DNA of 64,000 nucleotides from the NCBI RefSeq assembly GCF_000153185.1, contig NZ_CH724151.1:263154-327153 (forward strand), given 5' to 3'. Position 1 is the stretch's first letter. Every line of letters begins with the position of its first letter. The stretch comes from Reinekea blandensis MED297 (GTDB taxonomy: Bacteria > Pseudomonadota > Gammaproteobacteria > Pseudomonadales > Natronospirillaceae). Positions 1 through 64,000 of this stretch are shown here, piece by piece. Below the pieces are notes generated by a model that saw only the letters and a program-made list of their open reading frames with translations, was not told the DNA's origin and did no database searches. A program made the translations under genes and the position numbers.

Positions 1-41
1 GCATTCTGGCTATATTTCTGGGCAAAGAACAAGATTGCTGA
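1..41 (+). CDS. possible 3' end of an upstream gene
   Basis: A frame open from base 3 reads ILAIFLGKEQDC and stops with TGA at 39-41, three bases before the next start codon. It could be the tail of an upstream gene running in from outside the window. Twelve residues are too few to identify a family, so this is only a positional possibility. Confidence 0.2.
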   Translation, partial: ILAIFLGKEQDC

Positions 42-44
42 CCC

Positions 45-968
45 ATGAGCGCTCCACAGTATGTTGCGGCCGTCGATTTAGGCTCCAACAGTTTTCATCT
101 CGTCATTATGAAAAACGAGAACAATGCCCTGACGTCTGTTGATTGCCGTCGGGAACTCGTGCGTCTGGCTGCCGGCGTAGACGACGGCAAGATCAATCAC
201 GAAACCAAAGGGCGGGCATTACGCTGTCTCACCCATTTTCACGATTACCTGCGTTCTTTTCCCTCCATTCAGGTGTCCGCCGTCGGCACCAGTGCCTTTC
301 GGAAAATTCACAAAGATTCCAACTTTCTGAAAATGGCCGAGGCCGCACTTGGCCAGCCCATACGCATTCTCAGCGGCGACGATGAAGCCCGGTACATCTA
401 CCGAGGCGTGTCTCAGGGTCAACCAGAACAAAGCCGGTTTGTGCTCGACATCGGAGGTGGCAGCACTGAGATCATCGTAGGCCAGGGCCGGGAGCCGAGC
501 GCGGTGGCCAGCCTCGAACTGGGCTGCGTCACCCTGACTTCCGCCTTTCTCGATTTCGATCCATTGCCTCAAAACCAGTTAAACGCCTGTATGAACTACG
601 TGGATGAGCAGCTCGACACCGTAGCGGATCGCTTTTCGGGGCTCAGCTGGGAAGACGCCATGGGATCGTCCGGAACCATTAAGGCGGTCAGCTGGGCGAT
701 GCATAATCTGGGCATTGCCGAAGAAGGCATTATTGAACGTCAACAGCTGGATCGGCTACTGCCAGTGCTGACTCAGGCGGGAAATCAGCAACAGTTATCG
801 CACCTTCTTGAACTGAACCCACGCCGAATCGCCGTATTCGGGGCGGGCTATATCATCCTGCATCGGATTTTTCATCGCTTTAACATCGACGCCATGCGAA
901 TCTCCAACAAAGCCATTCGCGAAGGGCTTATCGAAGAACTCATTGCACCACCCTATACTGTCGACTAA
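45..968 (+). CDS. ppx: Ppx/GppA family exopolyphosphatase / pppGpp phosphatase
   Basis: Predicted cytosolic phosphatase of the ASKHA-fold Ppx/GppA family, which hydrolyses inorganic polyphosphate or the gamma phosphate of pppGpp. The 307 residues show the family signatures in order: AAVDLGSNSFHLVI (about 8-21, phosphate-1 motif), GTSAFR (about 82-87), LDIGGGSTEIIVG (about 133-145, phosphate-2 motif) and FGAGYIIL near 267. The length matches the short two-domain form, without the C-terminal HD-like domain of the roughly 500-residue E. coli Ppx. An in-frame TGA at 39-41 fixes the start at or after 45. Substrate preference between polyphosphate and pppGpp cannot be told from sequence, so the symbol is provisional. 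It is followed after 54 bases by the 5-oxoprolinase genes, with no obvious functional link. Confidence 0.85.
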   Translation: MSAPQYVAAVDLGSNSFHLVIMKNENNALTSVDCRRELVRLAAGVDDGKINHETKGRALRCLTHFHDYLRSFPSIQVSAVGTSAFRKIHKDSNFLKMAEAALGQPIRILSGDDEARYIYRGVSQGQPEQSRFVLDIGGGSTEIIVGQGREPSAVASLELGCVTLTSAFLDFDPLPQNQLNACMNYVDEQLDTVADRFSGLSWEDAMGSSGTIKAVSWAMHNLGIAEEGIIERQQLDRLLPVLTQAGNQQQLSHLLELNPRRIAVFGAGYIILHRIFHRFNIDAMRISNKAIREGLIEELIAPPYTVD

Positions 969-1022
969 CACGCGCAACAATCCATCATCCACTGCAAAGC
1001 GGATAAAGGTGATCCATTAACC

Positions 1023-1760
1023 ATGAAGCTCAACTGCGATTTAGGTGAAAGTTTCGGCGCCTGGGCCATGGGGCGGGACGCAGAGGTCATGCCGTTCATA
1101 GACCAGGCCAACATTGCCTGTGGCTTTCATGCCGGCGACCCGGTCGTGCTCAACAAAACACTGGCACTTGCAGCGGAACACGGCGTCGCGGTCGGCGCCC
1201 ACCCGGCTTATCCTGACTTAAACGGCTTTGGCCGGCGCAGCATCCCCATGTCCGCCAACGAACTGAGGCAACTGCTGCACTATCAGATCAGTGCCATCAG
1301 TGGCATGGCGCGCGTTCAGGGATTAACGGTCGACTACGTGAAACCGCATGGCGCCCTCTACAATGACATGATGAAGAACGAGTCGATCCGCACCACCGTC
1401 ATGCAAGCCGTTGCCGACTATCCAGAGCCGCTGACCCTGATGCTGCAGGCCACGGCAGACCATGAACGTCATCAGCAAGAAGCCAGTCAATACCAGTTAC
1501 CGCTATGGTTTGAAGCTTTTGCCGACCGTGCTTATCAGGCCAATGGCCGCCTGGTGCCCCGGTCAGAGGCTGACGCTGTGCTGAATGCCGAGCAGATCCT
1601 GTCTCGCATCGACAACCTGGTTAACAACCAAACGGTGATCGCTGTCGACGGCACTCTCCTTCGTTTTCCAGTCGACTCGGTCTGCGTTCATGGTGACAAC
1701 GACACGGCAACACAGCTGATTGCCGACATTCGGGAGCGCATTCGTGCACATCAATGTTAA
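1023..1760 (+). CDS. pxpA: 5-oxoprolinase subunit A (LamB/YcsF family)
   Basis: Subunit A of the prokaryotic ATP-dependent 5-oxoprolinase PxpABC, which opens the 5-oxoproline (pyroglutamate) ring to give glutamate. The 245 residues begin MKLNCDLGESFGAWAMG, the hallmark N-terminus of the LamB/YcsF family. They continue with ANIACGFHAGDP (about 30-41), GAHPAYPDLNGFGRR (about 58-72) and VKPHGALYN (about 106-114), all expected of PxpA. Length is normal (about 245-255). It is first in a pxpA-pxpB-pxpC operon with overlapping genes, the arrangement in which the complex was characterised. Function is inferred from family and context and is fairly secure. Confidence 0.95.
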   Translation: MKLNCDLGESFGAWAMGRDAEVMPFIDQANIACGFHAGDPVVLNKTLALAAEHGVAVGAHPAYPDLNGFGRRSIPMSANELRQLLHYQISAISGMARVQGLTVDYVKPHGALYNDMMKNESIRTTVMQAVADYPEPLTLMLQATADHERHQQEASQYQLPLWFEAFADRAYQANGRLVPRSEADAVLNAEQILSRIDNLVNNQTVIAVDGTLLRFPVDSVCVHGDNDTATQLIADIRERIRAHQC

Positions 1761-2442
1761 AGACGCCGGAGAACAGGCTGTCATCCTTTACCTTGATGAC
1801 GTCCCGACGGAACAATCCATCGGTCAGCTGAAAGTTCTGGTCGAAATCATTCAGGAAGCGCTCGATGACGACCTGATCGATACCATCCCCTCGTATCAAA
1901 GTGTTTTGGTGCAGTTCAATCCCTTAACCACGGACCATCAACGGGTGAGTCATCGCATCCAATCGGCACTGGCACAGCGGCGGTACAACCCTCCGGTCCA
2001 TACCCGAAGTCAAATCGTTCGCTTACCGGTGTATTACGATGTTTCAGTGGGGCCTGATCTCGAACGAATCGCCAGGCACCATCAATGCGAGATCGAGCAG
2101 GTCATTGAACGTCACTGCATGAACATCTATCACATCTACGCTATCGGTTTTGCACCAGGCTTTGCCTACCTTGGGCATGTCGATGACGCTATTGCCATGC
2201 CACGCCTCGAGCATCCTCGCGCACAGGTGCCGGCCGGATCGGTTGCTATCGCCGATCATCAAACTGCGGTTTACCCCAAAGCGTCACCCGGCGGCTGGAA
2301 CCTGATTGGTCGCTGCCCCAGCCCGCTGTTTCAACCGCAGCAGGCGCATTCGCTTCCGTTCAGTGTCGGAGACCGGATTCAGTTCATGCCCATCAGCCAA
2401 CAGGAGTTTCTGGACCTGGGAGGATCACTGGATGACGTTTAG
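1744..2442 (+). CDS. pxpB: 5-oxoprolinase subunit B (KipI-like, allophanate hydrolase subunit 1 family)
   Basis: Subunit B of PxpABC. The frame is open from an ATG at 1720, but the GTG at 1744 fits better: it has a GGGAG Shine-Dalgarno match about eight bases upstream and overlaps pxpA by only 17 bases. The protein then starts VHINVKDAGEQAVILYLDD. The family hallmark IGFAPGFAYLGHVD lies near residues 133-146, followed by RVPAGSVAIA-like and GGWNLIGR motifs. Of the family alternatives (urea carboxylase-associated or KipI sporulation inhibitor), PxpB is favoured because pxpA and pxpC flank it. It overlaps pxpC by 11 bases, suggesting translational coupling. Confidence 0.92.
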   Translation: MHINVKDAGEQAVILYLDDVPTEQSIGQLKVLVEIIQEALDDDLIDTIPSYQSVLVQFNPLTTDHQRVSHRIQSALAQRRYNPPVHTRSQIVRLPVYYDVSVGPDLERIARHHQCEIEQVIERHCMNIYHIYAIGFAPGFAYLGHVDDAIAMPRLEHPRAQVPAGSVAIADHQTAVYPKASPGGWNLIGRCPSPLFQPQQAHSLPFSVGDRIQFMPISQQEFLDLGGSLDDV

Positions 2443-3346
2443 CGTTGTGAAAGCCGGTCCACAGACGACCATTCAGGATGCCGGACGTGCAGGCTACAGC
2501 CACCTGGGTATGACCGAGGGTGGCCCTATGGATGTCCGCTCCTTTGTCATTGCCAACAAACTGGTCGGCAATCCCGACCATCTCGCCGGGCTGGAAGTCA
2601 CCCTCGGTGGTTTGGAACTGATCTGTAACGCACCGACAACCCTTGCCGTCACCGGCGCTTATTGTCCTCTGCTGATTAATGGCAAACCCAGACCTCTGTG
2701 GTGCAGTCACCGGGTTGAAACCGGCGATCGCATTGAGTTGGGGTTTGCCGCCTTAGGGGTCAGAGCTTACGTGGCGTTTACCGGAGGGTTGATGTCTGAA
2801 AGCTGGTATCACAGTCAATCCGTCGTGGTACGCGAAGGGTTGGGTCGAGCCCTGCAGAACGGTGATGACCTGACGGTTCAGGAAACGCACCCAGCTCCCT
2901 TACGACAACTCAAATTTCATCAACAACCAAGCTTACGCAAATGGGCGACCCTAACCTTCGTGCCGGGGTTTCAATGGCAACACATCCCTGAGCACAGTCA
3001 GACACAGTTTCTCAACAGCGAGTTTCGTGTCTCCGCACGCAGCGATCGAATGGGCTGTCAACTCGACGGGCCCGGCATTGACACCGGTATAGAGCGACTT
3101 TACTCGGAAGGGATTTGTACCGGCAGCATACAGGTTACCGGTCAAGGTGTGCCCGTAGTATTGATGCGTGATCATCAAACCATCGGTGGCTATCCTAAGC
3201 TGGGGGCTCTGACCACAGCCAGCCAATGCACCCTTGCCCAATTGCCTCAAAACAGCGCATTGCGATTCAAGGCCATTTCCAGCCAACAGGGAATTGAAGA
3301 GTTCAGAGCATTTAATGCAGGGTTAGCCGCATTGAGTTTTGCATAA
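2432..3346 (+). CDS. pxpC: 5-oxoprolinase subunit C (KipA-like, biotin-dependent carboxyltransferase family)
   Basis: Subunit C of PxpABC, about 304 residues. The frame is open from 2306, but the ATG at 2432 is preceded by a GGGAGGA ribosome site at 2418-2424 and begins MTFSVVKAGPQTTIQDAGRAGYSHLG, the standard family N-terminus. Other family motifs are EGGPMDVRSFVIAN (about 30-43), an ANKLVGN stretch, and a C-terminal GQGVPVVLMRDHQTIGGYPKLG segment that matches the conserved KipA carboxy region. It ends immediately before a hairpin terminator, so it is the last gene of the pxp operon. Family assignment is firm and the pathway role follows from synteny. Confidence 0.92.
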   Translation: MTFSVVKAGPQTTIQDAGRAGYSHLGMTEGGPMDVRSFVIANKLVGNPDHLAGLEVTLGGLELICNAPTTLAVTGAYCPLLINGKPRPLWCSHRVETGDRIELGFAALGVRAYVAFTGGLMSESWYHSQSVVVREGLGRALQNGDDLTVQETHPAPLRQLKFHQQPSLRKWATLTFVPGFQWQHIPEHSQTQFLNSEFRVSARSDRMGCQLDGPGIDTGIERLYSEGICTGSIQVTGQGVPVVLMRDHQTIGGYPKLGALTTASQCTLAQLPQNSALRFKAISSQQGIEEFRAFNAGLAALSFA

Positions 3347-3380
3347 AAAAACACCCGCCTCTTGCCAGAGACGGGTGTTT
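3345..3380. terminator. bidirectional terminator between pxpC and tolC
   Basis: The inverted repeat AAACACCCG...CGGGTGTTT has a short TGCC-type loop, an A-run on the left and a T-run on the right. It lies between two convergent genes and can serve both strands. Confidence 0.8.
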
Positions 3381-3388
3381 CAGGCGAC

Positions 3389-4726
3389 TCAGTTAACCAG
3401 GTATTGTTCGATACTGTCCAGATCGGCAATCGACAATTGACCAGCGGCCTGCTTCAGACGCAGCAGATTCAGCAAATAATCGTAGCGGGCATTGTTCAAT
3501 GCGTTTTGTGCACTGAATACGGCCAGTTGGGCGTTCAACACTTCAACAATGTTCCGTGTACCAACGTCGTAACCTACGGTCGTTGCCTGTAAGGCACTCT
3601 CACGAGATTCGAGCGCCTGGATTTGCGCGTCGACATTCTCGGCATCGGCCCGAACCGTTCGATACAGGTTAGCGACCTGCACAGCGATGTTGCGCTTGAG
3701 CATTTCGATGTTCTGCTCGGTAATGTTGTTGGTAATGCCCTGTTTAGCGATACGCGCCTGGTTGGCTCCACCGCTATACAAGTCCATTCCGATTGAAATG
3801 CCGACACTGGCGCTCCAGTTTTGTTCGTTGTCGTTCCCGACAGGATCAGAGCCGAACACATCGGAATAGTCGAGCGAAAACTGACCTCCGACACTCGGTA
3901 ACAGACGCTCTCGTTCAGCTTTCAGCGTCAGCTCACCAACTTCCAGGCCTTTCTGGGCCATCAGCACTTCGGGGTGATTAGAAACGGCGAAATCGACCCA
4001 TTTCTGCTGACCGCTCTCAGCCGGTGCGTCCACAGGAACGTTTTCCGAGATGCTCATCACGCCATCCGGCACCGATCCAGTCAGGGTATAGAGATCCTGT
4101 AACGCGATGTCGTACTGGGATTCAGCCCGAATTAAACTAACACGGGTTTGGTCGAGTGTTGCTTCTGCATCCAAGACATCGGTAATGGTGACCAAACCCA
4201 CATCATAACGCTGCTGGGTCTGCTCATATTGGCGATCGACCGCTTCAAGTTGCGCATTCAGGACATCCAGTGCTTCTTTGGCTTTCAAAGCATTGATGTA
4301 CTTTTCAGCAACGGTCACCAACAGATCCTGTTCAGCCTGAGCCGCTTCCATTTCTTTCAACGACGCATTGACCTTGACCGCGTCATAAGCGGTAAAAGCT
4401 GCCAGTACAAAAATATTCTGCTGAACCTGTAACGACGCACTCAGTCGCTGTCGATCAAAATCAAAGGCAAGCGACTCTTCATCGGTTGGCGCCTGGAACG
4501 ACTCGGTCCCAACACCATAGTTCACCGATGCTGACACCGAAGGCAACACATTGGCAAAGCCACTGGTCACGTCCTGCTGCGCCGACTCAGACTGCAGGCG
4601 GGCAATGGCTAGGCTCGGATCATTAGCGACGGCCTGTTCATAAGTTTCCAGCAGCGATTGAGCCGCTACCGCGTGAGTGGTCAGGGTAGCCACGACCAGA
4701 CTGGCTAATAGTGTTTTTTTCTGCAT
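3389..4726 (-). CDS. tolC: TolC family outer-membrane channel protein
   Basis: Outer-membrane exit duct for tripartite efflux pumps and type I secretion. The ATG at 4726 gives MQKKTLLASLVVATLTTHAVAAQS, a good signal peptide with cleavage after AVA (about residue 22), and about 445 residues in total. The frame extends 14 codons further up, but that would put a hydrophilic stretch before the signal peptide. The body has the two-fold repeated architecture of TolC: LLETYEQAVANDPSLAIARL near the mature N-terminus, QRYDVGLVTITDVLDAEA in the first half and TVGYDVGTRNIVEVLNAQ in the second. It is divergent from nudF, the same tolC-nudF junction as in E. coli, which supports orthology. It shares a terminator with pxpC. 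Confidence 0.93.
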   Translation of the reverse strand: MQKKTLLASLVVATLTTHAVAAQSLLETYEQAVANDPSLAIARLQSESAQQDVTSGFANVLPSVSASVNYGVGTESFQAPTDEESLAFDFDRQRLSASLQVQQNIFVLAAFTAYDAVKVNASLKEMEAAQAEQDLLVTVAEKYINALKAKEALDVLNAQLEAVDRQYEQTQQRYDVGLVTITDVLDAEATLDQTRVSLIRAESQYDIALQDLYTLTGSVPDGVMSISENVPVDAPAESGQQKWVDFAVSNHPEVLMAQKGLEVGELTLKAERERLLPSVGGQFSLDYSDVFGSDPVGNDNEQNWSASVGISIGMDLYSGGANQARIAKQGITNNITEQNIEMLKRNIAVQVANLYRTVRADAENVDAQIQALESRESALQATTVGYDVGTRNIVEVLNAQLAVFSAQNALNNARYDYLLNLLRLKQAAGQLSIADLDSIEQYLVN

Positions 4727-4892
4727 ATCTCCAACTCGGAACTTGCACTCGTAGTGGTTAAAAATCATTATGCCGGTGCCCGGAAACAGGCACTATAATC
4801 GACCAGTGGTTTTACTCGCTATTGACCGCGAAGTCTGCGTGAAACAAGCATCGCATAACAGCCCCAAAAGTCATAACTCCCGGAGAAAGCCG

Positions 4893-5498
4893 ATGAAACG
4901 AGATACCGACAGCTTCCAGTATCAGATTGAATCCGAACAGCCACTATACCGTGGTTTTTACCATATGGATCAACTGACGGTTGCGCATCAGCGGTTCCAG
5001 GGCGGCATGATGACCATAAAACGGGAACTTTTGGACCGCCACGATGCCGTCTGCGTGTTACCGGTTGATCTTGCCCGAGAACAGATCATCCTCATTGAAC
5101 AGTTCCGGATCGGAGCACTCCGTGAAGATAACCCCTGGCTGCTGGAGCTGGTCGCCGGGCTGATCGATAAAGATGAGCAACCGCAGGAAGTCGCCCATCG
5201 CGAAGCGCTGGAAGAGGCCAACATCAGTCTGGGCCGAATGCGCCCGATCACGCGTTACTTACCATCCGCAGGTGGTACCAATGAACGCATTCATCTGTTC
5301 ATCGCGGAAGCCGACAGCACCAAAGCCAGCGGCGTTCATGGGTTGGATGACGAAGGTGAAGACATTCTGGTGCATACCGTCAGTTTTGAAGAAGCCTTTG
5401 AAATGGTTCGCGACGGCACCATCAATAACGCCGCAGCGATCATTGCCCTGCAATGGTTGCAATTAAACCTGGCTGACCTCAAATCTGAATGGCTATGA
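4893..5498 (+). CDS. nudF: ADP-ribose pyrophosphatase (Nudix hydrolase)
   Basis: Nudix hydrolase that cleaves ADP-ribose to AMP and ribose 5-phosphate in the cytosol. The ATG at 4893 follows a GGAGAAAG ribosome site and gives 201 residues starting MKRDTDSFQYQIE. The upstream open frame is not conserved-looking. The Nudix box is visible as G-LIDKDEQPQEVAHREALEEANI (about 88-111), with REALEEA carrying the catalytic glutamates. The LELVAGLID stretch before it and SAGGTNERIHLF after it are typical of the ADP-ribose subfamily. It is first of a nudF-DUF1249-cpdA cluster conserved next to tolC in gammaproteobacteria and overlaps the next gene by ATGA. Confidence 0.92.
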   Translation: MKRDTDSFQYQIESEQPLYRGFYHMDQLTVAHQRFQGGMMTIKRELLDRHDAVCVLPVDLAREQIILIEQFRIGALREDNPWLLELVAGLIDKDEQPQEVAHREALEEANISLGRMRPITRYLPSAGGTNERIHLFIAEADSTKASGVHGLDDEGEDILVHTVSFEEAFEMVRDGTINNAAAIIALQWLQLNLADLKSEWL

Positions 5499-5950
5499 GA
5501 CGATATATCCCCGATATGGCCAAACAGGCCGCATTGTGCGAAGCCAACTTTGTTCGACTGCAGCGGTTGCTGCAAGGCTTTGACGGCAACCATTTTGAGT
5601 TCAGCTGGCAGGACCGGCACAACAATCTCATTGATGTCGACATTGATGTGATCGAACGGTTTAAATACACCACGACCCTTCAACTGACCAAACGACTGCA
5701 TAAGGTGCCGTCTCCGATGAACACCGTCGAACTGACCGTGCGTTGCTACAGCGATGCCCGCATGGCCGAGGTGGTAACACTCAGCCAGGGTAAACAGTTA
5801 GCGGGTATTTATCGCTACCCAAACGATCAGATGTATCAGATCGATGAAAAAGAGCAGGCCAATCACTATCTTGGCGAGTGGCTCAGCCATCTGCTGGCCA
5901 ATGGAACCTCTCGCCATATCTGGACACCCCAACCGGATCATGAACAATAA
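5495..5950 (+). CDS. yqiB: DUF1249 family protein (YqiB-like)
   Basis: Small cytosolic protein of unknown function, about 151 residues, matching the DUF1249/YqiB family in length and position. Features seen are RRYIPDMAKQAALCEANFVRLQRLL at the N-terminus, ELTVRCYSDARMAEVV in the middle and YPNDQMYQIDEKEQANHYLGEWLSHLL near the C-terminus. These are the segments by which I recognise the family. The start at 5495 overlaps the nudF stop as ATGA; an ATG at 5489 is also in frame. The conserved nudF-yqiB-cpdA order suggests shared expression, but no biochemical role is established. Confidence 0.85.
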   Translation: MRRYIPDMAKQAALCEANFVRLQRLLQGFDGNHFEFSWQDRHNNLIDVDIDVIERFKYTTTLQLTKRLHKVPSPMNTVELTVRCYSDARMAEVVTLSQGKQLAGIYRYPNDQMYQIDEKEQANHYLGEWLSHLLANGTSRHIWTPQPDHEQ

Positions 5951-5986
5951 AACAGGTATTTAATATCCAACATAAATCTCAAAAAT

Positions 5987-6000
5987 TGTAAGCGCTTTCA
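5987..6000. promoter_or_regulatory. LacI-family / cre-like operator upstream of cpdA
   Basis: The sequence TGTAAGCGCTTTCA fits the LacI/GalR-family operator pattern TGWNANCGNTNWCA at every position. The same 14-mer in reverse complement occurs at 11566-11579. It lies 177 bases upstream of the cpdA start. The regulator is not in this window. Confidence 0.5.
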
Positions 6001-6176
6001 TTTAATACCCAGTCCTTTCCCGCTCCCAAAGTCCTCGGCCTTTAGCTTGTCCAACTCATCATTTTTGTTCACTTTGTCACGAATACCGGGCCTTTTTGTA
6101 CTCATCTGATGACTTTATCTACACTCTTTTGTCATACTACTTCGATCTACCCTGTAATAATGGAACGTTAGCGGTA

Positions 6177-6968
6177 ATGCATAAGGCTTTTACTCTGGTC
6201 CAGATCACAGATCCGCATCTTCACGCCACCAGTGACGGAACACTGCTTGGCATGAACACTGAAAACAGTCTGAGACTGATCGTGGACAGAGTCGTTAACG
6301 AGGTCCCCGAGGTTGATCTGGTCATCGCCACCGGCGACATTGCTCAAGACAGCAGCGTTCAGGCATACCGGAACTTCCTTGAACTCATTCGCCCGATCAG
6401 CGCCCCGATGCGCTGGATTCCGGGGAATCACGACTCCCGCGAAAACATGGCGACCGCCGGTAAAGACCTTCAACACGCTGAACCGGTTTATGAACTGGGT
6501 GATTGGGTCATCATTCTGCTGGATTCCATCGTACCGGGCCGGGTATATGGCAATCTCGACCCGGATCAGCTTGAGTTACTGCAGAAAACACTCGATAAGT
6601 ACCAGGATCGGCATGTCTTAATTGGTTTCCACCACCATCCGGTGCCTATGAAAAGTCGCTGGATTGATCAAATCGGAGTGCGCAACCGCGAATCCTTCCA
6701 GGCATTGGTTAACCACTACGACAACATCCGAGCCGTGGTTTGCGGTCACGTTCATCAGGACAGCGATCAGGTGATTAACGGCATCCGATACATTTCAACG
6801 CCGTCAACCTGTGTCCAGTTCCTGCCAAAAAGCCAGGATTTCGGCATTGATTCACTCGGTCCGGCTTACCGAACACTGACTCTCCACCCTGACGGCCAGC
6901 TGGACACCACCATTTCCCGCATTGATGGCGTCGACTTTGAAATCGACTACTCGCAAAAGGGCTACTAA
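6177..6968 (+). CDS. cpdA: 3',5'-cyclic AMP phosphodiesterase
   Basis: Class III metallophosphoesterase expected to hydrolyse cAMP to AMP and so lower CRP activity. The ATG at 6177 gives 263 residues beginning MHKAFTLVQITDPHLHA. The frame is open from 6096, but the extra 27 residues do not resemble the family. All metal-binding blocks are present: D-x-H in TDPHLHA (about 12-18), GDIAQD (about 54-59), GNHDSRE (about 84-90), HHHP (about 153-156) and GHVHQD (about 189-194). The position between DUF1249 and parE is the E. coli cpdA location, but a 226-base gap with a LacI-type operator separates it from DUF1249, so it may have its own promoter. Confidence 0.93.
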   Translation: MHKAFTLVQITDPHLHATSDGTLLGMNTENSLRLIVDRVVNEVPEVDLVIATGDIAQDSSVQAYRNFLELIRPISAPMRWIPGNHDSRENMATAGKDLQHAEPVYELGDWVIILLDSIVPGRVYGNLDPDQLELLQKTLDKYQDRHVLIGFHHHPVPMKSRWIDQIGVRNRESFQALVNHYDNIRAVVCGHVHQDSDQVINGIRYISTPSTCVQFLPKSQDFGIDSLGPAYRTLTLHPDGQLDTTISRIDGVDFEIDYSQKGY

Positions 6969-7136
6969 CGCCGAGCACTGGCCGACGTTAACACTGTCAC
7001 CCCGGTATCCAGCATAAAACCAACCCGGTATTCTTCATGCCGTGTCATCGCTCGTGACGCTCGCAGCGAGCTGCGGTTTCCGTTATTCTAACCGTATTGT
7101 TTTTATTAGCTTTTTTCTTAAGAGGCCCACTCCCCG

Positions 7137-9032
7137 ATGAGCCAGAACAACTATTCAGCGGAAGCCATTGAAGTCCTGAGCGGTCTTGATCCGGTCCGAA
7201 AACGACCGGGCATGTATACCGATACCACGCGGCCGAACCATCTGGCCCAGGAAGTCATCGACAACTCGGTGGACGAAGCCCTCGGCGGTTACGCGGATCA
7301 GGTCGATGTCATTCTATACAAAGACGGCTCCCTCAGTGTTACGGACAACGGTCGCGGAATGCCGGTTGATATCCACCCTGAACATGGCATTCCGGGTGTC
7401 GAGCTGATTCTGACCCGCCTCCATTCCGGCGGTAAGTTCTCCGGTAAAAACTACCAGTTTTCGGGCGGCCTGCACGGTGTCGGGGTCTCCGTCGTAAACG
7501 CTCTGTCCGAAGTGCTGGAAGTGTCGGTCAAGCGTGACGGTAAAATCCACCGTATGGGCTTCAAAGGTGGTGAAAAGGCCATGGATATGGAGGTCGTCGG
7601 CGAATGCAAGAAGAAAGACACCGGCACCACCGTTCGCTTCATGCCCGACGCCAGCTATTTTGATACCGGTAAGTTCCTGGTCAGTCGGCTCAAACACGTG
7701 TTACGCGCCAAGGCAGTTTTGTGCCCCGGCTTACGAATCAATTTCATCAATGAAGAAAAGGATGAAACCGACACCTGGTTCTATGAAGACGGCCTGCGCG
7801 ATTACCTGACATCGACCACCTCTGCCTACGAAACCCTGCCTGAAGAGCCCTTCACCGGATCATTCTCCAGTGACGAGGAAGCCGTCGACTGGGCGGTGCA
7901 ATGGCTACCGGAAGGTGGCGAAGGCTTATTTGAAAGCTACGTCAACCTGATCCCGACACCTCAGGGCGGAACTCACGTTAACGGTTTGCGGCAGGGGATG
8001 CTGGAAGCGTTGCGCGAGTTCTGTGAATACCGAAACCTGCTACCTCGAGGCGTAAAACTCAGCCCGGAAGACGTTTGGGACAAGTGCTCCTATGTTTTAA
8101 GTTTTAAAATGCAGGATCCGCAGTTTGCCGGCCAGACCAAAGAGCGCCTGTCCTCTCGTCAGGCATCGGCCTTTATCTCCGGCGTGGTAAAAGATGCCTT
8201 TGCCCTATACCTAAACCAACACACCGACATTGCAGAGCTGTTAGCCGAACTGGCTATTACCAACGCCAATGCTCGCATGCGCAAGGCGAAAAAAGTTGCC
8301 CGTAAAAAAGTCACCACCGGGCCGGCATTGCCGGGTAAGTTAGCGGATTGTTCCGGCAACGACGCCATGCGCGGTGAGCTGTTCCTGGTGGAAGGTGACT
8401 CCGCCGGTGGTTCGGCAAAACAGGCACGGGATCGTGAGTTTCAGGCCATCATGCCGCTGCGCGGTAAAATCCTGAACACCTGGGAAGTCGACAGCAGTGA
8501 ACTGCTTGCCAGCGACGAAGTCCACAACATTGCCATCGCACTCGGAGTCGACCCGGACAGTGAAAGCGTCGAAGGTTTGCGCTACGGTAAAGTTTGCATT
8601 CTGGCCGATGCCGACTCCGATGGTCTGCACATCGCGACACTGTTGTGTGCCTTGTTCGTCCGTCACTTCCGCAAACTCGTTGAAGATGGTCACGTTTATG
8701 TCGCCATGCCACCGTTGTATCGGGTGGATATCGGCAAAGAAGTGTTTTATGCACTGGATGATGATGAACGCGAAGGGATTTTGAATCGCCTGAAAGCTGA
8801 AAAGAAAAAAGGCAAAATACAGATTCAGCGCTTTAAAGGTCTGGGTGAAATGAATCCGCTGCAATTGCGGGAAACAACCATGGACCCGAACACTCGACGC
8901 CTGGTGCAGCTCACCATCGAAGAAGGTGACCAAACCATGGAAATCATGGACATGTTGCTCGCCAAAAAACGCTCGGGCGATCGAAAAATCTGGTTAGAAA
9001 GCAAAGGTGATCTGGCCGAAATTGAGGTTTAG
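7137..9032 (+). CDS. parE: DNA topoisomerase IV subunit B
   Basis: ATPase subunit of topoisomerase IV, which decatenates daughter chromosomes together with ParC. The 631-residue length is that of ParE and lacks the large GyrB insertion. The GHKL ATPase domain is seen in LDPVRKRPGMYT (about 15-26), EVIDNSVDEA (Mg and ATP residues, about 39-48), DNGRGMP (about 70-76) and GLHGVGVSVVNALS (about 114-127). The TOPRIM domain has EGDSAGGSAKQARDRE near 419-434 and DADSDGLHIATLL near 491-503. It starts at 7137 in a good context. parC, often next door, does not follow here, and neither does the E. coli neighbour yqiA precede it: 6969-7136 holds no gene. Confidence 0.97.
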   Translation: MSQNNYSAEAIEVLSGLDPVRKRPGMYTDTTRPNHLAQEVIDNSVDEALGGYADQVDVILYKDGSLSVTDNGRGMPVDIHPEHGIPGVELILTRLHSGGKFSGKNYQFSGGLHGVGVSVVNALSEVLEVSVKRDGKIHRMGFKGGEKAMDMEVVGECKKKDTGTTVRFMPDASYFDTGKFLVSRLKHVLRAKAVLCPGLRINFINEEKDETDTWFYEDGLRDYLTSTTSAYETLPEEPFTGSFSSDEEAVDWAVQWLPEGGEGLFESYVNLIPTPQGGTHVNGLRQGMLEALREFCEYRNLLPRGVKLSPEDVWDKCSYVLSFKMQDPQFAGQTKERLSSRQASAFISGVVKDAFALYLNQHTDIAELLAELAITNANARMRKAKKVARKKVTTGPALPGKLADCSGNDAMRGELFLVEGDSAGGSAKQARDREFQAIMPLRGKILNTWEVDSSELLASDEVHNIAIALGVDPDSESVEGLRYGKVCILADADSDGLHIATLLCALFVRHFRKLVEDGHVYVAMPPLYRVDIGKEVFYALDDDEREGILNRLKAEKKKGKIQIQRFKGLGEMNPLQLRETTMDPNTRRLVQLTIEEGDQTMEIMDMLLAKKRSGDRKIWLESKGDLAEIEV

Positions 9033-9355
9033 TCCGTTGCCGATTTCAGTGAACGCTTAAACGATAAGCACGTACCTTAAGCAATCTGAAATAAAACAAA
9101 ACACCATCGGAAAGTCGTCAGTAGAAAGCCCTGGCGGCTTTTTTATCCCTAAAAAATCAATGAGCTAGTTTAAAAAAAAGCAAGTCATTCGATACACCCT
9201 AAACAAAAAAGGCAGCGAACTCGCTGCCTTTTTTTTGTCGGTAATCTTCCAAAAAAACTTCACATATAAAGTCTAAGGCATTACCTATTTTGGCTACAGA
9301 GGTTTCACTTGGTGCAAAACAGGGCGCTTAGATTTCAGCGCCCTATTTCTTACCC
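9033..9355. other. intergenic region between parE and the metalloprotease gene
   Basis: The 323 bases hold no convincing gene. They contain three hairpins: AAAGCC-CTGGC-GGCTTT with a T-run at 9125-9143 (parE terminator), a strong GC-stem terminator at 9205-9236, and AGGGCGCT...AGCGCCCT at 9321-9344, placed to terminate the minus-strand protease gene. Confidence 0.6.
9205..9236. terminator. strong rho-independent terminator
   Basis: Stem GGCAGCGA/TCGCTGCC with a two-base loop, flanked by A6 on the left and T8 on the right. It could act in both directions. Confidence 0.85.
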
Positions 9356-10501
9356 TTAAGGCTCCAGATAGAAGCGCTGGTTGTCATTGCCATGACAACC
9401 CCACTGATAGATGTTGCTGCCATTGGTGCCATTCTGCACATCCAGACAAATGCCGCTGTGCTTGAAGCCAAACTGGTAAACATTGTTAAACAGGTTGTTC
9501 GGCCACAACTTTTGGCTGTCGACATTCAGACAATCCCACTGATGCGAGTTGGCTCCGTGCGAAACAGACCCATCCTGAATATCCAGGCATTTGCCGCTGT
9601 TTACGTTCTGCAGTTTCCAGTAGCCATTGCCGCCATCCAGAATACGCCAGCGCTGGTTAGCACCGCCATGGCAATCCCACTGCATAATGTTACCGCCGTT
9701 GGCTTTCGACCAGCCGCCAACTTCCAGACAACGATTACTGTGCAAAGCGCGTAACTTATAAGTAACTTCGTTTTGCACTTCCGGGAAAAAGCCGGCAATT
9801 TCATTTTTCACGTTGTTGATAGCGCGAGTTGCATGTGCTTCCTGAGGCTGCCCAACCGGCACACCACATGGGACACCTCGGCAGTTGGTGTTCGGGTTAG
9901 AGAAGGTAGGTGCCCAGCTGGTGCCAAACGCTTGTGGGTACGCCATGGTTGAGGCAAAGACACCATCTACACCATGCCCCAAGGCATAACCCCAACGAGC
10001 ACCGCCCGTGTTACCTTGGCGACGGGAGTGGTTCAGGCCCATATTATGGCCAAGTTCGTGTGCCATAACCTGTGCACCGCAGTCTGGCCCTACCACGTTA
10101 AACGCCCAGTTCTTGTCGACAGCCACGTAACCCAGGCCACAGTTCCCCGGCGTCAGGTGAGCAACAAAGTCAGCACCGACATCGGCACGTTTTTGTGCAA
10201 CGGCTCCGTCCACGCGCAGGTTTGGCAGTATTTCGCCAAAACCATTGCCGGGAATATTAATATACATGGTGCCGGCCAAACGCATCTGAACATCAATGTT
10301 ACTGTTGCGATAGATATCGTTCATTTGCGAAACCCAACCGCGCATCGCGGTATCAACTTCGCCGTTAAAGTGCTGACGACTCGGCTCGTCATAAGTCACG
10401 AGCAAGTCTACGGTTGCCGCCTGTGACACAGAGGCTAATCCGAGCCCCATGGCTCCAACCAAAACACATCGCTTGAGCAGCGACTGAAGCTTAGTACTCA
10501 T
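9356..10501 (-). CDS. secreted zinc metalloprotease (metzincin) with C-terminal ricin-type lectin domain
   Basis: Predicted exported endopeptidase, 381 residues. A signal peptide (about 1-28, ending SVSQA) is followed directly by the catalytic domain, starting ATVDLLVTYDEPSRQHF. The zinc site HELGHNMGLNH (148-158) is the full metzincin HExxHxxGxxH motif, with a Met-turn at STMAYP (M186). The family is nearest the M12B/M72 reprolysin-like group. Residues about 245-381 form a ricin B-type beta-trefoil with three QxW-like repeats (QWDCHGGANQRW, QWDCLNVDSQKLW, QWGCHGNDNQRF), probably binding sugars. Unlike most relatives it has no N-terminal propeptide, but the gene just upstream (10590-11420) resembles one. 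Substrate unknown. Confidence 0.85.
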   Translation of the reverse strand: MSTKLQSLLKRCVLVGAMGLGLASVSQAATVDLLVTYDEPSRQHFNGEVDTAMRGWVSQMNDIYRNSNIDVQMRLAGTMYINIPGNGFGEILPNLRVDGAVAQKRADVGADFVAHLTPGNCGLGYVAVDKNWAFNVVGPDCGAQVMAHELGHNMGLNHSRRQGNTGGARWGYALGHGVDGVFASTMAYPQAFGTSWAPTFSNPNTNCRGVPCGVPVGQPQEAHATRAINNVKNEIAGFFPEVQNEVTYKLRALHSNRCLEVGGWSKANGGNIMQWDCHGGANQRWRILDGGNGYWKLQNVNSGKCLDIQDGSVSHGANSHQWDCLNVDSQKLWPNNLFNNVYQFGFKHSGICLDVQNGTNGSNIYQWGCHGNDNQRFYLEP

Positions 10502-10589
10502 CGTTTACATTCCTTATTTTTTTCCGTTTTTTTTAGCAGTGACGATTCCTCGCCCTTCAGGTTGCTAAGCTGAAAGACGTACAACGAGG

Positions 10590-11420
10590 TTACGAGTCCG
10601 AATGGTCGTGATCGGAGTCGAGCATATCCGGGGTGACTTCAATGGGTTCATCCCCTCCGACAAACAGCGTCGAACTGTCAACAAGCCATCCGTCTTCTCC
10701 GTTGGCCTGCAGGCTATAGAGTGCTTGCGGCGTTGATATACCACCGACGATCAGATTACTGCCTCGCGTGATCGTGATCGTGTTCGGGCTATCCAGGCCA
10801 TCGAGGTATCCTTTCCAGGTCACACTGCGTCCTTCGTCTTCACTGATGACGTCCGTGATATGGGCAGTAAAGGTCCGATTCAGTTGTTGAATCGTGACTT
10901 CCAGAGTGTCGCCATGCACCAGAGATTCGATTTTCAGCGGATCGATTTTGATAAACTCCCGACCATCCAACTCCTGTTCTCGGGTCAGGTTCAGAGAGTC
11001 GGGCGCTTCATCTACAGTCGTCCAAGCCGAATCGGCTTTGCTGGCTTCCCAGATCTTATCGGCCTGAACCTCTTGACCGTTTCGCCGCGCACGGACGGTT
11101 GATATTCGATCGGAAAAGGTTGCGTAATCCGGGTTAACATCAGGCTCAGTCAGAATGCTGGCCAACGAACGGTCTGCGATGTCATTCGCTTCATCGACCA
11201 CCGGCATGGTTGATTGCTGAGCTTGGGTTTTATCGTTGGACTCAGATGATGGTTTTGTTTCTTTAGTGATGACAGTCGAAGACTCTTGCACTGCATCAGA
11301 AGAAACCGCCGTCTCGATCTGAGGTGATGAGCTTCTCGTGCCGGACAAATAGAAAATCAGCGAGCAAACCGCGATCAACACCAGGATACTCAGTGAAAAG
11401 ACTTTGACTTTGGACTGCAT
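10590..11420 (-). CDS. membrane-anchored protein resembling a metalloprotease pro-domain
   Basis: A 276-residue protein with one N-terminal membrane segment (about 7-26, VFSLSILVLIAVCSLIFYLS) and a long Ser/Thr/Glu-rich linker. A folded C-terminal half (about 100-255) contains REFIKIDPLKIESLVHGDTLEVTI, SVTWKGYLDG, NTITITRGSNLIVGGIST and ALYSLQANGEDGWLVDSS. That succession (W-x-G, a T/S-rich strand, GGI, Y-x-L, W-x-V-D) is what I recognise from N-terminal pro-regions of M12B/M72-type metalloproteases. It sits 88 bases upstream of, and co-directional with, a protease that lacks a pro-region. I infer a separate inhibitor or folding chaperone held at the membrane. The acidic/His tail SDHDHSDS may bind metal. 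The assignment is by pattern only. Confidence 0.5.
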   Translation of the reverse strand: MQSKVKVFSLSILVLIAVCSLIFYLSGTRSSSPQIETAVSSDAVQESSTVITKETKPSSESNDKTQAQQSTMPVVDEANDIADRSLASILTEPDVNPDYATFSDRISTVRARRNGQEVQADKIWEASKADSAWTTVDEAPDSLNLTREQELDGREFIKIDPLKIESLVHGDTLEVTIQQLNRTFTAHITDVISEDEGRSVTWKGYLDGLDSPNTITITRGSNLIVGGISTPQALYSLQANGEDGWLVDSSTLFVGGDEPIEVTPDMLDSDHDHSDS

Positions 11421-11763
11421 AAATTCGACCTGTAGATTGAAATAACAATTGCGCTTCGGTACTCAGGTTACTCCCGTCAAAGTGGTAGACAGGATCAGGG
11501 CAACAAAAGCAACTGCAGAGAATAACGTGCATGGACGGGAAGAATATGAAGTGACGCACAAATAATGAAAGCGCTTACATCAGTCGGAAGTTTTTTTCGA
11601 ACATTAAGACTATTGAGGCGGGCATTGATATCTAACAAGCATACCTTTCGAAAGGATGAAGCAACAAGACACGTTTCTTTTTGAACATGTCATCAATAAC
11701 AGTCTAATGAACCTGCCGATTGGTATCACCCATTAACCGTGCAGTACGGCACGCATTGGCAGC
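11421..11763. other. intergenic region upstream of the pro-domain-like gene
   Basis: No gene is supported in these 343 bases. They carry the promoter side of the minus-strand protease operon and a LacI-type operator at 11566-11579. Confidence 0.5.
11566..11579. promoter_or_regulatory. LacI-family / cre-like operator upstream of the protease operon
   Basis: TGAAAGCGCTTACA is the exact reverse complement of the site upstream of cpdA (5987-6000) and fits the LacI/GalR-family pattern fully. It lies about 146 bases upstream of the pro-domain-like gene. Confidence 0.5.
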
Positions 11764-12213
11764 TCAGGGAGTTCCCTCACGATCCAACAGTACCGGACCG
11801 CTGCCCTCTTGGGACAGTTTGTCGTCTGCGTTATACAACGGACATTTTTTCATAGACAGGCAGCCACAGCCGATGCATCCGGTTAAGTAGTCTTTCAGTC
11901 GCTCCAGATAACGAATGCGTGCATCCAACTGATCCTGCCATTGCGTCGACAGGCGTTCCCAATCTTGTTGGGTGGGGGTGCGACCTTCCGGTAACGTTGC
12001 GAAGGTTTCCCGGATTTCTTCCAGTGATATACCCAACTTTTGCGCCGCCTTAATCACTGAAATCCGACGCAGCACATCGGAGGTGTATCGGCGCTGATTG
12101 CCCGCATTTCGATAACTTCGAATTAATCCTTTGCGTTCATAAAAGTGCAAAGCACTGACCGCAACCCCCGCGCGTTGTGCCACTTTTCCGACCGTCCAGT
12201 TGTCCGACACCAT
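11764..12213 (-). CDS. soxR: redox-sensitive MerR-family activator SoxR
   Basis: Dimeric transcription factor with a [2Fe-2S] cluster that is oxidised by redox-cycling drugs. The 149 residues start WTVGKVAQRAGVAVSALHFYERKGLI, the MerR winged-helix region, followed by a dimerisation helix (about 85-112). The cluster motif CIGCGCLSMKKC (C113, C116, C118, C124) matches the SoxR spacing C-x2-C-x-C-x5-C. The ATG at 12213 lies 40 bases from a near-perfect sox box shared with the divergent operon. As in other non-enteric bacteria, it probably acts directly on its neighbours and not through SoxS, because no soxS-like gene is adjacent. Confidence 0.95.
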   Translation of the reverse strand: MVSDNWTVGKVAQRAGVAVSALHFYERKGLIRSYRNAGNQRRYTSDVLRRISVIKAAQKLGISLEEIRETFATLPEGRTPTQQDWERLSTQWQDQLDARIRYLERLKDYLTGCIGCGCLSMKKCPLYNADDKLSQEGSGPVLLDREGTP

Positions 12214-12252
12214 GCCTCTGAAACCTCTTTGATAAAAAATTTAAAAAAACAC

Positions 12253-12283
12253 TTTACCTCAACTTTAGTTGAGGTTTTAAGCT
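12253..12283 (+). promoter_or_regulatory. SoxR-dependent promoter (sox box with 19-bp spacer)
   Basis: The 18-base palindrome CCTCAACTTTAGTTGAGG (12257-12274) matches the sox box in arm sequence and symmetry. It lies between a -35 TTTACC (12253-12258) and a -10-like TAAGCT (12278-12283), with the 19-base spacer characteristic of MerR-family activated promoters. It drives the gene at 12317 and overlaps the soxR promoter region. Confidence 0.85.
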
Positions 12284-12316
12284 TTCGCCATACTTAAACA
12301 ATCTGAGGAATCCATC

Positions 12317-12793
12317 ATGTTACAGCTCGAACACATCAATCTGGTCATCCGCGACCTGAAACGCTCGCTTCACTTTTACCGCGCAGCCTTTCCCCACTGG
12401 CATATTCGCTCGAAAGGCGACGGTGAATGGTATGGCAAGCCCAGAACCTGGGTCCATTTTGGTGATGACCATCAGTACATTGCACTCAACGAGTTTGGCG
12501 AAGGCAATAACCGTGATCTGACCGGACACCAAGTTGGCCTGGCGCATTTCGCCTTTGTCACCGTTAACCTCGATGCTCTGATTGAGCGCCTGGAATCGGC
12601 CGGCTTTGCCATTGCCAACCCCGGTGCAACCGAGCCGCATCGACGCAATGTGTACTTCATCGACCCAGATGGTTTCGAAATTGAGTTTGTTCAGTACCTC
12701 AGCGACTCACCCGCTGAACGCAATGCACAGCCCGACAACGTCACTGAGGCCGGGCAACAATATCAGGCCGAGTTGGATGAGGTGGGCGTATGA
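12317..12793 (+). CDS. VOC family (glyoxalase/bleomycin-resistance fold) protein
   Basis: A 158-residue single-copy VOC-superfamily protein. Motifs are LEHINLVIRDLKRSLHFYRAAFP at the N-terminus (beta-alpha-beta start with a candidate metal His), HQVGLAHFAFVT in the middle, and FIDPDGFEIEFVQYLS near 115-130, where the Glu of EIEF is the usual metal ligand. The family covers glyoxalases, dioxygenases and drug-binding proteins, and the substrate is unknown. It is first in a SoxR-controlled operon. The stop overlaps the next start as ATGA, pointing to co-translation with a flavin reductase. A detoxification role is inferred from regulation. Confidence 0.85.
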   Translation: MLQLEHINLVIRDLKRSLHFYRAAFPHWHIRSKGDGEWYGKPRTWVHFGDDHQYIALNEFGEGNNRDLTGHQVGLAHFAFVTVNLDALIERLESAGFAIANPGATEPHRRNVYFIDPDGFEIEFVQYLSDSPAERNAQPDNVTEAGQQYQAELDEVGV

Positions 12794-13347
12794 ACATTCT
12801 TGCATTTGCGGCCAGTAACTCAACCACCTCGATCAACCAGCAACTGGCGCTCTGGAGTGGTCGGCAGATCGCGAAGGCGGACGTATCAACCCTGGACTTA
12901 AACGACTACGAACTGCCTATTTACAGCGAAGCACGCGAGCAGGCAATGGGGACGCCTGAGCAGGTGCTTCAGTTTCTCAGTCGGATTAAATCGGCCGACC
13001 TGATCATCATCGGGTTTGCGGAACACAACGGTACCTTTACCGCCGCCTGGAAAAACCTGTTGGATTGGGTCACGCGTACTGAACGTGAATTTTTCGGACA
13101 GACAGCGGTACTGGCACTGGCCACCTCGCCTGGTGCCGGCGGTGCCCGTTCCGTGCTGCAACAGGCGTCTCAGTCGCTCCCCTTCTTTGGCGCGGAGGTT
13201 ATCGATACGATTTCGGTTCCGCAGTTCATGGACGTTTTTGATCCTGATCGTCAGGAGCTCAGGCATGGCAGCGCGCGAACTCAGATTCTGAACGCACTGG
13301 CACAGGTATCCTTGAATACCCAGGCAAAGGAGACCGTCGATGCCTGA
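12790..13347 (+). CDS. NADPH-dependent FMN reductase family protein
   Basis: Flavodoxin-fold oxidoreductase of 185 residues, probably cytosolic. The N-terminus MNILAFAASNSTTSINQQLALW fits the phosphate-binding S-x-N-x-x-L loop. ADLIIIGFAEHNGTFTAAWKNLLDWVTR (about 70-97) corresponds to the family PEYNGS...LKNxxDW motif, with PEY changed to AEH. TSPGAGGARSVLQQ follows near 116-129. Likely substrates are FMN, quinones or nitro/azo compounds. It is the second gene of the SoxR operon, overlapping its upstream neighbour by 4 bases and the next gene by 8, so it is probably translated together with them. Confidence 0.85.
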   Translation: MNILAFAASNSTTSINQQLALWSGRQIAKADVSTLDLNDYELPIYSEAREQAMGTPEQVLQFLSRIKSADLIIIGFAEHNGTFTAAWKNLLDWVTRTEREFFGQTAVLALATSPGAGGARSVLQQASQSLPFFGAEVIDTISVPQFMDVFDPDRQELRHGSARTQILNALAQVSLNTQAKETVDA

Positions 13348-13897
13348 AGTTATTCTGGTGTATTTCTCTGCTGGTGATGTTACCGGCAAGTTGATGCAAG
13401 CGGTTGAATCCGGGCTTCTTGCTCAGAACTGTCAGACCCGGCGTTACCACATTCGTGGTGAAGACATTGTGCGAGGACGTTTTCAGGACAACGACCTTTT
13501 TAAAGATTTAGTTCAGTGCGATGGCATTATCTTCGGTTCACCCACCTACATGGGTGGTCCGGCGGCCCAGTTTAAAGCGTTTGCCGATGCCACCAGCGAT
13601 CTCTGGTCCGATCAATATCTGGCGGGCAAACTGGCCGCTGGCGTTACCAGCGGAACCAACCTCAATGGCGACCAATCGATGACGTTACAGTACTTTGCCA
13701 CGCTCGCCAGTCAGCACGGGATGCTTTGGGTCAGTTTGGATTGCCCGCATGACGACGCAAACCGGTCACTCAATCGACTGGGAACTCAACTCGGTGTCGC
13801 CGCGCAAACGCTCACTCAGGATTTGCATGAGATGGACCGAAGCACAGCCCTCGCTCTGGGTGAACGTTTTGGCAAGCTGTTAAACCGATGGAAATAA
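13340..13897 (+). CDS. flavodoxin-fold NAD(P)H:quinone oxidoreductase (WrbA-like)
   Basis: A 185-residue flavodoxin-like protein. MPEVILVYFSAGDVTGKLMQAVESG replaces the usual S-x-T-G-N-T phosphate loop, and GIIFGSPTYMGGPAAQFKAFADATSDLW (about 63-90) is the WrbA/flavodoxin isoalloxazine-binding region. GVTSGTNLNGDQSMTLQYFATLASQHGMLWVSL follows as in WrbA. A two-electron quinone reductase role is likely and suits the SoxR control of this operon (12317-13897), since quinones are inducers of SoxR. It is the last gene of the operon. Confidence 0.85.
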   Translation: MPEVILVYFSAGDVTGKLMQAVESGLLAQNCQTRRYHIRGEDIVRGRFQDNDLFKDLVQCDGIIFGSPTYMGGPAAQFKAFADATSDLWSDQYLAGKLAAGVTSGTNLNGDQSMTLQYFATLASQHGMLWVSLDCPHDDANRSLNRLGTQLGVAAQTLTQDLHEMDRSTALALGERFGKLLNRWK

Positions 13898-14003
13898 CCA
13901 CTGATCGCCATGAGGATCAGCAGCATTCCCTTGCCAGATTGGGCAACTGAAAAATACTCAGGCTCCGGTATGATCAGCACAAACCCCGACTGGAATCTGT
14001 CTG

Positions 14004-14546
14004 ATGCACGCACGTTTTATTCAATCACTGACCATCACCTTTCTCGCTTTAACGTTGGTGACGGCATGCGACTCGCTGCGAACCATCTATGTTGATGTCA
14101 CGTCAGAAACCACCGTCGATACGTTGCCGTTAAACTCAACAGTGTTCCAACCGTTGGGTTTTGATAACTTTGCATCATTCGATGTCAGCAGTTCAGCGGA
14201 GTTTGAAAACAGCGACGCCAGCAAAAACAATATCGACGAGTCCTACGTGACCGGGTTTGTGCTGGAGGTTACCGCACCGGACGATGGCACTCTTGAGTTC
14301 ATCGATGCACTTGAGGTTTTCATGGGTCAGGGTGACAACGATCAACGCACTCGAGTGGCTTATCTGCCTGACAATACTGACACCGACGTCGACACGCTTT
14401 ATTTAACCGTTTACGACGACCGGGACATCAGTCAGTATCTCAGAGCCGACTCGACGGTCATCGAAATTGAAGCAAAAGGTCGGACGCCGGATCAGAAAAC
14501 GACCATTCAGGCGAGTATGACCTTTGCCGTCAAACTTCAGCTCTGA
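14004..14546 (+). CDS. hypothetical lipoprotein, beta-rich
   Basis: A 180-residue protein with a signal peptide and lipobox VTAC (Cys22), so a predicted lipoprotein. The residue after the Cys is Asp, the E. coli signal for inner-membrane retention. The mature part is acidic and beta-strand-like (DVTSETTVDTLPLNSTVFQPLGFDNFASFDV, FVLEVTAPDDGTLEFIDALEVFMG, DSTVIEIEAKGRTPDQKTTIQASMTFAVKLQL). I recognise no family. It stands alone between the SoxR operon and the DUF2799 lipoprotein, in the same direction as both. Confidence 0.65.
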   Translation: MHARFIQSLTITFLALTLVTACDSLRTIYVDVTSETTVDTLPLNSTVFQPLGFDNFASFDVSSSAEFENSDASKNNIDESYVTGFVLEVTAPDDGTLEFIDALEVFMGQGDNDQRTRVAYLPDNTDTDVDTLYLTVYDDRDISQYLRADSTVIEIEAKGRTPDQKTTIQASMTFAVKLQL

Positions 14547-14701
14547 CCTTCGTTTTAAAGGCATTTTCACCGATCTCAGGAGCGTGCACCCAAATCCAGT
14601 TAACTGGTCCTGGAGGAAAACTTAACCCAACGCAGCCGATTCACCTGAGATTCAGTTACACTTTGCGATTCTGCTGCTAACGAACCAAGGGTAACTCCAT
14701 C

Positions 14702-16738
14702 ATGCAACGACTCCTGACCGCGGCCGCTCTGGTCTTCATTACTGTATTATCCGGCTGCGCCGGCATGTCTAAAAAAGACTGCGTCAATGCCGACTGGTAT
14801 GGATACGGGGTACAGGATGGTCAGTCCGGCCAACCGACTTCAGCCATTAACCGCTACGTCGAAAGCTGCAGCAAGCATGACGTGCCCGTCAACCGACAAC
14901 AGTATGAACAGGGTTATGACACCGGCATTCGTCGTTACTGCACACCGGACAATGGCTATCGGGTCGGCTTGCAGGGTCGTCCATTGCCGTCAGTTTGCCC
15001 GGCAGATCTCGCCGATGCGTTTGCCCGCGCTCACCAACGCGGGGTAACGGAATATCAGATAAAGCAGGACATTCGCGCCGCCGAACAGCAGATTAATCGG
15101 CTATCACAACAGCGCACTCAATTATTGGAGCGACTGATCGATGCCGAAGCGTATCGCGTCGCTGGTGTTCCAACGGACACCGACTCCCCATCCGATGTAC
15201 AGCAGGCACTGCAAACCAATGATCGGGATCTGCGCGCCGCCAATGGTCTGCTTGCGTGCGCGACAGGGTACTGGCAGGAAGCGGGCGAGCGAGATGGTCA
15301 GGCCGGTCGATCCGCCAGTAGCTTCCGACTGCACGTACGCGAATGTGCCGACTATCATCCACCGTCGGATCAGGCCGCCTATATCCGGGGTCAATCGGAC
15401 GGTGTGCAACAATACTGCCGATACGAGACCGGCGTTGAACTGGGTCGTCAGGGGTTGGTACCCACCGGCTTGTGTCAGGGCGTGAATGCACGCGAACAGC
15501 AACGGGGACTGGTGGCCGGAAGCGCCGAGTTTGACGAAAAAGTGGCCGTACGAGGATTAACTCTGCGACGCGATCAACTGCGCACAGAACTGGATACACT
15601 GGCCTCTCAGGTAAGCACTTTGGAGCAGAAGCTCGAGCAACCGGATCTGACGACCGAACAAACCCTCACGCTGAATCGCGAAATGAATCGCGTGCGTCAG
15701 GAGATGAATCAGTCACAGTCAATATTGGACACAACCGTGCTGGAACTCGACTGCTATGTCGGCGACTGGACCGCCATTGGCCGAGAAGATGCCGAAAAAG
15801 GCCAGACGTTTAATAACCGCAGTCGCCAATGTCGCCAGTTCGGACACACGGTTGATCCCGCCTTATATGAGCAGGGCTATCAGCTGGGATTAGCAGCCTA
15901 CTGCACCGCTGACAACGGGCGGGTTCAGGGCGAGCTCGGACAACCCTACCAGGGCATTTGCCCACCCACGAGCGAAGCCAACTTTCTGGACGGCTATGCG
16001 CCAGCCTATGAGGCGTACCAACGCGCCAAACTGAAGCAGGAACTGGACGCTGAACTGACTGAAGTCGATGCGGAACTGTCGCAGTTAACGGCCACCATCG
16101 ATGAACTCACGGCACGCCTGGACACCGATGGACTGACGCGCAATGAACGACTGCAACTGATCACTCAGATCGCCGAGCTGTCGAGTACAGAACAGGATCT
16201 TCGACAAGAGCGTGGCCTGGTCGCGGCCCACCGGCAATGCCTGACCGACGATTGGCAACGCCTGGGGTTGGAGCACGGGCTCGCCGGTCAGGATAATCAA
16301 CTGAACCGTCTCGATTGCCAACGCTTCGGTTTATCGGCCGCTACGACCGATTATGCGCAGGGGTTATCGCAAGGCTTGCAACGCTGGTGCAGCTACGATC
16401 GCGGCTATGCGCATGCTCTGGCTATGGAGCCACAAAGCCGCGTCTGTACCAGCCGGGGTTATCAGCCCTACCGTTCCGGCTATCTCGAGGGTTTAGCCGA
16501 GCGCGATCGTCAGCAGACCATTCTGGAACTGAAAGCAGAAAAGCTGGACCTGCAGGAAGCACAGACCGAGCAAACGGATGAGCTGGCCGTTATCAATCTG
16601 GCTCTGAGTGATGACACACTCGACCCGGTACAGAAACAACGTTATGAACGTCGTCGCGCTCGGCTACAACAGAGTCTGCTGACGTTGGCGCAACGATTAC
16701 AGACGATCGATCAGACGTTGGCGAACCTGGAAAACTAA
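14702..16738 (+). CDS. lipoprotein with four tandem DUF2799 repeats and coiled coils
   Basis: A 678-residue envelope lipoprotein (lipobox LSGC, Cys19). Its body has four DUF2799 units starting at C27, C186, C351 and C513. Each shows a W, a G-x-x-DG-like turn, Y-x-x-GY/G, a final G-rich segment and four cysteines. The Cys spacings are 29-24-19, 29-24-19, 26-24-19 and 26-24-19. Between units lie roughly 70-residue charged helical stretches such as EQQINRLSQQRTQLLERL and LRTELDTLASQVSTLEQKLEQ, likely coiled coils, and another ends the protein. Normal DUF2799 proteins have a single unit of around 120-200 residues. Disulphide pairing in the periplasm is likely. Function unknown. Confidence 0.85.
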   Translation: MQRLLTAAALVFITVLSGCAGMSKKDCVNADWYGYGVQDGQSGQPTSAINRYVESCSKHDVPVNRQQYEQGYDTGIRRYCTPDNGYRVGLQGRPLPSVCPADLADAFARAHQRGVTEYQIKQDIRAAEQQINRLSQQRTQLLERLIDAEAYRVAGVPTDTDSPSDVQQALQTNDRDLRAANGLLACATGYWQEAGERDGQAGRSASSFRLHVRECADYHPPSDQAAYIRGQSDGVQQYCRYETGVELGRQGLVPTGLCQGVNAREQQRGLVAGSAEFDEKVAVRGLTLRRDQLRTELDTLASQVSTLEQKLEQPDLTTEQTLTLNREMNRVRQEMNQSQSILDTTVLELDCYVGDWTAIGREDAEKGQTFNNRSRQCRQFGHTVDPALYEQGYQLGLAAYCTADNGRVQGELGQPYQGICPPTSEANFLDGYAPAYEAYQRAKLKQELDAELTEVDAELSQLTATIDELTARLDTDGLTRNERLQLITQIAELSSTEQDLRQERGLVAAHRQCLTDDWQRLGLEHGLAGQDNQLNRLDCQRFGLSAATTDYAQGLSQGLQRWCSYDRGYAHALAMEPQSRVCTSRGYQPYRSGYLEGLAERDRQQTILELKAEKLDLQEAQTEQTDELAVINLALSDDTLDPVQKQRYERRRARLQQSLLTLAQRLQTIDQTLANLEN

Positions 16739-16769
16739 GCCGTTACAGCAACTTCTATGACCGGACGGC

Positions 16770-17642
16770 TCAGGCCGTCACCAGGTACAGTCCGAAATAA
16801 CCGGTGAACTGAAAACCCAGCCGCTCATAGGCACCGCGAGCGGCTTGATTGTGTTCATCGGTAAACAACACACAATGCTCGACGCCTTCTTGCATGACCT
16901 GCTGCAGTGACAGCCCGACGGCGGCCTGTGCATAACCACGACCGCGAAAAGCTTCCGGAGTGAATACACCGCCAACCTGTATCATCGTCTGCACCCGGGC
17001 ATTAAAACCCGTCGTCGCGACCGGCGTGCCTCCTTGCCAAAACACAAAGCAGTTTCTTAGCTGAATACGGTTGCGCAAACTGTCGTGGCAATGCTCTGCC
17101 AATGCCTGACCGCGCGTTGCATTCAGCGTTTCGACGTTGTAATCGATCATCCAGGGGAGCAGAAAAGTCATGTCGTCTTCAGTCGCCAAGGACAACCGAC
17201 TCGCAGCCTGAGTGGCCACGTCGGGTAGCGTTAACTGCGATAGCGGCAATTCGTACAGCACTTCCCGACTATTCAAGGCGAGAGCCGATTCAGTGAGCTG
17301 ATGCTCCTGCAGATAAGCATCCCGCAGTTGCAGACAGCGTTCATACTGCCCGACAAAACCATTCGTGCCAGTTCGAAACACCGGAGACTGTTGCCAGATA
17401 TCCATCACCGTGGCGGCATCACCCTGCGGCATACAGTTGCCATTCCAGTAGCGAACGATGACACCTCGCAGTTCGCCATCCACAAAGCCGCCGATGTAGT
17501 CACCTTGATACGGCTCATCACCGGCGGCCAAACCGGACAACTCAAGATTGCCGAGAATGAATAAACTGGTTTCTTTATGCTGCCAAAGCAGTGCGGTTAA
17601 CTGAGGAAGATCTTCGTCGTTCAAGGGGCGAACGATGGTCAT
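16770..17642 (-). CDS. GNAT family N-acetyltransferase
   Basis: About 290 residues when started at the ATG at 17642 (MTIVRPLNDEDLPQLTALL). The frame is open up to 17687, and neither start has a strong ribosome site. The C-terminal GNAT core is clear: VGGVFTPEAFRGRGYAQAAVGLSLQQVMQEG contains the acetyl-CoA-binding R-G-x-G-x-A loop, followed by CVLFTDEHNQAARGAYERLGFQFTGYFGLYLV. The N-terminal half is a degenerate second GNAT-like domain, as in other 280-300-residue members. Substrate unknown. It ends 31 bases from the DUF2799 gene on the opposite strand. Confidence 0.82.
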   Translation of the reverse strand: MTIVRPLNDEDLPQLTALLWQHKETSLFILGNLELSGLAAGDEPYQGDYIGGFVDGELRGVIVRYWNGNCMPQGDAATVMDIWQQSPVFRTGTNGFVGQYERCLQLRDAYLQEHQLTESALALNSREVLYELPLSQLTLPDVATQAASRLSLATEDDMTFLLPWMIDYNVETLNATRGQALAEHCHDSLRNRIQLRNCFVFWQGGTPVATTGFNARVQTMIQVGGVFTPEAFRGRGYAQAAVGLSLQQVMQEGVEHCVLFTDEHNQAARGAYERLGFQFTGYFGLYLVTA

Positions 17643-17762
17643 GTGAGGCGTCCGGTTGCGAATGTCTGCCAACATGTTATCGCACAACTCACAACATTGA
17701 CTATGGGTGAGCTTAGCGACGTCACCGCTTCGGAGTCGACAACCCCGAAGCGGTGCTGATCA

Positions 17763-19328
17763 TCAGTCGACGAGGTAGGTTTCAAACTCCGCGACGGTTG
17801 GCGTACCGTTAGCATTTTCAATGATAAAGCTGATTTTTTCCAAACTCACTTCATCAAAGTCCACAACCCCGGCAGACGACCCCGCTTTAAGAACCGAGCC
17901 GGCGTGATGATCCACCAGTGTCCAACTAGTGATGTTGCCTTCGTAGCCACTGGCTTCACGAATCACGACGCGATTCACGGTGGTTTCATCGTCCCATTTT
18001 ACCGAAATGCGTTTTTCGCTGTCCGACGACTTCGGTGCCCAGTAGGTGGCCATATCCCCATCACGAACACTGCCATAACTGCCGGTCCCTTTGCTGGAAC
18101 CATCGGAACCGGCATCCAGCGACAGGTTGTCTCCCGATTCACCTGGATTCGACGGATCGGTAGGATCCGTTGGGTCTGTAGGATCGGTAGGGTCGGTGGG
18201 ATCGGTTGGATCTGTAGGGTCCGTCGGATCCGTTGGGTCGGTCGGATCAGTAGGTTCTGACGAACAGCTGCCATCGGAGGTCGCTAAACCGGTTCCTGCA
18301 CCCGCCGCACTGGTCACGATCGCTTTCACACAATCCACCGCGTCCAGCGTGTAGGCATAGGGAACACTGATCGTCGTCGTTGAGGATGGGTTCGGTCCGG
18401 CCGGATGATTTTTATCGCCTTCATCGCTCCAGGTGACCGACTGAAAAAGATTGTCTTTCAACTGCCAGTAACCCATGTCGTTGGTATAAAACGTTCCGAT
18501 CGGATTGTGCACCTGGAAGAAATGATTGTGTTCAGCCTTAATCCGACCGCCGATGCGCGGATTCATCGCGGACTTCGACACATTGCTGTAGTAGTTGTTA
18601 AAGGCATGGGCGGTGCCATGGCGCAACAGGGGCATGCGCGAGTCAATCTTGTCGTACCAGTTGTGATGAAAGGTGACGTAACCGTTGCGGTCATCGCTGT
18701 CACTGGACCCCATCAACCCGCCCCGCCCGGAATCGTAAAACCGGTTGTAAGAAACGGTGACGTATTGCGTGTTGTTTTTCATATCGAGCAGGCTGTCGTA
18801 GCCATCGTCCTCACCGCCGGAGGCTTCAAGGGTGTTGTGGTCTACCCAGACATTGCGAACGTCTTTTTCCATACCGATGGCATCCCCACCATTCGACGTC
18901 GGCGAACCGGATTTTTTTACATTGCGAATGCGCAGATTGCGGATAATGATGTCTGATGATTCTCGTACCTGAATGCCGATCTCATCCAACAACGCGCCAC
19001 TCGATGCCCCAATCAACGAAACATTACTGACCTTTTTCAGTTGAATGCGATCGTCGGCAGTATCGCAGCTGCCGGAACGTTTTTCTGTATTGCCATGATT
19101 GATGGTGCCACTGACATAAATGATGATGGGCGAATCTTCACTCGCGCGATTACACAGCGCTTCGTTAATTTCCGTCCCGGTCGACGCATAGACCACCTGT
19201 CCACCGGCACCACCATCAGTGCCCCCATTCTGCGTAGCGTACCCTATCGGGCCGTCGGCGATGGCCACTTGCGCGATCGTCATCAGCGCGATCGCAATGC
19301 CCAGCGGTTTCAAAATTGTGTTGCTCAT
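17763..19328 (-). CDS. secreted pectate lyase (polysaccharide lyase family 1) with PTD linker and discoidin-like domain
   Basis: Extracellular lyase that cuts polygalacturonate by beta-elimination. The 521 residues comprise a signal peptide (about 1-24), a PL1 parallel beta-helix (about 27-355), a linker of eleven consecutive Pro-Thr-Asp units and a C-terminal beta-sandwich (about 400-521, NLSLDAGSDGSSKGTGSYG...VVIREASGYEGNITSWTLV) resembling F5/8 type C carbohydrate-binding domains. PL1 motifs are NVWVDHNTLEAS (calcium-site region), YVTFHHNWYDKIDSRMPLLRHGTAHAFNNYYSN with the catalytic Arg, and IGGRIKAEHNHF. A GAAAC-n3-GTTTC palindrome sits upstream (19435-19447). Divergent from the MFS gene. 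Confidence 0.9.
   Translation of the reverse strand: MSNTILKPLGIAIALMTIAQVAIADGPIGYATQNGGTDGGAGGQVVYASTGTEINEALCNRASEDSPIIIYVSGTINHGNTEKRSGSCDTADDRIQLKKVSNVSLIGASSGALLDEIGIQVRESSDIIIRNLRIRNVKKSGSPTSNGGDAIGMEKDVRNVWVDHNTLEASGGEDDGYDSLLDMKNNTQYVTVSYNRFYDSGRGGLMGSSDSDDRNGYVTFHHNWYDKIDSRMPLLRHGTAHAFNNYYSNVSKSAMNPRIGGRIKAEHNHFFQVHNPIGTFYTNDMGYWQLKDNLFQSVTWSDEGDKNHPAGPNPSSTTTISVPYAYTLDAVDCVKAIVTSAAGAGTGLATSDGSCSSEPTDPTDPTDPTDPTDPTDPTDPTDPTDPTDPTDPSNPGESGDNLSLDAGSDGSSKGTGSYGSVRDGDMATYWAPKSSDSEKRISVKWDDETTVNRVVIREASGYEGNITSWTLVDHHAGSVLKAGSSAGVVDFDEVSLEKISFIIENANGTPTVAEFETYLVD
18151..18253 (-). repeat. in-gene nine-base tandem repeat encoding (Pro-Thr-Asp)11
   Basis: Eleven 9-base units encode PTD between the pectate lyase catalytic and C-terminal domains. 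Codons vary between units (CCT/CCG/CCA/CCC, ACT/ACC/ACG/ACA, GAT/GAC), so the amino-acid pattern is kept while the DNA has drifted. Confidence 0.85.
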
Positions 19329-19718
19329 ATCGAATGCCTTCTTGTTGTTGTCGGTTCAGCCAAACGGACCGGACGTGACATCGGATGCCGACGCACTCAT
19401 ATCCGCCGTGAGGCGCACACACATTCCAATAAAAGAAACAACGTTTCAATAAAATAAAACAATAGTTTTGATAGATTTCTGATCTTGCAGAAGGAAAGCT
19501 TTGCGACGCATTTGAGGTCAGGGAACTTTAGAGCCGCGTCTCAATCTTTTGCGATTGCCTCACCTAGTATGGAAGGCTTACTCGCCTTGATTATTGTTTC
19601 ATTTTTCCTGAAACATTCTTGCTGTCTGATTTTGAAATTTCTAAAACCAATCGCCGATCGGTTGCCAATCGAACACAACCCTGCTGCAATAATCGCCTTG
19701 CTTAACTCTGGAACACTC
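19329..19718. other. divergent promoter region between pectate lyase and MFS genes
   Basis: The only clear site in these 390 bases is the palindrome GAAAC-AAC-GTTTC (19435-19447) in an A-rich setting. An open plus-strand frame covers 19485-19718 in phase with the MFS gene, but its residues do not look like protein start sequence and no second gene is supported. Confidence 0.5.
19435..19447. promoter_or_regulatory. KdgR-like palindrome upstream of pectate lyase
   Basis: GAAAC-AAC-GTTTC lies 107 bases upstream of the lyase start. KdgR boxes of pectinolytic gammaproteobacteria have the same GAAA...TTTC layout. No kdgR gene is in the window, so the link is contextual. Confidence 0.35.
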
Positions 19719-21011
19719 ATGCGCCAACTGACCACAGAAAACATCTATAAACAGATTGCCGATGAAGAAGACGTCCGTGTCTGCAAAGACATTTCGGACA
19801 ACGCCTGCCAGGTGGTTCCCGGCAACTTTCTGAAAATCTTTCTGGCTCAGTTTCTGACTAAGATCGGCGATGCCTTAACCAGCAGCCGCATCGTTTTACC
19901 CTGGCTGATGAATGGTCTTGGCATACCCGCGTTCTTTAGTGGCCTGCTGGTGCCGATCCGTGAATCGGGATCACTGATTCCTCAGTTGTTTATCGGGGGA
20001 TGGATGCGGGCTTATGCCATTCGCAAATGGTTCTTTGTGGCCGGCTGTCTGTTACAGGCGACCGCCGTTGCACTGATGGTCATCATCGCTTTAACACTGA
20101 GTGGCGTTGTTGCCGGCTGGGCACTGATTGGCTCATTAATCCTGTTCAGTCTGGCGCGAGGCTTCTGCTCGGTGGCGTCGAAAGATGTCATGGGCAAAAC
20201 CATTCCGAAAACCCGCCGGGGGCGGTTGAACGGCACCAGCGCCAGCGCCGCCGGTATCATTACCATGGTGACTGGCGCTGCAATGATTGCCGGTAATCGA
20301 CTGACCGAGATTCCGATTCTGGTTTTACTGGTTGTGGCCGCCGGGATCTGGGTTCTGGCGGCGATCGTTTACGCACAGGTCAACGAGTATCGGGGCGCCA
20401 CCGATGGCGGGCGCAATGGCGGGCGCATGGCGCTGGAGAACCTGTCATTACTGCGTGATGATGCTCAGTTTCGGCGCTTTGTTCTGGTGCGCAGCCTGAT
20501 GATGAGCTCCGGTTTGGCGGCACCTTTTGTCGTATTACAGGCTCAGCAGAGTGAACATTCCTGGCTGGGTCTGGGCTTGTTCATTCTCGTCAGTGGATTA
20601 GCCAGTGTCATCAGCGGCCGCTTCTGGGGTCGATTCGCCGACACCAGCAGCCGACGACTGATGATCATAACAGCGGTGTTGACTGCTCTGGCTTGTGCAC
20701 TGTCCGCAGTACTGAGTGTGTGGCAAACCGACGGGCAGGTCTGGTTCGCGCTGTTCATCTTTTTTGCGTTGACCGTCATTCATCAGGGTGTCCGTCTGGC
20801 TCGCAAAACCTACATTGTCGATCTGGTCAGCGGCAATCGACGGACGGACTATGTGTCGTTGAGCAATACGCTGATCGGTCTGCTGCTGTTGCTCTACGGA
20901 CTGTTATCAGCCCTGCTGGCACAGGCGTCTCTGTTAGCGGTGTTTGGCTTGTTTACATTGTCAGCGGCAATCGCTGCCTGGCTTGCCCGAACATTGCCGG
21001 AAGTTAGTTAG
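19719..21011 (+). CDS. MFS family transporter
   Basis: Inner-membrane major facilitator of about 430 residues, taking the ATG at 19719 (MRQLTTENIYKQIADEEDVRVCKDI). About 12 hydrophobic segments follow, for example FFVAGCLLQATAVALMVIIALTLSGVVAGWALIGSLILF and LIGLLLLLYGLLSALLAQASLLAVFGLFTLSAAIAAW. The loop SKDVMGKTIPKTRRGRLNGTSASAAG after the fourth or fifth segment and GRFWGRFADTSSRRLM in the second half are MFS-type basic loops. The substrate is unknown. The family of unusual permeases with an extended soluble N-terminus is a possible home. Its stop codon overlaps a TAGGGCTTGTTAAC variant of the dispersed repeat. Confidence 0.8.
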   Translation: MRQLTTENIYKQIADEEDVRVCKDISDNACQVVPGNFLKIFLAQFLTKIGDALTSSRIVLPWLMNGLGIPAFFSGLLVPIRESGSLIPQLFIGGWMRAYAIRKWFFVAGCLLQATAVALMVIIALTLSGVVAGWALIGSLILFSLARGFCSVASKDVMGKTIPKTRRGRLNGTSASAAGIITMVTGAAMIAGNRLTEIPILVLLVVAAGIWVLAAIVYAQVNEYRGATDGGRNGGRMALENLSLLRDDAQFRRFVLVRSLMMSSGLAAPFVVLQAQQSEHSWLGLGLFILVSGLASVISGRFWGRFADTSSRRLMIITAVLTALACALSAVLSVWQTDGQVWFALFIFFALTVIHQGVRLARKTYIVDLVSGNRRTDYVSLSNTLIGLLLLLYGLLSALLAQASLLAVFGLFTLSAAIAAWLARTLPEVS

Positions 21012-21155
21012 GGCTTGTTAACCCGCATCGACTGACATCATGCGGTCATAATGAAGACCGTATAGCCTGCGATATAGATCAGATTTTAACCAATCGGTTG
21101 AAGTTATGAACGTTCCCCCCTATTGTAAAGACCGATCATACACTGGGAGGAACGC

Positions 21156-22730
21156 ATGGGTACTTCGCATGACAAGTACAGCATAGAAAACACCGACTAC
21201 ACCGTCGGCCAGGACAACGTACAGAAATGGGGTTTTGATGTTCACAATCCCGTATTCGGAATCAGCGCGGGTCTGATTCTGTTATTTCTGATTGCCACCC
21301 TCATAAGCGATGCCGCAACAGCCAAAGCCTTTCTGGACGGGCTGAAGTGGGACATCATTGCCATGTTCGATGCATTGTTTATGTGGTCAGGTAACATTTT
21401 TGTCGTGTTCTGTCTGGGTCTGGCCATTTCACCGTGGGGTAAAATCCGTATCGGTGGGACAGAAGCCAAAGCCGAACACTCAACCCTTTCCTGGCTGGCC
21501 ATGCTGTTCGCGGCCGGTATGGGTATCGGGCTGATGTTCTGGGGCGTCGCCGAACCAGCGGCCTACTTCACCGGCTCATACTTCACCCCTCTGGGCGTTG
21601 AAGCAAATACGCCGGAAGCCGCGAGCATGGCACTGGGCGCGACCATGTACCACTGGGGTCTGCACCCTTGGGCCATTTATGGCGTGGTTGCACTGTCGCT
21701 GGCGTTTTTCGCCTATAACAAGGGCCTGCCGTTGTCGATCCGTTCGGTTTTCTATCCGATTCTGGGCGATCGCACCTGGGGTTGGCCGGGTCACATCATC
21801 GACATTCTGGCAGTACTGGCCACGCTTTTTGGTTTGGCCACGTCGCTGGGCCTCGGGGCGCAACAGGCTTCCGCAGGTATCGGTCATGTCTTCGGGATAG
21901 ATGCCGGCATCGGCTTGCAGATTCTGGTCATCATCGGCGTCACGCTGCTGGCCATTGTATCCGTGGTTCGCGGATTGGAAGGCGGTGTCAAACTGCTGTC
22001 CAACATCAACATGATCATCGCGATCCTGTTGCTTTTCTTCGTTGCAGCCGTGGTTGCAGCCGTGGCTCTGGGAACCATTCCACAAACGATTGGCGCCTAT
22101 GTGAAGAACATCATTCCATTGTCGAATCCGCACGGTCGTCCGGACACGGAATGGCTGCAAGGCTGGACTGTCTTCTATTGGGCCTGGTGGATTTCTTGGT
22201 CGCCATTCGTCGGCATGTTCATCGCACGTGTTTCCAAAGGCCGTACGGTACGTGAATTTGTCACCGCCGTTCTGCTGATCCCAACAGCCGTGACTGTGAT
22301 CTGGATGTCGGTCTATGGTGGTATCGCCATCGATCAGATTCAGAATGGTATCGGATCTCTGGGTACCGAAGGCGTTCTGGCGACGGAACTGGCGATGTTC
22401 CAGATGTTTGAAGCGATCCCGATGGGTACAATTCTGTCACTGATTGCGATTGTGCTGATTCTGGTCTTCTTCATCACTTCATCGGACTCAGGTTCGTTGG
22501 TCATCGACAGCATCACCGCGGGCGGTAAGATTGACGCTCCGGTACCGCAGCGTATTTTCTGGGCGTCTGTTGAAGGTGCGATTGCGGCGGCGCTACTGTG
22601 GATTGGTGGCACTGAAGCCATTCAGGCACTGCAAGCCGGTGCCATCTCAACCGGCCTGCCGTTCACGTTCGTCCTGCTGGCGATGTGTGTGTCCCTGCTG
22701 ATGGGTATGCGCACGGAAATGACGAAGTAA
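21156..22730 (+). CDS. BCCT family transporter (choline/glycine betaine/carnitine type)
   Basis: Secondary transporter for quaternary ammonium osmolytes, 524 residues, inner membrane. GGGAGGAACGC before the ATG is a strong ribosome site. Typical BCCT segments are NPVFGISAGLILLFLIATL (first membrane helix), GTEAKAEHSTLSWLAMLFAAGMGIGLMFWGVAEPAAYF (about 101-138, with the signature G-M-G-I-G-L-x-F-W-G-V-A-E-P), and TVFYWAWWISWSPFVGMFIARVSKGRTVREF (about 340-370, with the W-x-W-W-x-x-W-x-P-F-x-G-x-F-I-A-R-x-S motif). The substrate cannot be told; an osmoprotectant is likely in a marine bacterium. A terminator follows at 22751-22779. Confidence 0.95.
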   Translation: MGTSHDKYSIENTDYTVGQDNVQKWGFDVHNPVFGISAGLILLFLIATLISDAATAKAFLDGLKWDIIAMFDALFMWSGNIFVVFCLGLAISPWGKIRIGGTEAKAEHSTLSWLAMLFAAGMGIGLMFWGVAEPAAYFTGSYFTPLGVEANTPEAASMALGATMYHWGLHPWAIYGVVALSLAFFAYNKGLPLSIRSVFYPILGDRTWGWPGHIIDILAVLATLFGLATSLGLGAQQASAGIGHVFGIDAGIGLQILVIIGVTLLAIVSVVRGLEGGVKLLSNINMIIAILLLFFVAAVVAAVALGTIPQTIGAYVKNIIPLSNPHGRPDTEWLQGWTVFYWAWWISWSPFVGMFIARVSKGRTVREFVTAVLLIPTAVTVIWMSVYGGIAIDQIQNGIGSLGTEGVLATELAMFQMFEAIPMGTILSLIAIVLILVFFITSSDSGSLVIDSITAGGKIDAPVPQRIFWASVEGAIAAALLWIGGTEAIQALQAGAISTGLPFTFVLLAMCVSLLMGMRTEMTK

Positions 22731-22750
22731 TCTTCGGGCTTTCTGTATCT

Positions 22751-22779
22751 AAAAGCACCTCTGAGAGGTGCTTTTTTTT
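22751..22779 (+). terminator. terminator of the BCCT gene
   Basis: Hairpin AAAAGCACCT-CTGAG-AGGTGCTTTT followed by further Ts, 20 bases after the BCCT stop. Confidence 0.88.
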
Positions 22780-22896
22780 GGCCGCTACTCAGCGTTAACA
22801 GGTAGCCAACAGCGCAACGTGTCGCCTTCCCTTCACATGGTCTGCAATCGACCACGACCTTTATGCTCAGGCTAAACGGTTAGCAGGGCCTTTCAA

Positions 22897-23619
22897 TCAG
22901 TACCACAACGAGCGAACCGGTTTATCGACCAGGTTTTGTTTCGCCACCTGTGCCTGCAACAGTTCCGCCGTTGCCAGGGCGTCGGTCAGCGCGTTGTGAT
23001 TTTCATACGCTGGCAGATTGTAGCGCTCACGCACATTCGGCAACCGCAGGGATGGCAGCGTTTGCTTAAACAGCCGGCTAACGATGGATTGTTTCTGTCG
23101 CAGATGGGCCGCTTCTAACTCGAGCGTATCGATGACCGGAAACAACCAGGTCGATTCGTGCAGACCGGCGACCGATTGTCGGAAAAACTCGCGTTCCATG
23201 TAGCGGTAATGCACCACCACCTGTCGCCCTTGCAAACAGGGTATGACCTCCGACAACACCGCACGCAATGGCGGAGCCTGCGCAATATCAGAATGCGTAA
23301 TGCGATGCACCACAACCGATTCTGAGGTGAGGTTACGGGTCCGCACCAGCCAGTGTCGAGCCTTGGCGAGGGTGATTCGCTGCGCGGTAAACGGCACCAG
23401 ACCAATACTGATGATGTCGTCCTGTTCTGCGTTTAAGCCAGTGGTTTCAATATCCACAGCAACGAACTCAGCATCGCCGACCAACAGATCCGGTTCGACC
23501 CAGGGTTGCTGGTAAAAGGCTTGCAGCGCTGGTGGTTGTTGCTCACTGACTTGTTCAAATAAAAAATCATCCCAGTCGTCCGGAAGCGTCTGGTAGGGAT
23601 AAAGCATGGACTCACTCAC
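22897..23619 (-). CDS. DnaQ-like 3'-5' exonuclease
   Basis: DEDDh-family exonuclease of 240 residues. Exo I is VAVDIETTGLNAEQDDIISIGLVPF (about 53-77, with D-x-E), Exo II lies near VVHYRYMEREFFRQ, and the C-terminal YNLPAYENHNALTDALATAELLQAQ contains the H...D of Exo III. Translation starts at a GTG that overlaps the upstream TGA as GTGA (23616-23619); an ATG four codons later is an alternative. Pairing with the DUF294 nucleotidyltransferase gene upstream is a recurrent arrangement in proteobacteria, often near acetate permease genes, but here no such permease is adjacent. Confidence 0.87.
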   Translation of the reverse strand: MSESMLYPYQTLPDDWDDFLFEQVSEQQPPALQAFYQQPWVEPDLLVGDAEFVAVDIETTGLNAEQDDIISIGLVPFTAQRITLAKARHWLVRTRNLTSESVVVHRITHSDIAQAPPLRAVLSEVIPCLQGRQVVVHYRYMEREFFRQSVAGLHESTWLFPVIDTLELEAAHLRQKQSIVSRLFKQTLPSLRLPNVRERYNLPAYENHNALTDALATAELLQAQVAKQNLVDKPVRSLWY

Positions 23620-25508
23620 ATCCGCGTGTTCGCGGTATAACGGAATTTCAGGAATTTCTGGGCACTGCTGAGCACCTGAAAGGCTTCTTTCAGGCCGCGA
23701 CGTTCTTTACCCGACAGTTTTTCAGGCTCCAGGGTATTGTCGGCTTCTTCACCAGACTCGATGGCGATGACCTGCTGCCGGATACGGACCATCGACAGAT
23801 ACTCCAACGCATCTGACAACTCATCCCGCTTCCCTTTCGGCAACAGGTCCGAATCGGCGATGTCTTCCAGCCGATCAAACGAGTTCTGCGCCAGCGAACC
23901 TTCCGCCAGGGCGTGCACCCGAATCACATCCACCATCGGCGCGGTACCGCGACGTTTCAGGTTCAGGCTGTAACGTTGCCGGCCGTCTTTCTCGACAACA
24001 AAATCTTTAAAGAAACCTAACGGCGGTGTGCGGTTCAATGCGTTGCGGGCCAGAGCCGCTAAAAACGGTTTATTTTTCTTCGATTTATTCACAATGAAGC
24101 GCGTTAACTGCTCTGCCCAGGCGATCTTGCCGTCGACACCGCTGAGATCGAAAAAGATCGATGCATTCAGCAGCGCCTGCGGATCGGGGTTTTCGATCCA
24201 ATCGCTGAACTGCTGTTTCCAACCCTGAAGCGTCAGGCGGTACTTCGGATTCGACGCCATGATGCCGCCGTCGCAATAGGTATAGCCACAGGCGTTCAAA
24301 CCGTCACAAACAAAGTCAGCCAGCGCTTTAAAGTATTCACCGTGTTCGTCTTCGCGGTAGTCCGGCGATAAAATCAGGGCATTATCCTGATCGGTTACCA
24401 ACAGCTGCTCTTCCCGCGCCATTGACCCCAATGCCAGAAAACAATAAGGCACCGGTGGAGGTCCTAACGACTCTTCTGCTAGTTGCAACAGACGCTGCTT
24501 GAACGACCGCCCGATTACCGACATGGCCGTGCCGATCATGTGTGAGTTGGCACCTTCGCGATACATACGCGCCATCACCGACGCCACCTGTGAGGACAGT
24601 TCAATCAAACCGTCGACCGACTCCTGCGCCAGGATACCGCGTACCAGCAACAGACTGTTCTGAGAATCGTGGCGGACAATGTCCGACAAGGCCACCACGG
24701 CGGTCACCTGATGGCGGCGGACCAAAGGAAGATGATGCACGTTATGACGAAGCATCAACAGCATGGCTTCATAGACGTAAGCATCGTGCCCCACGGTGAT
24801 CAGATCGGTGGACATTATGTCGCGCAAAGGTGTGTCATACGGCAACGCTTCGGCGATGACACGCATTCGTAAATCACGATCAGTGACGATGCCGGCCGGC
24901 AGATGCACGGCGTCACCGTCACGGTCTTCGTGGTCACCCACCTGATCAAAAACCACCACCGAAGAGACGCGCTGCTCGGTCATTTTCTGAGCGCATTCAT
25001 GGACAGTCGCATCGGCGTCCAGATACACCGGCTCGCGTTGAACAATGTCCCGCACTCGGACGGTCGTCATGTCATTGTCGTCCGCCTGATGCAGCACCAC
25101 CTGTTGCAACGTTGAATGCTCGTTGACCTCAAAGTAATCGCCAAACTCGCCATACTTTTCGCACAGATCGAGAAAGATCTCGCCCGGAATGCGGTAAATC
25201 AGTGAGTCTTCCAGAGCGCGGACGGGGTAGCGCACATGCCCGTTCATCAGAATGCCCATCTGACCGAAGACATGGCCGGGTTCTAGTCGGTTGTAGAGCT
25301 CACCGGTGCGACGGAAGACCTCAACAGACCCGGATCGGATCATAAACAGAGAGTCGATCCCGGCCCCAAAGTGCAGAATCTGGGTACCCGCCTGAAAATA
25401 ACTGACCTCAATTTCGCCACATAAGCGGCTGATCTCATCCTCGGGTAGATCACCAAAGGGTTCGTGAGCACTGACGAACGTAATAATGTCCTGAATTTCA
25501 GTCGACAT
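23616..25508 (-). CDS. cyclic-nucleotide-binding, CBS and DUF294 nucleotidyltransferase protein
   Basis: A 630-residue soluble signalling protein. The ATG at 25508 has AGGA eight bases upstream; the frame extends to 25571 without support. Domains in order are a cNMP-binding domain (about 15-125, ILHFGAGIDSLFMIRSGSVEVFRR...GHVFGQMGILM), a CBS pair (about 145-275, VRDIVQREPVYLDADATVHECAQKM and LRDIMSTDLITVGHDAYVYEAMLLM), a DUF294 nucleotidyltransferase (about 300-440, GSMAREEQLLVTDQDNALIL with the G-S...D-x-D pattern) and a DUF294 C-terminal domain (about 480-630). It is related to the GlnD-type nucleotidyltransferase fold. Co-translated with a DnaQ-like exonuclease. Substrate and ligand are unknown. 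Confidence 0.9.
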   Translation of the reverse strand: MSTEIQDIITFVSAHEPFGDLPEDEISRLCGEIEVSYFQAGTQILHFGAGIDSLFMIRSGSVEVFRRTGELYNRLEPGHVFGQMGILMNGHVRYPVRALEDSLIYRIPGEIFLDLCEKYGEFGDYFEVNEHSTLQQVVLHQADDNDMTTVRVRDIVQREPVYLDADATVHECAQKMTEQRVSSVVVFDQVGDHEDRDGDAVHLPAGIVTDRDLRMRVIAEALPYDTPLRDIMSTDLITVGHDAYVYEAMLLMLRHNVHHLPLVRRHQVTAVVALSDIVRHDSQNSLLLVRGILAQESVDGLIELSSQVASVMARMYREGANSHMIGTAMSVIGRSFKQRLLQLAEESLGPPPVPYCFLALGSMAREEQLLVTDQDNALILSPDYREDEHGEYFKALADFVCDGLNACGYTYCDGGIMASNPKYRLTLQGWKQQFSDWIENPDPQALLNASIFFDLSGVDGKIAWAEQLTRFIVNKSKKNKPFLAALARNALNRTPPLGFFKDFVVEKDGRQRYSLNLKRRGTAPMVDVIRVHALAEGSLAQNSFDRLEDIADSDLLPKGKRDELSDALEYLSMVRIRQQVIAIESGEEADNTLEPEKLSGKERRGLKEAFQVLSSAQKFLKFRYTANTRM

Positions 25509-25668
25509 GGGCCATTCCTGTAACGATATTACGATCACAGTGTAGGGCTTCGGATCTGAATTTTCGACCATGCTGTGGTGATCACTTGGTCAGGTGGAAC
25601 AACCACAACTCACCTGTTCTGCCTTGCCGTCATGGGTTTTAATCTCGGCAGCATGGACAAAAAAATAG

Positions 25669-25683
25669 TGTTAACAGGCCCTA
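25669..25683 (-). repeat. dispersed repeat, copy 1
   Basis: TGTTAACAGGCCCTA, the exact reverse complement of the copies at 39795 and 40474. It lies between divergent genes and is preceded by ATGGACA-A-rich sequence also seen beside the copies near 39.8 kb. Confidence 0.7.
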
Positions 25684-25714
25684 GCAGCGCGTTATAGTGT
25701 TCAGGACTCTGAGC

Positions 25715-26281
25715 ATGGACGCACACGTGAAAGGATATCTACTGATTCTGCTGATCCTGTCGGGCACGCTGCAGGCAGCGTCTTGGACAGACCGTCAAGG
25801 CCCGTTATTGAGCACAACGCTGGGGTTTGGCGCCATCTACATTGAAGAAATCACCGAGGCCGGCAGTCTGACTACCGGTGCAACGGTCCGTCCCCTGCAT
25901 GGCCGTCTGCGTTACGGCACCCATTTGATTCCCTCGGTAGTTTTGCATGCCAGCGGTGATGGTACTGTATACACCGACGCCGACAGCAATCTTTATCTGG
26001 TCAGCCTGTTCAGCGTAGGTCTCGACCTGGTGTTGACAGACGTTGGCAACACACGCCTTAGTATGGGTGCCGGTCTGGCCGATAAGCGCATTTTTGGTGG
26101 CGACCAAAGCGCTTCGGGTTGGGGCATGCAGGTGGGGCTCACGCAACCCATCGCTAACGGTTTTGCAGTGGATATCGGTTATCTGTATCGGCAGTTCTCA
26201 TCCGTGGCTTCTTTTATTGGCGACGGTGAACAGGAAAACAGCAGTCTGTTGATGCTCGGCCTCAGCTACCGGTGGCAATGA
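25715..26281 (+). CDS. predicted outer-membrane beta-barrel protein
   Basis: A protein of 188 residues from the ATG at 25715, which has AGGA eight bases upstream. The signal peptide (about 1-20, KGYLLILLILSGTLQA) is followed by alternating polar/hydrophobic strands: LLSTTLGFGAIYIEE, LYLVSLFSVGLDLVL, LSMGAGLADKRIFGG and a C-terminal LLMLGLSYRWQ. It ends in an aromatic-rich strand but with Gln, not Phe, as last residue. The size suggests an 8-strand barrel. No specific family is recognised. The next gene, a lipoprotein with its own barrel-like C-terminus, begins before the stop of this one, so the two are translationally coupled and may act together at the surface. Confidence 0.65.
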   Translation: MDAHVKGYLLILLILSGTLQAASWTDRQGPLLSTTLGFGAIYIEEITEAGSLTTGATVRPLHGRLRYGTHLIPSVVLHASGDGTVYTDADSNLYLVSLFSVGLDLVLTDVGNTRLSMGAGLADKRIFGGDQSASGWGMQVGLTQPIANGFAVDIGYLYRQFSSVASFIGDGEQENSSLLMLGLSYRWQ

Positions 26282-27480
26282 TGATGACGCAATATTTCAA
26301 TAAACTCACGCTGACGTTGGCATTCCTGCTCTCGGGTTGCGCCATCTTCCCGCAGGCCTCCAATGAGGATCGCTTATCTCGTGTCGCGGGACGAGATTTT
26401 GTTTTATCCGTACAGGAACCGGAAGTCGATCTGAGCCGGCTACCCGCCATCGGCAGCAATGACGATACGGTGTTACGCCTGGTATCACCCGAGCTGGCTC
26501 GCCAGGCGTACCAGTCCAACGGGAACCGAACTCCCGGTCCGGTGACATTGACGGATCCCAGCGGATCCATCACCAATGCGCTGGCTAAGTACTATGTACG
26601 CGAACACGAGCTGCGCTTCATTGCGCGTGGCAGCATTCGCAATCTCGACCCGGCATTCATTCAGCGTGCCCTGAGTCGTGGTGATTTTGTTCTGGATGTC
26701 CGATTAACGCACCTGGAACTTCGCACAAACGAAGATGGCTTGTTTTTTCCGTTAGCCAACTACCAGTTGACGGTTGTCGACCGTGAACGCGGACGCAACC
26801 TGTTACAGGATAACTGCACCTTTGCACAACCATCCAACGCACAACCCATGCAATACTTCACCACCGGCAACGGGACCAACCTCAGCCGGTTTTTGCAGCG
26901 CTTTGCGTCACCTTGCCTGCAATACTTTGCCAAGGGCACATCATTACCCAGCGCGAATCAGTTTAATCTTGAAAACAAATCCAACCGAACCGTTGCCGCC
27001 GGCAACAGCTTTACCCGAGTGGGTTTGCAGGCTTCAACCCGCTACTATCCCGATTATCCAAGCGAGGCCAGTCTGCTGAACGGTGTCGGCCTGAGCGTCT
27101 CTCGGGTTAAGCGCTTGCACCCCACGGTCGGATTTGAGTTTGGTGCGACCGCCCTTGCTCACACACAGGACCAATGGCCTGCACTCAATGACAGCACACT
27201 TTACGGTGGCGAAATGCTCGCCGGATTCAATTACTTTCCGGATGGCGATGCTGATCAGGGTTACCATCTTTTACTGCGGGGCCAGGTACTGCAAACCCGT
27301 CAGAACTCTGTACTACTCAGCACCAATGCCATTGGGCTCAGTGCTGGCCTGTTCTATCCGCTGTTTTCACAACTTCATGTCAGTGCCGACTACAGCGTCT
27401 GGCAACACGTCGGTCCGACGACGGAAAGTAATCTACTGGGTCATGAGTTGCGTGTATCACTGCGTTACCAATACGACTGA
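26278..27480 (+). CDS. hypothetical lipoprotein with C-terminal barrel-like domain
   Basis: About 400 residues. A signal peptide and lipobox LSGC (Cys near residue 21, followed by AIFPQ) predict an outer-membrane lipoprotein. Several in-frame ATGs lie at 26272-26286; that at 26278 forms ATGA with the upstream stop. The N-terminal half (to about 230) is unlike anything I know and contains FVLDVRLTHLELRTNEDGLFFPLANYQLTVVDRERGRNLLQDNC. The second half alternates like outer-membrane strands (RVGLQASTRYYPDYP, VGFEFGATALAH, YHLLLRGQVLQTRQNSVLLSTNAIGLSAGLFYPL, LRVSLRYQYD). The combination of a lipid anchor and a barrel is odd. Function unknown. Confidence 0.6.
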   Translation: MMMTQYFNKLTLTLAFLLSGCAIFPQASNEDRLSRVAGRDFVLSVQEPEVDLSRLPAIGSNDDTVLRLVSPELARQAYQSNGNRTPGPVTLTDPSGSITNALAKYYVREHELRFIARGSIRNLDPAFIQRALSRGDFVLDVRLTHLELRTNEDGLFFPLANYQLTVVDRERGRNLLQDNCTFAQPSNAQPMQYFTTGNGTNLSRFLQRFASPCLQYFAKGTSLPSANQFNLENKSNRTVAAGNSFTRVGLQASTRYYPDYPSEASLLNGVGLSVSRVKRLHPTVGFEFGATALAHTQDQWPALNDSTLYGGEMLAGFNYFPDGDADQGYHLLLRGQVLQTRQNSVLLSTNAIGLSAGLFYPLFSQLHVSADYSVWQHVGPTTESNLLGHELRVSLRYQYD

Positions 27481-27513
27481 TCGCTGTGCTCAAACCGATT
27501 GATATTTAACGAT

Positions 27514-27540
27514 AAAAAAACCCGGCATGGCCGGGTTTAC
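27514..27540. terminator. bidirectional terminator
   Basis: Stem AAACCCGGC/GCCGGGTTT with an ATG loop, A-run before and T-run after, between the convergent lipoprotein and amylase genes. Confidence 0.8.
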
Positions 27541-27560
27541 TATGACAGTCACCTTAGACG

Positions 27561-30500
27561 TTATGGGCTGCAGGTTGCGGTCCAGGTTTGTAACGCGACG
27601 TCATAACAGCCATCCGATTCCCGATAGAGATCAGCAGTCTGTTCGGACACGCCATCATTAAAAATCAGGTTCGCGCTGAACACACCATCCGGAAAGTCAA
27701 ACTGATAAACATCACCGTCGCTTGGAGTCATCGGTTCGCCGGGCCAGGCCGGACCGGGTACCGCAGCATTCCAATAATAGACATTTAAATCGTCAGTCCA
27801 TTCGGCCGGTTTGCGAACCGACACGGACATCGAAACGATGCAGCTGTCCGACCAGCGTTGTTCGGCATAACGATAGCATCCATCAGCGTCACGAAAGAGA
27901 TCCGTCGTCTGCGCACCGGCACCGCCATTATTGAAAATGACATTGGCGGCCGCAACGCCCGCAGGCAACTCGATCGACCACCAGTTGCCATACAAGGGGG
28001 TCGCGGTCTCACCGGGCCAGTCAACAGTCACCGATTCGGGGGCGGTATTCCAGTAGTAAACACTCACCTCGGTCCAATCTTCCGGCGCTTCAAACCGCAG
28101 GCTCAAGGCATCAACACCCGGCTCATCCCCAAGATAGGGTGGGCAGCTATCCTGCCAGTTTGCATCGACATAACACCCATCTCGATCCCGACTCAGGTTC
28201 GCCGTTTGGTTACCCCCGTCATTAAAAATGACGTTAGCCGACGCGGTGCCGTCGTTGAACTGGAAGCCATACCAGCCATCCCCCAGATCGTCCATCACCA
28301 ACCCGGGCCAAGCTGGAGTTTCAGTCGTTGCCGCTTCCCAGAAATAGATGTTCGCCGGTGCCACCCAGTCGTCAGGGAGACGGAACACCACTCGCATTCC
28401 CGGGTCATCTTCCGGAACAAAATCGGAGCTGATTGTGAGGCTTTCATCGTCAAACTGATAGCTGAACGTATAGTTGGCAGCCTCAGTCGCCGACAACGTT
28501 GAATTGCCCCCGCTGGCGGATACGGATACAGTGGAGTCCAACGGTATCGGGCCATTCGCCGTTCGTTCCCAGCTCCAGTCGGCATTCGCCAGTTTGAAGC
28601 TGTAATCACCGGGTTCTAACGGCACCTCGACCTGGTAGCGCTGCTCGCCCAGATACACCATCGCGGTCTGTTCCGACCAATCGTTCATATCCCCTTTCAG
28701 GTAAACTGTTTCACCGACAGGCCCGACTTCCGGGTTCATGAAATGCAGAAGGAACGATTCACCGTCGAGCTCTGTCGACACCAAATACAGGTTATAAAGT
28801 GCTGTCTGCGTGAAGGTGTGTGTCAGGTTGCCAGGGTTCGCGCCCTGAGTCAGGCCAGTGTCTGTCACCGGTCCGCCGATGTTGAGCGCACTCCAGGTAC
28901 TGTCAGCAAACTTAAACTCTACGTCACCAGCGTCTATTAACCGTTGCACCTTATAGGTCTGATTACCGACGTAGGTCATCGCATCTGTGCCCCAGCTATT
29001 CAAACCACCACGCAGATTAACGTCGTTACCAAGGGGAGCCGGTGCATCGGCCTGCAGCGGTAGCTCAACCGGGACGCCGCCGACATCATTATCGTTATTC
29101 GCCAAATCGCCGTTATTGTTCAGATAAACAAAGGCTTCAAGATCACCTTCGGCGTTGTCTTCAGACTGCGCCACAATGGTCGATCGGCTGATCGATACTG
29201 GCCGGTCAATAGCAAAGGTGTCACCCTGCTGGTCCACAAACACCAACACCTGGCGGTCGTCGTCCTCATCCCACCGGAACTCAAACAGCCCGTCATCTGC
29301 GAAGATCGGCCCTTGTAACCCGCCATCCTCATCGCTCACATACAGCGTGGTGCGGTCATTACCGTTTTCATAATCGACAGTCACCCTGTCAGGAACACGG
29401 GAATCGATAACCAAAGAGACTTGCTGTTGCGAGGTTTTACCCTGGCCATTATCGAGACGCGCACGCAGCAGCACATCGGTACCGTCAGCTAACTCACCAC
29501 TTTGCCAGAACAGACGATAGGGCGCGGTTCGGTCGGATGCGACAGGTGCCCAGGTGAGCCCATCATCAGTGGACACCTCGAAGGTCGCTTCGTATGTCGA
29601 CAATGCGCTTGCAGGCTTCGCCAAGGCCAGCTCAATATCGACACGACCCGCAACGGCAGCACCGTTTTCCACTCCGGTGATTTCAAAATCGGTTTTTGGT
29701 GAAAACGGCGTCGGACGGGCGGCTCGGTAAATTGCAAAATCAAACGGTTCAACGACAAGCGTGATGTCTCCGGATGACGTCGCCTTAAGTTTGTCGTCGG
29801 CGATCACAGGCAAATAGATAGGCGCACTCGCTGACAACGTTAACTCTCTGGCTTGCGGCTCGCTGTTGAAAACGATGAGATACTCACGACGGTCATCTCC
29901 TATACGGGAAAATGCATACAGCCCCCCGTCTTCACTGTAGCGATTAACATGCGCGCCATAACGCAGCGTTGCATGGCTTTTATAAACATCCGCATAGTCT
30001 CGGATGGCCAAATAAAGCGGATGGCCAGTGTCAAAGTTATCCTCTGCTGTGGTCGCTGACGTTCCGATCAGACGGTTATCATTGTATGAAGACACTTGCG
30101 AAGGAAACATATCTTCGCGCGCATCCTGATCGCCGCCGTCACCCGTAAAGCCTTGCTCATCACCGTAATAAATGACCGGGATCCCGCGGGCAAAAAACAT
30201 AAACGCATTGAACAACTTGGCACGGGCCAACAACTCATCATCGCTCGCATTAGGGTTGCCATTCTGAATGAACATCCCCAGGCGGCCCATATCGTGATTC
30301 CCACCGAAGTTCATTAATGTTGAGGCGTCACTGTCGGTATCCGAATACACATCGTCCTGCGCAAACAGACCACTGAGCGCGGTCGAACTGCCGTTATTCG
30401 CAAACACGGAACTGGCCGCGCCCTGAATACCAAAGTCCAGAACGGAAGGCAGCTTTCCGATGGTGGTAAACTGACTCAAAAACTGCGGGTTACCATCATA

Positions 30501-31436
30501 GACTTCGCCGAACATAAAGAAGTTAGGAATACCTTCAGCTCGAGCATGTTCAAGCAGCGCCGGTGAAAATGCCTGCCAGAACTCGATGTTCACATGCTTA
30601 ACGGTATCGATCCGAAAACCGTCCGGTTTAAACTCGCTGACCAGATCTTCAAAGATGTCAATCATGCCGTCGATCACTTCCGGCTGAGTGGTATCCAGAT
30701 CGTCCAAGCCGACAAAATCACCATAGATCGAGTTTTCCCCGGAGAACGTTGAGTCGCCCTGATTGTTGTAATATTGAGGGTCATTTAACCAAGCCGGGAC
30801 TTTCAGATTTTCATTACCCACCGGCACAAAAGGGGTCAGGCCATTGCCTTCGGCTTTTTCAGCCAGGGACACATACGGGCAAGGATTGACAATCGCCGTG
30901 CCATCCGGTTCATGACATTCTTCATACTTGATCACATCGGCCGTATGGTTAGTGATGATGTCAAAGAACACCTTCATATTTCGATCGTGTGCGGCATCGA
31001 TCAGGGATTTCAGGTCATCGTTCGACCCTAGGTGCGGGTCAATCTGTGTAAAGTCGAGTGTCCAATAGCCATGATAGGCTGAGCTGAACTCAGTGGGACT
31101 GCCCTGCACGGCCTGATTTTTAAGAATGGGCGTCATCCAGATTGCCGTCACACCCAACTCTTTCAGGTAATCAAGACGGCTTTCCAGGCCAGCCATATCG
31201 CCACCGTGGTACATGCCTTTATCATACGGATCGAAACCGTGTTCGTAGGCACCGCCGGCAATGCCGCCGTAGTCATTGCTGAGGTCGCCATTTTCAAAAC
31301 GATCAGGCATGACAAAATAAAAAACGTCATCGCGTACATCGCGGTCTTGGTAGGGAACTTCCGGCAGACAGCCGGAGAGGATAATTGCAGAGGCCGTCAC
31401 CATAGCCAGCGCCAGCTTGCGAGCTGTGAATGTCAT
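27561..31436 (-). CDS. GH13 alpha-amylase-family lipoprotein with two accessory modules and three CBM26-like modules
   Basis: Large (1291 residues) exported glucan hydrolase. Lipobox LSGC (Cys23) predicts a lipid anchor. The GH13 barrel occupies about 35-575: FYFVMPDRFENGD, FDIITNHT (region I), GFRIDTVKH (nucleophile D277), FMFGEVYD (acid/base E311) and GGNHDMGR (D382). After Ig-like domains (about 580-780) come two modules of the RGxxNxW...FKxADxxW type (about 800-985), then three C-terminal repeats of CBM26 character (YFWEA...WPG...NVIFNDGGNQTANLSRDRDGCY and two similar copies, about 1000-1291). CBM26 binds starch. Divergent from a paralogue across a palindrome-rich spacer. Exact specificity (amylase or maltogenic) is not decidable. 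Confidence 0.9.
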   Translation of the reverse strand: MTFTARKLALAMVTASAIILSGCLPEVPYQDRDVRDDVFYFVMPDRFENGDLSNDYGGIAGGAYEHGFDPYDKGMYHGGDMAGLESRLDYLKELGVTAIWMTPILKNQAVQGSPTEFSSAYHGYWTLDFTQIDPHLGSNDDLKSLIDAAHDRNMKVFFDIITNHTADVIKYEECHEPDGTAIVNPCPYVSLAEKAEGNGLTPFVPVGNENLKVPAWLNDPQYYNNQGDSTFSGENSIYGDFVGLDDLDTTQPEVIDGMIDIFEDLVSEFKPDGFRIDTVKHVNIEFWQAFSPALLEHARAEGIPNFFMFGEVYDGNPQFLSQFTTIGKLPSVLDFGIQGAASSVFANNGSSTALSGLFAQDDVYSDTDSDASTLMNFGGNHDMGRLGMFIQNGNPNASDDELLARAKLFNAFMFFARGIPVIYYGDEQGFTGDGGDQDAREDMFPSQVSSYNDNRLIGTSATTAEDNFDTGHPLYLAIRDYADVYKSHATLRYGAHVNRYSEDGGLYAFSRIGDDRREYLIVFNSEPQARELTLSASAPIYLPVIADDKLKATSSGDITLVVEPFDFAIYRAARPTPFSPKTDFEITGVENGAAVAGRVDIELALAKPASALSTYEATFEVSTDDGLTWAPVASDRTAPYRLFWQSGELADGTDVLLRARLDNGQGKTSQQQVSLVIDSRVPDRVTVDYENGNDRTTLYVSDEDGGLQGPIFADDGLFEFRWDEDDDRQVLVFVDQQGDTFAIDRPVSISRSTIVAQSEDNAEGDLEAFVYLNNNGDLANNDNDVGGVPVELPLQADAPAPLGNDVNLRGGLNSWGTDAMTYVGNQTYKVQRLIDAGDVEFKFADSTWSALNIGGPVTDTGLTQGANPGNLTHTFTQTALYNLYLVSTELDGESFLLHFMNPEVGPVGETVYLKGDMNDWSEQTAMVYLGEQRYQVEVPLEPGDYSFKLANADWSWERTANGPIPLDSTVSVSASGGNSTLSATEAANYTFSYQFDDESLTISSDFVPEDDPGMRVVFRLPDDWVAPANIYFWEAATTETPAWPGLVMDDLGDGWYGFQFNDGTASANVIFNDGGNQTANLSRDRDGCYVDANWQDSCPPYLGDEPGVDALSLRFEAPEDWTEVSVYYWNTAPESVTVDWPGETATPLYGNWWSIELPAGVAAANVIFNNGGAGAQTTDLFRDADGCYRYAEQRWSDSCIVSMSVSVRKPAEWTDDLNVYYWNAAVPGPAWPGEPMTPSDGDVYQFDFPDGVFSANLIFNDGVSEQTADLYRESDGCYDVALQTWTATCSP

Positions 31437-32015
31437 ATCGTTTACTCCGCGGTTTATTGTTTTTAAAGAACCGAGGTGTGTGGTTTACCACCCAACCTTC
31501 GATACTTTTTTTTGCGAAGCCTGTTCCATAAAACGAGACTGCTTCCCTTCGTTGTGAACTCAGGCTCAGATTTTGACCCGATCCAGTATATGACCGATTT
31601 TTAGACTTATCGCGTTGATTACTCAAACCGGGGGTTGGAAAACCGTCAGGTGTGGAATCCAGAACCATCATTCATAATGATAGTTGTGAAACTCACACCG
31701 TTAAGTGCTGATGCAACGTCAATTACCAAATATAATAATCCACTCTTAATCATCACTGGGAGTGATACATAAATCTCAGTGATGATGTAACCGCTGCGAC
31801 GGATCGTTTTATCGATCCAGATGATTGTTTTGCATCGAGTTATCCGATCATTACGGAACGTTCTCCACCCTGTTTTCGAAACTCACTCTTTCCAACCCAC
31901 AAACCTTTCTAACCACCTCCTTTTAACGTTGAGCATTACACTCGCGCCAAACGACAGTCGTCGATGACGTTCACGACGGTCGAACCAATAAAAACAAAAT
32001 ACAAAAGTAGTGATC
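31437..32015. promoter_or_regulatory. divergent regulatory region between the two GH13 genes, with clustered palindromes
   Basis: This stretch of about 575 bases has no gene but is rich in symmetry: ATCATT-cat-AATGAT (31667-31681), TGTGA-aac-TCACA (31685-31697), ATCACT-ggg-AGTGAT (31752-31766), and the wider pair ATCATCACTG/CAGTGATGAT (31749-31758 and 31777-31786). GGATCG-n6-CGATCC follows at 31801-31818. Spacing and form suggest operators for one or more dimeric regulators. I see no MalT or CRP site with correct spacing. Confidence 0.55.
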
Positions 32016-35000
32016 ATGAAAAAAATACATACCCTCCCTGCGTTGACGGCAGCCATCGTACTGGCGTCCTGTGGACCCGAATCATCAGACAACAACCAAC
32101 CACCGACAATTTCCGTCGAGTCCGGCACCATCACCCTGAACGCGCTTGAAACGACAGCGCTCAACTATTCGATCAACGACCCGGATGGAGACGCGCTTAC
32201 GGTCAATGTTACAAACGCGCCGACCTGGGTCTGGCAGGAAGGCGATCAACTGATCCTGAGCCCGACTAACCCCGATGCCGGACAGCACACCCTCACAGTA
32301 TCGGTCAGCGATGGCAGCACGAGCACGGACGTCGATGTCAGTGTGACGGTGAATGAAACAACACCACTATCGGCTTTACCCGATTACCGAACACGATCGT
32401 TAGCCGATGAAGTATTTTATTTTGTCATGACGGACCGCTTTTACGATGGTGACAGCGCAAATAATAAAGGCGATCCATCTGACCCGTTGGCATCCGGTGG
32501 ATATGACAAAACCAAAGACGGCTATTATCACGGCGGCGACCTGCAAGGATTAACCGAAAAACTTTCCTACATTGAAGACTTAGGTGCCACGGCGATTTGG
32601 TTGACGCCCATACTGAAAAACAAGGCCCTGCAAGGTGACAGTGCAGGTTACCACGGTTATTGGACACTCGATTTCACGGCAATTGATCCACACCTCGGTG
32701 GCAATGACGGGTTGAAAGAGTTCATCGATGCCGCACATGAACGCAATCTGAAAGTGTTCTTCGATATCATCGTCAATCACAGTGCCGACGTCATCAAGTA
32801 TGAAGAATGCCATAACCCGGACGGTTCCCTGCTGCAGGGACTGGAAACCTGTGAGTATCGGTCATTGGCAGAGGTTGCAGAAGGTGACGGTTACACGCCG
32901 TTCATTCCGGTCGGCGAAGAAATCGCAAAAACACCGGCCTGGCTGAACGACACTGCGTTCTATCACAATCAGGGAGAGTCAACCTGGGCGGGTGAAAACT
33001 CTTTGTATGGTGACTTTGTCGGCCTCGATGACATCGACACCGATAACCCGGAGGTGGTTGAAAACTTCACCGACGTGTTCAAAGGCATTATTCGCGATTT
33101 CCGCCCTGATGGTTTTCGGGTTGATACCGTTAAACATGTGAACACCGAGTTCTGGCAAGAATTTACACCGGCCATTCTCGATTATGCCCGAGCTGAGGAT
33201 ACCGACGGTTTCGGCACGCACGGTGCGGGCCTGGAACACTTTACCCTGTTTGGCGAAGTCTATTCAGCCGACCCGGGTGTCTTGAGTTATTACACCACCG
33301 AAGCCAAGTTACCTTCAGTTCTTGATTTCGGCATCCAGGCCGCGATCACGTCAACAATTAACAACAATGGCGTTGTCGCCGAAAACACCACACATCCGTT
33401 ATCCAACCTTTTTCAACAAGATGATCGGTACAATGATCAGGACAGTTCAGCGTCGTCATTACTCAACTTTGTCGGCAACCATGACATGGGACGCTTTGCC
33501 TCGTTTCTGGGCGACACACTGGATTGGGAAGATGAAGCGCTGGCAAAGGTCGACCTGGCCCATGCCGTGATGTTTTTCACCCGCGGCGCACCGGTAATCT
33601 ACTATGGCGCGGAACAGGGGTTCATCGGGTCCGGTGGGGATAAGGCGTCCCGTCAGGACATGATGCCGTCGGAAGTCGACTACTACAATGCAACCAATGT
33701 GCTCGGAACAGATCGTACGTCCGCCGTTGCCAACTTCACCACGGATCATCCGTTGTATCTTAAGTGGCGCGAATACAGCCGCCTGTTGAGAGAGCATGAA
33801 ACGCTGCGAACGGGTGTACAACATGTGCGCTCACTGAACACAAGCAATCTCTATGCTATTTCCCGTTTCAATGAAACAACCCAAGAAGAATACCTGGTAG
33901 TCTTCAACTTCAATCCGGACCGCCGAAAAACAGCACAACTGCAGGCACTCGCATCAGAATACAACCCTGTCTACGGGATCGAAGACACCCTCACAGCCAG
34001 TGAAGGGAGTATCGATGTGACGGTACCGGCCGCCAGTGTGGTTATTCTCAAAGCCAGCTCCATCAGCGATATGGACGCACCCGTCATTGCCGAGTTCAGC
34101 GGGCCAGGCGATCAGGCGTTTGTCTCCGGACAGGTGGCGTTCACGGTAGACATTGAGGGTGCGGACGCCCGAGACGTACCCACTTACTCCGTCAGCTTGG
34201 AACAATCGCTGGATAACGGCGTCAGCTGGCAACGAGTTGCAACTGATAAAACCTATCCGTATCAGCTGTATCTGAATACCGTCGACATCGATGACGGCAC
34301 CACCGTCCAGCTTCGCGCTCAGGTGTCCAACCTGACGGGAGACTCCGCCACCTCGTCGACACAAACCATTCAGGTAGATCGACGTACGCCTGACGTCACC
34401 ATTGACTACGAAGGACAGGCCGTCGATAAGCGACTGGCGGTCACTTACAGCAACGGACAGATTGAAACCTTCGACGGTTCTAAACCGGTTTCGTTTGCAT
34501 GGCAAGGCAGTCACGACGCGCTGTTGACGTATTACCAGTTTGATCAGGGCTCGCTTGTTGCCGACCAACCGGTCTGGCTCAACCGGGCGGAGGTCATGTC
34601 CTTCGCCAGTGAAAATATCACCACCGGCGATCTGGAAAGCCAGCTTTATCTGAACTCCGTTGGTGAGTTCGCCGGCACCGATAACGACGCCGGTACCGCG
34701 CCAGGACTGTTCAATCAGGCACAGGCGGTCAGCCTGGGTAACCTTTTTGTCCGCGGTTCACTCAATGACTGGAACACAACCGCACTGACCTATGCCAATG
34801 GCACCTATTCGGCCAGCATCGACCTCTCAGTCGGGGATGTTGAATACAAGTTCGCCGACGCCGACTGGAGCAGCGTCAACATCGGTGGCCCGGTCGGTGA
34901 AAACGGTCTGGTGCGCAGCTCAAACCCGGCAAACCTGAATCAGACCGTCTCAGAGGCCGGTCGTTATGGCTTTTACCTGTTACTGGGTGACATCGATTCA

Positions 35001-35048
35001 GACGGCAATGCTGACGAGTTTATACACGTACTGAACCCTGAGTTCTGA
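32016..35048 (+). CDS. GH13 alpha-amylase-family lipoprotein with N-terminal Ig-like domain
   Basis: About 1010 residues, starting at the ATG at 32016 (MKKIHTLPALTAAIVLASCGPE); a GTG two codons earlier is less likely. Lipobox LASC. A cadherin/Ig-like domain (about 25-110, PPTISVESGTITLNALETTALNYSINDPDGDALTV) precedes the GH13 barrel (about 125-670). Catalytic motifs are FDIIVNHSADV, GFRVDTVKH, FTLFGEVYSAD and VGNHDMGRF, all with acidic residues intact. Then come Ig-like segments and one C-terminal RGSLNDW...EYKFADADWSSVNIGG module (about 905-1000). It is close to the divergent paralogue (shared DEVFYFVMTDRF, YHGYWTLDF, VLDFGIQ), so a duplication is likely, but it lacks CBM26 modules. Confidence 0.9.
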   Translation: MKKIHTLPALTAAIVLASCGPESSDNNQPPTISVESGTITLNALETTALNYSINDPDGDALTVNVTNAPTWVWQEGDQLILSPTNPDAGQHTLTVSVSDGSTSTDVDVSVTVNETTPLSALPDYRTRSLADEVFYFVMTDRFYDGDSANNKGDPSDPLASGGYDKTKDGYYHGGDLQGLTEKLSYIEDLGATAIWLTPILKNKALQGDSAGYHGYWTLDFTAIDPHLGGNDGLKEFIDAAHERNLKVFFDIIVNHSADVIKYEECHNPDGSLLQGLETCEYRSLAEVAEGDGYTPFIPVGEEIAKTPAWLNDTAFYHNQGESTWAGENSLYGDFVGLDDIDTDNPEVVENFTDVFKGIIRDFRPDGFRVDTVKHVNTEFWQEFTPAILDYARAEDTDGFGTHGAGLEHFTLFGEVYSADPGVLSYYTTEAKLPSVLDFGIQAAITSTINNNGVVAENTTHPLSNLFQQDDRYNDQDSSASSLLNFVGNHDMGRFASFLGDTLDWEDEALAKVDLAHAVMFFTRGAPVIYYGAEQGFIGSGGDKASRQDMMPSEVDYYNATNVLGTDRTSAVANFTTDHPLYLKWREYSRLLREHETLRTGVQHVRSLNTSNLYAISRFNETTQEEYLVVFNFNPDRRKTAQLQALASEYNPVYGIEDTLTASEGSIDVTVPAASVVILKASSISDMDAPVIAEFSGPGDQAFVSGQVAFTVDIEGADARDVPTYSVSLEQSLDNGVSWQRVATDKTYPYQLYLNTVDIDDGTTVQLRAQVSNLTGDSATSSTQTIQVDRRTPDVTIDYEGQAVDKRLAVTYSNGQIETFDGSKPVSFAWQGSHDALLTYYQFDQGSLVADQPVWLNRAEVMSFASENITTGDLESQLYLNSVGEFAGTDNDAGTAPGLFNQAQAVSLGNLFVRGSLNDWNTTALTYANGTYSASIDLSVGDVEYKFADADWSSVNIGGPVGENGLVRSSNPANLNQTVSEAGRYGFYLLLGDIDSDGNADEFIHVLNPEF

Positions 35049-35122
35049 GTATGAAACCGGGGTTCTGCGAACTCCGGTAAGACACGACCTATCCACTAAA
35101 AACAACAAGACAGGAATCTGTT

Positions 35123-38100
35123 ATGCGTAAAACCAAGACTCTGTTACAGGTGTCCGCGCTTGCGCTTGCCGTCGGTTTAACGGCTTGCAATAAAGACGAC
35201 AGCAACACCTGCACACCTCCCGAAACGCTCAATAGCGCCGGAGTGTGTGTAAACCCTGACGGGGCCGACTCGCTCATTCAACCCGCTGCGAATCAGGCCG
35301 TCATCTACTACAAACGACAGGACGGCGACTACGATGGTTGGGGTCTGCACCTTTGGGGAGATCAGATGGACGAAGAAGGCATCACCTGGAGTGAACCTTT
35401 GGCTCATGACGGTGTGCACCCACTCTATGGCGCCTACTATCTTGTCGACCTTACCGATGAAAACTGGACGGAATTTAATTTCATTGTGCACAAGGGCGAT
35501 GAAAAAGACATTGGCGGCGGTGACCTGACGTTCCTGCGCTCCGAATTTGGCACCGATGTCTTTGCGTTCCAGGGAGTTGCCAATCTGTTCCCGGACCCGA
35601 TTGAGGAAATTCCGGTCACGCTGTCCGGGGCGTCGGCACACTTTATTGATGTCACCGGTAATGAAGGCGCCGCCATCCTGTTCGATGCCAGAGTCACCTC
35701 GAACCGCATCAGCCTCTGGCATTCCCCGAGTGCGTCATTGCAGTTCAACGAAGACGAAAAAGCGATTTCCGGCGGGGATGAGTTCGTGCTGGCCACCGAG
35801 CCAATGACCAGCGATCAGGCAGAAGCCTATCCACACCTGGCCGATCTTGATGGTTTCTGGATCGACGCCACTGACAGCGAAGCAAAGGCTTTACTGAAAG
35901 GTCAGCTTTGGGTATCCGAAACCAATGCCGATGGCGAAGTATTGCAGGTGACTCGGGTACAGACTCCCAACGTTCTTGATAATCTGTATTACACGGCGGC
36001 GAAGGACGCTACGCTGGGCGCCTGGACGACCACCGGTTCAACCGAGTTTGCGTTGTGGGCGCCAACAGCCACCGACGTGGACGTTTTGGTTTATGACAGC
36101 CCCGTGGACATGACGCCGGAACGTTTTAACCTGACCGAAAATACCGACAGCGGTATCTGGCATGTGAACACCAGCGAAGACCTCCTCGGTCACTACTACC
36201 TTTATGAGTTGACTGTCTTCCATCACGAAACGGATGCCATTGAAACGCTGACCGTGACCGACCCTTATAGCCTGAGTCTGTCCGAAAACTCCCTGTTCTC
36301 TCAGGTAGTCGACCTGGATGATCCAAGCTTGAAACCCGTTGGCTGGACCGTCGATAAAAGCTTTGCTGATGTCAGCCATCCTGAGGACATCTCTGTTTAT
36401 GAAACCCACATTCGCGATCTCTCCATTTGGGATTCCGCCGGTACTGACGCCTACGATGGCAAGTTCAAAGCGTTCACCGAATCTGCCCGTGAGTCCATGA
36501 CCCATTTGAGTGAACTGCGCACAGCCGGTATGACTGCCATACAGGTACTGCCGGCGTTTGACATCGCCACCATTGATGAAGACGACACCATGCGAGTCGA
36601 CATCACCGATACCCTGGCCAATTACTGTGCTCTGAGTACCGCTGCCGAAGCGAAGGCTCTGGCACTGTCATTGAACTGCGATACCACGATCATTCAGGAC
36701 GCCCTCGCAACGTTCGACACCAGTACCGGTGAGGCACAGGATTTTTACAGCCATCTGCGCGGCGTTGACTCCTTTAACTGGGGTTACGATCCGTTCCACT
36801 ACACGGTCCCGGAAGGCTCCTATGCGACCGATGCCGAAGGCTCTGCACGCATTCTGGAGTTCCGTGAAATGGTGGAAGCCCTGCATGATATGGACTACAT
36901 GGTCATCATGGATGTGGTGTACAACCACACCAATGCCAGCGGTCTGCACGAGAAATCCGTTTTAGACAAAATTGTCCCCGGCTACTATCACCGTCGCGAT
37001 CTGGCATCCGGCGTGGTTCTGAAAGATTCCTGCTGTGACGATACAGCCACCGAACACAAGATGATGGCAAAGCTGATGACCGATTCTCTGGTTACCTGGG
37101 CACGTGATTATCAGATCGATGGTTTCCGTTTCGACCTCATGGGCCTGCAAAGCATGACCGCCATGCAAGAGGCACTTGCCGCCGTGGAAGACGTTAACCC
37201 GGATGTATATTTTTACGGCGAGGGTTGGGACTATGGCGCTGCAGGTACCAATGGTCGCGGCACCAACGCATCGCAATCCAACATTGCCGGTTCAGGCATC
37301 GGTACTTTCACAGATCGCCTGCGTGATGGCGTTCGAGGCGGCAGCCCCTTCGACAACATGGACGGCGAAGAGCAAACGCTCCGACGCAATCAGGGCTTGA
37401 GCAACAGTGCGGTTCCGAACGAACTGAACCTGATCGGGTCCGTCGACCCGGATTCTGGAACAGCTGACGATGATGGCCTGACGCCGGATCAGGAACTGGA
37501 GCTTAATGTCCTGAAAAATACTGACCTGGTGCGTGCCGGACTGGCTGGTAACCTCAAAACCTTTGGCTTTGAAAACTACGAAGGTAACAACGTGCTCGGT
37601 ACCGGAGTGGATTACAATGGTAGCCCAGCCGCCTATGCTGACGATCCACAGGAAATCGTCAACTACGTATCGAAACACGATAACCAGACGCTGTGGGACA
37701 TCATTGCTTACAAAGCCGACTTGACGGTCACCAGTGAGCAACGAGCTCGCATGCAAGCCATTGCGGTTGCCACCAGTGCCTTTGCACAGGGTGTACCGTT
37801 CTACCACATGGGTGTCGATCTGCTGCGTTCCAAGTCGATGGAACGCGACTCCTATGATTCCGGCGACTGGTTCAACAAAGTCGATTTTGCCGTCGGTGCC
37901 GACAGTAACTGGAACGTAGGCTTACCACGCAAAGACAAAGACGAAAGCAATTGGGACTTCATCAAAACGGTCATCGCCGATACCGATGCCGACCCAACGC
38001 CGACCGATGTTGCTTGGATGCGCGCGCAGTTCAAAGAAATGTTAACCATCCGAAAAGACAGTCCTTTGTTCCGTTTAACCACGGCCGACGAGATCAAGGG

Positions 38101-39391
38101 CCGCGTTGCCTTCCACAACACCGGTGAGAATCAGACACCGGGCGTCATTGCCATGTCGATCGACGACGGCGCCAGTGCTCCGTCTAACCTCGATGATCAG
38201 TACGATGCGATTGTGGTCGTCTTCAACTACACGAACACGTCTCAGGACGTTGTCGTCGAAGGGGCCGCGAACTTCACGCAACATGCAGCGCAATCTGAAA
38301 CCAGTGGTGTTAGTTTCAACGCAGCAGCGGCAGAGGGTCCGACCTTCACGGTTCCGGCATTGACCGCCGCCGTGTTTGTAGCCGCCGAAGGTGATCTGAC
38401 AGCTGGCCTTCCGGCCGGAGATGTTGCGCCGTTTGGCGAAACGACCCTCTACGCCCGCGGCTCATTCGCTGATTGGGGATCGGTTTTTGACGGTTACTAT
38501 GCCGGTGAAGGTGTTTATAAGTTTGCCGTTAATATCGGCACCGCTGGAAGTCATTCGTTCCGTTTTGCCGATGCCGACTGGAGCAACAGCACCAATGCGG
38601 ACAGCTTTACCAATGGTGCCGGCTCCGCGTTTACGTTGAGCGCAGAGGGAGGTGATGATAATAACTTTGGCTTCACTGTGGCTGAAGGTGAACCGGGTGA
38701 CTATGAGTTCGTCCTTGACCTGAGTGGTGCCGTGCCGGAAATCACCATCCTCGAGAAAGACTACGCCCTTGCCAATGATGTTTATGTTCGGGGTTCGATC
38801 ACCGATGCGTCGTGGAATCCGGTCGCGGAAGGGTTGTTCAACTATAACGGTGCGGGTGAGTATTCGGTGTCGATCGATGCAACCGCCGACAGCTATGCTT
38901 TTAAAATTGCTGACGTCAGCTGGACCAACGGCACCAACTTTGGCGCAGGCACCGTGGCTGACGTCACCTTAGGTGAGACCATGCTTCTCGATGGCACAGA
39001 TGACATCAACATCACCATTGGTGAAGATGGGTACTACGCATTCATTCTCGATACGATGAAGAGCCTCAGCACACCGGAGTTGACCGTACATCAATACGTT
39101 GCCTTCTTGCGTGGCAGTATGAATGGTTGGGGAACTGACGATCAGCTGGTGTACCAGGGCAATGCTGTCTTCAGCATCACCAAGACCTTAACGGCTGGGA
39201 CCTACCAGTTCAAAATCGGCGATGCGGATTGGGATCGGGTTAACTTGGGATTTGGTACCGATACGACCGGCAGCGAGCTTGCACTGACGGATAACAGTGG
39301 CAACTTTGAAGTCGTCATCCCGGCCGATGGTGACTATGTGTTCACGGTCGATGCGGCCAACACTCTGGTGACGGTGACTACTGCACCCTAA
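35123..39391 (+). CDS. pulA: type I pullulanase lipoprotein (GH13, CBM41-like and CBM48-like)
   Basis: Surface debranching enzyme, 1422 residues, cleaving alpha-1,6 links of pullulan and amylopectin. Lipobox LTAC (Cys22). Domains in order are a CBM41-like domain (about 52-150, VIYYKRQDGDYDGWGLHLWGD), a pullulanase N2 region, a CBM48-like domain (about 285-395, FALWAPTATDVDVLVYD) and the GH13 barrel. Within the barrel lie FNWGYDPFHY (type I pullulanase signature, YNWGYDP with Y to F), VYNHTNASG, DGFRFDLMGLQS (nucleophile), YFYGEGWDYG (acid/base) and SKHDNQTLWD. The C-terminus (about 1100-1422) adds three RGSxxxW...F-x-x-(A/G)D-x-x-W modules shared with the amylases. 74 bases after the GH13 gene, so probably co-transcribed. 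Confidence 0.93.
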   Translation: MRKTKTLLQVSALALAVGLTACNKDDSNTCTPPETLNSAGVCVNPDGADSLIQPAANQAVIYYKRQDGDYDGWGLHLWGDQMDEEGITWSEPLAHDGVHPLYGAYYLVDLTDENWTEFNFIVHKGDEKDIGGGDLTFLRSEFGTDVFAFQGVANLFPDPIEEIPVTLSGASAHFIDVTGNEGAAILFDARVTSNRISLWHSPSASLQFNEDEKAISGGDEFVLATEPMTSDQAEAYPHLADLDGFWIDATDSEAKALLKGQLWVSETNADGEVLQVTRVQTPNVLDNLYYTAAKDATLGAWTTTGSTEFALWAPTATDVDVLVYDSPVDMTPERFNLTENTDSGIWHVNTSEDLLGHYYLYELTVFHHETDAIETLTVTDPYSLSLSENSLFSQVVDLDDPSLKPVGWTVDKSFADVSHPEDISVYETHIRDLSIWDSAGTDAYDGKFKAFTESARESMTHLSELRTAGMTAIQVLPAFDIATIDEDDTMRVDITDTLANYCALSTAAEAKALALSLNCDTTIIQDALATFDTSTGEAQDFYSHLRGVDSFNWGYDPFHYTVPEGSYATDAEGSARILEFREMVEALHDMDYMVIMDVVYNHTNASGLHEKSVLDKIVPGYYHRRDLASGVVLKDSCCDDTATEHKMMAKLMTDSLVTWARDYQIDGFRFDLMGLQSMTAMQEALAAVEDVNPDVYFYGEGWDYGAAGTNGRGTNASQSNIAGSGIGTFTDRLRDGVRGGSPFDNMDGEEQTLRRNQGLSNSAVPNELNLIGSVDPDSGTADDDGLTPDQELELNVLKNTDLVRAGLAGNLKTFGFENYEGNNVLGTGVDYNGSPAAYADDPQEIVNYVSKHDNQTLWDIIAYKADLTVTSEQRARMQAIAVATSAFAQGVPFYHMGVDLLRSKSMERDSYDSGDWFNKVDFAVGADSNWNVGLPRKDKDESNWDFIKTVIADTDADPTPTDVAWMRAQFKEMLTIRKDSPLFRLTTADEIKGRVAFHNTGENQTPGVIAMSIDDGASAPSNLDDQYDAIVVVFNYTNTSQDVVVEGAANFTQHAAQSETSGVSFNAAAAEGPTFTVPALTAAVFVAAEGDLTAGLPAGDVAPFGETTLYARGSFADWGSVFDGYYAGEGVYKFAVNIGTAGSHSFRFADADWSNSTNADSFTNGAGSAFTLSAEGGDDNNFGFTVAEGEPGDYEFVLDLSGAVPEITILEKDYALANDVYVRGSITDASWNPVAEGLFNYNGAGEYSVSIDATADSYAFKIADVSWTNGTNFGAGTVADVTLGETMLLDGTDDINITIGEDGYYAFILDTMKSLSTPELTVHQYVAFLRGSMNGWGTDDQLVYQGNAVFSITKTLTAGTYQFKIGDADWDRVNLGFGTDTTGSELALTDNSGNFEVVIPADGDYVFTVDAANTLVTVTTAP

Positions 39392-39417
39392 CGTTGGATA
39401 TCTAACGTAAGAAACAC

Positions 39418-39439
39418 AAAGCCCTCACCTGAGGGCTTT
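39418..39439. terminator. terminator after pullulanase, shared with DUF4180 gene
   Basis: Hairpin AAAGCCCTCA-CC-TGAGGGCTTT followed by a T-run, between convergent genes. Confidence 0.85.
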
Positions 39440-39441
39440 TT

Positions 39442-39771
39442 TTAGGCCTGACGAAACTCGATTGCGGTTCCGCGATTACACTCGCGAATGAAGTCACGTA
39501 GTGCGTTGCTTCTGATTTGTCGCCAGTCACCGATTACCGTCAACTGCATTCGATAATTCACAAACTTCTGCAAAATCTCACCGGCCAATCCGGTCTTGAG
39601 ATCAAAAAAGTCCGCACTGAAATGCAACTGCGAGGCAACCACACGACGGGCACCGAGATAGTCCGCATTAGCAATCAGATCCAGTCCATCATTCAGTGAA
39701 AATACCACGGCGGTATCGTCTAACAGTTCGGCCGATGGCGGTGATGTCTGAGCATTGAAACTCAATCTCAT
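39442..39771 (-). CDS. DUF4180 domain-containing protein
   Basis: A 109-residue cytosolic protein of unknown function. Family pattern seen: DGLDLIANADYLGARRVV, FFDLKTGLAGEILQKFVNYRMQLTVIGDW and LRDFIRECNRGTAIEF at the C-terminus, all where DUF4180 members have them. A GGAGG ribosome site lies eight bases before the ATG at 39771. It stands alone between the pullulanase and a repeat-bearing spacer. The fold is thought to resemble STAS-like proteins, but no activity is established. Confidence 0.85.
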   Translation of the reverse strand: MRLSFNAQTSPPSAELLDDTAVVFSLNDGLDLIANADYLGARRVVASQLHFSADFFDLKTGLAGEILQKFVNYRMQLTVIGDWRQIRSNALRDFIRECNRGTAIEFRQA

Positions 39772-39794
39772 GAGGCGCGCCTCCTATAGTGTCT

Positions 39795-39840
39795 TAGGGC
39801 CTGTTAACAGAATGGACAGAAACAGTGTTAACAGACCTTA
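39795..39840. repeat. dispersed repeat, inverted pair (copies 2 and 3)
   Basis: TAGGGCCTGTTAACA at 39795-39809 and the diverged reverse copy TGTTAACAGACCTTA at 39826-39840, with 16 bases between. The inner ATGGACA...GTGTTAACAG stretch also matches the flank of copy 1 at 25.65 kb, so the unit is about 46 bases. Confidence 0.7.
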
Positions 39841-39906
39841 GTGATTATTCACGAAAGAAAGGCAGAAACGACTGTCCTTAAAGGACCAGCCGCTCCTGCC
39901 GGTTCG

Positions 39907-40107
39907 CTATGGAGCGCGCGTCAGCACATTAGAGATAATAAACTCCTGTGCGCGAGGGGCATGCTCATGTACTCGACGATCGCTGCTGGCGTTATCTATG
40001 CCCAGGTCTCGTCGCAGGTGGTCGTTCAAATCGATCAACCGAACTTCGGCGCCACGGTTACGGGTAAACAAAATTCGGATTCGAGCGAAAGTTTTTAACA
40101 GGTTCAT
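39907..40107 (-). CDS. DUF1127 family small protein
   Basis: A 66-residue basic protein. The segment VRLIDLNDHLRRDLGIDNASSD resembles the DUF1127 core (L-x-x-L-x-D-x-x-L-x-D-I/L-G-I). Start: two adjacent ATGs at 40110 and 40107; GGAG is six bases from the second. The start codon and ribosome site are embedded in a predicted hairpin (40100-40138). Some DUF1127 proteins affect phosphate/carbon metabolism and RNA turnover in alphaproteobacteria; no role is known here. A 43-residue ORF lies upstream on the same strand. The family call rests on one short motif. Confidence 0.55.
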   Translation of the reverse strand: MNLLKTFARIRILFTRNRGAEVRLIDLNDHLRRDLGIDNASSDRRVHEHAPRAQEFIISNVLTRAP

Positions 40108-40138
40108 CATAAACTCCAAAAGTTTCAAATATGAACCT
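40100..40138 (-). promoter_or_regulatory. hairpin enclosing the DUF1127 ribosome-binding site
   Basis: In the minus-strand transcript, AGGTTCAT (40138-40131) pairs perfectly with ATGAACCT (40107-40100), which includes the start codon. The GGAG ribosome site lies in the enclosed loop, within a small AAACT/AGTTT inner stem. Confidence 0.5.
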
Positions 40139-40215
40139 TGGAACTCAGAACCGGGAAGAAAGGTATGGAAATTTTCGAACCGCTGCTGAATTCCGCGGTT
40201 CGATTAAAGTATGGT

Positions 40216-40347
40216 TTAAACGAATCGCGAGGTCGTTGCCAGATTTTCGACAACAGAAGTCATTGCCGGATTATTCGCAACAACAGACCAACCCTGACCA
40301 TTACAGGTCAGTTGCATGTCTTGTGCAGTATGCAAATACTTAGACAT
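40216..40347 (-). CDS. small ORF, 43 residues
   Basis: An open frame from the ATG at 40347 to the TAA at 40216-40218 encodes a 43-residue peptide beginning MSKYLHTAQDMQLTCNGQGW and ending ATTSRFV. AAGGA lies nine bases before the ATG, a good ribosome site for a spacer this poor in other signals. Composition is polar with few charges, one Cys and one Trp, and no signal peptide or membrane segment. It is 108 bases upstream of the DUF1127 gene on the same strand and may be its leader or partner. I do not know a family. Conservation would decide whether it is real. Confidence 0.45.
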   Translation of the reverse strand: MSKYLHTAQDMQLTCNGQGWSVVANNPAMTSVVENLATTSRFV

Positions 40348-40662
40348 AGGTTGTGATCCTTAAGTTGCGCGACCGACGTCGCCGTTCGTTTTTTATCAGC
40401 ATTCAGCCAATGTCAAAAAGACTACCACGACCTTGCAGAAAAACAAAGACTGTATTTCACTTTTTCTTCAAGCTAGGGCCTGTTAACACTCATTTCGAGA
40501 CGATAAATACAAACAACAAGCATCATTGTTCGCATGAAGCTCACAGAACACTGAATGGATAACAGATGAATTTCAGCGGCACAGCCTCTACTATGACAAG
40601 ACGGGTTCTACTCAAAAGATACCGATAAACAGTCACCACATTGGCTCCTTACAGGCTGAACT
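40348..40662. other. intergenic region upstream of recC
   Basis: The 315 bases hold one dispersed repeat (40474-40488) and, on the minus strand, a TTGACA hexamer (40416-40411) followed after 15 bases by TAAAAA, a possible promoter for the small ORF. No gene is supported, and no strong recC promoter stands out. Confidence 0.4.
40474..40488 (+). repeat. dispersed repeat, copy 4
   Basis: TAGGGCCTGTTAACA, identical to 39795-39809 and in the same orientation. The two direct copies flank the DUF1127/small-ORF segment. Confidence 0.7.
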
Positions 40663-43600
40663 ATGCTTTACACCTATCCTTCTAACCGGCTTGAAAATCT
40701 CGTCTTGGTGCTCGATACCCTGATGAACAACATCGGGTCCGAACCGCTGACGGCCGACGCCGTTCTGGTACAGCATCCGGGTATGCAGCATTGGCTAAGC
40801 ATGGAGCTGGCGAAACAATCCTCAAACCAACTGTGCATGAACATTACCTATCCGTTGCCGGTTCGTTATTTCTGGGATTTGATTCGTCTCATCTTAGGAC
40901 CGGACCGTGTTCCTGAACGATCAGTCTACACTCGCGAAATTCTTGCCTGGCGCCTTTACCACCTGCTGCAGCAAGACGCCATCACCGCAAATCCGTTAAT
41001 GCTCGAACCAAACCGCTACTGGCAGGAACAGCCAGCCTATTTACAGGACAGCCGTCGGTTTCAGTTGGCGGAACAGCTCGCGGACCTGTATGAACAGTAT
41101 CTGATGTATCGCCCGGATTGGATTGAACACTGGCAAGAGTCACCGGCCGAGCATTGGCAGGCCCTGCTGTGGAAAGCGCTGGTGGATGAAGATCCACAAC
41201 ACCCGCTGGCACTGATGCGCGAAGCGTCCCGTCGCCTGAGTCATCCGGCCCAGCCTTTACCGAGCCATTTTTTTGTTTTCGGGATTAACTCATTGGCGCC
41301 GATCTGGCTGGACTTTCTCAGCCACCTGGCCCGCAGTACCGATACCGACATTCACATTCTCTATCTCAACCCGAGTGCAGAACACTGGGATCAGTTGCAT
41401 ACGGAAAAACAGGCTTTAAAAACCCGACTTCGTCAGCAGCAATCGGCGCAGCAACGGGCCAGTTGGATCGATGACGATGCGCTCTTTACCGACGAAGCCG
41501 ACAACCCCTTGTTGACCAGCCTTGGCCAGCAGGGTCAGGTGTTTGTCCGACAGTTGTCAGACAAAGCCGATTACGACGCTCAGGCGTTTTCCGCGCCTGA
41601 GGCCGAGACCCAACTGCAAACGTTGCAACGGGACTTACTGACATTGCACGATGCGCGAAGCCAACCGCATACGCTCGATCATGACGGCACCTTAATGATC
41701 AGCAGCGCGCACAGCGCCTTCCGCGAAGTCCAGGGCCTGCACGACTGGTTGTTGCATCGGTTTAATGCCGACCCGACCCTGACGCCGAAAGATGTCTTGG
41801 TCATGTGTCCGAATGTGGAAGACTACGCGCCCTTTGTACAGGCTGTGTTTTCCCGAAGCTTTGCTGAACTTTCCGAAGCCGTGCCACCGCTGCCCTGCTC
41901 CATCGCGGACCGCAACCTGAAAGATGCTGACCCCACCGTCGCCGCCTTTCTTGAACTATTGAGCCTGCCAGACACCCGCTTCGAAGTCAGCCGACTGATC
42001 AGCTGGCTACGGATACCCGCCATTGCCGACAAGTTCAATCTCAGTGCCGATGACCTGCAACGCATTACCCGTTGGCTGGAACGGGCAAACATTCACTGGG
42101 GGCTCGATGGCCAACATAAAGCACAGTGGACCGGGCAGGAATGCACCGATCACTTTACCTGGAAGCAAGGCCTTGACCGGTTACTGCTGGGGTTTGCCTA
42201 TGGTGACCACGACGCCTTTGTTCATGATGAACTGCTGCTGCACGATGTCGAAGGCGCCGATGCGCTGATTCTCGGACGACTCACATCGATCATTGAACAG
42301 CTGCAAAACATTCGTTCAGATCTGACCCGAGCCAGAACCCCCTCGGCTTGGCAAAGCTATCTGATCGATCAACTGCAGATTGCCATGCTCTCGACACAGT
42401 CGGCTTACGAACGCAGCAATCAATCGATCCTGAAAGCCATCAACGATTTCACCGAGTTTGCCAACAAGGCCAACCTTGAACAGACCGATCTGCCGCTGTC
42501 GGTGGTTCGTTACGTGTTAGAGAACGCATTTGCCAGTCCGGAGCAAACCGGCAGTCAGTTTATGACCGGTCAGATTACCGTGTGCTCAATGGTGCCCATG
42601 CGCTCCATTCCGTTTCGGGTGGTGGCCATACTCGGACTGAACGATGGTGATTTCCCACGTAACCGCCCCCCGCTCGGATTCGATCTGATGGCACAACAAC
42701 CACCGAGACTGGGCGATCGCTCACGCCGGGGCGATGACCGGTATCTGTTTTTGGAAGCCCTGCTCTCGGCTCGCGATCATCTGTACCTGAGTTATCAGGG
42801 CTTTGACATCCGGAAGAATGAAGCGCGTCCACCGTCATTGGTTCTGGAAGAATTGTTCAGTTATCTCGAACGTGGTTATGGCTTTGAACGAGCCCGACAT
42901 ATCCGACAACTGCCTTTGCAGCCCTTCAGCCCGAAAAACTATCAGGGCGAATATCCGTCGTTTAACGATCAGTGGATTCATTTGCAACGCCCCGAGCCTG
43001 AACAGGAGTTACTTAACCTCTTACCCGCAACGGACCTCAGTCCCTCCGAGTCGATCCACGACTGGGTGAAGTTTTTCAGCCACCCGGCCAGGGCATTCTG
43101 TGAGCAGCGCCTGGGGTTGTACCTGAACAACACAACAACTGAAAACCTCGAAGACAGCGAACCGTTCACGCTAAACCATCTGGATCGCTATCAGTTGCAG
43201 ACAGAGACGGTGTCGGCACTGTTGAACCAAGAGTCCCCGGACGTGTTGATTCAGCAGGCCAAAGCCGCCAGTGCTTTTCCGTTGAGCGACCTGGCACTGA
43301 CAACCGCCGAAACCTGGCAACAACAAGCCGCCTCCTTTACCGATCTGGTGCGGGCCGAAGGTGCCGATCGGATCGAATATCGGCCGGTTACCTTACAAAC
43401 CGCAGACTGGTCTCTCAGTGGTGTGCTGCCCATTATTGATAACCAACAACTGCTCAGCTGGCGACTGGCGAACGCCAAAGGCCGTGACATTCTGCAACTG
43501 TGGCTCATGCATCTGCTGGCCAACTCACAAAAGCCCACACACAGTCGTGGCCTCTATCGTGGACGCGATGAGAAAGTGGAACAGTTCGATCTCGCGCCCA

Positions 43601-43905
43601 TTGAGGATGCCACGAGCCTGCTCAATGACCTGTATCGACAGTGGCAACAGGGATTACAGGAGCCGTCGGTATTACACAGTGACTGGCTGCCGCTGTATCT
43701 GTCTGACCCGACGAATGAGAAAAAATTCTGGCAGATCTGGGACGACAATTTCAACCACCGTGGCTTGCGGTACGACCCTTACATCGATTTTTGCTTTCAA
43801 CAGATGCCGGACCCACAAACGACGATGGATGACATGGACCGCCGCTACGGCATGCTGAAAAACAACCTTGTGCAAACCCAGTTGGAGGATGTCCTGGATG
43901 TCTGA
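40663..43905 (+). CDS. recC: exodeoxyribonuclease V subunit gamma (RecC)
   Basis: Chi-recognition subunit of the RecBCD helicase-nuclease, which processes double-strand breaks and degrades foreign linear DNA. The 1080 residues match the family (about 1050-1160). It is recognised from the N-terminus MLYTYPSNRLENLVLVLDTL, VLVQHPGMQHWLSMELA (about 37-53), DVLVMCPNVEDYAPFVQAVF in the helicase-like domain, and GQITVCSMVPMRSIPFRVVAILGLNDGDFPR (about 640-670), the strongest RecC signature. It is first of recC-recB-recD, overlapping recB by 8 bases. Unlike E. coli, no ptrA gene lies between recC and recB. Confidence 0.95.
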   Translation: MLYTYPSNRLENLVLVLDTLMNNIGSEPLTADAVLVQHPGMQHWLSMELAKQSSNQLCMNITYPLPVRYFWDLIRLILGPDRVPERSVYTREILAWRLYHLLQQDAITANPLMLEPNRYWQEQPAYLQDSRRFQLAEQLADLYEQYLMYRPDWIEHWQESPAEHWQALLWKALVDEDPQHPLALMREASRRLSHPAQPLPSHFFVFGINSLAPIWLDFLSHLARSTDTDIHILYLNPSAEHWDQLHTEKQALKTRLRQQQSAQQRASWIDDDALFTDEADNPLLTSLGQQGQVFVRQLSDKADYDAQAFSAPEAETQLQTLQRDLLTLHDARSQPHTLDHDGTLMISSAHSAFREVQGLHDWLLHRFNADPTLTPKDVLVMCPNVEDYAPFVQAVFSRSFAELSEAVPPLPCSIADRNLKDADPTVAAFLELLSLPDTRFEVSRLISWLRIPAIADKFNLSADDLQRITRWLERANIHWGLDGQHKAQWTGQECTDHFTWKQGLDRLLLGFAYGDHDAFVHDELLLHDVEGADALILGRLTSIIEQLQNIRSDLTRARTPSAWQSYLIDQLQIAMLSTQSAYERSNQSILKAINDFTEFANKANLEQTDLPLSVVRYVLENAFASPEQTGSQFMTGQITVCSMVPMRSIPFRVVAILGLNDGDFPRNRPPLGFDLMAQQPPRLGDRSRRGDDRYLFLEALLSARDHLYLSYQGFDIRKNEARPPSLVLEELFSYLERGYGFERARHIRQLPLQPFSPKNYQGEYPSFNDQWIHLQRPEPEQELLNLLPATDLSPSESIHDWVKFFSHPARAFCEQRLGLYLNNTTTENLEDSEPFTLNHLDRYQLQTETVSALLNQESPDVLIQQAKAASAFPLSDLALTTAETWQQQAASFTDLVRAEGADRIEYRPVTLQTADWSLSGVLPIIDNQQLLSWRLANAKGRDILQLWLMHLLANSQKPTHSRGLYRGRDEKVEQFDLAPIEDATSLLNDLYRQWQQGLQEPSVLHSDWLPLYLSDPTNEKKFWQIWDDNFNHRGLRYDPYIDFCFQQMPDPQTTMDDMDRRYGMLKNNLVQTQLEDVLDV

Positions 43906-46900
43906 CATGCCCATTCTGAATGCCGGAGAGCTGCCTTTGGCGGACACGCATCTGATTGAAGCAAGTGCCGGTACCGGTAAAACCTATAACATCGTCCGCA
44001 TTTATCTGCGCCTGCTGTTGGAAAAGGAACTCACTGTCGATCAGATTCTGGTGATGACCTTCACCAAAGCCGCCACAGCTGAAATCCGCAACCGCCTCAG
44101 CGCCTTTCTGCGTGAAGCGCTCCAGATCTGGGAGACGCAAAACTATCGCGATGACAAAGAGCGGGCGTTTTATGAAACGATCCGGCGTCGGGTCGACCCG
44201 GAAAAAGCCCGCTTGCAAATGCGCCAGGCGCTGTTGCAATTGGACGAAGCCGCCATCTACACCATCCACGGTTTTTGCAAGCGGGCACTGTCACAACAGG
44301 CATTTTTCAGCGGCTTGAGTTTTCACGCCAACATGGAGGCCGACAGTCAGGAGTTGATGTTGCAGGCGACTCAGGATTGGTATCGGCGCATTCAACAAGC
44401 CGATTGGTACGCCGACATCGACGAACGCTGGCCAACCCCAGAAGCCTTTATGGCGCATTGGTCTCGTGTCATCGGCAGCGACATACCACTCAATGCGCCA
44501 ACGGTTGAAAACCTCGATAGCCTGCTCGCGGAACACATCGATTCCTGGTCCGACGAACGCGAGACCTTTTTAAAGCTGAACAAACCTCGCAAAGCCGAGG
44601 TGATTGCGTTACGTGACTCACTGATTGAAGCACTGGATCGCGCCGCTGAAGGTCAACCGCTTCAGGCTCTGGATCCGGATGTCGAAAGTAAGTTTTTCAA
44701 TACTAAAGCCAAGCAGGCGGGCTTATCCGTCTGTCGACGTTTGGTACATCTGACGCTGACCAATGAGAAGGCCCGCAAACTGAATCTGGCACTCGACGGG
44801 GTGCGGTTTATTCGTGAGCAGCTCAACGCCAGCAAGGCGCGTCAGGATCAGCTGGACTTTAACGACCTGATCATTCAACTGCGCCGCGCGCTCGACGGAC
44901 CTCACGCCGTTGAGTTACAAAAAGCACTGCTCGATCAGTTTCCTGCGGCCCTGGTTGATGAATTTCAGGACACCGATCCCGACCAGTATCAGATTCTCAA
45001 CCGCATTTATCATCGCCAGCACGGCCCTCATTTCCTGTGCATGATCGGTGACCCGAAACAGGCTATTTACGCGTTTCGCGGCGGTGACGTCTTTGCCTAC
45101 CTCAGTGCACGCGAACAGGCAACTCAACAATGGACGATGGACACTAACTACCGGTCATCACCGTCGGTTATCGACGGTTATAACCGCACCTTTTTACAAT
45201 CGGACGCACCCGTAAACCCGGAAGCCTTCGGTTTTGGTATTGAATACCATCGCATTCTCGCCGCCGACGATCGAAAAGATCCGATCTTCAGTGATGATCG
45301 CAGTGGTGTGCAGTGGGTACACCTCAGTCCGGCTGATGAGTCGGTCAATACCGTGAAAAAAGAGTTCCAGCAAAGCATTGCTGACTGGTGCGTTCAGGAA
45401 ATTGCGCACCTACTGAATGACGTCACCAAAGACGAGCGGTCCATCACGGCCGGAGATATCGCTTTGCTGGTTCGGTCTTATGGCGAAGCTCAATTACTGC
45501 AGGACACTCTGCGCCGGGCAAACCTGCCTTCGGTGTACCTCAGCGCCCGACAGAATGTGTTTCAGACCAGCGAAGCACGTGACCTGTACCAGTTGCTGAA
45601 TGGGATATGGCAGGCGGATAACGATCGGTTGTTTTTGGCGGCTCTGGCCGGCTCCTGGATCGGGCTTAACCTGATCGAACTCGATCAACTGCAACACGAC
45701 GAACGCCTGTGGGCTCAATGGCAAACCCGGTTTGTCCAGTGGCGCGAAGACTGGACTCAGCGAGGTCTGATGAGCGTGTTACTGGAAATTTTGCAAAGTC
45801 ATCACCGGCCGCAACGTGATGCTACCGAGCGCTCGCTGACCAACCGCTTGCATCTGGCCGAACGTCTGCAACTGGAGAGCAATCAGCACCGGTTGCCGGA
45901 TGCCTTATTGCATTGGTTTGCACGCGCTTTGGACGAAGACACCGGTGAAGAAGACAATCAGCTTCGCCTGGAAAGCGACGACGCACTCATCAAGATCATC
46001 ACCATGCATGGCGCCAAGGGTCTGGAGTACCCGATCGTGTTCATTCCCTTCGCCAGTTACTATTCCGCGAGTCGCCAGTCGCCGGCGTTCTACCATTTTC
46101 ATGATCGTGAGACCTTTGCCAGCCAATGGGTTTATCTGAGCAACGATGAGCAAAAACAACTGACGCAGGAAGAAGATGAAGCCGAACGCATTCGGCTGTT
46201 GTACGTGGCGATGACCCGGCCGATTGATCGTCTCTATTGCTGCCTGGCTCCGTTCACGGGGTTTGCGCAATCGCCTTTGGGCCTGACACTGAAACAAGCG
46301 TCCTTTGAGTTGAGCGACATCTCTGCAAAAGTCTGCAGTGGGCAGGCGGCGACACTCATGTCCGTCAATGAGCGCGATATTCAAACGGTCACGATGACGA
46401 CACCGGAGTCTCCAGATACTTCAATCGCCGCCGAGTTTCACGGTCACATCGAACGCGACTGGTGGCTCAGCTCATTCTCCGCTCTGACCCGACACGTCGG
46501 TCACAGCAGTCACAGCACGCCCGATCGCGACGAACTGGATGGCCTGGGGTCAACTGAGACATCCACCGAACTGCGCTTCCGCCTGGCCAAGGGGGCCGAA
46601 GCTGGTAACCTCCTGCACGACACTCTGGAGCACTGCGATTTCACCAACCCCGACTATCCCACCTTGCTGGAGCAGGCGAGAAAACGCTACAGCATTCTGG
46701 CGAAGAGTTTCACCGATGACGAGTTCAGACAGTGGATCGATGAGCTGTTGCACGCCCCCATCGATGGTTTCCGGCTCTGCGACTTGCCCAAACAAAAAAC
46801 TTTACGCGAAGCCGAGTTTTACTTTCCGATGGAAGACACGCCCATCGACAAACTGTCGGCCATTATCGCTCAGCGCCGCGGGGAAACCTTTCAATTACCG

Positions 46901-47281
46901 GATCGCCACCGGCTCAAGGGCATGATGCATGGTTTTATCGATCTGATTTTTGAATGGCAGGGGCGCTATTATGTCGCCGACTATAAATCGACGCATCTGG
47001 GGCACCAGTTGACGCACTATCAACCCCCATCCATCCGCCACAGCATTCTGAGCAGTCATTACGATGTTCAATACGCCATTTACGCCGTGGCGCTGCACCG
47101 TTATCTGGCTGGGCGGGTGCCCGGGTACAATCCGAAACAACATTTCGGTGGCGTCTACTATTTTTATTTACGCGGTATGCATCCGGACAGCACCACAGGA
47201 ATCTATCACGACCCTATCGGCATTCAGGATCTGCAAGCTCTGGATGCGGTATTCCGCGCGGAGGTTCCGGCTCATGACTGA
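43898..47281 (+). CDS. recB: exodeoxyribonuclease V subunit beta (RecB)
   Basis: 3'-5' helicase and nuclease subunit of RecBCD, 1127 residues. The ATG at 43898 (MSDMPILNAGELPLADTHLIEASAGTGKTY) overlaps recC by 8 bases and has GGAGG about 9 bases upstream; earlier in-frame ATGs lack this. SF1 motifs are ASAGTGKT (Walker A, about 22-29), ALVDEFQDTDPDQYQIL (Walker B, about 351-367), MIGDPKQAIYAFRGGD, ITMHGAKGLEYPIVFIPF and RLLYVAMTRP. The C-terminal nuclease carries GFIDLIFEWQGRYYVADYKST (about 1012-1032), with the catalytic Asp and D-Y-K triad intact, so it should be active. It overlaps recD by 8 bases. Confidence 0.96.
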   Translation: MSDMPILNAGELPLADTHLIEASAGTGKTYNIVRIYLRLLLEKELTVDQILVMTFTKAATAEIRNRLSAFLREALQIWETQNYRDDKERAFYETIRRRVDPEKARLQMRQALLQLDEAAIYTIHGFCKRALSQQAFFSGLSFHANMEADSQELMLQATQDWYRRIQQADWYADIDERWPTPEAFMAHWSRVIGSDIPLNAPTVENLDSLLAEHIDSWSDERETFLKLNKPRKAEVIALRDSLIEALDRAAEGQPLQALDPDVESKFFNTKAKQAGLSVCRRLVHLTLTNEKARKLNLALDGVRFIREQLNASKARQDQLDFNDLIIQLRRALDGPHAVELQKALLDQFPAALVDEFQDTDPDQYQILNRIYHRQHGPHFLCMIGDPKQAIYAFRGGDVFAYLSAREQATQQWTMDTNYRSSPSVIDGYNRTFLQSDAPVNPEAFGFGIEYHRILAADDRKDPIFSDDRSGVQWVHLSPADESVNTVKKEFQQSIADWCVQEIAHLLNDVTKDERSITAGDIALLVRSYGEAQLLQDTLRRANLPSVYLSARQNVFQTSEARDLYQLLNGIWQADNDRLFLAALAGSWIGLNLIELDQLQHDERLWAQWQTRFVQWREDWTQRGLMSVLLEILQSHHRPQRDATERSLTNRLHLAERLQLESNQHRLPDALLHWFARALDEDTGEEDNQLRLESDDALIKIITMHGAKGLEYPIVFIPFASYYSASRQSPAFYHFHDRETFASQWVYLSNDEQKQLTQEEDEAERIRLLYVAMTRPIDRLYCCLAPFTGFAQSPLGLTLKQASFELSDISAKVCSGQAATLMSVNERDIQTVTMTTPESPDTSIAAEFHGHIERDWWLSSFSALTRHVGHSSHSTPDRDELDGLGSTETSTELRFRLAKGAEAGNLLHDTLEHCDFTNPDYPTLLEQARKRYSILAKSFTDDEFRQWIDELLHAPIDGFRLCDLPKQKTLREAEFYFPMEDTPIDKLSAIIAQRRGETFQLPDRHRLKGMMHGFIDLIFEWQGRYYVADYKSTHLGHQLTHYQPPSIRHSILSSHYDVQYAIYAVALHRYLAGRVPGYNPKQHFGGVYYFYLRGMHPDSTTGIYHDPIGIQDLQALDAVFRAEVPAHD

Positions 47282-49025
47282 TCTGCAAGCACCCTTTCAT
47301 CCGCTCGACAGCGCTCTGGCCGATCGCATCTGCCAATGGCATCACAGCGACGATGAACTCTTGTGGCACACCGCAGCCTTGACCAGTTTTGCATTGCAAC
47401 AGGGCCATACCTGCCTGTGGCCGGAGCAAGCCCTCACCGAAGCACCCTACTCAACCTATGCCGAGCTGGGTGGTATTGCCCTGCCGTCCGCCGAGACCTG
47501 GTTGGCGCATCTGGCAGCATTCGATCTGACACCCGATTCAGAATCGCCACTCATTCTTGAAAACGAGCGTCTGTACCTGCGCCGCTACTGGCAATTTGAA
47601 ACCGAAATTGCCCGGTTCCTAAAGCGCAGCACAACAGGTGCACTGCCATTGACCGAGGCTCAGGTCCGCGATGTGCGCAATAAACTCGATCAGTACTTTC
47701 CTCTCGAGGATAACCGTTTCAACTGGCAGCGGTGTGCGGCGGTGAACTGCCTGCTGGATCCGACGCACGTCATCATCGGCGGGCCCGGTACCGGAAAAAC
47801 CTACACCGTCACACGCATTCTCGCGCTGCTGAGTGCGGTCAGTGACACGCCGCCGATCATTCGACTCGCAGCGCCCACCGGCAAAGCCGCGGGTCGTTTG
47901 GCGGAAGCAATCAACGACGCCAAACGCGAGTTGAATCTGGACCTGATAGACGCCGGTGCCATTCCGGACAGTGCACAAACACTGCACCGTCTACTGGGCG
48001 TGATTCCGAACCAACTGCAGTTCCGACACCATCAGGAGCACCCGATTGAGGCCGACATTCTGCTCATCGATGAAGTCTCCATGGTCGATCTGCCGATGAT
48101 GGCCCGACTGACCCGCGCCATTGCTCCGCATACCCGGGTAATCCTACTCGGCGACGCCGATCAATTACCTTCTGTGGCCGCGGGTAGCGTGCTCGCTGAC
48201 ATGGTCGATAAACCCCACACCGGCTACAGTCAGGCACGCGTCAGTCAGCTGGCCAACCTGGATCCTAAGCAAACACTGAACAGCCAACCCAATGCCCGTG
48301 ACTTTGTCACTGAACTGAAGTACAGCCGCCGGTTTTCAGACACGTCAGGCATTGGGCAACTCGCGAAATCCGTCATTGCCGGTGATGCCAGCCAGACCGT
48401 TCGCGTTTTCAGTCAGTATGAGGACGTTCAATGGGTACGCGATATCGATCCGTCGCGTCTGATCCATCAGTGGGTCGACCAACACTATGCGCTGATAGCG
48501 CAACAGGAAGATCTGGTCAAAGCCTTCGCTCAGCTTAAAACCTTTCGTGCCTTGTGTGCGACCCGCGAAGGTGATCAGGGCACCGTTCACATCAATGAGC
48601 GCATCGTTTCACTCCTGAACCGACAACGCCAGACCTTTTTCCATGGCCAACCGATCATGGTGACGCAAAACCATTATGGCCTGAAACTGTTCAATGGAGA
48701 CATCGGACTGGTCTGGCCCGATGAACACGGCCAGTTACTGGCTTGGTTTGAACAGGAAGACGGGCATCGACCTGTGGCGCTGGGTCGCTTACCGGGTGTG
48801 GAAACGGTTTATGCTATGACCATTCACAAAACCCAAGGCTCGGAGTTCAACCATGTTGCACTCGTTCTGCCGGACCGGGAACACGCCCTGATCACCCGGG
48901 AGTTATTGTACACCGGCATTACCCGGGCAAAAGAGCGATGCGATGTGTTCAGCCCATCCGAAACCTGGAACCGTGGTGTCGACCGGGCCGTTACCCGCTG
49001 GGCCGGGCTGGGACTGAAACTCTGA
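47274..49025 (+). CDS. recD: exodeoxyribonuclease V subunit alpha (RecD)
   Basis: 5'-3' SF1B helicase subunit of RecBCD, 583 residues. The ATG at 47274 overlaps the recB stop by 8 bases and has a GGAGG site upstream; the frame is open much earlier but inside recB. Motifs are HVIIGGPGTGKTYTVTRILALL (Walker A, about 166-186), RLAAPTGKAAGRLAEAI (Ia), ILLIDEVSMVDLPMMARL (II), VILLGDADQLPSVAAGSVLADM (III) and TIHKTQGSEFNHVALVLP with LLYTGITRAKERCDVF (V and VI). Length is close to the E. coli protein (608). Last gene of the recCBD operon. Confidence 0.96.
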   Translation: MTDLQAPFHPLDSALADRICQWHHSDDELLWHTAALTSFALQQGHTCLWPEQALTEAPYSTYAELGGIALPSAETWLAHLAAFDLTPDSESPLILENERLYLRRYWQFETEIARFLKRSTTGALPLTEAQVRDVRNKLDQYFPLEDNRFNWQRCAAVNCLLDPTHVIIGGPGTGKTYTVTRILALLSAVSDTPPIIRLAAPTGKAAGRLAEAINDAKRELNLDLIDAGAIPDSAQTLHRLLGVIPNQLQFRHHQEHPIEADILLIDEVSMVDLPMMARLTRAIAPHTRVILLGDADQLPSVAAGSVLADMVDKPHTGYSQARVSQLANLDPKQTLNSQPNARDFVTELKYSRRFSDTSGIGQLAKSVIAGDASQTVRVFSQYEDVQWVRDIDPSRLIHQWVDQHYALIAQQEDLVKAFAQLKTFRALCATREGDQGTVHINERIVSLLNRQRQTFFHGQPIMVTQNHYGLKLFNGDIGLVWPDEHGQLLAWFEQEDGHRPVALGRLPGVETVYAMTIHKTQGSEFNHVALVLPDREHALITRELLYTGITRAKERCDVFSPSETWNRGVDRAVTRWAGLGLKL

Positions 49026-49089
49026 CGGACCGGCTATTGGCGGTCTATGTTATAGTCCTGTCACTGTTAACAGAGTGGATCATGCACTG

Positions 49090-49977
49090 ATGTCCTATGC
49101 CGTCCTGTTTAACCGACTGTCCGGCCGTCGATCGGATCGTTGGAACCAACATCTGATTCATCGGTTGCAAACGTCCTTATCAGAGCCGGTCAGCGCCTAC
49201 GAAGTCGACGACGCCAAGACATTGAACCGGGCGTTAACCGAACTTCTGTCATCCGATGCGCACAGTCTGATCATTTCCGGTGGCGACGGCACGTTGAACC
49301 GCGTCGTCAATGCGCTCCTCTCGCATCCGCAACAACGCCCCTTGAACCTGGCTGTCATTCCAAACGGCACCGGAAATTCTTTTGCCCTCGATCTGAACAT
49401 TCATCAACTGGACGATGCGCTGCGAGCTATTGAAGAAGGAACAACGGTGTCGGTTGATGTGGGTGAAATCCGACACGGTGACCACCAGCGCTTTTTCATC
49501 AATAACTTTGGTATCGGACTGGTCTATGACATCACCGCACTGGCCTCACGCATGCGTGCAATCGGCGCCTTGAGTTATGTCATCGCGACGCTGGTCAAAC
49601 TCATCCGACTGCCAACCCTCAATGTCCAGATGACGGTTGATGGGATCAGGCAAACCAATAACCTATTGTTTCTGGACATTTGTAACTCCCGATACACCGG
49701 TGGCAACATGAACATGGCTCCGCAGGTGACGCTGGCGGATGGGCAGTTTCAGATGATCTGGGTTGCTCCGCTGCCTCGCCGGACGTTGTTGCGCACCTTT
49801 CCAAAATTGTTTAAAGGCACACACGTGAACGAATCCTTTGTTCATCAGCAGATGGTTCAACAGGTAACGCTCGAGGGCGATGCCAATATCCGCTGCATTC
49901 TCGACGGCGATCTCGATGTTGGACTGCCGTTGACCATTGCCATGACCCAACGTCGTCTGACGTTTTATACACTGTAG
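49090..49977 (+). CDS. diacylglycerol/lipid kinase family protein (YegS/DagK-like)
   Basis: ATP-dependent lipid kinase of about 295 residues, peripheral to the inner membrane in related proteins. The catalytic motif SLIISGGDGTLNRVVNALL (about 60-78) is the DAGK G-G-D-G-T loop, followed by LAVIPNGTGNSFALDL (about 90-105) and the C-terminal beta-domain motif LFLDICNSRYTGGNMNMAPQVTLADGQF (about 193-220), where lipid kinases have the N-x-x-x-x-G-G-G-x-x-x-x-P pattern. The start is uncertain: ATG at 49090, or GTG at 49075 adding MDHAL. The lipid substrate cannot be assigned. It follows recD after a short gap but probably has its own promoter. Confidence 0.87.
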   Translation: MSYAVLFNRLSGRRSDRWNQHLIHRLQTSLSEPVSAYEVDDAKTLNRALTELLSSDAHSLIISGGDGTLNRVVNALLSHPQQRPLNLAVIPNGTGNSFALDLNIHQLDDALRAIEEGTTVSVDVGEIRHGDHQRFFINNFGIGLVYDITALASRMRAIGALSYVIATLVKLIRLPTLNVQMTVDGIRQTNNLLFLDICNSRYTGGNMNMAPQVTLADGQFQMIWVAPLPRRTLLRTFPKLFKGTHVNESFVHQQMVQQVTLEGDANIRCILDGDLDVGLPLTIAMTQRRLTFYTL

Positions 49978-50084
49978 GCGGGACGAAGGTTTCGCAACAG
50001 GACACCAACTGGCTTGATGCGCGCCTTGCGGTTATAGTCTGCCATCGCAACCACCCCTTACGATCGTCCAGAGGTTTCCGGTTT

Positions 50085-50483
50085 ATGACGTATCAGTTTA
50101 TTCATTCATTTCAAGTGCGTGACTACGAATGCGACCTGCAAGGTATTGTGAACAATGCGGTCTATCAGAACTATATGGAACATACGCGTCACGAGTTCCT
50201 GCTCAGCCGCGGTGTCGACTTTGCCGCTCTCTCGGCCGAAGGTGTCGACCTGGTGGTCGTACGCGCAGAAATTGACTATAAAAAACCGCTGCGACCGGGT
50301 GATCGTTTTTATGTTGGATTGAATGGCCGAATGAAAGATCGGGTCCGATTTGAATTTGAACAGGTGATTCATCTCGAATCCGATGACAGCGTCTGCACCT
50401 CTGCGCGTATCATTGGTACCGGCATGAATGCCAAAGGTCGCCCGGGCATCCCCAAAGACCTGGTAGCGAAACTGTTCAACTGA
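50085..50483 (+). CDS. acyl-CoA thioesterase, hotdog fold (4HBT family)
   Basis: A 132-residue cytosolic single-hotdog thioesterase. The signature is VRDYECDLQGIVNNAVYQNYMEHTRHEFL (about 9-37), the 4HBT motif with D-x-Q-G-x-V-N-N-x-x-Y, including the Asp that acts in catalysis in the family. LVVVRAEIDYKKPLRPGDRFYVGL (about 60-83) is the second conserved region. Likely substrates are medium- or long-chain acyl-CoAs, as for FadM/YbgC proteins. A standalone gene; the next gene converges on it. The specific substrate cannot be read from sequence. Confidence 0.88.
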   Translation: MTYQFIHSFQVRDYECDLQGIVNNAVYQNYMEHTRHEFLLSRGVDFAALSAEGVDLVVVRAEIDYKKPLRPGDRFYVGLNGRMKDRVRFEFEQVIHLESDDSVCTSARIIGTGMNAKGRPGIPKDLVAKLFN

Positions 50484-50492
50484 ACCAAAAAA

Positions 50493-51467
50493 TCAGGCAC
50501 TGGCAACGGTGTCCCGCCCCGACGCTTTCGCATCATACAAGGCCACATCGACACGGTTCAGCAGGGTTTTCTCTGAATCGTCTGCGTTACACTGCACAAC
50601 GCCAATGCTGCAACTGAACGTGATGACCGTGCCATCATAGGCAGAGACGGTTCGATCATCCCGGCATCGCTCACACAACCGTTCAGCGACCGTGATGGCC
50701 TCCGCCAGAGGCGTTTCCGGAAACAGAATCAAAAACTCCTCGCCACCCACGCGACCCACACTGTCGACTTCGCGCGTGGCCTGCTTTAAGTGATCCGCAA
50801 ACACGGTTAACACCTCATCACCAATCGGATGACCGTAGGTGTCGTTGATCGATTTGAAATAATCAAGATCACACATCATCAGCGAAAAGGGCTTACCATA
50901 ACGGCGCGCAAGCTGAAGCTGCCCTGTTAACCGCGCCATCACAGCACGGCGGTTCAGCAAATCGGTTAACTCATCCGTCACCGCCAGTTTTTCCAGCGCG
51001 ATGGTGCGCTCCGTCACCTTCCTTTCCAGCTGTTCGGTCAGATCAAGCAAGTCTTCTTTCGCTGTTTTCAACTGTCGGTTCATTTGCAGCATGGACTTAC
51101 GACTGGGCATAGAGATGGCTTTGGGTAACAAGGCTAAGGTCATGCAGGCAGTTGATATGGATACGATCCCGGTGAGTACTTTTGCGAGCCCCTCAATGAA
51201 GTAGTAGCCGTGCCAGATGTTGATCAGCGCGATCAGGTGGGTAAGTCCACATAAAAAAATGAATGCGGAAAACATCAGGAAAACCCAGTTAAACTCCAGA
51301 TCATCCCGTTTTTTTACCAGCAGGATCAGCGCTATCGGGATGGTGAAATAAGCAACCACGGTCAGAATATCACCGCCGATATGCATCAACAGTAAATCGG
51401 GGCGCCACAACAAGCATTGCCCATGGGGCATCAGATTGCCCTGAAAAAGCCGCTCCAGCCAAGACAT
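50493..51467 (-). CDS. diguanylate cyclase with ethylene-receptor-like membrane sensor
   Basis: Predicted c-di-GMP synthase, 324 residues from the ATG at 51467 (GAGGTGG just upstream; a GTG two codons earlier is possible). The N-terminal three-helix domain (about 25-118) matches the ethylene-binding domain of plant ETR1. D33, Y40, I70, C73 and H77 line up with ETR1 D25, Y32, I62, C65 and H69, always offset by 8, in GGDILTVVAYFTIPIALI and FIFLCGLTHL. C and H are the copper ligands there. A coiled linker (about 125-160) leads to a GGDEF domain with VGRVGGEEFLILFP (active GGEEF) and an intact inhibitory site R-E-V-D five residues before it. Ligand binding is inferred from alignment, not shown. 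Confidence 0.9.
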   Translation of the reverse strand: MSWLERLFQGNLMPHGQCLLWRPDLLLMHIGGDILTVVAYFTIPIALILLVKKRDDLEFNWVFLMFSAFIFLCGLTHLIALINIWHGYYFIEGLAKVLTGIVSISTACMTLALLPKAISMPSRKSMLQMNRQLKTAKEDLLDLTEQLERKVTERTIALEKLAVTDELTDLLNRRAVMARLTGQLQLARRYGKPFSLMMCDLDYFKSINDTYGHPIGDEVLTVFADHLKQATREVDSVGRVGGEEFLILFPETPLAEAITVAERLCERCRDDRTVSAYDGTVITFSCSIGVVQCNADDSEKTLLNRVDVALYDAKASGRDTVASA

Positions 51468-51524
51468 AACCACCTCACCCCAATCATGGGCTAAGCGTAG
51501 TTAAGCAAGCCAGATACGCAAAAC

Positions 51525-52772
51525 CTATTCGCGAGACCGTTCCTCATCCAACGAACATGCAAAGCTCAGCCCGGCATGATTTGAGAGGCGTTCCAGATAT
51601 CTATCACCGAGTAACGAAGCCGGTGTCCAGAAACCTCCGGGAGTGGAGGTGGGTAGGTCGGTTGCCAACAGCAAGGCCGCCTGCATCAGCATCTTTGACG
51701 TGGAGCCGTAACCCGGATCTTCATCCCCGGTGACGCTTACGCGGATTTTGCGCCCAGACGCCGTTTCACCATAATGATGGATCACATAAAACCCGTCTTT
51801 TTGCTCCTGTTCAGACGGTCCCTGACCGGGTTTCGGTAGCCACTTCTGCAGCAACCATCGGGTCGGTGCCAGAGCGGCGCCGACAGTGATCCCTTTCAGG
51901 CCGGCTGAAATCATTCTCGCCCGTTGTCGGCCTTTACGACCCTGCCCACCGATCATGCCTTCATTGTAGGTGAACTCAGCTTTGGGAAACTCCGGTACCA
52001 ATTGAGCGCTGCGCATCACCACCTTGGCATTGATCGCAGCCATGACAAAAGGAGCAACCCACCCGGACGAAATCCAGTCCGGCATCGCTTTCCCGATATA
52101 CCGCTGTCGCGTTACATAGGTTTCGGGGCATAGGGCATAAGGATTAAACAGGATTTTTTTAAGCGAAGGGTTGGCTTTCACTAACGCCACCACATTCATC
52201 AGGCTGGCAATGGTCCCCCCGGAAAAACTGCCGCGCATGGCCTTTACCCGCATGTCCACGGATACGCAGGGTTCACCGAATGCCTTCAAGCTCCGTTGTT
52301 GCAAAAAATACACACCCATATCGGATGGCACAGAATCAAACCCGCAGCAATGCACAATGCAGGCTCCGGATGCGCGTGCCTGATCCTCGTACGCGTTCAG
52401 CATACGATGATAAAACTGAGGCTCCCCGGTCAGATCACAGTAATGCGTGCCGTGTTTGGCGCACGCCGCCACCAGAGGATCACCGTAAAGATCGTAAGGG
52501 CCGACGGTGCTGATGACCACCCGCGTGGATTTAACCAAGCGCTGAACATCATCAGAGTCCAGGGCATCCACCACCAACATCTCAAAATCCAGTTCTGAGC
52601 ATACGGCCTTCAGTGAATCAACGAGCTGTTGCAACTTATCGGCAGAGCGACCCGCCACGGCAACCCGCTGTGTCAACGTCCCAGCGGCTTTTGCCTGTGC
52701 AAACCGTCTTGCGGTGATTTGTCCGACAAAGCTCGTGGCGCCCATCAGGACGATATCGTAGTGCACAGTCAT
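51525..52772 (-). CDS. saccharopine dehydrogenase-like / trans-acting enoyl reductase family oxidoreductase
   Basis: About 415 residues from the ATG at 52772 (MTVHYDIVLMGATSFVGQITARRFAQ); a TTG seven codons earlier is possible. The N-terminal Rossmann fold has G-A-T-S-F-V-G. RVVISTVGPYDLYGDPLVAACAKHGTHYCDLTGEPQF (about 82-118) and GACIVHCCGFDSVPSDMGVYFLQQ (about 133-156) are characteristic of the family containing mycobacterial trans-acting enoyl reductases and eukaryotic SCCPDH. It probably acts on lipids, perhaps at a membrane, and the substrate is unknown. It shares no operon with its neighbours. Confidence 0.85.
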   Translation of the reverse strand: MTVHYDIVLMGATSFVGQITARRFAQAKAAGTLTQRVAVAGRSADKLQQLVDSLKAVCSELDFEMLVVDALDSDDVQRLVKSTRVVISTVGPYDLYGDPLVAACAKHGTHYCDLTGEPQFYHRMLNAYEDQARASGACIVHCCGFDSVPSDMGVYFLQQRSLKAFGEPCVSVDMRVKAMRGSFSGGTIASLMNVVALVKANPSLKKILFNPYALCPETYVTRQRYIGKAMPDWISSGWVAPFVMAAINAKVVMRSAQLVPEFPKAEFTYNEGMIGGQGRKGRQRARMISAGLKGITVGAALAPTRWLLQKWLPKPGQGPSEQEQKDGFYVIHHYGETASGRKIRVSVTGDEDPGYGSTSKMLMQAALLLATDLPTSTPGGFWTPASLLGDRYLERLSNHAGLSFACSLDEERSRE

Positions 52773-53006
52773 AGCGGTATCCGGTTCCTTCAATGAACGT
52801 TCAAGGTAAAGGGCCTGTGTTGATCGGTCAACGGAGCGAACGCCTGATACCTGTCGATCCCCTTTACACTCTTGAGAACAGCATCACAAAATCAACGTGA
52901 CAGGATCTGCAATTAGGCAACATCAAAACAACAGTCATGTCTGGAAGCCGCATCTTGCCTTGCTGTACGGGCAGGGTCTGATTCAGACATCGACATGACT
53001 CCGTTC

Positions 53007-53022
53007 TGGCATCATTAGTGCA
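53007..53022 (+). promoter_or_regulatory. sigma-54-like promoter of the PEP-CTERM gene
   Basis: TGGCATCATTAGTGCA has GG at -24, GC at -12 and a seven-base gap between TGGC and GTGC (consensus TTGC, one mismatch). It is 50 bases upstream of the ATG at 53072. The second PEP-CTERM gene has the same arrangement. Confidence 0.55.
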
Positions 53023-53071
53023 ATGCAAGGATGACAACACACCCAAACTCAACATAAAAAGGATTGAAGTG

Positions 53072-53743
53072 ATGAGTTTCCGAATTTTTGCCTCCACCCT
53101 AATCGTCAGCCTTTGCGCCGGTGCACAAGCGAACCTGTTAAACAATGGGTCTTTTGAGACTCCAGATATCGATGACATCAATAATAACGGAGGCTCCAGC
53201 TGGGAAGTCTTCACATCGATTGACGGCTGGACCACTGAAAGCGGTACCGGCATCGAAATTCAGAAAAGTGGCACAGTCGTCAATGCCTACGATGGTGATC
53301 AGTACGTCGAGCTGGATTCGCACGACTTCACCGGGGAATCCGGCTCTACCAACAGCTTTATGGTACAGCAGCTGTTAGGGCTGAACGCGGGTGGGCTCTA
53401 TGAACTGTCATTCTGGTACCAGCCACGAACAAACAATGAAGATGACAATGGTATCGATGTGTACTGGTCATCAACAACCAGTGAGTTTGGCGCCAGCGTG
53501 CTGACCGCCGACGGGCAAAGCGGCTCTTTTGGCGGCTGGACGAACTTCAGCACCACATTGGTAGCGACAGCACAGGAAATGTACCTTGGCTTCCAGGCTT
53601 TCGGCACCGAAAACACCTTAGGCGGTTTTCTCGATGACGTCACCCTGACCGCTGTTGAGGTTCCCGAACCTGCCACACTGGGCCTTCTGGCTCTGGGTAT
53701 TTTCGGTATCGGCGCCTCTCGCCGATACGTCAAGCGAGCCTGA
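53072..53743 (+). CDS. PEP-CTERM sorting domain protein
   Basis: Exported protein of 223 residues from the ATG at 53072, with AAGGA about eight bases before it. A signal peptide (about 1-20, STLIVSLCAGAQA) leads to a beta-sandwich-like body NLLNNGSFETPDID...YVELDSHDF...GLYELSFWYQPR...FLDDVTLT, the pattern of carbohydrate-binding or DUF642-like surface domains. The C-terminus is VPEPATLGLLALGIFGIGASRRYVKRA: a PEP motif, a hydrophobic helix and an Arg-rich tail. That signal is cut by exosortase (EpsH/XrtA) in bacteria that make exopolysaccharide. The exosortase gene is not in the window. A sigma-54-like promoter lies upstream. Confidence 0.92.
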   Translation: MSFRIFASTLIVSLCAGAQANLLNNGSFETPDIDDINNNGGSSWEVFTSIDGWTTESGTGIEIQKSGTVVNAYDGDQYVELDSHDFTGESGSTNSFMVQQLLGLNAGGLYELSFWYQPRTNNEDDNGIDVYWSSTTSEFGASVLTADGQSGSFGGWTNFSTTLVATAQEMYLGFQAFGTENTLGGFLDDVTLTAVEVPEPATLGLLALGIFGIGASRRYVKRA

Positions 53744-53810
53744 ACACCTCGATTTCTTATAACCCGCTTTGCGGGCTGCGGGCTCAGTTTGTCGATAAAC
53801 CCCGCCGACA

Positions 53811-53920
53811 AAAAGGTAGCTTTCAAATGGATCGCTGCAAGTATCCCCGGAATGCCGGACCACCTGATACGCTCGACGAAAACTTCCATGTTTTCGGCGA
53901 CCATTTGAAAGCTACCTTTT
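53811..53920. repeat. 110-base inverted-repeat element with three-way-junction fold
   Basis: A perfect 20-base inverted repeat (53811-53830 with 53901-53920) is extended by TCGC/GCGA (53832-53835 with 53897-53900) across a single bulged base. Inside lie two hairpins: GTATC...GATAC (53841-53870) with inner CCGG-AATG-CCGG, and CGAAAAC-TTCCAT-GTTTTCG (53877-53896). It is either a structured RNA or a DNA element. A terminator hairpin lies on each side. No copy elsewhere in the window was noticed. Confidence 0.75.
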
Positions 53921-53960
53921 CATCGTCTTGAAACAGGTGGTGACTTTTTCATCAGTCTGA

Positions 53961-53982
53961 AGCCCGCTTTGCGGGCTTTTTG
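53961..53982 (+). terminator. terminator distal to PEP-CTERM gene
   Basis: AGCCCGC-TTT-GCGGGCT followed by TTTT. The same stem at 53763-53777 directly after the PEP-CTERM gene lacks the T-run. Confidence 0.7.
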
Positions 53983-54111
53983 CTGTTTTAGCTTCTGGTG
54001 TCGAAAACTCTGACAATTTAACTGGCACAAACCACCACTTGAAAGCCGGGAGCGCACAAACTGTCAGTTTTTTTTACATCGGCACGCCAAGATTTAAATC
54101 GCAAATCAAAA

Positions 54112-54138
54112 AAATCCCCGTACTTAGACGGGGATTTT
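54112..54138 (-). terminator. terminator of the glucose PTS operon
   Basis: AATCCCCGT-ACTTAG-ACGGGGATT hairpin with a U-run in the minus-strand transcript, 38 bases after the stop of the second EIIB frame. No terminator lies between the ptsG stop and that frame. Confidence 0.8.
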
Positions 54139-54175
54139 CAGACTCATCGGACCAAAGCGGTCAAACTTGAGGTGA

Positions 54176-54499
54176 TCAGGCCAGCAATGATTGCAGAGCC
54201 TGTTCGGTATCGGCGGCTTGTTCACCCATCAACAGATGGACAACCTGATCGCTGATTTTCATCACATGTGTTACACCCAGTGTTTTCAGTACCGTGTCAT
54301 CCAGCTGCGTTTCTTGGCGCAACTCGATGCGTAAACGGCTGGTTGCACAGGCAAGCACACCAATCACGTTGTCTTTACCGCCTAATTCCTGAAGCAGAGC
54401 CGAAGCTCGTTGTTGATGCTCAGGCGACGCGGCGGTCGGCTGAACAGAATCAGCCGGCTCCGCTGCGACACCACCTTCAGGAATTACATGGGCTTTTTT
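54176..54499 (-). CDS. second EIIB domain reached by -1 frameshift from ptsG
   Basis: From 54493 down to the TGA at 54176-54178 the -1 frame relative to ptsG is open. It encodes 105 residues: an Ala/Pro-rich linker ([26 protein letters not shown]) and then a PTS EIIB domain, [28 protein letters not shown]...[33 protein letters not shown]. The phosphoryl Cys is present, though the loop reads CATSRLR, one residue longer than the usual C-x-T-R-L-R. There is no credible independent start. Shifting at the A_AAA_AAG heptamer (54499-54493) would make a 583-residue IICBB protein. The alternatives are a decayed fusion or a base error in a homopolymer of six Ts. Confidence 0.75.
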
Positions 54500-55926
54500 A
54501 CCAGATAATCCGCCATCTGCGTGCGCAGAGTATCGGCTTCAGTACCAAAGATGGCCTGTACGCCCTGACCCATGGTCAGAACCGCCGTGGCACCAAACCC
54601 TTTAATCGCGTCTTTATCAACTTTGTTGACATCTTTCACTTCGATGCGCAAACGGGTGATGCAGTTATCCAGCGTAGCGATGTTTTCACCGCCACCAAAG
54701 GCTGCAACCAAACCACCGATACGACCACCATCAACCGGAGCGGCTGATTCACTTTCGCCTTCACCTAAAACGACCTCGTCTTCACGACCTGGCGTTTTCA
54801 GGTTCAGAGCCACAATGGTGAAACGGAATACCGCGTAATAAACACCGGCATACAGCAAACCCACAACTGGGAACAACAGGCCTTTTTCAGAGTTTGCAAA
54901 CAGCACGATGTAGTCAATCATACCGTGTGAGAACGACGTACCGTGAACCATGCCCAGTGAGTTGGTGATGATGAAAGCCAGACCTGCCAGCAGTGCGTGG
55001 ATCACATACAGAACCGGAGCAACAAACAGGAAGGCAAACTCGATAGGCTCGGTGATACCGGTCAGGAACGAAGTCAGAGCCGCAGAAATCATGATGCCAC
55101 CAACTTTGGCACGGTTTTCTGGTTTAGCAGTGTGCCAGATAGCAATGGCCGCCGCTGGCAGTCCGTACATCTTGAACAGGAACCCACCGGCCAGCTGACC
55201 AAAGCCATTACCGGCAACACGAGTGGCTTCATCCGCACTCATGTAGCAAGGAATAATACCTGTTAAGGCTTCACCCGCCGCATTGATACAGTTACCCGCT
55301 TCCATCTGGAAAGGGACGTTCCAGATATGGTGCAGACCAAATGGAATCAGCGCACGCTCAATCACACCGTAAATACCAAAAGCAACGGTTGGGTTCTGAA
55401 CGGCAGCCCAGTCAGAGAATGAGGCAATGGTGTTTCCGATCGGAGGCCAGACAACGGCCAGGATGGCACCCAGCACAATGGCACAGAAACCAGTGATAAT
55501 CGGTACCGACCGTTTACCGGCAAAGAAACCCAGATAGGCCGGTAACTGCAAGGAAAAGAACCGGGTAAACGCCCAGGCAGCGACACTACCGGCGAGAATA
55601 CCACCCAGTACACCAACGTTGGTTCCCGGCGCAATCACACCAATGGTTTTCACCATGATGAAATAGCCCACGGTTGCAGCCAGCGCTGATACGCCGTCGT
55701 TATTGGTGAAACCTAACGCCACACCAATCGCAAACAACAACGCCATATTACCGAACACCGCGCTACCCGCTTGTTCCATAATGTCTGACACAATGCCTGG
55801 CATCCACGCAAAATGCGCTGCACCGACACCGAGTAAAATCCCGGCAACAGGCAACACAGATACGGGTAGCATCAGGGCTTTACCGACTTTCTGTAGAGCT
55901 GCAAAACCTTGCTTCCCAACACTCAT
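54484..55926 (-). CDS. ptsG: glucose-specific PTS permease EIICB
   Basis: Inner-membrane permease that imports and phosphorylates glucose, 480 residues. It is very similar to E. coli PtsG throughout: [127 protein letters not shown] (EIIC sugar-binding loop) and [10 protein letters not shown] before the EIIB domain. The EIIB phosphorylation site is C422 in [13 protein letters not shown]. No ATP is used; phosphate comes from the EIIA-HPr-EI fusion 63 bases upstream. The last codons are GTA AAA AAG CCC ATG TAA, containing a frameshift heptamer. Confidence 0.96.
54493..54499 (-). promoter_or_regulatory. candidate programmed -1 ribosomal frameshift site A_AAA_AAG
   Basis: In the ptsG reading frame the codons are GTA AAA AAG, giving the heptamer A_AAA_AAG used by dnaX. 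The zero-frame stop is two codons later. A stem-loop CGGCTGA-TTCTGT-TCAGCCG, extended by GCGG/CCGC, begins about 30 bases downstream, and a weak GGCGGA Shine-Dalgarno-like stretch lies nine bases upstream. Confidence 0.6.
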
Positions 55927-55989
55927 CGTTTTTCTCCTAGGTTATTGAAATTATAAGTAGTGCTTACAGTTGTGTTCACGCTTTTGGCG

Positions 55990-58539
55990 CTACACCACGT
56001 ACTGATTCGTTGTTTCTAAGTAATCCCGGACCTCAGCGGCGGTAGAGAACTGCAGACTCTGCTCCGCCTGCTCTTTACACTTCTGACTGTTCAACGCTCG
56101 AATGCAGGCTTTCACATCCGGAATCGACGGCACGCTGGTAGACAGCTCTTTAATGCCAAGTCCGACCAACAGCGGAACGGCTAACAGATCACCGGCAATG
56201 CCGCCACAGACGCCCACCCATTTGCCGTGTCGTTCAGCCGCATCGACGGTCATTTTGATCAGGCGCAGAACACTGGGATGCAGAGCATCGGCCAGTACCG
56301 CCAGCTTGGGATGACCACGGTCCATCGCCAGGGCGTACTGAGTGAGGTCATTGGTTCCGACAGAGAAGAAATCGACTTCCGGCGCAAACACATCGGCCAT
56401 GACAGCGGCCGATGGCACTTCGATCATGATGCCCACAGGCACTTTGCGCGCGCCCAGTTTTTCCTGCTCTTCGGCCAGCACTTGTTTGGCCAGTCGAAGT
56501 TCTCGGATGTCCGCGATCATCGGGAACATGATATGAATGTTGCCGTACTCTGCGGCTCTGAGCAGTGCTCGCAACTGCTGTCGGAACATCGCTGGTTTAT
56601 CCAGACTGATGCGAACACCGCGCTCTCCTAGGAACGGGTTTTCTTCTTCCGGTAACGGCAGGTAGGACAAAGGCTTGTCGCCGCCGACATCGAGCGTTCG
56701 CACGATCAACGGTTGATCTTTGCCCAACGCTTCGGCGGCGGCACGATAGGTTTTGAACTGGTCTTCTTCAGAAGGAGCCGTTGTTCGGTTCAGAAACAAA
56801 AATTCAGAACGCAACAGACCAACGCCTTCGCCGCCATTTTCAGCCACCTTCATGGCATCTTTGACGCTACCGATGTTGGCCACGACTTCTACTTTTACCT
56901 TGTCTTGTGTGATTGCAGGCTGATCAACATTGGTTCGGTTCAGCGTGCGGATTTTTTCCTGCTGAATGATTTGCTGTTGAATGGTTTCAACTTCGGAATC
57001 TTCAGGATTAACCCGCATCTCACCCTGGTCCGCGTTAAGAATCACGCGAGTACCGTTAGCAATGTCCCGAGCCTGGTCGTCAATCCCGGCAATGGCAGGA
57101 ATGTTCATCGCGCGCGCCAGAATGGCGGAGTGCGAAGTCGCGCCGCCACCGGTGGTGACAAACCCGACCACCTTACGTTTGTCGAGGTTTGCCGTGTCCG
57201 ACGGTGTCAGGTCATCGGCGACCAGGACACAGTTTTCCGGGAGCTTACGCTCAGCCGATTCAACGCCCAGTAAGGCACGCAATACGCGATTACCGACGTC
57301 GCGCAGGTCAACCGCTCGTTCGGCTAATAAGGTGTTGTCCAGCGATTCCAGCTGCTCAACCTGGCTGGTTACGGACTTCTGCCAGGCCTGTGCTGCATTG
57401 TCACCTGAGTCAATCAAGGTGGTTGCATAGTCCAACAGTTCCGGATCACTCAGCAGTTCAATGTGTGCAGAAAAGATTTTTGCTTTGTCTTCATCTTCCG
57501 GATCGAGCTGAGTTTTCAAGGTTTCTAACTGGTCATCAGCGATGGCAATGGCGTCTGCCAGTAACGCTTTTTCAACCGCAGTCTCCTGACGATCAGTCGG
57601 TAATTCCAGGACTTCCTCCTGGATTTGATAGACCACACCAACAGCAAAGCCGGGTGAAGCAGAAACACCTTTCATCCAGTTCAGAGTGTTGCTTTTCGGA
57701 AACAACAAGGACGGTTCATCCGCAATAACGTCGGCCGGACCAGAAGGCTCGGCGATCTCTTCACCCAGGCCTGAGCGAATGGCGGCGACAAGATCACTCA
57801 ACGCGGCTTGCGCGTCCGGGCCATTTACGTGCACCTGAACAGTGTCACCGAACTTAGAGCCTAAGTTTAAAATGCTGGTCAGGCTTTTTGCACTGACGCG
57901 CTTGTCGCCAAGCGACAGCTCTACAGCCGATGCATATTCTTTGGCAATCTTTGCCAGCGCTGCGGCGGGACGGGCATGAAGTCCGGCCGGGTTTGGCAAT
58001 ACCAGAGCGTCACTGTCGACCCAATCACCCAAACTTATTTCAATGTCCGCGACCGGTTCGCCAAAGGCGATACTCAACAATGGATCCTTTGCAGCAACGG
58101 ATTCAACCGGAGTCACTTTGAACTGAGCATTCAGCGTGTCGGCATTCGTGATCACCACAACGGTCATCAATGACTTCGCCTTTTGCGCAATGAAATCGGC
58201 GTCGAACTCGATTAACGGTTGGCCACACTCGACGTTGTCACCGTCACTGATCAATGCTCGAAAGCCCTCGCCTTTAAGCAGTACGGTGTCGATCCCAATG
58301 TGCAACAACACTTCCAGTCCACTGTCAGAACGCAACGTCAAAGCATGAGAAGTGCCGGTTAACTGCACAATCTTTCCAGCAAACGGAGCCACCAAAACCT
58401 GTTCGATTGGATCAATGGCAACACCGTCACCAACCAGTTTTTCAGCGAAAACCGGATCCGGAACGTCCGTAATTGGAATGACTTGTCCGGCGACCGGCGC
58501 GACTAACGACATCGGTGTAAGAGAAGTTTGCGAAGACAT
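55990..58539 (-). CDS. EIIA(Glc)-HPr-EI fusion phosphotransferase
   Basis: Multiphosphoryl transfer protein of 849 residues supplying phosphate from PEP to PtsG. The EIIA(Glc)-type domain (about 10-150) has LEVLLHIGIDTV with phosphorylated H80. HPr (about 174-260) has LPNPAGLHARPAA with H188. Enzyme I (about 288-849) has TTGGGATSHSAILARAMNIPAI with H470, then GVGLLRSEFLFL, LGERGVRISLD and GIMIEVPSAAVMADVFAPEVDFFSVGTNDLTQY. All active histidines are present. Such fusions are known for fructose and N-acetylglucosamine systems; here the EIIA is of the glucose class and ptsG follows, so the pair forms a self-contained glucose PTS. Probably co-transcribed with ptsG. Confidence 0.94.
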   Translation of the reverse strand: MSSQTSLTPMSLVAPVAGQVIPITDVPDPVFAEKLVGDGVAIDPIEQVLVAPFAGKIVQLTGTSHALTLRSDSGLEVLLHIGIDTVLLKGEGFRALISDGDNVECGQPLIEFDADFIAQKAKSLMTVVVITNADTLNAQFKVTPVESVAAKDPLLSIAFGEPVADIEISLGDWVDSDALVLPNPAGLHARPAAALAKIAKEYASAVELSLGDKRVSAKSLTSILNLGSKFGDTVQVHVNGPDAQAALSDLVAAIRSGLGEEIAEPSGPADVIADEPSLLFPKSNTLNWMKGVSASPGFAVGVVYQIQEEVLELPTDRQETAVEKALLADAIAIADDQLETLKTQLDPEDEDKAKIFSAHIELLSDPELLDYATTLIDSGDNAAQAWQKSVTSQVEQLESLDNTLLAERAVDLRDVGNRVLRALLGVESAERKLPENCVLVADDLTPSDTANLDKRKVVGFVTTGGGATSHSAILARAMNIPAIAGIDDQARDIANGTRVILNADQGEMRVNPEDSEVETIQQQIIQQEKIRTLNRTNVDQPAITQDKVKVEVVANIGSVKDAMKVAENGGEGVGLLRSEFLFLNRTTAPSEEDQFKTYRAAAEALGKDQPLIVRTLDVGGDKPLSYLPLPEEENPFLGERGVRISLDKPAMFRQQLRALLRAAEYGNIHIMFPMIADIRELRLAKQVLAEEQEKLGARKVPVGIMIEVPSAAVMADVFAPEVDFFSVGTNDLTQYALAMDRGHPKLAVLADALHPSVLRLIKMTVDAAERHGKWVGVCGGIAGDLLAVPLLVGLGIKELSTSVPSIPDVKACIRALNSQKCKEQAEQSLQFSTAAEVRDYLETTNQYVV

Positions 58540-59160
58540 TTTGCGCTCCTAAGATAAAATCCTGGCGGATTCTAGAAGTCGCCTTCGTCATTTTTTTTGA
58601 CTTAAATCAGATTCGGTCAGTTGCTTACACGGACCTACAGTTATGTTGGATTGTGATACACGAATGTTACAAGTTGATACACTTAGCGCATTTTATTGCG
58701 TTTACTTCATTCCGTTTTCATGAGTACCAAACCTTAATTGAGTGCTTTTCATACAGCCCTATTCAATCATTATGACAACGTAATGAGTACAACTCTATTG
58801 ATCGATGTTGTTCGAATAAAAACTCAAAATACAAAAATACTCAGCTACTGTCTTTTTAAAACCTTCTTTCAATGAACAATCTAAACCTCTTTAGTTAAGA
58901 CAAAAGGGGTTCATTTTTTCCACCACCGATTAGCAAGTAACCGCCGCGCGGTACTCCGTTTCCATGATACATCGGTGAAGGCTGCGGCTTTAATCAGTAC
59001 TCGTTTTAGCTCATACTTCTCTTCACGGACTAAAACCGAAGAACAGGGCACTCTCACTACATTTTGGCACTTTTACCGTCTTAGGTAAGATGTAAACTCC
59101 ACCGCGTCAGAACAACACAGTAAAAAAACTCACATAAGCACCGTGATCAGGCAGACATCG
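58540..59160. promoter_or_regulatory. promoter region between the PTS operon and the TetR gene
   Basis: About 620 AT-rich bases without a supported gene. Symmetric or repeated sites are an imperfect palindrome GGCG...TTCTAGAA...CGCC (58564-58583), 25 bases before the PTS start; direct repeats TGATACAC at 58654 and 58675, 21 bases apart; and TTACC-n6-GGTAA at 59073-59088. No CRP site of correct spacing was seen. Confidence 0.45.
59073..59088. promoter_or_regulatory. palindrome upstream of the TetR gene
   Basis: TTACC-GTCTTA-GGTAA lies 72 bases before the TetR start at 59161. Size and place suit an autoregulatory operator. Confidence 0.35.
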
Positions 59161-59757
59161 ATGGGCGATACCCGAGAACAACTAGAAGATCGTGCAGAGC
59201 ACTATATTCGGACCGGAGGCTTCCACTCCTTCAGTTTCAGAGACTTAGCCAAGGACCTGGGGATTAAAAGCGCCAGTGTTCACTATCATTTCCCGACTAA
59301 GTCCGATCTCGGAATCGCCGTGGTACGCCGCTACAATGATCGCTTTGCCAACGCCTTGAGTGATCCGAGCTCACCAACCATGACCACCGCCGACCACATC
59401 CGGCGCTACATGATGATGTTTTATACAGAGATGAAACAAAGTCAGAAAATGTGCCTCTGCGCTGTCCTGAGTGTTGAGCAGCTCACCCTGTCGGAGGACA
59501 TGAGGTCGGCCGTCGATGAGTTCTACACCCTGAACCTGAACTGGCTGACGCGCACCTTTCAGTTAACCAGCCAATCCCAAATGACACCAACGCAATCTAA
59601 TCAACGAGCTTCTCAGGTTTTTGCAACGATGCAGGGTGCATTGATCGGCGCCAGCGTACGTCAAGACACTCAGTATTTCGAACTGGCAGCACGAGCACTG
59701 TTCAAAGATTTGTTTGATAAAGATCTGCGGTTTTCGAAAACCTCTGTGACTGACTAA
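59161..59757 (+). CDS. TetR/AcrR family transcriptional regulator
   Basis: A 198-residue DNA-binding repressor. The ATG at 59161 is preceded by AGGCAG; a GTG at 59143 is an alternative. The helix-turn-helix is clear: LEDRAEHYIRTGGFHSFSFRDLAKDLGIKSASVHYHFPTKSDLGIAVVRRY (about 8-58), with S-A-S-V-H-Y-H-F-x-x-K as the recognition helix. The C-terminal ligand domain has ADHIRRYMMMFYTEMKQSQKMCLCAVLSVEQLTLSEDMR, with a Cys-x-Cys that could be redox- or thiol-sensitive. The target genes are unknown. It is divergent from the PTS operon across a long spacer, so control of that operon is possible but unproven. Confidence 0.88.
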   Translation: MGDTREQLEDRAEHYIRTGGFHSFSFRDLAKDLGIKSASVHYHFPTKSDLGIAVVRRYNDRFANALSDPSSPTMTTADHIRRYMMMFYTEMKQSQKMCLCAVLSVEQLTLSEDMRSAVDEFYTLNLNWLTRTFQLTSQSQMTPTQSNQRASQVFATMQGALIGASVRQDTQYFELAARALFKDLFDKDLRFSKTSVTD

Positions 59758-59898
59758 CGCGCCGAAACCCACGTAGCTGAATCTAGCTCCGACGATTCAT
59801 AGCGCCCGGGTTATCTCGTTTGGCAAACACTGTTCAGCCGAATGAACAGCACCAGCCTGTCGGATACTTTTACAAAACGTTAGATTTCCCCTATCAAT

Positions 59899-59914
59899 TG
59901 TGATGCCTGTCACA
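59899..59914. promoter_or_regulatory. CRP-type binding site
   Basis: TGTGA-TGCCTG-TCACA has both half-sites and the six-base spacer exactly as in the E. coli CRP consensus. It is 147 bases before the PEP-CTERM start, well upstream of the sigma-54-like elements. Confidence 0.65.
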
Positions 59915-60003
59915 TCAATAAAATCAACACCATCACAAATTCTCGTCGAATATCTTTACACCTAATCTTTCCATATCGCGTCAAGACCCGCTGACTTGGG
60001 CTT

Positions 60004-60019
60004 TGGCTCAGTTGTTGCT
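60004..60019 (+). promoter_or_regulatory. sigma-54-like promoter of the second PEP-CTERM gene
   Basis: TGGCTCAGTTGTTGCT: TGGC, seven bases, TTGC and T, matching the -24/-12 core and spacing. The predicted start of transcription is about 31 bases before the ATG at 60061. Confidence 0.65.
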
Positions 60020-60060
60020 CAATTGGTTACTGTTCAGGCAGTATTTCTTTGGAGAGAGAA

Positions 60061-60654
60061 ATGAAAAAACTATTACTATCACTATCTATGTTGACCTTCG
60101 CCGGGGTCTCGCAGGCGGGGCTGATTGGGGAAATCGATTTTGCCACCATTGGCGGTCAGGATACGTTGTTAGCCACAACGGGACTGTCCCCCAGTAATCC
60201 AAGTATCGAGACTGATTGGGCAAACAGCATCATTCAAGATGACGACGTCACCTTTACTGTGAAAACAGATTACACCGATGAAGGTGATGGTGCATTTAAC
60301 TTTTATAGCGTCAGTGGTAGTGATGACCTCTTCGCATTTTCATTTGCATCAACCGAGCCCGGATATTTTCTGTTAAAGAATGGCAGTCAGGAGGTAAACT
60401 CCGCTCTTTACCAGAACAACACGAGTCTCGATTGGGGCGTTATCAGTTTCAGTCAGCTCTGGGCCGACGGATTTTTTAATGGAAACTACGATGAAGTCAA
60501 ACTCAACTGGTTCGACGTCGTGTCTGTCAGTCACCTTACAGAGTTCAATGGCGAAACTGTAACGATTCCAGAACCTGCGACCATCGGGTTATTTGGTTTA
60601 GGTTTATTCGGACTGGGGCTTGCGAGACGCAAACGCACTATTGCGGCGAACTAA
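60061..60654 (+). CDS. PEP-CTERM sorting domain protein
   Basis: Exported protein of 197 residues. The ATG at 60061 follows GGAGAGAGAA. Signal peptide MKKLLLSLSMLTFAGVSQA is followed by GLIGEIDFATIGG. The body is acidic and strand-rich without a family I know (DDVTFTVKTDYTDEGDGAFNFYSV, DLFAFSFASTEPGYFLLKNGS). The C-terminal sorting signal IPEPATIGLFGLGLFGLGLARRKRTIAAN has PEP, a Gly/Leu-rich helix and a basic end. Processing by an exosortase encoded elsewhere is expected. A sigma-54-like promoter and a CRP site upstream suggest regulated, probably biofilm-linked, expression. Confidence 0.92.
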   Translation: MKKLLLSLSMLTFAGVSQAGLIGEIDFATIGGQDTLLATTGLSPSNPSIETDWANSIIQDDDVTFTVKTDYTDEGDGAFNFYSVSGSDDLFAFSFASTEPGYFLLKNGSQEVNSALYQNNTSLDWGVISFSQLWADGFFNGNYDEVKLNWFDVVSVSHLTEFNGETVTIPEPATIGLFGLGLFGLGLARRKRTIAAN

Positions 60655-60675
60655 CGCCCCCTTTAAAACACTCAA

Positions 60676-60709
60676 CAAAAAAACCACGCTTTCGCGTGGT
60701 TTTTTTTGT
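60676..60709. terminator. terminator after the PEP-CTERM gene
   Basis: Stem AACCACGC-TTTC-GCGTGGTT with A-run before and T-run after. It can serve the convergent glmS gene as well. Confidence 0.88.
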
Positions 60710-60798
60710 TACCAGTATGGGACAGCCAACATTGAACAACAGCTGGATCGAACATCGGGATCAAAGCTGGCGGCTTCACAGCCGCCTCGACTCTGAGA

Positions 60799-62625
60799 TC
60801 ATTCAACCGTAACCGCTTTTGCCAGGTTACGAGGCTGGTCAACATCTGTACCTTTGATGATCGCCACGTAATAGCTCAGCAACTGCATTGGAATGGTGTA
60901 CAGCACCGGTGCCAGATAATTGTTAATGTGATCAAGTTCGATCACCTTAACACCTTCGGCACTCTCAAAACCGGCATTTTTGTCAGCAAAGACATAAAGC
61001 TGCCCGCCTCGGGCCCGTACTTCTTCCATATTGGATTTCAGTTTTTCCAACAGGTCGTTGTTCGGTGCCACAACAATAACCGGCATGTCATCGTCAATCA
61101 ACGCCAACGGACCGTGCTTCAGTTCACCTGCAGCATAGGCTTCGGCGTGAATGTAGGAGATCTCTTTTAATTTCAACGCCCCTTCCATGGCGATTGGGTA
61201 TTGGCTGCCTCGACCAAGGAAAAGCGTATGGTGCTTGTCGGCAAAGTCTTCGGCCAATACCTTGATGGCCTCTTCCATTTCCAGCGCTTTTTCAATCTGT
61301 TTCGGCAGCTCAGTCAGCCCTTGGGTAATTTCCTGTATCAACGCAGGGTCGACGCCGCGATGCTTCGCAATGCTCAGGATCAAGAGCATCAAACCCGCCA
61401 ACTGCACGGTAAACGCTTTAGTCGATGCCACACCGATTTCGACACCGGCACGCATCATGTAAGCCAGATCCGATTCGCGCACCAGAGACGAGCCCGGTAC
61501 GTTACAGATCGTTAATGTGCTCATGAAACCCAGATCTTTGGCCATTCTGAGTGCTGCCAGCGTGTCGGCCGTTTCACCCGATTGCGACAGTGTAATCAAC
61601 AGTGAGTTCGGCAGTACCACGCTCTTGCGATAGCGGAACTCAGATGCGATCTCAACCTGACATGGGATGCCGGCAATTTCTTCAAACCAATAGCGTGACG
61701 CCATGGCCGAGTTGTAGGAGGTACCACAGGCCACGATCTGGATCGCTTCGACCTTCTTCAGGATATCGTTAGAGTTAGCACCAAAGGCTTCGGTGACAAT
61801 CTCACCGTTGACGATACGTCCTTCCAATGTGGCGGCTAACGCTTCCGGCTGTTCATGAATCTCTTTCATCATGAAGTGACGGTACTCGCCCTTATCCCCG
61901 GCGTCGTGTTTCAGGTCCGATTCGCTGGCCGTCCGCTCGACTGGCTTGTCATTCAGATCGAAGATACTTACGTCCGTTCGGGTAATTTCGGCGACATCCC
62001 CTTCTTCCAGGAACATAAACTTGCGGGTCACCGGCAACAGCGCCATCTGGTCAGACGCAACAAAGTTCTCACCGATACCCAGACCAATCACCAGCGGCGA
62101 ACCGGAACGCGCAACCACCAGGTGCTCCGGTTGGTTCTGATCAATAACAGCCATTCCGTAAGCACCCGTCATTTCTTTACGGGCTTCCTGTACAGCCTGC
62201 AATAACGAACCAGTCGCTTTCAGCTTATCCAGGACGAGGTGGGCAATAACTTCGGTATCGGTATCGGAAACAAACTCATAGCCCTTGCCTCGCAGCATCT
62301 CCCGCAACGACTCGTAGTTTTCGATAATCCCATTGTGTACCACCGCAATGTCTTCGGATCGATGCGGGTGAGCATTCACTTCATTCGGTTCACCATGCGT
62401 TGCCCAGCGGGTATGTGCGATGCCCGTACCACCCGCATGCGGCTGCGACTGCAGCGCGTCCGCCAGTTCTGAGACCTTCCCGACCCGACGAACCCGGCTG
62501 AGTTCACGATTGTTAATGATGGCAACTCCCGCGGAGTCATATCCGCGATACTCTAATCGTCGCAGTCCTTCTACCAGAATTTCAGCGACATCCCTTTGCG
62601 CTACTGCACCAACGATTCCACACAT
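60799..62625 (-). CDS. glmS: glutamine-fructose-6-phosphate aminotransferase (isomerizing)
   Basis: Makes glucosamine 6-phosphate from fructose 6-phosphate and glutamine, the entry to peptidoglycan and lipopolysaccharide precursors. The 608 residues match the E. coli protein. The N-terminus [33 protein letters not shown] has the catalytic Cys (first residue after Met) of the Ntn glutaminase. [18 protein letters not shown] and VHNGIIENY follow. The two SIS domains contain [73 protein letters not shown] and the C-terminal [11 protein letters not shown]. Downstream of glmU, the common gammaproteobacterial pair. Confidence 0.97.
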
Positions 62626-62764
62626 AGTTTTCTTCCTTCTTAGCTATGCCCGGCTTAATGGTTATGTTCTTAAAGCCGGACGGGGTATAAAGCCGGACAA
62701 CTCACTGGTTCGGGCCCGGAACACTAAGATCCAGCAGGCTACTGCGGCCTGCCGGACGTTTAAT

Positions 62765-64000
62765 TTATTTCTTAACGGGTTTTTTCCAGTTGGCCAGCGA
62801 CACCTGACGAGCGCGACCGACGGTCAGTTGATCCGCGGGCGCGGTTTTGGTCAGTACCGATCCGGCACCAATGAACGCACCGTCTTCGACTGTCACTGGC
62901 GCAACCAGCGTTGAGTTAGAGCCCACAAAAGCACCATGACCGATCTGAGTCTGATGCTTATTCACACCGTCGTAATTACAGGTGATGGTACCCGCACCGA
63001 TGTTAGCGCCGTTCCCGACAGTGGTATCACCAATGTAACTCAGATGATTCACTTTGCTGCCGGCACCGATGTAAGCTTTTTTGGTTTCGACAAAGTTACC
63101 GACTTTGGCGCCGGCCTCTAGCTCGGTACCCGGGCGCAGTCTGGCATAAGGACCCACGGTAGCGTTATCGCCAATACGAGCATCTTCAATGACGGAGTTC
63201 GCTTCAATTACCGAGCCGGAAGCAATGGTTGCGTTTCGAATCAAGCAGTTCGAACGGATCACCACATTGTCCCCGAGGGTCACGTCGCCTTCAAAGACAC
63301 AGTTAACATCAATCCAGCAATCTTCGCCGGTCGTCAGGGTCCCTCGAACGTCAATGCGGTTCGGATCCTGCAGCGTGACCCCATTAGTCATTAATTGATC
63401 GGCCACCTGTAACTGATACCAGCGTTCCAGCTCGGCCAGTTGAATCCGGTTATTGACGCCCAGCGTTTCCTCTTCATCACAGGGGTGTACCGTTTGCACA
63501 GCCACCCCATCGGCCACCGCCATGGCGATCAGATCGGTCAGATAGTACTCACCCTGAGCATTGTTGTTCGACAGTCTGGGTAACCATTCATGCAGCATCC
63601 AGGCAGGAACGGCAATAATGCCGCTGTTGATTTCCTTAACCTTCAACTGCTCAGTATCGGCATCTTTATGTTCAACAATTTTCTGAACGTTGCCACCGTG
63701 GTCTCGAATAATGCGGCCGTAACCAGTCGGATCGGCCACATTCACCGTCAACAACCCCATGCTGTGCTGACCAACCTTAGACACCAGAACGGTCAGGGTT
63801 TCAGGCTTAGTCAGGGGAACATCGCCATAGAGAATCAACACGGCGCCTGCTTTTGGCAACTCAGGCAGCGCCTGAGCGACCGCATGACCAGTCCCTAGCT
63901 GTTCAGATTGCACACAAAACTTGATCTGCTGGTCATCAAAATATTGCCGGACTTCTTCCGCACCATGTCCAATCACCATGGAAATGTCCGATGTAAATTG
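62765..64000 (-). CDS. glmU: bifunctional UDP-GlcNAc pyrophosphorylase / GlcN-1-P acetyltransferase (5' end outside window)
   Basis: Produces UDP-N-acetylglucosamine. The last 411 residues are present. The frame continues through the window edge ([21 protein letters not shown]), so roughly 45-50 N-terminal residues with the first nucleotide-binding motif are missing. Visible pyrophosphorylase motifs are [40 protein letters not shown] and VKEINSGI. The C-terminal left-handed beta-helix acetyltransferase has hexapeptide repeats and [55 protein letters not shown]. It is 139 bases upstream of glmS, same strand. Confidence 0.96.

Follow-up and report, generated by a model that had tools for sequence, protein, structure and literature searches.

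A candidate programmed −1 frameshift at the end of ptsG in Reinekea blandensis that would append a second EIIB domain

To our knowledge, programmed frameshifting is accepted for only a few bacterial chromosomal genes other than prfB and dnaX, and we know of neither a second EIIB domain nor a frameshift in PtsG (EIICB-Glc) of E. coli. In gammaproteobacteria, dnaX is decoded with a programmed −1 frameshift. Transposase genes of the IS911/IS3 family use the −1 frame to make a longer product, and for IS911 a three-way junction has reportedly been described as the stimulator. The E. coli dnaX frameshift is cited in PMC3711429 and PMC4066793, and the terms 'ptsG', 'PTS' and 'phosphotransferase' are absent from the main texts of these two papers. 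Frameshifting in a chromosomal transporter gene has been described for copA of E. coli, in passages of PMC5009743 that mention neither 'ptsG' nor 'phosphotransferase'. In the open-access main texts, abstracts and passages searched, we found no report of frameshifting in ptsG. Here we describe a ptsG gene that appears to undergo a programmed −1 frameshift resembling those of dnaX and IS911 in its mechanism, in a gene where it was not expected.

The analysed stretch of DNA (the window) comprises 64 kb of the genome that we take to be that of Reinekea blandensis MED297 (G000); two genomes compared with it below are presumably those of Reinekea sp. G2M2-21 (G005) and R. marinisedimentorum DSM 15388 (G002). 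The ptsG gene lies at 54484–55926 on the minus strand, as do all features of the locus given below, downstream of a gene for an 849-aa EIIA-HPr-EI fusion on the same strand (55990–58539), which was identified with Pfam. The zero frame encodes a 480-aa EIICB-Glc ending in ...YLVKKPM*, with Pfam EIIC and EIIB domains and a score of 740 bits against NCBIfam PRK11089 (cut-off: 647 bits); by this family, the first 480 residues of the window protein are a standard PtsG like that of E. coli. The first EIIB domain contains the expected phosphoryl cysteine, Cys422, in the motif CITRLR (54661–54663). A second EIICB of the same family is encoded elsewhere in the genome (L039, G000 C1:252599-253972) by a 478-codon frame with 45% identity to the window PtsG.

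The 3′ end of ptsG reads CTG GTA AAA AAG CCC ATG TAA, which places the slippery heptamer A_AAA_AAG (54499–54493) in the zero-frame phase, with two sense codons between it and the stop codon TAA (54486–54484). No stop interrupts the −1 frame between 54538 and the one that ends at 54176, and its part past the slip (54493–54176, below called the tail) comprises 105 codons and a stop, encoding a linker and a second EIIB domain (54430–54176). The predicted products have 480 residues (zero frame) and 478 + 105 = 583 residues (via the slip). The earliest ATG, GTG or TTG of the −1 frame is a GTG at 54367 within the EIIB domain, so that this frame has no start of its own. A terminator-like hairpin with a T run follows downstream (54139–54110), which puts the tail on the same transcript as ptsG, as far as the sequence tells. 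These results confirm an earlier reading made from the sequence alone (the sequence-only reading) in the correct phase of the heptamer, the 105 open codons with products of 480 and 583 residues, the missing start of the EIIB frame, and the end of the extension ahead of the terminator. Among 42 largely non-overlapping open reading frames of at least 150 codons in the 64-kb window (19,750 codons), the in-phase pattern A_AAA_AAR occurs three times including the ptsG site, which is the sole A_AAA_AAG. At this rate, the chance of finding an in-phase A_AAA_AAR in the overlap of the two frames is about 0.3% for R. blandensis (18 codons) and 0.65% for Reinekea sp. G2M2-21 (43 codons).

On the evidence presented here, we consider it probable that ptsG is subject to programmed ribosomal slippage in the −1 direction. 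Most ribosomes would read through to the TAA and produce EIICB (480 aa), whereas some would pause at an RNA structure starting 6 nt downstream of the A_AAA_AAG site. Both Lys tRNAs would then re-pair one base back, and translation would continue for 105 codons to give EIICB with the second EIIB (583 aa). That slippage occurs, that it is ribosomal and that the ratio of short to long form is relevant is what we infer from the features of the locus, as is any efficiency of the slip. The gene shares with dnaX the in-phase A_AAA_AAG in a chromosomal cellular gene, but the dnaX frameshift shortens the protein, and that of E. coli copA gives a short product of 70 aa (PMC5009743), whereas the frameshift in ptsG would lengthen the product by a domain. 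In the longer −1 product and in the predicted three-way junction, ptsG resembles the IS911/IS3 transposases, yet those belong to mobile elements and ptsG encodes a housekeeping sugar transporter.

The dnaX genes offered a view of decoding in the same bacteria. An in-phase A_AAA_AAG was present in dnaX of R. blandensis, R. marinisedimentorum and two further genomes (G001 and G008), and CCC_AAA_G in that of Reinekea sp. G2M2-21. All five genes have a −1 stop within three codons of the heptamer (three codons on in R. blandensis, two codons later in Reinekea sp. G2M2-21, L173), and three of the five have one extra in-phase heptamer elsewhere; the R. blandensis dnaX also has an SD-like GGAG upstream. 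Like E. coli, these bacteria therefore seem to rely on −1 slippage in dnaX. A pattern search for tRNA-Lys, which could miss an unusual CUU tRNA, returned two genes each in R. blandensis and Reinekea sp. G2M2-21, all with the anticodon UUU. With IS911 or IS3 stimulators, the three heptamers that work most efficiently in E. coli include A_AA.A_AA.G (a passage of PMC4066793).

We then turned to relatives. In a survey of 96 genomes, 11 had a PtsG-like match and 11 a match to the tail; near relatives of the tail (49–55% identity) were found in four of the 96 genomes besides that of the window (G005, G002, G008 and G001). In Reinekea sp. G2M2-21, the junction reads TTG GAA AAA AAA ACG AGC TGA, with the zero-frame stop at the same codon position as in R. 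blandensis, the EIIB in the −1 frame, and an in-phase A_AAA_AAA inside a run of nine A, compared with six A and a G in R. blandensis. In the other three genomes (G002, G001 and G008), IICBB is encoded in a single frame, which spans 604, 621 and 633 codons, respectively, between its flanking stops. These proteins, like those of other genomes of the same order, have the domain order of the predicted long product and mostly the same type of second EIIB, but a single reading frame leaves no choice of forms. Since the continuous fusion is present in these three relatives, the fused protein appears to be functional and is probably ancestral. A slippery site at a broken frame, with the −1 frame under purifying selection, for which the sequence-only reading had proposed to look, was thus found in one other species. 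Relatives with the fusion in one continuous frame, which that reading had taken to speak against a frameshift, exist as well; they leave unexplained, however, why the break lies on an in-phase heptamer with a structure behind it in two species.

Further breaks were sought in larger sets. The order-level search gave a match in 39 of 390 genomes, with 13 tail matches in short frames, i.e. those of the two Reinekea species and 11 others. Ten of these others belong to no broken EIICB gene: in G155 and G328, a stand-alone EIIB with its own Met lies about 240 bp downstream of IICB; in G103, a 158-codon frame has a Met near its start; in G299, G262, G163, G224, G013 and one match of G361, small frames with their own Met overlap a frame without EIIC motifs or lie closely downstream of it; and in G169 an EIIB-like frame has its own Met. 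The eleventh, a second match of G361, begins near a contig end, where a break cannot be judged. The class-level search (threshold: 1e-8) gave matches in 6 of 369 genomes, besides the window with continuous frames only; one of these (G642) has a single EIIB. Apart from the undecidable match at the contig end, no third broken ptsG was found in the order-level and class-level sets (390 and 369 genomes, overlapping draws). Linker heptamers could be read by motif at 5 of 24 loci, showing A_AAA_AAA in R. marinisedimentorum, CCC_AAA_G in G090 and none in the other three. The R. marinisedimentorum site (L029/L129) is an in-phase A_AAA_AAA within a run of nine A in the linker between the two EIIBs of the continuous gene; slippage at this site would give a short form, the converse of what is predicted for ptsG of the window.

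The RNA behind the junction is predicted to fold into a three-way junction (54486–54383) in R. blandensis. Its outer helix consists of 12 perfect bp, UAAUUCCUGAAG pairing with CUUCAGGAAUUA (54486–54475 with 54394–54383), starts 6 nt after the heptamer and has the zero-frame stop TAA as its first three bases. It encloses a longer arm with a hairpin at 54456–54437 and a GAGC-UUCG-GCUC hairpin (54408–54397). The stem-loop that the sequence-only reading had placed about 30 bases downstream, a 7-bp stem (54456–54437), is the inner part of a larger and closer predicted structure. For the 116 nt after the heptamer, the predicted energy is −57 kcal/mol and none of 200 shuffles was as stable (z −5.18); for the first 70 nt, 1 of 200 was (z −3.29). 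Taken by themselves, the first 60 nt do not stand out (z −1.14, 23 of 200). The structure was rejected as a terminator, as it lacks a T run. In Reinekea sp. G2M2-21, a stem begins 4 nt after the heptamer, and another hairpin with perfect pairing follows it. Here z was −3.40 for 60 nt (0 of 200 shuffles as stable), −2.35 for 70 nt (3 of 200) and −2.03 for 116 nt (5 of 200). Among 1000 synonymous-codon shuffles, 23 and 7 (70 nt) and 7 and 1 (116 nt) were as stable in R. blandensis, 19 to 62 in Reinekea sp. G2M2-21, a moderate result, and 113 to 983 in the three relatives with a continuous frame. When 65-nt segments along the gene were compared, R. blandensis was most stable at +10 to +20 after the heptamer, and the most stable segments of Reinekea sp. 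G2M2-21 were elsewhere; at +0 the two species ranked 10 and 17 of 338 segments, and G002, G001 and G008 ranked 154, 329 and 187. Thus, no unusual structure was seen behind the junction of these three continuous-frame relatives. The structures of the two broken genes have no sequence in common, and covariation between them is uncountable.

Stimulators of the IS3 type are described by empirical rules (PMC4066793) as simple or branched hairpins of 17–140 nt that begin 4–10 nt after the motif with a G-C pair. The structure of Reinekea sp. G2M2-21 fits these rules; that of R. blandensis fits except that five A-U/U-A pairs precede its first G-C pair, which lies 11 nt downstream of the heptamer and thus just beyond the 4–10 nt rule read strictly. 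An SD-like GGCGG (54514–54510), sought by the rule given in PMC4066793, lies 11 nt upstream of the R. blandensis heptamer; it is weak evidence and counts for little, since it is missing in Reinekea sp. G2M2-21 and the same GGCGG is present in the unbroken gene of R. marinisedimentorum. The spacing of the structures also bears on the idea that RNA polymerase slips on the A run and produces mRNAs that read into the second EIIB. The nine A of Reinekea sp. G2M2-21 would suit this idea, as a passage of PMC3711429 links transcriptional slippage to A runs longer than 7, but R. blandensis has merely six A followed by G, and structures a few nucleotides downstream fit ribosomal stimulation. We therefore regard transcriptional slippage as very unlikely.

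A related question is whether an ordinary continuous IICBB was simply broken twice, recently and independently, by indels in its A runs, or only seems broken through sequencing errors, so that the tail looks conserved because it was fused until lately. The relatives with a continuous frame agree with this explanation, and A runs, such as the nine A of Reinekea sp. G2M2-21, are hot spots for indels; however, the run of R. blandensis has only six A. Moreover, two events would have had to hit the same codon, and each would have had to give the −1 register and to leave a slippery heptamer in phase; the unusual structure behind both broken junctions, which the three continuous ones lack, would remain unexplained. 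Phylogeny gave two answers. In a joined tree of IICB, EIIA-HPr-EI and dnaX, R. blandensis grouped with Reinekea sp. G2M2-21 (100/100), and the grouping of G005 with G002 and G001 was rejected (p-AU 0.0006); a single break is then sufficient. The tree of IICB alone had the same unrooted split, but its root was on R. blandensis, outside G005, G002 and G001 (98/98), so that the two broken species do not form a clade and two breaks, or one break plus a later repair, are needed. Taken together, we consider independent indels or errors unlikely and prefer programmed slippage.

The tails of the two broken genes share 61% of their amino acids over 84 codons (IICB: 79%) and differ at the three codon positions by 0.30, 0.23 and 0.55, corresponding to pN 0.258, pS 0.65 and a dN/dS of about 0.21. 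In neutral simulations with 0.25, 0.5 and 0.75 changes per site and lineage, both frames stayed open in 118 of 9000 runs, and 60% identity was reached in none of the 9000. The −1 frame is, judged by these substitution patterns, under purifying selection. The lower identity of the tail than of IICB is what would be expected if the tail were a decaying remnant and EIICB alone mattered. Nevertheless, the tail is open in both species, where the sequence-only reading had named decay of the downstream EIIB as an argument against itself, and its domain core is conserved. Between R. marinisedimentorum and G001, whose genes are continuous, the tail likewise changes more quickly than IICB (dN 0.255 versus 0.093), which shows that there is no special decay in the broken pair; decay is thus extremely improbable.

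The tail was identified as an EIIB domain by Pfam (PTS_EIIB, PF00367: 32.4 bits, cut-off 27), while its score against NCBIfam EIIB_glc (TIGR00826) was 37.1 bits, below the cut-off of 45.75. It matches E. coli IIB-Glc by sequence (four distinct PDB sequences), and its predicted fold superimposes on 1o2f with a TM score of 0.80 and an rmsd of 1.5 (TM 0.77–0.81 for 1o2f, 3bp3 and 3bp8). The model used rested on 33 rows, of which 30 have canonical loops (pLDDT 90.8); a poor model from 3 rows (pLDDT 60) was set aside. The canonical EIIB motif in this set is N-x6-C-x-T-R-[LI]-R, and the active loop C-x-T-R-[LI]-R is not found in the tail, where this loop and that of its relatives is one residue longer, C-A-T-S-R-L-R (Cys at 54349–54347). 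Such a long loop was present in 24 of 54 EIIB domains (28 loci). The cysteine is at the usual distance from the Asn in 9 of these 24, including the tails of G000, G005, G002, G001 and G008, and the phosphoryl Cys is missing in the other 15, which have Val (14) or Phe (1) in its place; one of them has an adjacent Cys. Val or Phe instead of Cys together with the longer loop occurs in the second EIIBs of continuous EIICBB proteins at L134, L136, L138, L139, L141, L144-L147, L149-L151, L158, L009 and L010. The 24 long-loop domains fell on one side of a branch of the EIIB tree (94/88, not starred). A single origin of the long loop would not be firm, because the extra column of the loop was kept in the alignment, the columns were few and several branches were long.

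The long-loop EIIB also occurs as a separate protein: in six genomes of the order-level search, stand-alone frames with their own Met follow or overlap a PTS-like frame (L163, L164, L165, L189, L166 and L161), and the neighbour was a PTS enzyme I by Pfam in all three cases tested (G299, G013 and G361; L163, L166 and L161). Two of the small stand-alone proteins were scanned and scored 20.4 and 19.5 bits, under the Pfam EIIB cut-off of 27. The module is thus found, as far as its sequences tell, fused to the permease, free beside enzyme I or, in R. blandensis and Reinekea sp. G2M2-21, behind a frame break. The free-standing proteins behind enzyme I genes in G013, G361 and G299 raise the question of whether the tail, too, is a protein of its own, with ribosomes terminating and then starting again at an AUU that overlaps the zero-frame stop by one base in both broken genes (UAAUU in R. 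blandensis and UGAUU in Reinekea sp. G2M2-21). AUU is, however, a very poor start codon, and in neither genome does an ATG, GTG or TTG precede the core of the EIIB domain; the first one sits within the core. Reinitiation would also leave the heptamers unexplained, and near relatives make the fusion. We consider it very unlikely, a shade more so than slippage of the polymerase, and return to the fused product of −1 slippage.

The second EIIB domain with a phosphoryl cysteine, as described in the sequence-only reading, stands as far as the domain and the presence of the cysteine are concerned, but its phosphoryl function is doubtful in view of the longer active loop and of the loss of the Cys in 15 of 24 members of this class. 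A second phosphorylation site is therefore not likely to be the common role of the long-loop EIIB; the role may be regulatory, and modulation of phosphotransfer or binding of a partner seems more likely for this domain than the addition of a second ordinary phosphorylation site. The E. coli repressor Mlc is a binding partner of EIICB-Glc in its dephosphorylated state (a passage of PMC3901232), and a crystal structure of Mlc with EIIB is on record according to an entry title in the fold search, which makes binding of a partner a reasonable guess, by analogy, for the second EIIB. A more tentative and rather doubtful possibility is that the long-loop EIIB is a regulatory sensor or docking module of the energy-coupling proteins and that frameshifting determines what fraction of the glucose permeases carries it, perhaps depending on the growth state. 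If the ptsG frameshift is real, it would be a conserved case in which the mechanism supplies a metabolic transporter with an optional domain, and the relatives with the same fusion in a single frame provide a natural comparison of 'mixed' and 'all long' permeases. The case also draws attention to the divergent second EIIB, which is common in the EIICBB permeases examined and whose function, to judge from its sequence, is seemingly not plain phosphotransfer.

Two features were observed in the surroundings of the gene. Two open reading frames of the window (53018–53743 and 60049–60654) encode proteins with signal-like N-termini and C-terminal PEP-hydrophobic-Arg ends that appear PEP-CTERM-like by eye. 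Between the PEP-CTERM-like gene and the ptsG terminator lies a 25-nt inverted repeat (53806–53830 and 53901–53925), 92% complementary and with its arms 70 nt apart.
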